Assembly (NCBI GenBank): GCA_016935315.1
Contig: JAFGRD010000122.1
Location: 1-33,346, forward strand
Length of the DNA: 33,346 nt
Source of the DNA: Pirellulales bacterium
Lineage (GTDB): Bacteria; Planctomycetota; Planctomycetia; Pirellulales; Thermoguttaceae
Direction: 5' to 3'
Shown here one piece after another: positions 1-33,346 of the stretch (position 1 is the first letter of the stretch; every line of letters begins with the position of its first letter). Under the pieces are notes generated by a model, which saw only the letters and a list, made by a program, of their open reading frames with translations, made no database searches and was not told the origin of the DNA. The translations under genes were made by a program, and so were the position numbers.

Positions 1-190
1 AGTTGGGCATTCTTATGGGTGGAAAGGCGGCGCAGACGCCTTTCCACCCATAACGCTCGCCCTGCGTGAAACGTCGATCCCGGTGGCTTCTGATCGGGAA
101 AAAACCAGGAAACTCACAGGTATCCTCGGTCCGCATGTAATGAAAGAGCAAGGCCGCTGCGCGTCCTTGCTCTTTTATGTATGCCCAACT
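1..190. mobile_element. Truncated two-hairpin palindromic element (copy A)
   Basis: Non-coding DNA downstream of the FHA gene. Positions 13-53 form a perfect 17-bp hairpin with a 7-base loop (30-36). Positions 143-175 form a second hairpin of 11 bp with loop ccgctgcgcgt. The left edge begins agttgggcat and its reverse complement lies at 181-190, so the two ends are terminal inverted repeats. The left repeat probably continues beyond the window. The order (inverted repeat, hairpin 1 with a ggaaaggcggcg core, spacer, hairpin 2 with a ccgctgcgcg core, inverted repeat) matches the complete element at 13231-13463 read in the opposite direction. No transposase is encoded. I infer a non-autonomous MITE-like element; the true left end cannot be seen. 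Confidence 0.55.
143..175 (-). terminator. Hairpin that could end the FHA gene transcript
   Basis: An 11-bp stem (143-153 with 165-175) lies 33 bases past the stop of the leftward FHA gene, and the distal stem arm ends in a short T run. It is part of the repeat element at 1-190, so termination would be a secondary role. The T tract is short. Confidence 0.3.
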
Positions 191-207
191 TGTTCTTTTA
201 CGAGCCC

Positions 208-2151
208 TTAGTCTTGCCTTGCTCCCGGGGGGCCTTCCGGCTCGGCGGGCTCTTGTCCGGACTGGGAGGAATCGGCAACTCGCAGGCGGCGGGCCAATCC
301 AACAGCCTGGGCCGTCCAGAGCAGGGCTATCAACAGACACAACCCGGCGCCGTAGCCAGGGATGTTCCCGATGTCCCACGTCCACCAGATCGTTGTCAGC
401 GCGCCGCCGACCAGCACCGAGAGCAGTGCGGTCAGCAGTTTCCAACGCCGGGCGAGAATCATCTGACGCCGAGCATGGTGAGCGATGGCCGTTTGGGCCG
501 AGACGTTTGCCAACTCGCGCATGGCGGAGAGACCGGCCGATCGCTCCGCAGCCACGGCGCGGGGTGTCATCTTCGTCGTCTGGGACGTCTCTGCTTTCCG
601 TGCGGTCGGCATTTCGCCCTGGTCAGTTTCCTGGTCAGTTTCCTGGTCAGCCGCGAGCTGCACCTCCTTCGTCGGCCCCTGATCAACGTTTGCTGCCGGT
701 TTCGCGACGTCCGACGGTTGTGACCATAGCCCTTGCGATCCCTGTTGCTGTTCGCGACGGCTCGCAGTCGCATTGACCCGCTCCATCAGCCGTGACATGT
801 AGTCGTCGATCGATTCCTCTTCGCCTTCTCCTGCGGTTGGCTTGGCTGCTGGAGTCCGCCGCGGCGCCTCGGCTGGCTGCGAGGCCTGCGAGGTTTGCGG
901 AGAACGCGAAAACGACAGCGTCTCCGACTCGGCTGCATCGTCGTCGGTCGTCTCCTCGACCGATTCCTCGACCCGGTGCGTTCCCGGTACGGGCTCTTCC
1001 AGTGTCTCGCCTTCACCCAACAGTTGGACTGATCCCATTTGGCGAAACACATCGGCGAGTTCGACGGGCGTCTTCTGTGGCTCTTGCGGGGCTGTCTGCC
1101 GGGAGGCGGCTGCCGGATCGACCTGCTCCGACTCGACCCGGGTACGATCGGCCTCCCACTGCCGACGCCGCTGCTCAAACGCCTCCCGCTCGGCCTGCAT
1201 TTCTTCGTGCAGCTTTTCCAGTCGCTTGGCGTCTTCCGCGAGCCGCCCTTCCGTTTCCGCCCGCTGGGCCTCCCATTCCGCCTGCTGAGCCTCCCCTTCG
1301 ACCCGCTGGGCCTCCCAGTACTGTCGCTCTTGTTCGCGCTGCTCGAGCTGCCGCTCGAATTGCTCACGCTGCTGTTCGAACTCCAGGCGCTGTGCCTGAA
1401 ACGCCTCGATCTCCTCTTGGCCGGCCGTGGCCGGTACCGACGCTTCGGCCGCCGGCGCCTCCTGCTTGGTCCGGTCAAGGTCCCAACGCTGACGGTCCCG
1501 CTGCAACGCCTCGCGTTGGGTGTCGAGCTCGGCCCAGCGGTCTTCGAGTTCCCGGGCGCGTTCGTCGATCTGCCTTGTCAGTTCGGCACGTTCAGCCTGC
1601 CACTGTCGCTGCTGTTGCCGGAGATCCTCTCGCTGTGCCACGAGTGCATCCCGCTGGGCCCGAAAGCCTTCTTCCTGCTCTGCGGTTCGGAGCGATTCGG
1701 CTTCCTGATCGGCGTCCCGGGACGATGGAAGCGTGTCTGGCGACGGCGGCGATGGTCGGCGTTGCACCGGCTCCCATCCGGGACTTTCCGTCGTGGCGGC
1801 GGTCCGCTCGGCTGGCCGACCCGACTCGACCACCTCCAACTCCACCGTACCCACGCTCAGCAGATCGCCGGGCCCCAGATCGGCGTCGGCAAAGGTGTGG
1901 CCGTTGAGTCGCGTGTCAGGCGACCATCGGCGGACGACGGTCCCGCTGCGGCCGCGGAGTACAAGGCAGTGTATCGGGCCGACGCCCCTGGCACGCAGCC
2001 GCAAGGTGCACCGCGGCCCGGAGCCGATCGTGCACTTGGTCGATCGGAGCCGCACGATCTGGCCGTGGCGAGACGAGCCGCGAATCCGAAAAACAAGATC
2101 ACCGGTTGCCTGTTCCACGGTGCAATCGGGCGTAACGGCAGTGCTTACCAT
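208..2151 (-). CDS. FHA-domain coiled-coil membrane protein
   Basis: A predicted 647-residue protein. Residues about 20-110 look like a forkhead-associated (phosphothreonine-binding) domain, with a GSGPRCTLRL strand, an RLNGH turn and a closing GDLLSVGTVELEV strand. Residues about 150-370 are a long E/Q/R-rich coiled coil. Residues about 380-560 are acidic and low in complexity. Two hydrophobic segments near 567-587 and 597-617 suggest C-terminal membrane anchoring, followed by a short hydrophilic tail. I chose ATG 2151 because AGGAAAG lies just upstream; an upstream start at 2211 has no better support. FHA domains usually read Ser/Thr kinase signals, and a Ser/Thr kinase occurs at 24013-26364, but a link is only inference. 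Exact function unknown. Confidence 0.8.
   Translation of the reverse strand: MVSTAVTPDCTVEQATGDLVFRIRGSSRHGQIVRLRSTKCTIGSGPRCTLRLRARGVGPIHCLVLRGRSGTVVRRWSPDTRLNGHTFADADLGPGDLLSVGTVELEVVESGRPAERTAATTESPGWEPVQRRPSPPSPDTLPSSRDADQEAESLRTAEQEEGFRAQRDALVAQREDLRQQQRQWQAERAELTRQIDERARELEDRWAELDTQREALQRDRQRWDLDRTKQEAPAAEASVPATAGQEEIEAFQAQRLEFEQQREQFERQLEQREQERQYWEAQRVEGEAQQAEWEAQRAETEGRLAEDAKRLEKLHEEMQAEREAFEQRRRQWEADRTRVESEQVDPAAASRQTAPQEPQKTPVELADVFRQMGSVQLLGEGETLEEPVPGTHRVEESVEETTDDDAAESETLSFSRSPQTSQASQPAEAPRRTPAAKPTAGEGEEESIDDYMSRLMERVNATASRREQQQGSQGLWSQPSDVAKPAANVDQGPTKEVQLAADQETDQETDQGEMPTARKAETSQTTKMTPRAVAAERSAGLSAMRELANVSAQTAIAHHARRQMILARRWKLLTALLSVLVGGALTTIWWTWDIGNIPGYGAGLCLLIALLWTAQAVGLARRLRVADSSQSGQEPAEPEGPPGARQD
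619..650. repeat. 12-bp in-frame tandem repeat inside the FHA gene
   Basis: The unit ctggtcagtttc is present twice (619-630, 631-642) plus eight bases of a third copy. It encodes a repeated QETD motif in the acidic linker. In-frame repeats of this kind can vary in number without breaking the gene. Confidence 0.8.
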
Positions 2152-2807
2152 TGTTCTTTCCTGCCAGCAAGTCCAGCGAATCCGTCGTCCCGTTTCCAGA
2201 GCCTGTCGCAAGGGACGTACACCGATACCTGAGAACCTCCCCCGCCGGGACGCTCCCTTACGTTTAGCTTACGTCGCATTGGCGATCAGAAGCCGGCTCC
2301 CGATGCAAAGATGATTCCGCGCGAATCCCCAAAAACGGTTGCATATCTGTGCCGGTTTTGTCGATTATCCGTAATCGAAGTGGTCGTAAGTGGCGGCATT
2401 CGGGCTCGACCGGGGGCGGGAACCGTTTCTCGGCCGAGGTGTCGACACAGCGTGGATTGGGAATTATCTGTCGGCTGAAGTGTCCTGATTGCGCGGCAGC
2501 CGGGTCTCCGATCTTGGCACGGCACCAGACCCGACGCAGATACCGCAAAGCTTTTCCACAAATGGACTTGCGACTACCGGAGGGGCCCAACGGCGAATCT
2601 TGGGCGGAAAAGGCGATTTTTTGGCTCCCACCGCGGTCAGAGACGTACTATAGTTTGGTTGGTACTCGGTGGTATCTCGTCTCAACAGCCGCCGTGGGGC
2701 AACTGAATCGGAACAACATCCCAACACAAGAGGAGGGGTTCGTTCGGGCCTATTCTGAGGGGGGCACCCTCGGCGCGGCCAGGATCGGACACCGAGGAAA
2801 GTAACTT
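2152..2807. other. 656-bp divergent intergenic region
   Basis: This lies between the leftward FHA gene and the rightward dksA-like gene, so it should hold the promoters of both. A short palindrome, gattatccgtaatc, occurs near 2363. An open frame at 2349-2804 shows no family resemblance and no convincing start, so I do not call it. Apart from the promoter candidate at 2621-2651 I see no other features. Confidence 0.6.
2621..2651 (+). promoter_or_regulatory. Candidate sigma-70 promoter for the dksA-like gene
   Basis: TTGGCT (2621-2626) and TACTAT (2646-2651) resemble -35 and -10 hexamers with a 19-bp spacer, which is longer than optimal. The predicted transcript would have a leader of about 150 bases before the ATG at 2808. 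Confidence 0.3.
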
Positions 2808-3257
2808 ATGAGCCGCAAAGACGCGATCCTGAAGATGCGGCAGGTCTTGATCAAGCGGCGCGACGCTTTGCGCAAGGCCTTGGCCGGCGACTTGAGTCTG
2901 CTGAAAGAACTCCGAGCCCAAACCTCCGGCGATGTGGTGGATGCCGCGCTGGATTCGGTCCAAGACGAGATCAGTTCCCAGCTTGCGGAGGTAGAAAGCC
3001 GGGAATTGGCGCGGATCGAATACGCCCTGGAGCGGATGCGGCAAGGCAACTATGGGATCTGCGAAGGTTGCGGGTGCAGTATTCCGATGGCGCGGCTGAA
3101 TGCGCTCCCTTATGCCACTTACTGTATCAAGTGTCAGCGCGAAGCCGAGCGCCAAGGCGCCTTGTCTCCGGCCGACGTCGACTGGAGCCGTTTGCTGGAC
3201 ACCCCGTCGGCCGATGCCGAAGTGTCGATCAACGACATCGAGCTGGACGTTTCTTGA
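2808..3257 (+). CDS. dksA: DksA/TraR-family RNA polymerase regulator
   Basis: At 149 residues it matches the usual DksA length of about 150. The N-terminal half is a helical coiled coil whose tip carries DVVDAA (residues 42-47). This fits the D-x-x-D-x-A motif that DksA inserts into the RNA polymerase secondary channel. The C-terminal half has a four-cysteine zinc finger (C85, C88, C106, C109) followed by a helix. The start ATG is preceded by GGAAAG. Family knowledge suggests control of rRNA and stress promoters together with ppGpp. The tip motif argues for a true DksA role rather than a short TraR-like protein. The gene is upstream of and on the same strand as the HtrA-like gene, 206 bp apart, and probably has its own promoter. 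Confidence 0.88.
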   Translation: MSRKDAILKMRQVLIKRRDALRKALAGDLSLLKELRAQTSGDVVDAALDSVQDEISSQLAEVESRELARIEYALERMRQGNYGICEGCGCSIPMARLNALPYATYCIKCQREAERQGALSPADVDWSRLLDTPSADAEVSINDIELDVS

Positions 3258-3463
3258 TTTCCCCCGTGTCGGACTGCTAGACTGCGGGGCGACGTCCGCC
3301 GGGGCTTCAAACCGGGGCTTCGAGCCGGGCAGCCCGCCCGGCCGCCCGGAACAGGGGCACGGACGGCAGCCATCGCCTCGGGAGGAAAGTGTTCGGACTC
3401 GGGCGGTGGCGTGGTCCCGCGACCGGCTTGGCGGCTGGTGATCCCTGCCTCAGGAGACGATTC

Positions 3464-4640
<1,177 letters not shown>

Positions 4641-4642
<2 letters not shown>

Positions 4643-4674
4643 CGCCGGACTGGGCATAGCGCCGGGCTGGGCGT
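4641..4674. repeat. Two 17-bp tandem units between convergent genes
   Basis: The units at 4641-4657 and 4658-4674 differ at two of 17 positions; the first reads agcgccggactgggcat. They start on the stop codon of the protease gene and precede the 3' end of argG. The role is unknown. No T-tailed terminator is visible here. Confidence 0.65.
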
Positions 4675-4718
4675 TGCGCCGAAACGTGGTTCGTCGGTCG
4701 TCGCGTCACGGCGAGCGT

Positions 4719-5933
4719 TCAGTATGGGCGCGGCCGGACGCGGGCCTGCACCCGGCTGGGAAGGCCCTGGATTCGCAGAAAGCCTTCGGCGTCGGTCTGG
4801 TTGTACGACCCGCCGCCTTCCATCGTGGCGATACCTTCGTCGTAAAGGCTGTTGGGGCTGCTACGGCCGGACACTTGCACGTTGCCCTTGTAGAGGTTCA
4901 AGCTCACCTCGCCCGTGACCGGCTCTTGCGCCCGGCGGACAAACGCCATCAGGGCGTCCAGCTTGGCGGCATACCAGAAGCCGTAGTAGACCATCTCGGC
5001 AACTTCCGGGGCCAGTCGGTCGCGCAGGTGCATCAGGTCGCGATCGAGGGTCAACTGCTCGATCAGCCGATGGCCCTCGTACAGGATCGTCATTCCCGGC
5101 GCCTCGTAGACGCCGCGACTCTTCATGCCCACAAAGCGGTTCTCGACCATGTCGATCCGCCCGATGCCGTTGCGGCCGCCGATGCGGTTCAGCTCGCTGA
5201 CGATCTCGAAGGCGTTCAGCCGCCGGCCGTTGACTTGCACCGGCACCCCCGATTCGAAGCCCACGGTCACGTTCTCCATCTCGTCGGGCGCGTCCTGCGG
5301 CGAGACGCCCATGCCGAAATCGACCAACTCGACGCCGTTGACGGCCAGGTCTTCCAGCCGGCCGGCTTCATAGCTGATGTGCAGGCAGTTCTCGTCGCTG
5401 CTGTACGGCTTCTCGACGGACGCCTTGACCGGAATCCCCTTCTGTTGGCAGTAAGCAATCATCTCGCTGCGGCCGGGAAACAGCTCGCGAAACCTCTCCA
5501 TCCGCCAGGGAGCGATGATCCTGACGTTGGCATCCAACGCCTCGGCGGCAAGCTGGAACCGGCACTGGTCGTTCCCCTTGCCCGTGGCGCCATGAGCATA
5601 GGCGTCGGCCCCCACTTCCCGCGCGACCTGGAGGCAGACCTTCGAGATCAGCGGCCGGGCGATCGACGTTCCCAGCAGATAGACGCCCTCGTACTTGGCC
5701 TGCCACTGCATCACCGGAAAGGCGAAATCGCGGCAGAGCTCCAACTGGGCGTCGACAATGCGGGCCGACCCGGCCCCGATGTCGCGAGCCTTCTGCAGGA
5801 TCGCCTCCCGATCCTCGCACGGCTGCCCCAGATCGACGTACACCGCATGCACATCGTATCCTTCATCCATCAGCCAACCCAAGATGACCGACGTATCCAA
5901 TCCGCCCGAATAGGCCAGAACACAACTTGGCAT
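4719..5933 (-). CDS. argG: Argininosuccinate synthase
   Basis: A 404-residue enzyme that joins citrulline and aspartate with ATP to form argininosuccinate in arginine synthesis. The N-terminus MPSCVLAYSGGLDTS carries the ATP-pyrophosphatase SGGLDTS motif (P-loop). Typical family blocks follow, including AHGATGKGNDQCRF, IAPWR and SYNQTDAEGF near the end. I chose ATG 5933 because GGAGAGGAGA lies immediately upstream and the protein then begins directly at the conserved first strand; an in-frame extension to 6050 adds unrelated residues. Length is normal for ArgG. No other arginine gene is in the window. The gene stands alone on its strand, with a mobile-element copy in its upstream region. Confidence 0.96.
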   Translation of the reverse strand: MPSCVLAYSGGLDTSVILGWLMDEGYDVHAVYVDLGQPCEDREAILQKARDIGAGSARIVDAQLELCRDFAFPVMQWQAKYEGVYLLGTSIARPLISKVCLQVAREVGADAYAHGATGKGNDQCRFQLAAEALDANVRIIAPWRMERFRELFPGRSEMIAYCQQKGIPVKASVEKPYSSDENCLHISYEAGRLEDLAVNGVELVDFGMGVSPQDAPDEMENVTVGFESGVPVQVNGRRLNAFEIVSELNRIGGRNGIGRIDMVENRFVGMKSRGVYEAPGMTILYEGHRLIEQLTLDRDLMHLRDRLAPEVAEMVYYGFWYAAKLDALMAFVRRAQEPVTGEVSLNLYKGNVQVSGRSSPNSLYDEGIATMEGGGSYNQTDAEGFLRIQGLPSRVQARVRPRPY

Positions 5934-6267
5934 GAGTATCTCCTCTCCGCCTCCCCTCCGCCGAACCGTTATGGGCCCGATCTCACCACCGCGCTCGAAT
6001 CCGACTATTGTGCCTCCCTGCGCGCCGCTTGACAAGGTCCCCTTCGACACGCCGGGACCTTCTTTTCCTGCCTATTCGACACGTCGAGGCAACGCCGGGT
6101 TCGCGGCAAGGCCGGGCGAGGCCCGTTGAGGCTTGCATCGCGAATGCACGGAAGGGTCTCCGCGGATCAGAGGGTTACCCAGGATCGACGTCTCACACAG
6201 GAGGAGCATTATGGGGGGAAAGGCGTCTGCGCCGCCTCTCCACCCATAAGAATGCCCCACGCCCTCG
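5934..6267. other. 334-bp intergenic region upstream of argG
   Basis: This separates the argG start from the 3' end of the next leftward gene. Its left part holds the argG ribosome binding site and presumably its promoter. The part near 6164-6257 is the inverted copy of the two-hairpin element. I see no gene or RNA gene. Confidence 0.6.
6164..6257. mobile_element. Partial two-hairpin element (copy C), inverted relative to copy A
   Basis: The reverse complement of this stretch matches positions 2-96. The hairpin at 6209-6225 with 6233-6249 has 15 of 17 pairs intact and the same 7-base loop (tctgcgc, the complement of copy A's loop). The adjoining 30 bases are about 80 percent identical, including atcgacgt and gatcaga. 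The second hairpin and the far terminal repeat are not recognisable, so this looks like a decayed or truncated copy. It lies 11 bases beyond the stop codon of the 6268-8901 gene and may also act as its terminator. Confidence 0.55.
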
Positions 6268-8901
6268 CTAGGGCTCCTGCCGGCGATCGAGATAGCAGGT
6301 CACCCGCTGGCCGAAGGCGCTGGCGTGCAGCCGCGCCACCGTGCCTGGCGGGCCATCGTTGGCCGGCTCGATGACCCGGACCGCGTCGGCCCACCGGGCG
6401 GCGCTGGGGGCCAGTTCCTCCAGGCGATTGGGGGCGTTTTCGAGAAGATCGCGATTCCAGGAGTTGTGCTCCCGGTCGGGAAACAGGGCGATATAGAGGA
6501 TATCCATCTCGACCAGGTCGTTGAAGAAATGGGTCCCCAGCGAAACGTCGGGAATCAACTCCTCGCGCATGGCCACGATTTCGCAAAGCACGGCGGCCGT
6601 GTCGATCTCGGTGAAACTGACCGGCACGCCCAGCGACGGCGTGGTCGTCCCCCAGCGCCCCGGACCCACCAGCATGATGCGCTTCGGCGGTTTCTCCTGG
6701 TCGACGTGGAGCAGCTTCCCGATCGCCCGGGCGACGGCGTAGCGATCGCGGACCGTCAGCTCCCCGTAAACCGACGGCACCACGTACACCACTCGGTCGA
6801 TTACCTCCGAGCGGGCATGACCGATGACGGCCCCTTGTGCCTCGAGGATCAGGTCCTCCGGCGGGATCACCGCAGGCAGTGTCTCCACCGCACCCGACGG
6901 CATGACTTGCAGCGGGCGACACTGGACCACGTTGATCTTCAACTGCTCGCTGCCGAAGGTGTTCGCCGTGAATTCCACGTCGACCGGCAGCCCGTAGGCT
7001 TTCTGAAGCGTCTGGAGCATCTCCCGCATGTCGGCAACGAAGCTCGTATCCTTCAGCAGTCGCTCGAACGTCAGCGGCTCGACCGGGCGGGCGGCACCTG
7101 CGGCCAGCGGGACGTAGCCGGTCGCAGTGCCGGTGGAAGTGAACATCTGGACGGGGAGCTGCGGACAGAGCTGAACCACGTCGGCAAACTCGCGCGACAC
7201 GACCTGGTTGGCGTCCAGGTCGATCACGTCGACGTAGCGCTGCGAGTACTGGCGCACCTCGTCCAGGCTGCCTTCCGGCCGCCGCTGGGGCGCGTTCAGC
7301 GCAACCACGCGCGTGTAGTCGTTGTCGGACCGGTCCACCGCCCGAGTGCCCAATCCGAATACCAGCCGCAGCATGCCGGCCTCGGGATCGATGTAGCTGG
7401 ACCAGACGTACGGATTGAAGGAAAGGCCCACGCCGGCCGCCTCGGGAAAAAAGAGGGTCTGGTGCCGCGTGCCGGAAACACGCTGCACGAGCAAGCCCAT
7501 CTGCTCGTCCTGGTCCAACAGCGCCCGCTGCGCCCGATAGCGGAGAGCCTTCTCGCTCATCGTGCTGGCATAGATCGTGCGAACCGCCGAGAGGAAATCC
7601 TGGATCCGCTTCGTCGGGGGGCCTTGATTGGCGCAAAACACGCTCTCGTACTTGCCCGAAAACGCGTTGCCGAAGTTGTCCTCCAGCAGGCTGCTGGAAC
7701 GCACGATGATCGGCGATTGGCCGAAGTAGTCAAGCATCTCGGCGAACTTGCGCTCGATCTCGGCCGGAAACGACCCCATCAGGATCCGCCGCCGGGCCTC
7801 GTCCAGGCCGTCCAGCACGCTGGCCGGGTCCCGCTGCTTCTGTCTCAGCCACCAACAGCCGTTCTCGACCAGGAAGGTGTAGAAGACGTCGGAGCCTACG
7901 AAGAACGAATCGTGGGCTTCCAGAAGCTGTTGCCATCGTGGGTCGGACTCCTGGAGGATCGCCCGGGAAAGCAGCATTCCCACCGTCTTCCCGCCGATTC
8001 GACCCGTGCCGATCATGCGACGGCCGATGCTCAGAACATTGCCCAGCGAGAAGTATCGCTTGGCGAGCTCGAGGACGCGAGCGTCGCGGGTCACGGCCAT
8101 GCGGAGCAGTTTGTTGCAGACCTGCTCTGCGCGGGCCGCCACGGGGGCCGCCGGCGGCTGGCACGCTTGCCACTCTTGCCACGCCTCTTCACCTTCGAGA
8201 AAGGTCCGGCTCCAGATGCCCGTCTGCCATCGTGCAGAGTCCATGCCCGACCGCCGACGCTCGGTCAAGATGTCGGCCGTCGTGGAGCTGTCATTGACGG
8301 GAAGGAACTCCTGGCCGCGCCAGACGTGAAGCATGTACATCGTCGGGGAATGTCGGTGCTGAACCTTGACCGGGTGGATGTACAGCTCCGCTTGGTGTTC
8401 GTAGACGTCGAGGAGAATCTGCGTCGTATGGCTGATGGGCGTGATCGCGTCGAGCGAGTGGGCTCCGCGTTGGAGGGCGAAATAGGCCAGCGACTGAAGG
8501 TCGTAGATAAACGGGCACGTCAGCAAGAAGAAGTTGCCCAGCATGCGATCGCTTCCCCAGATCGTCGCCAGATCGGAGAGCACGTCGAAGACGAAGACGG
8601 CCCCGGTTCCGGCCGCGCGAATGGCGTTGTGGACTTCGGTGACGACCTGCTCGAATCCGTCCTCGACCGCCGGCCTGCAAACCTCGATCCCCTCGCTGTC
8701 CGCAAGCAGCGGCGGGTGATCGGCAAACCGAAAGTAGACCAGCCTTCGTCCGGTCGACAAGCCGTGGTCCATGTACGGTTCGACGAAGGGGCGGTAGTCG
8801 TCGAGCGTATCGATCTGCCAGACGATGTTGTCGCCCGGCATCAACCCTCGGAAGACGCGGTCCAAGGCGGGAAGTCCCGTTCCCAACTGTAAATCGGACA
8901 T
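6268..8901 (-). CDS. PEP/pyruvate-binding (PPDK N-domain) protein with KaiC-like N-terminus
   Basis: An 877-residue protein. Residues 1 to about 240 resemble a RecA/KaiC-fold domain (GLPALDRVFRGLMPGDNI), but the expected Walker A lysine motif is replaced by QIDTLDDY, so this domain probably does not hydrolyse ATP. From about residue 290 comes a pyruvate-phosphate-dikinase ATP-grasp-like region (RRMIGTGRIGGKTVGM, then SPIIVRSSSLLEDNFGNAFSGKYES). A conserved C-terminal block has IMLVGPGRWGTTTPS. I see no mobile phosphohistidine domain or PEP-binding barrel, so it is not a complete PEP synthase or dikinase. I chose ATG 8901, with GGGAG upstream, over a longer start at 9054. Substrate unknown; phosphotransfer or nucleotide-dependent regulation is plausible. 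Confidence 0.75.
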   Translation of the reverse strand: MSDLQLGTGLPALDRVFRGLMPGDNIVWQIDTLDDYRPFVEPYMDHGLSTGRRLVYFRFADHPPLLADSEGIEVCRPAVEDGFEQVVTEVHNAIRAAGTGAVFVFDVLSDLATIWGSDRMLGNFFLLTCPFIYDLQSLAYFALQRGAHSLDAITPISHTTQILLDVYEHQAELYIHPVKVQHRHSPTMYMLHVWRGQEFLPVNDSSTTADILTERRRSGMDSARWQTGIWSRTFLEGEEAWQEWQACQPPAAPVAARAEQVCNKLLRMAVTRDARVLELAKRYFSLGNVLSIGRRMIGTGRIGGKTVGMLLSRAILQESDPRWQQLLEAHDSFFVGSDVFYTFLVENGCWWLRQKQRDPASVLDGLDEARRRILMGSFPAEIERKFAEMLDYFGQSPIIVRSSSLLEDNFGNAFSGKYESVFCANQGPPTKRIQDFLSAVRTIYASTMSEKALRYRAQRALLDQDEQMGLLVQRVSGTRHQTLFFPEAAGVGLSFNPYVWSSYIDPEAGMLRLVFGLGTRAVDRSDNDYTRVVALNAPQRRPEGSLDEVRQYSQRYVDVIDLDANQVVSREFADVVQLCPQLPVQMFTSTGTATGYVPLAAGAARPVEPLTFERLLKDTSFVADMREMLQTLQKAYGLPVDVEFTANTFGSEQLKINVVQCRPLQVMPSGAVETLPAVIPPEDLILEAQGAVIGHARSEVIDRVVYVVPSVYGELTVRDRYAVARAIGKLLHVDQEKPPKRIMLVGPGRWGTTTPSLGVPVSFTEIDTAAVLCEIVAMREELIPDVSLGTHFFNDLVEMDILYIALFPDREHNSWNRDLLENAPNRLEELAPSAARWADAVRVIEPANDGPPGTVARLHASAFGQRVTCYLDRRQEP

Positions 8902-9508
8902 CGTGCTTCGCTCCCAACAGGACAGTGTTGTCTGCTCGCATCCCGAGCCGCCCTTCTCCATTGTGCAGCATCGGGTCGCCAGCGACAATGCACCGCTAGG
9001 CCAACTCTGCGTGGGTTGCCGCCATGTCGCCCCGGACTGTTCCCTGGGCAACACCGTTGTTCAAAACCTGACCACTTCTGCAACTGCTTGTTCGGCAAAG
9101 CCTTAACCGCTGTGCGCCCACGGCGGGCGCGGGCAGCCTGCATCGCTGCCACCAGTTTGGTGCGGGAAAGTGACGCCGTCGGGACACGCCCGGTGTCACC
9201 CCAACCACTTCGTGCAAAACGGCTTGTGAGAATCCGAGAGATTCGGGCTTCGGGCGGCGCACCGTTTGCCCACCACGGGAACCTGCTGGGGCAGAGTTGT
9301 ACCCATGCGAGGTGGCTTCGATGGAAGCGGGCCTCTGTTTGCGCTGTTCCAGGCGGGGCGGCTGCGGCCTCCAGCAGCCCGGCACATGACTCGTGGAGTG
9401 TGCGCTGCATACGCCGGATCCGCGCGTCGCCGGAATCTTGCCTCCGGCCTACCAGCCGGCCGCCCCGGTCGAAACCAGAAGACCCAGACCCCTTGTGAAG
9501 GAAGACCG
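8902..9508. other. 607-bp divergent intergenic region
   Basis: This lies between the leftward 8901 start and the rightward small gene at 9509. It should contain promoters for both and could hold a long 5' leader of the gdhA transcript. Small inverted repeats are present, for example gaatc/gattc around 9229-9245. Open frames on both strands have no recognisable domains and no good starts. I see no clear -10/-35 pair. Confidence 0.5.
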
Positions 9509-9823
9509 ATGGTACGTGAATTCCGCCTTCCCGAGACAAGCCGCCTCACGGAGAAGCCCAGCGACGACGCGCAACAGAGTCAACGGGCCCTGAAGAACCT
9601 TCGCTACGTCCTCGGCTCGGTCAACGAGGACGCGCAGCGGGCCTGGAGCAAGCTTTGGGAGCAGATGAAATCGGGAGTTACGCCGGCGGGCATGGTCACG
9701 CCGACGATGCAAGAGGGGTTCAAGCCGGAGTGCGGGTGGGCCGAATTCCTCGAAGAATTCTGGTTGCTGAAGCACTATCTCGACTACATCAGCCGTCTCT
9801 GTCGCAGCTCGAGTGAAAGCTGA
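9509..9823 (+). CDS. Small protein of unknown function upstream of gdhA
   Basis: A 104-residue soluble protein starting at ATG 9509 behind GAAGGAAG. It has no signal peptide or membrane segment. The first 30 residues are polar. The remainder looks mainly helical and is rich in Trp and aromatic residues (WSKLWEQM, WAEFLEEFWLLKHYLDYI). I recognise no family. It ends 48 bp before gdhA on the same strand, so cotranscription is likely, and a role linked to glutamate dehydrogenase is possible but unproven. The good ribosome binding site and the lack of a better frame support a real gene. Confidence 0.6.
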   Translation: MVREFRLPETSRLTEKPSDDAQQSQRALKNLRYVLGSVNEDAQRAWSKLWEQMKSGVTPAGMVTPTMQEGFKPECGWAEFLEEFWLLKHYLDYISRLCRSSSES

Positions 9824-11251
<1,428 letters not shown>

Positions 11252-11278
11252 CCTCGTTCCGTCCACTTTCCGGGCTCC

Positions 11279-12181
11279 ATGGATATCGAAGCACTCCGCA
11301 TTTTTTGCAGCGTCGTGCGGAACCAGAGTGTCTCCCTCGGCGCGTCGGCCCATCGGATCAGCCAATCGGCGGCGACCCAACGCATCAAGCGGCTGGAAGA
11401 ACACTTCGGCTGCAAGTTGCTCGACCGCCAGCGGCGGCCCTTTGCGCTGACGCCCGCGGGAAGACTCTGCTATCAAAAGAGCCAGGAAATCCTCGACCGG
11501 TACGACGCCATGGAGGGGCGGCTGCGCGCCCTCAGCGCCGAGGTCGCCGGCAACCTCCGCGTGGCGGCGATTTATTCGGTGGGGCTGTACACCTTGCGCG
11601 AAAGCATCGAGCAGTTCATGCGGAAGTATCCGAAGGTGAACGTCCGCCTGGAGTACCGACGCCCCGGCGACGTCTACGAAACGGTCTTCAACGACGGCGT
11701 CCATGTGGGTATCGTCTCCTACCCGCTGGCTTCGGGCCAACTCAACGTGGTGCCCCTGGCAGACGAGGAAATGGTGCTGGTGTGCCATCCCAAGCACCGG
11801 TTGGCGGGCCGCGACACCGTGGACGTGCGAGACCTGGCCGGCGAAGACTACGTGGCGTTCGAGCGCGACTTGCCCATCCGCAAGGAAACGGACCGTTTCT
11901 TCGAGCAGCATGGGATCCAAGTGAATCCCGTGATGGAATTCGACAACGTCGAGACAGTCAAGGACGCCGTGGAAATCGACGCCGGCGTGAGCGTCTTGCC
12001 GGAACCCACCGTGCGAAAAGAGGTCCGCAGCGGCCGGCTGGCTGCTGCCCGCCTGCTCGGAGGCAATCTCTGCCGTCCGCTCGGCCTCATCCACCGGGAC
12101 CGCAAAACCCTGCCGACGGCGGCGCTGAAGTTCATCGAAGTAGTCGCCCGTGAATCGCCGGCAGGGGACGGCGGCAAGTGA
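11279..12181 (+). CDS. LysR-family transcriptional regulator
   Basis: A 300-residue protein of standard LysR size. Residues 1-60 form the winged helix-turn-helix, with SLGASAHRISQSAATQRIKRLE as the recognition region and the typical LLDR..RPFALTPAG wing. Residues about 90-290 form the effector-binding periplasmic-binding-protein fold. It starts 27 bp after gdhA in the same direction with no visible terminator between them, so it is probably read from the gdhA transcript. No strong Shine-Dalgarno sequence precedes the ATG. The context suggests control of gdhA or the downstream nfn genes, but the effector is unknown; LysR proteins more often sit divergent from their targets. Confidence 0.88.
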   Translation: MDIEALRIFCSVVRNQSVSLGASAHRISQSAATQRIKRLEEHFGCKLLDRQRRPFALTPAGRLCYQKSQEILDRYDAMEGRLRALSAEVAGNLRVAAIYSVGLYTLRESIEQFMRKYPKVNVRLEYRRPGDVYETVFNDGVHVGIVSYPLASGQLNVVPLADEEMVLVCHPKHRLAGRDTVDVRDLAGEDYVAFERDLPIRKETDRFFEQHGIQVNPVMEFDNVETVKDAVEIDAGVSVLPEPTVRKEVRSGRLAAARLLGGNLCRPLGLIHRDRKTLPTAALKFIEVVARESPAGDGGK

Positions 12182-12261
12182 CTTCCCGGCGCGGCAAAGC
12201 CGCCGAGGCCTCGCGGCGTCTCGCGTCGCCGCCCGGCCCGGTGGAGCGGGAATCCTCAGCC

Positions 12262-12331
12262 GGTGGGGAGGGAAAAAGCAAGGCCACTGCGCGTCCTTCC
12301 CCATTTCAGATATACTCAAGTTGTTCTCTTG
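12262..12331. mobile_element. Degenerate two-hairpin element remnant (copy D)
   Basis: The stretch aaagcaaggccactgcgcgt matches copy A hairpin 2 (around 145-164) with two differences. It is followed, as in copy A, by an end resembling its terminal repeat (tatactcaagttgttctctt at 12311-12330 against 178-197). A short imperfect hairpin remains (about 12264-12271 with 12295-12303). The left half is not convincing; a gcggcaaagccgc-type hairpin near 12190 could be the other hairpin. It lies in the 177-bp gap between the LysR gene and nfnA. Confidence 0.45.
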
Positions 12332-12358
12332 CCGGTCCCCAAGGCGGTGTCCCGTACC

Positions 12359-13198
12359 ATGTTCAAGATCCTTCGAAAGACCGAGTTGGCGCCCGATATC
12401 TGGGAAATGGAAGTGGCGGCGCCCCAGATCGCGCAGAAGGCCCGGCCCGGACAGTTCGTCGTCGCCATGGCCGACGAACGGGGGGAGCGTATCCCCTTGA
12501 CAATCGCCGATTTCACTCCCGACGCAGGGTCGATCACCCTGGTGGTGATGGTCGTGGGAACCAGCACGGTGAAGCTCTCGCGGCTCGGGGAAGGCGACAA
12601 GCTCTACGCGTTGATCGGCCCCCTGGGGCACGCTTCCCGGATCGAGCCGTGCCAGGCGGTCGCCATGGTGGCAGGCGGCGTGGGCGCCGCGCCCGTCTAC
12701 CCGATCGCCAGGGCGTTCCACCAACAGGGAAGCCGCGTGATCACGATCCAGGGTGCCCGTCACAAAGCGCTCCTGTTCTGGACCGATCGGCTGGCCTCGG
12801 TCAGCCAGCAGCACCAGGTCACGACCGACGACGGGTCGGCCGGCCACAAGGGGCTCGTCACCGAGACGCTGAAGGAGGTGCTGGCGGCCGACACGCAGAA
12901 GCAGATCGGCTGTGTCTATGCCATCGGGCCCACGCCCATGATGGAGTTCTGTGCGAAGACCACGGAACCGTTCGGGGTGAAGACGGTCGTCAGCCTGAAT
13001 TCGATCATGGTCGACGGCACCGGGATGTGTGGTGGGTGCCGTGTCGAAGTCGGCGGCCGGACGTTCTTCACCTGCATCGACGGTCCGGAATTCGACGGCC
13101 ATCAGGTGAATTGGGAGTTGCTCACGGCGCGCCAGAAAACCTATCGCCACCAGGAAAACTGTGCGTTCGAGAAGACGCTGAATACGCGGACCGGCTGA
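12359..13198 (+). CDS. nfnA: NfnA-type FAD/[2Fe-2S] subunit of ferredoxin:NADP oxidoreductase
   Basis: A 279-residue protein of the ferredoxin-NADP-reductase superfamily, also annotated as SudB. The N-terminal FAD-binding barrel carries ERIPLTIAD, and the NAD-binding half carries AGGVGAAPVYPIARAF. The C-terminus has a [2Fe-2S] site with C224, C227 and C239. Asp219 sits where dihydroorotate-dehydrogenase reductases have a fourth Cys; three Cys plus one Asp is the arrangement described for NfnA. ATG 12359 is preceded by AAGGCGG. Nfn couples NADH and reduced ferredoxin to NADP+ reduction by flavin electron bifurcation. The partner gene nfnB follows, now separated by an inserted element. The alternative is a sulfide dehydrogenase beta subunit. 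Confidence 0.8.
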   Translation: MFKILRKTELAPDIWEMEVAAPQIAQKARPGQFVVAMADERGERIPLTIADFTPDAGSITLVVMVVGTSTVKLSRLGEGDKLYALIGPLGHASRIEPCQAVAMVAGGVGAAPVYPIARAFHQQGSRVITIQGARHKALLFWTDRLASVSQQHQVTTDDGSAGHKGLVTETLKEVLAADTQKQIGCVYAIGPTPMMEFCAKTTEPFGVKTVVSLNSIMVDGTGMCGGCRVEVGGRTFFTCIDGPEFDGHQVNWELLTARQKTYRHQENCAFEKTLNTRTG

Positions 13199-13230
13199 TC
13201 CGAGTCCCGGGCGGGGGCATAACACCCAGA

Positions 13231-13463
13231 CTGCACTTTCTGAAAAAACGGCACTTAGGCCTATATGAAAGAGGAAAGGCGCGCAGCGGCTTGGCTCTTT
13301 CATGGCGATTCTTCCCGCGTCAGGCCCTGCCGGCGGGTTGTCGAAAAACCATGCGTCCGATGGCAGGACACGCAGCGATGCGAAGTCGAAACTGAGGGAA
13401 ACGCGGCGACGCCGCCTTTCCCCCAATTTGTAGGCCTAAGTGCCGTTTTTTCAGAAAGTGCAG
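13231..13463. mobile_element. Complete 233-bp MITE with perfect 33-bp inverted repeats (copy B)
   Basis: Positions 13231-13263 and 13431-13463 are perfect 33-bp inverted repeats (outer bases ctgcactttctgaaaaaacg). The 7-base sequence acccaga flanks the element directly on both sides (13224-13230 and 13464-13470), as expected for a target-site duplication. Inside are two hairpins: atgaaagag with ctctttcat (13265-13273, 13295-13303), and a stem around 13396-13425 with a cggcgacgccg centre. Both resemble the hairpins of copy A in the reverse order. There is no coding capacity, so movement would need a transposase elsewhere. It sits between nfnA and nfnB and supplies the bases just upstream of the nfnB start codon. 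Confidence 0.88.
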
Positions 13464-13470
13464 ACCCAGA
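13464..13470. repeat. Right copy of the 7-bp target-site duplication
   Basis: acccaga is repeated at 13224-13230 on the other side of the element. Removing one copy with the element restores a 31-base nfnA-nfnB gap. The last base of this copy is the A of the nfnB ATG. Confidence 0.85.
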
Positions 13471-14882
13471 TGAACAATCCCCAGAAGCTCCCGCGAGTGG
13501 CCATGCCCGAGCGGCCGCCCCAGGAGCGCATTCATAGTTTCGACGAGGTGCCGCTGGGCTACAGTCTCGAGCAGGCTCAGAGCGAAGCGTCGCGCTGCTT
13601 GCAGTGCAAGAAGGCGCTTTGCCGCGAAGGGTGTCCGGTCCAGGTGGATATTCCGGCGTTCGTCGGGCTGATCGCCGAAGGCAAGCCTCTCGAAGCGGCG
13701 GCCAAAATCAAGGAGGCCAACTGCCTGCCGGCGGCGTGCGGGCGCGTCTGCCCTCAGGAAACTCAATGCGAGAACTACTGCATCCTCGCCAAGCAAGGCG
13801 AGCCCGTGGCGATCGGCAACCTGGAACGATTCGCCGCCGAGTATGAAAGCGAACACGGCGACTGCCGGCCCGCGCCCAAGGCTCCGCCAACCGGCAAGCG
13901 GGTGGCGGTCGTAGGAGCCGGGCCCGCCGGGCTTACGGTCGCCGGCGACCTGGCTCGCCGGGGCCACCACGTGACCGTCTTCGAGGCCTTCCACAAGGCG
14001 GGCGGCGTGTTGATCTACGGCATCCCCGAGTTCCGGCTGCCCAAACGCATTGTCGAGCGGGAAGTACAGTATCTTCGCAGCCTCGGCGTGCGATTCGAGC
14101 TGAATCAACTCGTCGGCAGGACGGTCGGCGTCGACGAACTCCTCGATCGAGAGAATCACCGGAGCTACGACGCCGTGTTCTTGGGGGTCGGCGCCGGCCT
14201 GCCGGCCGTGATGAACATCCCCGGCGAAAACCTCGGCGGCGTCTATCTCGCCAACGAGTACCTGACTCGCGTCAATCTGATGCGGGCGTACGATTTTCCC
14301 AAGTACGACACGCCGGTCGTCCGCGGAAAGAGCGTCTCTGTAATCGGCGGCGGCAACGTCGCCATGGATGCGGCGCGCACGGCTCGGCGGCTCGGGGGCC
14401 AAAGCGTGTCGATCGTCTATCGCCGTTCCATGCAAGAACTGCCCGCCCGAGCCGCAGAGGTCCACCATGCCCGCGAGGAAGGAATCGAGTTCAAAACCCT
14501 TTGCTCGCCGCTGGAGTACGTCGGCGACGATCGCGGCATGGTCCATCAGGTTCGGTGCCAGGTGATGGAATTGGGCGAGCCGGACGATTCGGGGCGCCGT
14601 CGGCCGATCCCCAAAGAGGGGGAGCAAGTCGTTCTGGATACGGATCTGGTGATCATCGCCATCGGCGCCAACGCCAATCCTACCGTGACTCGCCAGACGC
14701 CCGGGCTGGTGCTCAACAGCCGCGGATACATCCAGGTCGACCACAACGGCGTGACAAGCTGCCAGGGCGTTTGGGCAGGCGGCGACGTGGTGACCGGAAG
14801 CGCCACGGTGATCTCGGCCATGGGGGCCGCCAAGGCCGCGGCGAGCGATATCCACCGGTATTTGTGCCGCGGCGGCGAATAG
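13470..14882 (+). CDS. nfnB: NfnB-type subunit / NADPH-dependent glutamate-synthase-like flavoprotein
   Basis: A 470-residue protein of the glutamate-synthase small-subunit family (GltD/SudA/NfnB). The N-terminus carries cysteines for two [4Fe-4S] clusters: C43, C46, C51, C55 and C85, C90, C94, C100, C104. An FAD Rossmann motif, VAVVGAGPAGLTVAGDLA, starts near residue 145, and an NADP(H) motif, VSVIGGGNVAMDAA, follows. Pairing with the NfnA-like gene favours a soluble NfnAB complex over a glutamate synthase beta chain; no large glutamate-synthase subunit is present. I chose ATG 13470; an in-frame GTG at 13440 would lie inside the terminal repeat of the inserted element. Only a weak AGAAAG precedes the ATG, and it comes from that repeat. 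Confidence 0.85.
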   Translation: MNNPQKLPRVAMPERPPQERIHSFDEVPLGYSLEQAQSEASRCLQCKKALCREGCPVQVDIPAFVGLIAEGKPLEAAAKIKEANCLPAACGRVCPQETQCENYCILAKQGEPVAIGNLERFAAEYESEHGDCRPAPKAPPTGKRVAVVGAGPAGLTVAGDLARRGHHVTVFEAFHKAGGVLIYGIPEFRLPKRIVEREVQYLRSLGVRFELNQLVGRTVGVDELLDRENHRSYDAVFLGVGAGLPAVMNIPGENLGGVYLANEYLTRVNLMRAYDFPKYDTPVVRGKSVSVIGGGNVAMDAARTARRLGGQSVSIVYRRSMQELPARAAEVHHAREEGIEFKTLCSPLEYVGDDRGMVHQVRCQVMELGEPDDSGRRRPIPKEGEQVVLDTDLVIIAIGANANPTVTRQTPGLVLNSRGYIQVDHNGVTSCQGVWAGGDVVTGSATVISAMGAAKAAASDIHRYLCRGGE

Positions 14883-14903
14883 CCCGCTCTGCAACGTCTC
14901 CCG

Positions 14904-14933
14904 TCGACGGCATCGTGCTGCGAACCGTATAAT
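14904..14933 (+). promoter_or_regulatory. Candidate sigma-70 promoter for the two-component genes
   Basis: A perfect TATAAT (14928-14933) is preceded at 18 bp by TCGACG (14904-14909), a 4-of-6 match to TTGACA. It lies about 105 bases before the GTG at 15039 and just after the nfnB stop, so the kinase/regulator pair probably has its own promoter. Confidence 0.5.
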
Positions 14934-15038
14934 AGAGGGGCGACTGGAGAGACCCCTTGCTCGAACTCTTGGCAGTCGAGTTTTCCCTTCGGCATCCCTA
15001 TTGCCGGGGGTTCCTCTTTGCCATAGTGGGATGCGGCA

Positions 15039-16891
15039 GTGAACCTGCGCTCCGTCAACAACTTGATGTTCAAGATGGCATTGGGGTTCCTATTGGTATC
15101 CCTGGTGCCGCTGGGCATTGTCAGCGTCTTTTCCTTGCACGCGGGTCGTGCCCTGCTCCAGCAAATCGTCACCAACCAACTGGAGAACATGGCGGTCGAG
15201 AAGGAGCAATTGCTGGAACGCTGGCTCGCCGAGCGCAAGGCGGATCTCGAGGTGGTGGCCGCCTCCGCACCGGTGCGGAGCATGCAGTCCGAGGAGATCT
15301 CTCCCTACCTGGAGTTGGTGCAGACCCAGTATCGAACCTATCGACGATTCGTGGTGGTGGGAGCCGACGGGCAGACCATTCTGGACAGCCACCCGGACGG
15401 CCACGACGACTGGCGGGAGGAACCCTGGTACCAGGCCGGGATGCGGGGTGAGCGTTCCATGTCGGACGTCTACATGGCCGAAGCGCCGGACGAATCCGTC
15501 TTCCGATTGGCGGCGCCCATCGGCCAGACACCGGGGCCGCCGCAGGGCGTCGTTTGCGCCACGGTGACGACGGCCCCCATCGCCGAGGAGGTCCTGAAGG
15601 TTTCGCTGGGCGAGACGGGCGAGTGCTACCTGGTCGACGACACCGGCATGTTCCTGGCGCATCGCCACCCGCACCGAATTCTCAAGGAGACCATCGCCCA
15701 ATCGGAAAGCTTCGCCAATCTGTTTCGCGAGAAGGGCTTGCGACCCGTCTATCGGGACTATCGGGGGATCATGGTCTTGGGGGCCTCGCGCGCCATCCGC
15801 GGCACGGGCTGGCATCTCGTCGTCGAACAAGATGAGTCCGAGGCCTTTGCCGGTGTCCGGGGCCTGGTGCGACACATGTACGTCGCCCTGGCGATCATCG
15901 TGGTTGGGGTCCTGGCGTTCTCCGGAGTCCTGGCCTACTACATCACGGCGCCCGTCCGCGCCTTGGGCGACTCGGCCGAGGCACTCGGGAACAACGACTT
16001 CGAGGGGGCACTGCGGTGCCTGCCCGCACCGCGACGCGATGAGATTGGCACGCTGCGAAACGCCTTCGCCGAGATGGCGCAGCAGCTCCGGGACCGGCAG
16101 TCCTCGCTCGAAACGCGGGTGGGGCTGACGGAGGCCGAGCTCCAGAAGGCGGACGTGCGGCTGCAGAGCACGATCGCGGCCGCCGCGCGATCCGAGCAGC
16201 TCGCCGCCCTGGGGCGGCTGGCGTCCGGTGTGGCACATGAGATCCGTACGCCGCTGACTTCCCTGAAGCTCTATCTCCAATCGGCCCAAGACGATCTGAG
16301 CGATTCGCCGGAGCAGGCCGAAGACTTCCAGGTGGCTTCGCGCCAGATCACGCGAATCGAGACGACGATCAACCAGTTCCTCAGCTTCGCCAAGCCGCAA
16401 GAGCCCGTCCTCGAAGAAGTCGATTTCTCCAGTCTCATCGACGAAGCCCTGCTGGTGGTGCGGCCGAGGGCCAACCACCAAGGCGTCGTGGTGCAGACCC
16501 TGGTTGCGCCCGGGCTGCCGCGCGTCGACGGCGATGCGCGGCAACTGGGCGAAGTGGTCGTGAATCTGCTGGTCAACGCCTTGGAGGAAATGCCCGACGG
16601 CGGCAGTCTCCGCATCTCGGCAAGGTCCTGCAACAACCGGATCGACGGGATGACCACCCGTTGGGTTCGCATCGACGTCGCGGACGACGGGCCGGGCATC
16701 AGCCCGGCAAACCGCGAGCTGCTCTTCGAGCCGTTCTTCACCACAAAGGCTTCCGGGTCGGGGCTGGGTCTGGCGATCGTGCGTGGCACGATTCACCGCC
16801 ACGGCGGGATCATTCGCGTCAAGACGGAGCTTCAGGCCGGCACCACCTTCTCCATCTTCCTGCCGGCCACCCCGGCACACGGAGCCTCTCC

Positions 16892-16895
<4 letters not shown>
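15039..16895 (+). CDS. Membrane sensor histidine kinase (dCache-HAMP-HisKA)
   Basis: A 618-residue kinase. The first membrane helix is about residues 12-32 and the second about 282-304. The periplasmic part between them (about 35-280) resembles a double Cache sensor (DSHPDGHDDWREEPWYQAG, GETGECYLVDDTGMFLAHRH), usually for small-molecule ligands. A HAMP linker follows, then HisKA with phospho-acceptor H400 (GVAHEIRTPLTSLK). The ATPase region shows the N box, DDGPGIS (G1), FFTTK and GSGLGLA (G2). The start is GTG 15039 after GGGATG. It overlaps the regulator gene by four bases (ATGA), which indicates translational coupling. Its architecture resembles NtrB/AtoS-type partners of sigma-54 activators. 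The ligand is unknown. Confidence 0.9.
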
Positions 16896-18325
<1,430 letters not shown>

Positions 18326-18334
18326 CACGCTGGC

Positions 18335-19387
18335 TCACGCCAGAACCTCCTTGCTGAGGCCCCCCGGCGTTTCGCGAACGTATCGGGGCACCGCGTAGCC
18401 GGGCAACCGTGTGCGAAGCTGGCGAATCAGCCGAACGCCGGTCGACTGGGCTACCTCAAAATGGGCGGCGCCGGCAACCGGGTCCAACTGGTGAAGGTAG
18501 TAGGGCGCCACCCGGATGTCGATCAGTCGCTCGTACAACTCGGCCAGGATTTCGATCCGATCGTTCACGCCCCGCAGCAGCACGGCTTGCTGAAGCACCG
18601 GGATTCCGGCGTCGACCAGACGGCCCAGGGCGCCGGCCACCGAAGGGTCGATCTCGGCCGGATGATTGACGTGGACCACCACACGAGCAGACAGCCCGCC
18701 ACCGCAAAGCCACCCGAGCAACTCATCGGTGACCCGCTGCGGTATCATCACGGGCAGTCGCGTGTGGACCCGCAGTCTCCTAAGGTGGGGAACGTCCCCC
18801 AACCGCCGGGCGAGCCGGGCCAGCGACGCGTCGGGCATCGCCAGGGGATCGCCGCCGCTGAGGATGACCTCGCGGGTTGACGCATCGCCGGCGATTTGCC
18901 GCAGGGCCGGCCCCCAATCGGCGGCCGAATCGGGGGAACTGTTGTAAGGGAAGTGGCGCCGGAAACAGAAGCGGCAGTGGACGGCACACGCCCCGGCTGC
19001 TACGATGAGGGATCGGCCGCGGTACTTCGCCAGCAAGCCGGGGGCGACCAGGGCTTCGGCCTCGCCCAGCGGATCGGTGAGGTAGCCGGGCGCTTCGATC
19101 CGTTCGGCCACCCGGGGCAAGACCTGCAACAGAAGGGGGTCTTCCGGGTCACCCGGCCGGATCCGCGCCAGGTAGGGCCGCGGCACCAGCAGCGGAAACC
19201 GGCCCGCAGCACCCTTGGCAGCGGCGGCCAGCGGCGCGTCGAGTCCCAACAGCCGGCAGAGCTCGACCGGGTCGCGAACCGCGTCGGCCAAGGCCGCCTG
19301 CCAGTGAGCATACTGCGGCGCGGCGAGCGGCCGAGAAACCTCTTCCTCGGGAAAAGCTAGAATTGCCATAATGGCACATCGTACCAT
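18335..19387 (-). CDS. epmB: EF-P lysine 2,3-aminomutase (radical SAM, EpmB/KamA)
   Basis: A 350-residue radical SAM enzyme. The cluster motif C-x3-C-x2-C is at C134, C138, C141 (CAVHCRFCFRR). LSGGDPL and the QLDPVAGAAHF region fit the lysine-2,3-aminomutase family. The short length (E. coli EpmB is about 340) and lack of the C-terminal extension of fermentative KamA fit EpmB. It converts alpha-lysine to beta-lysine for EF-P modification. Start: ATG 19387 is preceded by GGGAGGG at seven bases; ATG 19369 has no binding site. It is divergent from efp with only 38 bp between start codons and converges on the response-regulator gene with nine bases between stops. Linkage to efp and epmA makes this role convincing. 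Confidence 0.92.
   Translation of the reverse strand: MVRCAIMAILAFPEEEVSRPLAAPQYAHWQAALADAVRDPVELCRLLGLDAPLAAAAKGAAGRFPLLVPRPYLARIRPGDPEDPLLLQVLPRVAERIEAPGYLTDPLGEAEALVAPGLLAKYRGRSLIVAAGACAVHCRFCFRRHFPYNSSPDSAADWGPALRQIAGDASTREVILSGGDPLAMPDASLARLARRLGDVPHLRRLRVHTRLPVMIPQRVTDELLGWLCGGGLSARVVVHVNHPAEIDPSVAGALGRLVDAGIPVLQQAVLLRGVNDRIEILAELYERLIDIRVAPYYLHQLDPVAGAAHFEVAQSTGVRLIRQLRTRLPGYAVPRYVRETPGGLSKEVLA
19364..19372 (+). promoter_or_regulatory. Candidate extended -10 promoter for efp inside the epmB start
   Basis: TGCCATAAT is an extended -10 (TGn plus CATAAT at 19367-19372) reading toward efp. It lies within the first codons of the divergent epmB gene and would give a leader of about 47 bases. 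No good -35 is visible, as is common for extended -10 promoters. Confidence 0.35.
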
Positions 19388-19425
19388 AACTGAACCCTCC
19401 CAGAAAGCAATACGGGAAGACCCAC

Positions 19426-19995
19426 GTGGCCAGTTACAGCACAAGCGACTTTCGAAAGGGCCTGAAGGTCCAGATGGACGGCGACCCGTACTTGATGATC
19501 GAATGCAATTTCGTCAAGCCGGGCAAGGGCCAGGCGTTGTACAAGTGCAAGCTGCGGAACCTGATCCGCAACACGGTCATCGACCGGACCTACAAGAGCG
19601 GCGATTCGATCGAGGCCGCCGACATCCAAGAGATCAACGCCCAGTACCTCTATCGCCAGGGCGACCAGTTCGTCTTCATGGACAACGAGAGCTACGAGCA
19701 ATACGAGCTGGCCAGGGAACAGGTCGACGACGGTTGGCGATACCTCAAGGAAGGCATGGTCTGCAGCATGCTGCTGTTCAACGGCAGCCCGATCGGCGTG
19801 ACCCCGCCCAACCACGTCGTGTTGAAAGTCGAGTATTGCGAACCGGGGGCCAAGGGCAACACGGCCACCAACGTGACCAAGCCCTGCAAGGTGGAGACCG
19901 ACACCGAGTTCGATTGCCCCTCCTTCGTTGAAATCGGCGACCTGATAAGAATCGACACGCGAACCGGCCAGTACATCGAGCGCGTGAAGGAGTAG
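19426..19995 (+). CDS. efp: Translation elongation factor P
   Basis: A 189-residue, three-domain OB/KOW protein that binds stalled ribosomes and promotes peptide bonds at polyproline runs. The loop that reaches the peptidyl-transferase centre reads VKPGKGQA, with lysine at position 34. This is the residue beta-lysylated in E. coli, and the GKG context fits. The C-terminus (GDLIRIDTRTGQYIERVKE) is typical. Start: GTG 19426 with CGGGAAGA upstream. It is followed on the same strand by epmA 132 bp later and is divergent from epmB, so the target and both modifying enzymes are side by side. The K34 route, rather than rhamnosylation (Arg32) or unmodified types, is indicated. Confidence 0.97.
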   Translation: MASYSTSDFRKGLKVQMDGDPYLMIECNFVKPGKGQALYKCKLRNLIRNTVIDRTYKSGDSIEAADIQEINAQYLYRQGDQFVFMDNESYEQYELAREQVDDGWRYLKEGMVCSMLLFNGSPIGVTPPNHVVLKVEYCEPGAKGNTATNVTKPCKVETDTEFDCPSFVEIGDLIRIDTRTGQYIERVKE

Positions 19996-20127
19996 CCGAT
20001 CGCCGCCGTCGGATACTGCCGTCGGATGCCCGGCATCGGCGCCTGGAAACGGAGTGGCTCGCGCCGGCACAACGTTGGACGGCGGAAGCCGGCGCCGTGA
20101 TCGGGTGATTTCGCCCCCGAGTGAAGA

Positions 20128-21117
20128 ATGTCGGATACTCTTGGCAACGGCCACCACGGCCCCACGGCGACGTGGCAGAACCTCCGCCTGCGAGCTGCGT
20201 TGCTGCAGCGCGTGCGGACCTTCTTCGAACAGCGGGGGTTCCTTGAGGTGGAAACCCCAATCCTCTCGGACGATACGGTCGTCGATCGGCATCTGGACCC
20301 GTTCTTCACCGAAGTACCCGGCCGCCCAGGCAACGCGCCGCGGCGGCTTTGGCTGCAAACCTCGCCCGAATTCGCCATGAAACGCCTCCTGGCCGCCGGC
20401 GGCGAGGCGATCTACCAGATCGCTCGGGTATTCCGGCGGGAAGAAGAGGGGTCGCTGCACAACCCCGAGTTCACGATGGTCGAATGGTATCGCACGGAGG
20501 AGGGCCTGGATGCGGGGATGCAACGGACCGCCGAACTGTGCGAAGTGCTCTTGGAACGCGGCCCGGCGGAGAGAATCAGCTACGCCGAGGCCTTCGAGCG
20601 CCACGTGGGCGTCGATCCGCACACGGCCGAAGTGGCCCAGTTGAACGAGGTGCTCCAGCGGTGCGGCGTCGCGCCGCCGGAGACCCTCTCGCCCGACGAC
20701 CGCGACGCGCGGCTCGATCTGCTGCTGGTCGAACGGGTGCAGCCGCACTTGGGCGTCGGGCGGCCCGTGTTGCTGTATGATTATCCCGCCAGCCAGGCGG
20801 CCTTGGCCCGCGTGCGGCCCCAAGAGCCGCCGGTGGCCGAACGGTTTGAACTGTACGTTTCCGGCATCGAGCTGGCCAACGGCTATCACGAACTGCTCGA
20901 CCCGGAGGAATTGCGGCGCCGCAACGCGGCGGCCAACGCCCTACGCCGGCGCGACGGCAAGCAGCCGCTACCCGAACAGAGCCGGCTGCTGGCCGCCATG
21001 CAGGCGGGTTTGCCGCCGGCGGTCGGTGTGTCGCTGGGGTTCGACCGCGTGGTGATGCTGGCCGCGGCAGCCAAGGGCCTGGCCGAGGTCATGGCGTTTC
21101 CGTTCGCCCGGGCGTAA
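20128..21117 (+). CDS. epmA: EF-P beta-lysine ligase (EpmA/PoxA/GenX)
   Basis: A 329-residue class II lysyl-tRNA-synthetase paralogue without the N-terminal anticodon-binding domain. The length matches E. coli EpmA (about 325). Class II motifs are visible: motif 2 with ARVFRREEEGSLHNPEFTMVEWYR and motif 3 with GVSLGFDRVVML. The substrate pocket stretch GIELANGYHEL is the EpmA version of the LysRS pocket. It activates (R)-beta-lysine and attaches it to K34 of EF-P. The neighbouring efp and epmB support this over a truncated LysRS. The hydroxylase gene epmC is not present here; it is often absent outside gammaproteobacteria. Confidence 0.94.
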   Translation: MSDTLGNGHHGPTATWQNLRLRAALLQRVRTFFEQRGFLEVETPILSDDTVVDRHLDPFFTEVPGRPGNAPRRLWLQTSPEFAMKRLLAAGGEAIYQIARVFRREEEGSLHNPEFTMVEWYRTEEGLDAGMQRTAELCEVLLERGPAERISYAEAFERHVGVDPHTAEVAQLNEVLQRCGVAPPETLSPDDRDARLDLLLVERVQPHLGVGRPVLLYDYPASQAALARVRPQEPPVAERFELYVSGIELANGYHELLDPEELRRRNAAANALRRRDGKQPLPEQSRLLAAMQAGLPPAVGVSLGFDRVVMLAAAAKGLAEVMAFPFARA

Positions 21118-21129
21118 ACTGTAGGGGTA

Positions 21130-21228
21130 TTGATGTTTGCATTGTGAATGATCCACGCCGACCACCGGAAGGCCAGACAAGTTGGGCTTCCGTTAGTCGC
21201 CCTCGCGCATTGAGTGTGCAAGCGTCAA
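21130..21228. repeat. 99-bp palindromic repeat, copy 1
   Basis: This is 99 bp long and matches 27958-28056 at 88 of 99 positions, in direct orientation. The ends pair as a 12-bp stem (21130-21141 with 21217-21228, two G-T pairs). An inner stem (21159-21171 with 21187-21199) pairs at 11 of 13 positions. It lies between epmA and aroB, both on the + strand, so it would be folded in any joint transcript. It could be a MITE-like element or a structured RNA. No coding potential is likely. Confidence 0.75.
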
Positions 21229-21254
21229 GAAACATCGAGAATGGGGAAGCCTCC

Positions 21255-22346
21255 ATGGCAGATGCCACACAGATGGTCCACGTCGATCTGGCCGAGCGAA
21301 GCTACGACATCGAAATCGGCACCGGCAACCTCGGCGGCGCCGGCCGGTTTTTGGCCCGGTGCGGCGAGGTCTCGCACGCAGTGATCATCACCGACGAGAA
21401 CGTCCAGCAGCCGCATGCGATTGGCGTCGCCGAGAGTCTGGGCCGGGAGTCGATCCGCGTCGATATCGTCTCGGTCGAGCCGGGCGAGCCGAGCAAGTCG
21501 GTCGACATGGCCGCCGGACTCTGGAACGGCCTCTTGGAGTTGGGGGCCGACCGCAAGTCGGTGGTGGTCGCCGTCGGCGGCGGGGTGGTCGGCGATCTAG
21601 CCGGATTCATCGCCGCCACCTACGCCCGGGGAATTCGCTTCTTCCAGGTGCCCACCTCCCTGCTGGCCCAGGTCGACAGCTCCGTAGGCGGCAAGGTGGG
21701 CATCAATCTGCCGGAAGCCAAGAACATGGTCGGGGCCTTCTTGCAGCCGATGGGCGTGTTGATCGACACGGCGACGCTGGCCACGCTGCCGCCGCGCGAA
21801 TACCTCGCCGGGCTGGGCGAAGTGGTCAAGTATGGAGTGATTCTCGACGCCGAGCTGTTCGAGTTTCTCGAAGCCAACGCGGCCGAGCTGCGGCGGCGCG
21901 ACCACGACGCGCTCATCCACGTGATCACGCGATGCTGCCGCTTGAAGGCCGACGTGGTCGAGAACGACGAGCGGGAAGAAACCGGGCTGCGGGCGGTGCT
22001 CAACTACGGACATACGTTTGCCCATCCGCTGGAGGCGCTGGCCGGTTACGGCCAGATCCTGCACGGCGAAGCGGTGGCCATGGGCATGATGTGTGCCTCG
22101 CGGCTGGCCGAACGGGCCGGCCGCGTCGACGCGGAATTCACCCGGCGGCAACGTACCCTTCTGGAGGCTCTGAAGCTGCCCGTAACGCTGCCCGATCTCG
22201 ATCGCGACGCGATCCTGGGCGCCATGACGCACGACAAGAAGGTTCAGCACGGCCGGTTGCGGTTCGTGTTGCCGACGCGCATGGGCCGCGTCGAGTTGGT
22301 CGACGAGGTGGATCCGGGCGACGTTCGGGCGGCCCTGGAAGACTAG
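21255..22346 (+). CDS. aroB: 3-dehydroquinate synthase
   Basis: A 363-residue enzyme that closes DAHP to 3-dehydroquinate, the second step of the shikimate pathway. The NAD-binding region has VVVAVGGGVVGDLAGFIAA, followed by PTSLLAQVDSSVGGKVGIN. Metal ligands are seen in LNYGHTFAHPLEAL and the HGEAVAMGM segment. I chose ATG 21255, which gives the normal N-terminus before the first strand; an in-frame GTG at 21144 would translate through the 99-bp repeat and is rejected. It is followed by the potassium-channel gene 34 bp later. The repeat separates it from epmA, so the gene may have its own promoter. Confidence 0.96.
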   Translation: MADATQMVHVDLAERSYDIEIGTGNLGGAGRFLARCGEVSHAVIITDENVQQPHAIGVAESLGRESIRVDIVSVEPGEPSKSVDMAAGLWNGLLELGADRKSVVVAVGGGVVGDLAGFIAATYARGIRFFQVPTSLLAQVDSSVGGKVGINLPEAKNMVGAFLQPMGVLIDTATLATLPPREYLAGLGEVVKYGVILDAELFEFLEANAAELRRRDHDALIHVITRCCRLKADVVENDEREETGLRAVLNYGHTFAHPLEALAGYGQILHGEAVAMGMMCASRLAERAGRVDAEFTRRQRTLLEALKLPVTLPDLDRDAILGAMTHDKKVQHGRLRFVLPTRMGRVELVDEVDPGDVRAALED

Positions 22347-22380
22347 CTTGCGGCTGCTTGGCGGAAACTCAGAGCTAGCG

Positions 22381-23979
22381 ATGAATAGACTGCTCATCTG
22401 TCGACTCTTGGGGCTGATCGCGCTGCTGATCGGCGGCTCCATGGCCCTGAGCCTTCCTTGGGCCCTGCCCCTTTTCGGCCAGACGAAGCACTTCGAGGCT
22501 GCCAGCTTCTTCGCGCTGCTCGGGTCGATGGCCACTTGCGGGCTGGTCGGCGGAGCGCTGATGTACGTGGGCCGCCGGGGTAAGGGGCAAACGCTCTATC
22601 GCCGCGAGGCCATCGCCGTGGTCGGCTTGAGCTGGTTGCTGGCCACGCTGCTCGGCGCGCTTCCCTTCTGGCTGAGCGAGACCTGCATCCGCATCGACGA
22701 CGAGGGAAACCGCGTACGCATGGGCATTGCCGACGGCATCTTCGAGTCGGCTTCGGGGTTCAGCGGCACGGGAGCCACCGTGCTGACCAATCTGGAGGCT
22801 TCGGCCGACCCGGATGTGCCCAGTCTGGTTCCCCGGGCGATTCTGTTCTGGCGGTCCCAGACGCACTTCCTCGGCGGACTGGGGATCATGGTCCTGTTCG
22901 TGGCGATCTTGGGGATGGGCTCGGCCGGCAAGGCGTTGCTGCTGACCGAGATGCCCGGCCCCAGCCAGGAAAGCGCCCATGCCCGCACCCAGCGCGCCGC
23001 CGCCACGTTCGCCATGATCTTCGTCCTGCTGACGGCCGTGCTGACGTTGCTGCTGCGTTTGCAGGGCGTTTCCTGGTTCGACGCGCTCTGCCACGCCTTC
23101 GGTACGATCGCTACGGGGGGGTTTAGCACCCATAACGACAGCGTCGAGCATTTCCACAGCGTGGGCGTCGAGATGACGATCACGGTGTTCATGATCCTGG
23201 CCTGCACGAATTTCACGCTCCTGTACTACTTGCTTCTGCGCCGGCCGGGCAAACTGCTGGGCGACCTGGAATTCCGCGTCTACCTGGCCGTGATGGCCGC
23301 CGTCGCCCTGATGGTGATACTGGCTTTGCGGTTCGACGGCCACTACGACGACCAGGGCCACTGGACCCGCTACAGCCTCGCCGACTCCGTGCGATACGGC
23401 CTGTTCCAGGTCGCCTCGATCATGACCAACACCGGGTTCGGCACCGATGACTTCGACCGGTGGAACAGCTTCAGCCGCGGGTTGCTGGTGCTGTTGATGT
23501 TTGTCGGCGGCTGTGCGGGCAGCACGAGCTGCAGCATCAAGGTCATCCGCCACATCCTCTTCTTCAAGATCCTCTGGCTTGAGCTGGAACAGGTGTTCCA
23601 CCCCAGCGTCGTCCGACCCTTGCGGCTGGGCGACAAACCGCTGGAGGACCCCGATATCCGCAAGGACGTCGTAATGTACTTCGGTGTGATCGTATTGATC
23701 TTCGTGATCGGCTGGATGGCCCTGATCGCCCTCGAACCGGACAGCACCTGGATCGAGGCGGGCCAGCCGGCCGGCGACAAGCTGATCGATTGTGCCAGCG
23801 CCGTGGCGGCCACGCTCAACGGCGTTGGTCCCGGACTGGGGATCGTCGGCGAGGCCCAGAACTACGCCCACTTCCACTGGCCCGGCAAGTTCGTGCTTAC
23901 CTGGATGATGCTTCTGGGCCGGCTGGAAGTGTTCGTGCTGCTGGTGCTGTTCGTGCCGCGATTCTGGCGAGGGCGGTAA
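22381..23979 (+). CDS. TrkH/KtrB-family potassium uptake protein
   Basis: A 532-residue membrane protein with about ten hydrophobic helices. Four K+-selectivity loops are visible: SGFSGTGATVLTN, GTIATGGFSTHN, SIMTNTGFGTDDF and AATLNGVGPGLG. All four filter glycines are present. In the first loop the common TTTG is SGTG, a mild change. The protein should form the dimeric membrane pore. The gating partner TrkA/KtrA (RCK protein) is not in the window. I chose ATG 22381 over an upstream TTG at 22348. It lies 34 bp after aroB and converges with the Ser/Thr kinase gene with 33 bp between stops. Confidence 0.92.
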   Translation: MNRLLICRLLGLIALLIGGSMALSLPWALPLFGQTKHFEAASFFALLGSMATCGLVGGALMYVGRRGKGQTLYRREAIAVVGLSWLLATLLGALPFWLSETCIRIDDEGNRVRMGIADGIFESASGFSGTGATVLTNLEASADPDVPSLVPRAILFWRSQTHFLGGLGIMVLFVAILGMGSAGKALLLTEMPGPSQESAHARTQRAAATFAMIFVLLTAVLTLLLRLQGVSWFDALCHAFGTIATGGFSTHNDSVEHFHSVGVEMTITVFMILACTNFTLLYYLLLRRPGKLLGDLEFRVYLAVMAAVALMVILALRFDGHYDDQGHWTRYSLADSVRYGLFQVASIMTNTGFGTDDFDRWNSFSRGLLVLLMFVGGCAGSTSCSIKVIRHILFFKILWLELEQVFHPSVVRPLRLGDKPLEDPDIRKDVVMYFGVIVLIFVIGWMALIALEPDSTWIEAGQPAGDKLIDCASAVAATLNGVGPGLGIVGEAQNYAHFHWPGKFVLTWMMLLGRLEVFVLLVLFVPRFWRGR

Positions 23980-24012
23980 ACGAGAGGCGCGGGGCGCGAC
24001 CGCTTGCGAGTC

Positions 24013-26364
24013 CTAACGATTCGACGCCGCGGCCGGAACACCTTCCAGCGAAATCTCCGCGATTCGCAGGTCGGAGCTCTCCGCCGATCGATTGTGGAGC
24101 GAAATGGCGATCACGTGTTCCCCGGGCGGAAGTGCGCCGGTCAGCTTGACCTCGTGGAGCTCGGTCTCCGCGGATGAGGGGACCACGTCTCGGGCGAACA
24201 AGTCGTACGCCTCCGCTCCGCTGTCGACGTTGTCGCGGGCGACTTCCCGGCCGTCGAGATAAATGATGACGCCATCGTCCCGCTGAAGCCGCAACACCAG
24301 GTTCTCCATGGCGGCGTCGGTCTTGAACTTGCACCGGAAATAGGCCGTCTTGCGGTATCCGTCGGCCGGTTCGCCGATCGAGACGCCGACGGCGTCGCTA
24401 TAGCCGAAGCCGCCCTCCGGACCGCCACCGTCTTGGCCGGTTTGCCAATGCGAATCGTCGTAGTCCGGTGCGGGGAACTTCCCGTGAAATGCCTTTTCGG
24501 TGGTGGCCGGATCGACGCCGTCGGTCGGGTGCAGCCACCGCCAGGTCGAGCCTACCGGAACGAGAATCTGCGGCTTGGCCGACCCATGCTCAGGTCCGGC
24601 GTCCGTGACTTGCGGCCGAACGTCCGGCGGTCCGCCCCGGTTGCCCGGCGGTGGCGGTGGGGGCCTCTCGGAAGGGCCGGATTGAACCGGCGGCGTGGGC
24701 GAAGTCGGCGGCGGGACCGGCACCTCCTGCGGCGGCTCCGGCTCCGGCGGGGCTTCCCCTGACGAGGACCTGCTGAGCACGAAGGCGACGATCAGCGCCA
24801 GAACGAACAGTCCGGCCGCGCCGATCCAAAACGCCGGCAACTCGACGAGGTTGGCCAAACCGGTCTTTCGCCTCCGTTTTCTGAGGTTTGGGCCGCTCAA
24901 GGGGCCTTGCCCGCCCAGCGGGCTCGTCGCCGGCTCGGCAGCCAGAAGCGCCGAAATCAGGTCGTTCTCCTCCAGTGTTGTGACGAGGTCGGTCTCCAGC
25001 GGCAACAAGTCGGGAAGATCATCGGAGACCGCGCCGCCGCCTTGTCCGGTTTCCTTGCGCAGTACCGCGGTCGGCGCGACCGACGCCGCGCGGCTGTCCG
25101 ATGCTCTTCGCGCGGGCTCCGCTGCCGGTGTCGGTCGCTTGTCCTTGGCCGCCGGCTTATGCGGCAACGGCTTCTCGTCTTCCAGCGGCGCCAATTCCAG
25201 GTCGGTGTCGTCCGAGGCATTGCTGACGGCCCGGGTTGGCGTGACGGGGGACCGCAGCGACGCTTCCCGGCTCCCGACGGCTCGTTCGGCAAGGGCCTGC
25301 AGGCGGTCCTCTTCGGAACCTTCCGTCAACCAGGTATCCAGCGCCTCGACAACTTGCTTGGCCGAGGCGTATCGCTTCTCCGGTTGCTTGGCCGTCATCT
25401 TGTCGATAATGGCCAGCAAGCCGGGCGGCGCGTCGGGGCGCGTGTTGGTGATCGGCTCGGGCGTCTTCGTCTTGTGGGCGAACAACCGTTCCGGCACGGT
25501 GCCGTCGGGAAAAGGCGGATGCCCCGTCAGCGCGAAATAGAACGTCTGGCCCAGGCTGTAGATGTCGGATCGCGAGTCGACGCTGCGGCTGTAGACCGCC
25601 TGCTCCGGCGCCAGGTAATCGGCCGTTCCCACCACGCCTTCGCCGCGTCGGGCTGCGATCGCCGTACCGTCGTCGTCGCCGAAGCAAGCCAGACCGAGAT
25701 CCAGGATTTTGACCACGCCCTGCCGATCGACGATCAGATTCGCGGGCTTGATATCGCGATGCACCAGCCCCCGTTCGTCGGCATGCGCAAGCCCGTTGGC
25801 CGCCTGACGCATGTAGTCGGCTGCCTGGCGGTAGTCGAGCCCGCCCTGCTTCTCCACCATCCGCTGCAGATCCTGTCCGTCGACGTACTCCATCGCCAGG
25901 TAGTGGACTTCGGTCTCGCCGATGCGGGTCTTGTTGACGTCGTAGGCTCGCACGATGTTGGGGTGATCCAGCGCCGCCACCGCTTGGGCTTCGCGATAGA
26001 AACGCTGCACGGTCGAAGATTCGCGCTTGCTCTCTTTCGGCGGCAGCACCTTGATGGCACAACGTCGGCGCATCATCTGATGCTCGGCCAAATAGACGCT
26101 GCCCATGCCGCCCGACCCCAGCAGGTCCAGAATGCGGTACGGCCCCAGGAAGAAGCCGCGATGTTTGCCCTGGAGCAACTGTTCCGCCTGCCAACGCGTC
26201 AGCAGTTTTTGGGCCACCAATTCCCGGGCGACCTTCCTCGGGCTGTCGAACTCGTCGGGACGCTCCTGGAACCGCCTACGCAATGGTCGCATCTGCTCGG
26301 CGGCAACCACACCGCTCCGCTCGACCAACTCCAAAAGCGATTCGACATCCACCTCGGTTCGCAT
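24013..26364 (-). CDS. Membrane-anchored Ser/Thr protein kinase with outer C-terminal domain
   Basis: A 783-residue eukaryotic-type kinase. Residues 1 to about 70 form a helical region of a type often seen before planctomycete kinase domains. The kinase spans about 77-345: glycine loop GSGGMG (83-88), VAIK-type lysine K105, HRDIKPAN with D204, DLG with D222 (in place of DFG), and APEQ. All catalytic residues are present. A polar Pro/Glu-rich linker (to about 510), one membrane helix (about 511-530), a proline-rich stretch, and a C-terminal beta-rich domain (IIYLDGREVARDNV) follow, probably outside the cytoplasm. ATG 26364 is the chosen start; GTG 26397 is an alternative. The sensor ligand is unknown. 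The gene stands alone, convergent with the potassium channel gene. Confidence 0.9.
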   Translation of the reverse strand: MRTEVDVESLLELVERSGVVAAEQMRPLRRRFQERPDEFDSPRKVARELVAQKLLTRWQAEQLLQGKHRGFFLGPYRILDLLGSGGMGSVYLAEHQMMRRRCAIKVLPPKESKRESSTVQRFYREAQAVAALDHPNIVRAYDVNKTRIGETEVHYLAMEYVDGQDLQRMVEKQGGLDYRQAADYMRQAANGLAHADERGLVHRDIKPANLIVDRQGVVKILDLGLACFGDDDGTAIAARRGEGVVGTADYLAPEQAVYSRSVDSRSDIYSLGQTFYFALTGHPPFPDGTVPERLFAHKTKTPEPITNTRPDAPPGLLAIIDKMTAKQPEKRYASAKQVVEALDTWLTEGSEEDRLQALAERAVGSREASLRSPVTPTRAVSNASDDTDLELAPLEDEKPLPHKPAAKDKRPTPAAEPARRASDSRAASVAPTAVLRKETGQGGGAVSDDLPDLLPLETDLVTTLEENDLISALLAAEPATSPLGGQGPLSGPNLRKRRRKTGLANLVELPAFWIGAAGLFVLALIVAFVLSRSSSGEAPPEPEPPQEVPVPPPTSPTPPVQSGPSERPPPPPPGNRGGPPDVRPQVTDAGPEHGSAKPQILVPVGSTWRWLHPTDGVDPATTEKAFHGKFPAPDYDDSHWQTGQDGGGPEGGFGYSDAVGVSIGEPADGYRKTAYFRCKFKTDAAMENLVLRLQRDDGVIIYLDGREVARDNVDSGAEAYDLFARDVVPSSAETELHEVKLTGALPPGEHVIAISLHNRSAESSDLRIAEISLEGVPAAASNR

Positions 26365-26926
26365 CACGACAAGTCCCGATCCAGCGAAGAGACCCACACA
26401 TCCTCTACAATATCTTATTTTACCGCAATCCTACGTCTGCGGGTGCCCGAAATGGCAGAATAGACTAACCCCAGCAAAGGGGGGTTTGCACGAAGGGCAA
26501 TCGCAACAGCAGCCGCGTGAAAGGTAGCACGCGGCGACGGCGTTCGGCCAGTGGCCCTGCGGCCGGCTCTGCGTGGCTGAAACGTCCCAACAGCTTGCCC
26601 TGCGGCAGCAGAGCTCAAAACGGGCAGCTCAAGACGCTGGCTCTCGGCCCTTGGCGGCCAGGCGGGAAACGGCGCAACACGCTATGTGGTAATAGCTTAT
26701 GCGCAATTGGCGGTGTGTTGCCAACGGGCCTTCCGGGTCCGTTCCCTCCCGGATGTCCAGCGACCTTCTTCACTGTTCAGCGCACTCGAAACGACCCGTG
26801 CAGGGGATGGCGAGAACCGAGAACCGAGAACCGAAGCAACCGAGAGACCGTCGGTCGCCAAGGTTCCATCGATCGTGTGGCAGCGGTCATTGGGCATGGG
26901 ACAGGCCGGTCAGGTCCCTGTGCCGA
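26365..26926. other. 562-bp non-coding region upstream of the Ser/Thr kinase
   Basis: This lies between the kinase start and the end of the epimerase gene, both leftward. An AT-rich patch (acaatatcttattttaccgc, 26407-26426), unlike its GC-rich surroundings, is the likely kinase promoter area. An inverted repeat aacccc/ggggtt occurs near 26470-26489. A 7-bp tandem repeat is at 26811-26834. I recognise no protein in any frame; a decayed gene is possible. Confidence 0.5.
26811..26834. repeat. 7-bp tandem repeat, three copies
   Basis: The unit cgagaac is repeated three times in a row, followed by cga. It lies about 90 bp past the end of the epimerase gene. No function is apparent. Confidence 0.7.
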
Positions 26927-27934
26927 TCAACAGACGGTACACTTGCCCGCCTTGCGGTCAAAGTACTGCTGCTGGATCCACGCGTAAGTCTCTGCCAGGC
27001 CGAGCGAGAACGGGGTGTTCGGCTCCCAGTCGAAGCGTTCTCGGATTCTGGTGTTGTCGCTGTTTCGGCCACGAACGCCCTTGGGGGCGTCCAGCTTGTA
27101 CGTCCGCCGCAGCTTGACTCCGGCGATCTCTTCGCTCAACTCGACTAGCCGGTTGATGGAGATCAACTCGGACGAGCCGAGATTCAGGGGCTCGCGAACC
27201 TCACTATGCATGAGCATATCGATGCCTTGCAGGCAATCGTCGATGTACATGAAGCTGCGGCTCTGTTTGCCGTCGCCCCAGATTTCGATTTCTCCGCTGC
27301 CGGTGTCTTTGGCCTCGATCACCTTCCGGCAGATGGCTGCCGGGGCCTTTTCCCGACCACCGTCCCAGGTGCCGTGGGGGCCGTAGACGTTGTGGAACCG
27401 GGCCACGTGAGTCTCCAGGCCGTAGTCGTTCATGAAGTGCCGACACATCTGCTCGCCGAAGAGCTTCTCCCAGCCGTATCCCTCTTCGGCCATGGCCGGA
27501 TAGGCGTCTTCTTCCTTCAAGGCCGTGCAGTCGGTTTGCTGCTGCTTCTGCGTGTTGTAGACGCAGGCCGACGAGGAGAAGAAGTATCGCTGCACGGTTC
27601 CCGAATCCCGGGCGGCCATCAGCATGTGCGTGTTGATCAGCACCGAGAGCATGCAAGCGGCCCGGTGCAGCTCGATGAATCCCATGCCTCCCATGTCGGC
27701 CGCGAAGTTGTAGACTTCCGTGGCGCCCCGGCAGACCCGATAGCAGTTCTCCTTGATCTTCAGATCGCAACCCGCGATGCTCTCGACGCCGGCGACAGTC
27801 TGGTACCACTGGTCGACGCGTTTGATGTCGACGGCGCGAACGTTCGTGAAGCCCTTGTCCCGGAAGTAGCGGGTCAGGGCACCGCCGATGAAACCACCGG
27901 CTCCCGTAATCACAATCAGGTCGTGCTTGTTCAT
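26927..27934 (-). CDS. GDP-mannose 3,5-epimerase-like NAD-dependent epimerase
   Basis: A 335-residue extended SDR enzyme. The NAD site is GAGGFIGGAL (11-20). The active site has C124 in SSSACVYN, the Y153-x3-K157 pair (YGWEK) and K196 in GTWDGGREKAPAA. Together with RFHNVYGP and GVRGRNSDN these blocks closely resemble plant GDP-mannose 3,5-epimerase, which has a catalytic Cys/Lys pair. The reaction would turn GDP-D-mannose into GDP-L-galactose or GDP-L-gulose. Start: ATG 27934 with GGGAG upstream. It is the last gene of the leftward polysaccharide operon, 142 bp after the methyltransferase, with a 99-bp repeat in the gap. A different nucleotide-sugar substrate cannot be excluded. Confidence 0.82.
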   Translation of the reverse strand: MNKHDLIVITGAGGFIGGALTRYFRDKGFTNVRAVDIKRVDQWYQTVAGVESIAGCDLKIKENCYRVCRGATEVYNFAADMGGMGFIELHRAACMLSVLINTHMLMAARDSGTVQRYFFSSSACVYNTQKQQQTDCTALKEEDAYPAMAEEGYGWEKLFGEQMCRHFMNDYGLETHVARFHNVYGPHGTWDGGREKAPAAICRKVIEAKDTGSGEIEIWGDGKQSRSFMYIDDCLQGIDMLMHSEVREPLNLGSSELISINRLVELSEEIAGVKLRRTYKLDAPKGVRGRNSDNTRIRERFDWEPNTPFSLGLAETYAWIQQQYFDRKAGKCTVC

Positions 27935-27957
27935 GTGAGGCATCTCCCTCGGTGTTA

Positions 27958-28056
27958 TTGATGTTTGCATTGTGAATGACCCAGGCCGACCAACGGGAGG
28001 CCGAACAAGTCGGGCTCCCGTTGGTCGCCCTCGCGCACTGACTGTGCAAGCGTCAA
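27958..28056. repeat. 99-bp palindromic repeat, copy 2
   Basis: Same length and ends as copy 1 (21130-21228), with 11 differences. The inner stem 27987-27999 with 28015-28027 is a perfect 13-bp pairing. One pair is G-C here and A-T in copy 1, a compensatory change, and two copy-1 mismatches are paired here. It lies between the methyltransferase and epimerase genes of the leftward operon, so a transcript there would carry its complement. Confidence 0.75.
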
Positions 28057-28076
28057 TAGAAGTGTGGTTGCACTGG

Positions 28077-28940
28077 TTATGGTCGGGTGGAAACGATCGT
28101 TGTGTCGGTTTCTTGCAGTGTTGTTTGCGTTTCTTGCCGGGCCGCGTCGGGCGCCGCCCCGTATCGCCGCCGGACCCAGGCCGCGTTCAGCGCGATCGTC
28201 CCACCTTCGGCCGTCAGCCAAGGGTGCAGGTCGTCCTGGCATCCGGGTTTCAGCACCATGAAGGCGAAGTTGTTGCTCCATCGCGGGAAGACCCAGGTCA
28301 GACACCGAGCCAACGGCGACAAGAGCAGATAGGCGGCGTCCAGCAGCCGATGGGTCATCATCCGAGAGCGGTACCACGGCATTCGCAGCTTGTAGAAGTA
28401 CAGAAACTCGTGAGCGCCGAACGGGGCATAGCTGGAAACTGTCTTCTCCACCTCGCGCTCGGTCCAGCGATACACGTAGTTGGGGATCGGCGTGTTTTTC
28501 TGGCCGCCGAAACGACAGTCGTTTCCGGCGACGGCCGCCAGTTCGTACTCCTGCCCCAGCCCCAGGCGGACGCCGAATCGAGTCACGACGTTGTCGCTCG
28601 GCTCGAAAACGATCGCCCCCTGCCTGGCGACGCGATACATCTCCAGCAGTGCGCGGTGCGGCGATCGACAGTGGTGCAGGCCGGAATGGGCAATCGCCAC
28701 GTCGAACTGCCCGTCGTCGAAATCCAGCTCCTCGGCATCCTGGAAACTCCAGCCGTAGGGTGCAAACTCGTCACCGCGCACGCGCGTATCCAGGTTCGAC
28801 ATGGTCACGTTGGTGAACCCGCATTGCTGCAGGACCTCCTGATCGTACCGGCCGGCGCAGACGACCAGCACCTTCATGTCGCGGCGCAAGAGGTCCTTGC
28901 GAAGCAGGCGGTTGAGCGTATCCACGTAGAAATCGGACAT
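28077..28940 (-). CDS. Class I SAM-dependent methyltransferase
   Basis: A 287-residue protein. A Rossmann-type strand and loop (KVLVVCAGRYDQEVL, residues about 23-37) replaces the more usual ExGxGxG motif I. Motifs LDFDDGQFDVAIAHSGLHH and ALLEMYRVARQGAIVFEP (about 73-110) match the Methyltransf_11/UbiE-like fold. The C-terminal half contains an aromatic stretch (FLYFYKLRMPWYRSR) and a weakly hydrophobic segment. The stop codon of the upstream glycosyltransferase overlaps this ATG (TGATG), which fixes the start and indicates coupled translation. In this operon it probably methylates a sugar or lipid-linked intermediate; the substrate is unknown. Confidence 0.82.
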   Translation of the reverse strand: MSDFYVDTLNRLLRKDLLRRDMKVLVVCAGRYDQEVLQQCGFTNVTMSNLDTRVRGDEFAPYGWSFQDAEELDFDDGQFDVAIAHSGLHHCRSPHRALLEMYRVARQGAIVFEPSDNVVTRFGVRLGLGQEYELAAVAGNDCRFGGQKNTPIPNYVYRWTEREVEKTVSSYAPFGAHEFLYFYKLRMPWYRSRMMTHRLLDAAYLLLSPLARCLTWVFPRWSNNFAFMVLKPGCQDDLHPWLTAEGGTIALNAAWVRRRYGAAPDAARQETQTTLQETDTTIVSTRP

Positions 28941-30916
28941 CACGAGTGCCTCCGGTCGGAGTAGGAACAGGCAGAGACGCTCTCGGCAGGGACGCCGTTA
29001 GCGGAGACGCGGCCGGCAGAAGCGCCTTCGGCAGAAACGGAAATCCGCTGGTGCGAAACGGAAGCCGCCGCCAGAGCAGCGGAAACGGGTCTGGCCCCGT
29101 GGGACGCCGGCGGCGGGGCGTGCGGCGCGTGCCGCCGCCGACGCAGCAAGGCCACCGTCAGCTTTCCCAGAAACAGGCTGTTGGTCATCAGGTATCGTCG
29201 CCAAAGACGCCGCGGCTCGCAGCACAATCGGAAAAGCCACTCCAGCCCGCGGCGCTGCATCCACTGCGGGGCCGTCCTCTTGTTGCCCGCGTGAAAATCG
29301 AACGCCGCTCCCACGCACACCTGTACCGCCCGGATCCGCTGGCGGTGCCGATAGGCGAACCAGTCTTGTTTGGGCGCCCCCAGGCCGAGGAAGACGATGC
29401 CCGCGCCGCTGGACTCGATACGACGGATGGTCTGCTCGAGTTCTGCGTCGGAGAGCGGCCGAAACGGGGGCGATTCCGCCCCGGCGACAACCAACCGCGG
29501 ATAGCGGGTGACCAGGTTGGCATGCAACGCCCGGATGGTCTCAGGCAAGGCTCCGTACAAGTAGATCGGCACACGCTCGGCGGCCGCGCGCTCGCACAGC
29601 CGCAGCATCAGTTCCGGACCGTACACCCGTTCGCGCAGCCGAACGCCGTGCACGAGGCGCAGCGCCCAGCGGACCGGCTGGCCGTCGGGCCCCACCATGT
29701 CGAACGTGTTGACGGCGTCGCGCAATGCGGGATCGCCGGCGGCGGTCATCAACGCGTGCACTGCGTGCAGCGAAACGACGCCGGACCGGCGCCGCCTGGC
29801 GGCGTCGAGGATCACCCCGGTCGCCTCCTCATAGTCGGTGGCGCTGACCCGCACGCCGAACAGGTCGTGCTTGGGCGGCCACGCCGGTTCCGCGACGTTG
29901 CCGGCCGCCTGGTCGTCCTTCGTGGGCCATGCGGCGTCAGGCCCGGCGCCGCTTCGCCGCAGGAGCCGTCTTCGTGCCGTCCGCGCGATCCGTTGCAGCG
30001 TCAGCGGCGGCGAGCAGGCGGCCGCCCAAGCCAGCCGGGCGTATCCTCGCAGACGCCGCGGGCCCAGGATGTCGACCTGGGCGATGCGATACTGTGCCAT
30101 GGCGTGACCTTCCATCCCCTGGGCGGTGCGACGCCAAAAGGGCCCCACCCTCCGCAGCGCAAGGAACTCGTCGTAGCCGATCTGGGTGAGTCGGGCCTGC
30201 TGCCGCCGGGCCCGATCGCACACGAAGGCGATCCGCGTGCGAAGCTCGGCCATATGCCGGTTATTCGTGCTTTCGGCGTGGATGCGATAGGAGAGCAGAA
30301 CGCGGTCGAGATTGGCCAGTTCCGCACGCTGCCCCATGCTCAGAAACATGGCCCAGTCTTCCAATACGCCGTCGGCGTGGTAGCCGCCCACCTCTCGCAG
30401 CAGCGACGTGCGGCACATGATCGTGGGATTGCACATGGCGTGGCGGCCGCGCATCAGATCGGCGAGAATCGTGCGATGGTCGGTGGCCAGCCGCGACGGC
30501 CGGCCGGTGCGGAGGGTCCCCAGCGGCTCGATCTGCGTTCCCAGCAATCCGGTTTCCGGATGCCGGCAGAGAAACGCCAGTTGCTGCTCGAGACGCGTCG
30601 GGTGCGAAACGTCGTCGGCGTCCATGCGGGCGAAGAACTCGGTTTCGCATAGCGCCAGGGCCCGGTTCGCGGCGACCGCCGGACCTTGGTGCGGTTGACG
30701 CAGGATCCGAATCCGCGGATCGTCGAGCTGCTCGATATACTCGGCCGAACCGTCGGTCGATCCGTCGTCGACGATCAGAAAACTCCAGTCCCGCAGGGTT
30801 TGGCGGCGAATCGACTCGACCGCTTCGGGCAGGTACGGCATCGCGTTGTAGACGGGCATGAAGACGGTGACTGCCGGCAACACGACGATCGAGTGCTCTG
30901 CTGTTGGTTTCGACAT
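28940..30916 (-). CDS. Fused GT2-GT26 (WecG/TagA) glycosyltransferase
   Basis: A 658-residue protein with two transferase domains. Residues 15-230 are a GT-A family 2 domain (FMPVYNAMPYL, IVDDGSTDGS with D50/D51, RMDADD at 97-102). Residues about 350-585 are a WecG/TagA/CpsF (GT26) domain (FGVRVSATDY, VGPDGQPVRWALR, GLGAPKQDWF, CVGAAFDFHAGNKRTAPQW). GT26 enzymes usually add the second sugar to a polyprenyl-diphosphate-linked sugar. The fusion suggests two successive additions by one polypeptide. ATG 30916 has GGAGAGG eight bases upstream. The last about 30 residues are a repetitive Ser/Ala tail. It overlaps the methyltransferase start by one base and lies 89 bp after an acyltransferase gene. 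Confidence 0.9.
   Translation of the reverse strand: MSKPTAEHSIVVLPAVTVFMPVYNAMPYLPEAVESIRRQTLRDWSFLIVDDGSTDGSAEYIEQLDDPRIRILRQPHQGPAVAANRALALCETEFFARMDADDVSHPTRLEQQLAFLCRHPETGLLGTQIEPLGTLRTGRPSRLATDHRTILADLMRGRHAMCNPTIMCRTSLLREVGGYHADGVLEDWAMFLSMGQRAELANLDRVLLSYRIHAESTNNRHMAELRTRIAFVCDRARRQQARLTQIGYDEFLALRRVGPFWRRTAQGMEGHAMAQYRIAQVDILGPRRLRGYARLAWAAACSPPLTLQRIARTARRRLLRRSGAGPDAAWPTKDDQAAGNVAEPAWPPKHDLFGVRVSATDYEEATGVILDAARRRRSGVVSLHAVHALMTAAGDPALRDAVNTFDMVGPDGQPVRWALRLVHGVRLRERVYGPELMLRLCERAAAERVPIYLYGALPETIRALHANLVTRYPRLVVAGAESPPFRPLSDAELEQTIRRIESSGAGIVFLGLGAPKQDWFAYRHRQRIRAVQVCVGAAFDFHAGNKRTAPQWMQRRGLEWLFRLCCEPRRLWRRYLMTNSLFLGKLTVALLRRRRHAPHAPPPASHGARPVSAALAAASVSHQRISVSAEGASAGRVSANGVPAESVSACSYSDRRHS
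28967..29035. repeat. Degenerate 15-bp repeats coding a pentapeptide tail
   Basis: The 3' end of the fused glycosyltransferase contains four to five imperfect 15-bp units encoding SAEGA, SAGRV, SANGV, PAESV and SA (residues 628-649). The units have diverged, so the repeat is not recent. No function is known. Confidence 0.65.
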
Positions 30917-31005
30917 GCCGTTAACCTCTCCGCTGAGTTCTCTTGCTGCTGTGTTCTCGGGGATCGGATGCGGCGGGGTGAGCAGCGCACCCCACGCGAT
31001 CTTCT

Positions 31006-32079
31006 TCATCGAAAGGCCAACCATCGTCGCAACGGCCGGCTGAGGCGCGCGGCCCGCCGTGCCGGCCCGCCCAGCAAAGGCACTTCGGCCACGCGTTGTG
31101 TGCCTTGCCTCGCGTGCTCCAGCGCCCGCCGCAGCCGGCCACACGTCACGGAACCATCGGCCACGGCGACCGACCCGGACATGACGCTCGTCTTGTCTTG
31201 CTCGAGGCCCTTGCTGTCGTCGATCCGTCGTATGCCGCGCGCGGCGGCGGCTCGGGCCAGCTCGATCAGGAGGATTCGGCCCGGCGAGTGCTGTCTCAGC
31301 TCGGGGTCATAGGCCGGGAACCAGCGGTGCAGCACTTTGTACGAGCGCATGCCCAGATGGACCGCGGCCAGGCGGTCGCCCAGATAAAGCGCTGAGAGCA
31401 CGCCGGCGAACGCCTCGTCCTGGTGCCGACGGATCCGCCGCAGCAGCTCCGCCACCCAGGCGAACTGCAGGATATTCGTGTGCCCGGTACGGACGTATTG
31501 GGCCGCTTTCCATTGAAGGAGCTTCTCGAAGACGCAGGAATCCGCCGTATGGAAGTCGAATCGCACCGCGCCGACGCGGCGCTCGGCCGCGCGTCGCCGG
31601 TAGCGGATGCGAGAGACCTCGCGGGAGCTGCGTTGGCGGAGATCCTCGTAGTACGCCTCGAAACCGCGGGAGAGATCCAGAAACGCCGCGGGAGCCGCCG
31701 TCCGATGGAAACGGCCGAACGGCTGTTGGTCGGCCAGGAGCTGATCGAAACGCCACGTGGCCAGGCCGCAGCCCCGGATCAGCTCTTCGGCGTCGAACGG
31801 CGTTCCGGGCGGGGTAACGACGCCTTGAAAATCGCAAAGCGGCGTGCCGACCGGCCGGCCGATCTTCCACCGGCCGTGCTGGAATGGAAAGAACCCGACG
31901 GTGCGGCCCGCCTCCTCCAGGATTCCCACCGCTACGCCCTTGCGGACCGAAGCCACGGCCCGAACGTACTCCGGCCGGAAGTAGGGGCTGGCCAGCGACG
32001 GATTGGCCCGCTGTATCTCGGACCAGAGCGCGACCTGCTCGCTGCCAAGTCGGTCGGCGTCAACGACGGTGATTTTCAT
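31006..32079 (-). CDS. CelD/BcsL-like GNAT acyltransferase (polysaccharide locus)
   Basis: A 357-residue soluble protein of the GNAT_6/BioF2 type. The N-terminal part (VALWSEIQRANPSLASPYFRPEYVRAV) is typical of the CelD/BcsL family. The central part (about 145-310) holds the acetyl-CoA fold, with FEKLLQWKAAQYVRTG, a GDRLAAVHLGMRS strand, WFPAYDPELRQHSPG and a DDSKGLEQDK block. The start ATG 32079 has GAGAG upstream. It lies 25 bp after the other acyltransferase gene and 89 bp before the fused glycosyltransferase, so it belongs to one leftward operon. Members of this family often accompany exopolysaccharide genes and are thought to acylate sugars or intermediates. The substrate is unknown. Confidence 0.8.
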   Translation of the reverse strand: MKITVVDADRLGSEQVALWSEIQRANPSLASPYFRPEYVRAVASVRKGVAVGILEEAGRTVGFFPFQHGRWKIGRPVGTPLCDFQGVVTPPGTPFDAEELIRGCGLATWRFDQLLADQQPFGRFHRTAAPAAFLDLSRGFEAYYEDLRQRSSREVSRIRYRRRAAERRVGAVRFDFHTADSCVFEKLLQWKAAQYVRTGHTNILQFAWVAELLRRIRRHQDEAFAGVLSALYLGDRLAAVHLGMRSYKVLHRWFPAYDPELRQHSPGRILLIELARAAAARGIRRIDDSKGLEQDKTSVMSGSVAVADGSVTCGRLRRALEHARQGTQRVAEVPLLGGPARRAARLSRPLRRWLAFR

Positions 32080-32104
32080 GGAAACGACTCTCGCGAATTG
32101 GCCT

Positions 32105-33169
32105 CTACGGCGCGGCCTGGACTGTTTGGGAAGCGATCGTCGCCGCGGCGGCTTCCCGGGCGATCTGCGGCTTGTCTTGTGCGTTAGTCGTGCAACGGCC
32201 GTTTTGCGGGGTGGTCGTCTGGCCGTCGGCCGCACGGCGTCTTCGCACCGACTTGCGCCGCCTCATGTACCGCAGCACGTCGCCGAGGAAGTGTCTCGCC
32301 GACCGTAATCCGTATCCCTGGACACAGTATTGGGTCATCAGCCGTCCGCCCCACATCGTCTTGGCCTGGGCGACCGTCTCTTGCGACGCGCCGCAGGAGT
32401 TGTAGCCGGCGGCCCCCGCCCGCTGCAGATCGTCGAGCATGTAGGAGATCAGCAACTGCGTGGCACCGTCGCGGAGATGCCCGTCGGCCGTGCCGGCCAT
32501 CCAGTCGCACGCCCGGCCGTCCGGCCGGTGGAGCACGACGCGGGCCGTGGCCGGCTCCCCGTCTCGTGCATGGCAGGTGTAGACCCGCAGGGCATCCGGC
32601 CCGAGCAACCGGGCGGCCAACCGCAGTCCCTCCAGTGTAATTCCGTACGAGAACTCGTTTCGCTTCTCCGAGCCCGCCAGGCAAGCGAGGGCGTCTTCCA
32701 GGCTGCCGCTCCGCGTGCACACGTATCCCGCGCGAAGGGCCTTGTTGGCCTGTTGCCGCACGACGCGATCGGCCTGATCCATCTGGAACGGGAAGTCGAT
32801 GTAGTTGGTGAACCACGGTGAGACGTGGAAGCACGACCAGATCCACGGCCGCGGGTCGGTCACAGCCGGCGAAAACGTCAGGTAACCTCGGGTCCCGTGC
32901 GCGATCATGTCGTCGACCAGCAGCCGGGCGGTCTGAAGCCACTGCCGCTGGATGCGATAGGACGCCTCGGTGGGCGTCGGGCTGAATTGAAGCGGCAGAT
33001 GCGGCTGATAGGGCGGCAGCGTCACCCGGCCCTTGCGGTCGCGATAGCAGACAACCCGCAGCGAGGGACCGTTCGATCCCCGCGGGGTATATTCCAGCGG
33101 CGTCCGCTTGACGTTCCAGTACTGCTGAGTGAACGTCTGCCACTCGGTGGTTGCCAGTGCGGTGTCCAT
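32105..33169 (-). CDS. GNAT/FemAB-like acyltransferase
   Basis: A 354-residue protein and the first gene of the visible polysaccharide operon. It resembles the FemAB/GNAT_6 superfamily: a first half with aromatic-rich segments (IWSCFHVSPWFTNYIDFPF), then QADRVVRQQANKALRAGY, and a second acetyltransferase-like half with EPATARVVLHRPDGRACDWMAG, GATQLLISYMLDDLQ and AGYNSCGASQETVAQAKTMWGGRLM. The last 50 residues are polar and low in complexity. ATG 33169 has AAGAAGAG upstream; a longer start at 33247 is unlikely. FemAB relatives transfer amino acids from tRNA or acyl groups to cell-wall or surface glycan precursors. The assignment is moderate; the donor and acceptor are unknown. Confidence 0.65.
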   Translation of the reverse strand: MDTALATTEWQTFTQQYWNVKRTPLEYTPRGSNGPSLRVVCYRDRKGRVTLPPYQPHLPLQFSPTPTEASYRIQRQWLQTARLLVDDMIAHGTRGYLTFSPAVTDPRPWIWSCFHVSPWFTNYIDFPFQMDQADRVVRQQANKALRAGYVCTRSGSLEDALACLAGSEKRNEFSYGITLEGLRLAARLLGPDALRVYTCHARDGEPATARVVLHRPDGRACDWMAGTADGHLRDGATQLLISYMLDDLQRAGAAGYNSCGASQETVAQAKTMWGGRLMTQYCVQGYGLRSARHFLGDVLRYMRRRKSVRRRRAADGQTTTPQNGRCTTNAQDKPQIAREAAAATIASQTVQAAP

Positions 33170-33177
33170 ATCTCTTC

Positions 33178-33206
33178 TTTCCCGAATAGGATCACGTTTT
33201 CCCGAA
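33178..33206 (-). promoter_or_regulatory. Two TTCGGGAAA repeats 20 bp apart before the operon
   Basis: On the minus strand TTCGGGAAA occurs at 33206-33198 and again at 33186-33178, start to start 20 bp, about two helical turns. The nearer copy ends nine bases before the ATG at 33169, next to the ribosome binding site. It could be an operator for a DNA-binding regulator or part of the leader. No clear -10/-35 pair is visible in 33207-33346. Confidence 0.35.
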
Positions 33207-33346
33207 CAGAATCGCGGCGCTACAGGGTTCGTCGAGTCCCGCATCAAGCGGTTTCCGGTCTAAATAGCCTTGCGTGATTTGTGGAAATCGCGATTCATGC
33301 AGCAAGTCTTGTGGTGTATTGGGTTTGCAGTTCCTTGTCGCGTTTG

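Follow-up and report, generated by a model that had tools for sequence, protein, structure and literature searches.

A MITE inserted at the nfnB start codon of a Pirellulales bacterium and its dispersed repeat family

RESULTS

An inverted-repeat element separates two intact nfn genes

The window analysed here is the whole stretch of 33,346 nucleotides that constitutes contig C168 of its genome, G000 (7.1 Mb in 172 contigs). On the + strand it carries nfnA (12359-13198), encoding the small FAD/NAD-binding subunit of Nfn transhydrogenase, and nfnB (13470-14882), encoding the large glutamate-synthase-like subunit. These names, given in the original prediction, hold: the best structure matches of the nfnA product were 5jca_S and 4ylf_A, with which an NCBIfam profile agreed (NF004862, 376 bits), and those of the nfnB product were 4ylf_B and 5jca_L, the NfnI large subunit. 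The nfnA start was assigned by a home-made codon-usage gene caller, and its TGA stop codon occupies 13196-13198. The nfnB ATG (13470-13472) is supported by a homologue (locus L103) that likewise starts MNNPQK, and the nfnB frame is uninterrupted, and both genes are intact. Glutamate dehydrogenase and LysR regulator genes lie upstream of the pair, and histidine kinase and sigma-54-type response regulator genes downstream. No close second copy of nfnB was found in G000, where the six other matches were 34-51% identical and the longest-matching ones 35-43%. An antisense open frame of 1185 codons (9869-13426, - strand) runs opposite glutamate dehydrogenase, lysR and nfnA and is probably a high-GC artefact.

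The element occupies 13231-13463 and contains no gene. As predicted, it is bounded by two exactly complementary 33-bp terminal inverted repeats (left, 13231-13263, + strand; right, 13431-13463, - strand) and flanked by a perfect 7-bp duplication, acccaga, at 13224-13230 and 13464-13470 (7 of 7 bases); the right copy ends on the A of the nfnB ATG. The 233 bp that had been described as the gene-free body is in fact the length of the whole element, 167 bp of which lie between the repeats. Because nfnA stops at 13198, the two genes are now 271 bp apart; without the element the distance would be the 31 bp originally given. Two inner hairpins lie within the body: hairpin A (13265-13303, + strand), found by inverted-repeat listing, folding and covariation, and hairpin B (13388-13430, + strand), found by folding and covariation. 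The right repeat includes an in-frame GTG at 13440, from which NfnB could start with ten additional residues. An Rfam scan of the window gave no match at gathering scores. With a length below 500 bp, 33-bp terminal inverted repeats, a flanking target duplication and no transposase gene, the element has the anatomy of a miniature inverted-repeat transposable element (MITE). REP/RAYT elements are associated with a Y1 tyrosine transposase and are not known to duplicate their target, so the duplication argues against that identity.

The terminal repeats belong to a dispersed, mainly intergenic family

The genome search with the terminal repeat that had been proposed as a check revealed a dispersed family: a 31-base repeat pattern with up to 3 mismatches gave 41 matches in G000, and the reversed-pattern control gave none. 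Among the loci examined, the only full-length elements with both repeats on one contig were the nfnB copy and a 233-bp copy at C139:9610-9842, which is 93% identical to it; the others were mostly single ends, truncated copies or contig ends. Copy numbers in G000 are lower bounds, with 13 of 140 candidates scored in the full-element comparison. A genome of another genus in the same family (G005) holds cousins of 230-231 bp that have the same repeats, a different interior and duplications of 7-8 bp. A 29-base form of the repeat occurred in 3 of 396 genomes of the order, and its outer 22 bases in 8 of 119 genomes of the family, both counts including G000, which is the sole representative of its genus among the 119.

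Duplications of 6-8 bp flanked 9 of the 11 elements with both ends, two of them (C54 and C97) G-rich and weak, while random flank pairs satisfied the rule at a rate of 0.003. The two that failed were C139 (6 bp with one mismatch) and C87 (5 of 7). Nearly all ends (78 of 79; 57 in G000 and 22 in G005) lay outside called genes or overlapped them by no more than 15 bases, as judged with the home-made gene caller and that tolerance; locus L237 yielded no end at the thresholds used, and L038 was omitted because it duplicates the end at L248 position 54. For comparison, 20 such G000 loci are about 80% coding. The single exception was the right end of the nfnB copy itself, where the caller chose the GTG start. 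Together, the repeats, the duplication and the family copies make it nearly certain that a MITE inserted between nfnA and nfnB at the nfnB start, as originally proposed.

By eye, family ends adjoined gene starts and gene ends without preference, and targeting of start codons was rejected on this ground. The exact landing on the nfnB ATG therefore looks like chance plus survival. At two other G000 loci, L040 (C8:57205) and L032 (C51:104254), most of the space between two co-directional genes is taken up by a single repeat end, with an ATG of the element either falling on the start of the downstream gene or sharing its frame; these start codons were possibly supplied by the element.

Two further groups of short repeats were seen in the same surveys. 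The second family has ends like TTATTGAYGCTTGCA / TGTGCAAGCGTCAATAA (L176 at G000:C97:105981, L231, L232 and L250) and has apparently inserted into a repeat of the first family at one place. The third has ends like ACTCGCAAAAGAACAAGTTGGGCAT (L240 at G000:C78:197560, and the flanks of L032, L034, L036 and L041) and is nested in or adjoins copies of the first family, forming clusters of MITE-like repeats.

Minimal palindromic copies and paired inner hairpins

The shortest form of the family consists of the two terminal repeats only. At G005:C839:8478-8535 (L175:979-1036) they make a perfect 58-bp palindrome with the 7-bp duplication AGGAAAA on both sides, and G000 contains two diverged palindromes, at C11 (duplication 6 of 7) and C87 (5 of 7). 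Such two-repeat palindromes are a new observation. They may mean that this unit can itself transpose, or else that the interior was deleted from longer elements once these had inserted.

Pairing of the inner hairpins was assessed in an alignment built from sequence alone (A2), with three G000 copies, one of them truncated, and four G005 copies. Hairpins A and B (the latter in columns 159-201) were paired in 90.5% of the cells. Changes on both sides of a pair were seen at 10 pairs, a number attained by 9 of 500 shuffles (mean 7.4), and in 23 cells, attained by 0 of 500 (mean 10.3; slid controls 1-8), the slid control being one in which the structure, drawn from a G005 copy, is favoured. On the other side, further pair types numbered 15, below the 19.1 of the shuffles, and some pairs did not hold in one of the genera (columns 45/65 and 50/60 in G000). 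As far as the alignment tells, the hairpins retain pairing between the genera through compensatory changes, again a new observation, and with two lineages these represent few independent events. Both selection on the hairpins and quasi-palindrome repair during replication would produce such covariation.

The age of the nfnB copy is bounded, and it probably lies outside the latest burst

The A-side ends on contigs C37, C44, C75 and C172 are identical over 84-85 bases, and the B-side ends on C24, C48, C138 and C107 over 85 bases, each at a contig end. Because eight contigs break inside identical ends, G000 probably holds about four further near-identical young copies on which the assembly was broken. 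The nfnB copy differs from this youngest burst at 5 of 86 and 5 of 87 end bases and is therefore probably not part of it. None of its 40 paired positions (33 arm pairs and 7 duplicate pairs) has changed, which puts an upper limit of about 3.7% per site on the divergence accumulated after insertion (95%, 80 sites), with part of the right duplicate constrained as a start codon. For the proposed recent insertion, the unchanged arms and duplicates thus set a bound on age, and the differences from the youngest copies qualify it.

The same element at this place in relatives would have suggested a long-lived regulatory sequence. The terminal repeat was absent from the best 80 named nfnB loci among the matches listed, which come mostly from distant organisms; its best match there had 10 mismatches in 31 bases. 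The 80 loci included no congener, and the proposed comparison showed no exact empty site among them.

IS701-like elements share the outer ends of the repeat

In related genomes, insertion sequences that encode an IS701-like transposase have termini matching the outer 16-22 bp of the MITE repeat. Its outer 22 bases agreed at 22/22 positions with the terminus of a G005:C663 element and at 21/22 with that of a G067:C142 element, and both elements have a transposase frame about 100 bases inside the end. The G067 transposase (455 aa) matched PF13546 and the NCBIfam model NF049999 (IS701_3; 261 bits, cut-off 170). Similar ends were present at contig breaks in G025 and G033. An end within 3 mismatches of CTGCACTTTCTGAAAA was visible at 16 of 27 transposase-match loci (two being the same place), a count made without a shuffled control. 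A search of 392 genomes across the phylum added one further transposase hit (E up to 1e-70), and a plasmid collection gave one. Plasmid pPL62-2 of Planctomyces sp. SH-PL62 carries a relative with CTGCACTTTC ends and a perfect 6-bp duplication. Among 13 loci examined for duplication length, five showed both ends of the IS701-like element; the plasmid copy had a clear duplication and the other four no clear one. The IS701-type element ISDge5 gives a 5-nt duplication according to the passage of PMC6843628 that describes it, so the lengths compare as mostly 7-8 bp for the MITE, 6 bp (6/6) for the IS701-like relative and 5 nt for ISDge5.

A transposase in the same genome is usual for such a family, not required. 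No IS701-like transposase was found in the G000 assembly, whose 172 contigs may miss repeats, and the mobiliser is therefore deduced from other genera. G005 has one match (C663:2795-4052), which is split into two frames near a contig end and may be broken or misassembled. From the shared ends, we consider it likely that the MITE was moved in trans by an IS701-like DDE transposase.

Predicted consequences for nfnB expression

The original prediction listed several consequences of the insertion: uncoupling of the subunits by splitting a tight operon, displacement of the nfnB ribosome binding site, termination at a hairpin and a new promoter. The prior 31-bp gap was indeed ordinary: in 74 of 80 nfn loci both genes could be placed, with a median gap of 25 bp and a range of -14 to 255, apart from one gap of 1231 that is probably misplaced. 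Gaps of 112-255 bp, however, occurred in 13 of these 74 loci, and 271 bp alone therefore need not uncouple nfnA from nfnB. Loss of a strong ribosome site is doubtful because GGGGGC, 11 bases before the ATG, is a poor match. Consensus scanning revealed no promoter match in the element and no + strand terminator in 12900-13700, that is, no hairpin with a short loop and a T-run behind it on the strand that is transcribed, long-loop hairpins being invisible to the scan; the other strand had one terminator match against 1.1 expected. Neither a terminator nor a promoter is thus favoured. At L050 and L055, the latter labelled Pirellulales, short repeats of other kinds seem to be present in the nfnA-nfnB gaps (159 and 144 bp), and the junction may thus be one where repeats insert again and again.

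Folding pointed to a different effect. The folding energy of the element RNA was -128 kcal/mol, where shuffled sequences averaged -82; the terminal repeats contributed most of this, and the core alone, folded as DNA, had a z of -2.8. Freeing positions -18 to +10 at the nfnB ATG was estimated to cost 23.4 kcal/mol when the element is present, but 11.1 when the flanks are joined and 4.1 in an RNA starting after the left arm. Seven further genes in the window gave 9.2-14.8; these estimates disregard translating ribosomes, co-transcriptional folding and RNA-binding proteins. The best supported effect, not proposed earlier, is that on read-through RNA the duplex of the two repeats is predicted to hide the nfnB start. 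This would make initiation there poor and is expected to be accompanied by RNase III cutting. We put the chance that this sequestration has a real effect on nfnB at somewhat below even.

DISCUSSION

The reading we prefer starts from a non-autonomous MITE, whose anatomy, family and target duplication are seen directly, and which was probably moved in trans by a transposase that we infer to be an IS701-like DDE enzyme acting on ends that begin CTGCACTTTCTG. A 7-base staggered cut at acccaga between nfnA and nfnB would have restored the nfnB start codon exactly. On a transcript reading through from nfnA, the 33-base repeats could form a long duplex that stops six bases short of the nfnB ATG. Such a duplex would hinder ribosome loading at nfnB and offer a substrate to RNase III; NfnB would then come mainly from RNAs that start inside the element or have already been cut. 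The account as a whole, comprising MITE insertion, an IS701-like mobiliser and a start hidden by the duplex, seems to us probable, by a shade less than the mobiliser taken by itself.

The strongest alternative is that the insertion was neutral, tolerated because the start codon was restored and the genes remained intact, with no important effect on expression. The lack of preference of family ends for gene starts or ends (by eye), the wide variation of nfn gap lengths and the missing promoter and + strand terminator matches all agree with it. However, opening the nfnB start is predicted to cost about 12 kcal/mol more than it did before the insertion, and more than for any of the seven other genes. 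We regard neutrality as a serious contender that falls a little short of an even chance.

A mobile transcription terminator, in which the paired repeats with an A-run and a T-run stop transcription before nfnB, is unlikely. The 58-bp palindrome does fold into one hairpin with an inner stem followed by TTTTTT, but 167 bases separate the arms in the 233-bp form, the scan gave nothing on the + strand and a chance-level count on the other, and nfnB would need another promoter where none was found. That the sequence is a long-lived regulatory element of the nfn operon and no insertion, for which the pairing of the inner hairpins between genera might speak, is contradicted by the perfect duplication, the copies at many unrelated loci and the missing repeat at the best 80 named nfnB loci listed, and is highly improbable.

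A bolder extension of the preferred reading can be imagined, in which the element is more than two ends left over from a deletion, selection has kept the hairpins in two genera, the family is a mobile RNA module carrying a repress-and-process signal for gene junctions, the bare 58-bp palindrome is its smallest transposing unit, and the start-codon lock at nfnA-nfnB is opened by RNase III or internal transcription. We offer it as speculation with a small chance of being right.

The results give Planctomycetota a MITE family whose mobiliser is probably IS701-like. Among the papers that a library search on MITEs, IS701 and Planctomycetota returned, no description of such a MITE was found in titles or in the relevant parts of PMC9208149 and PMC3733652. 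The nfnB copy offers a natural experiment on how a long RNA duplex lying a few bases ahead of a start codon affects the operon of one two-subunit enzyme, and the covarying hairpins together with the 58-bp palindromes let one ask which parts a MITE needs.

Several known systems are comparable. The planctomycete IS701-like insertion sequences (NCBIfam IS701_3) share the terminal CTGCACTTTCTGAAAA with the MITE, and one relative has a 6-bp duplication, whereas the MITE has no transposase, a longer exact repeat of 33 bp, a different interior and mostly 7-8 bp duplications. Among the small elements treated in the relevant passages of PMC10969869, the Correia element of Neisseria is likewise a small MITE near genes; RNase III is reported to cleave transcripts at its terminal repeats, and promoters and an IHF site have been described in it, whereas the nfnB element has no promoter match. 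The same passages describe QMITE1 and QMITE2 of Coxiella, of which full-length and shortened copies coexist, down to 39 bp; the shortest form of the present family is the 58-bp two-repeat palindrome, once perfect and with its own 7-bp duplication. Also described there is the Chunjie MITE of Geobacter uraniireducens, which resides in a different host and is alike by description: it is about 235 bp long, has terminal repeats, target duplications and many partial copies, is mostly intergenic, and one copy of it disrupts an operon. The nfnB element is thus a further MITE of an already known bacterial kind.
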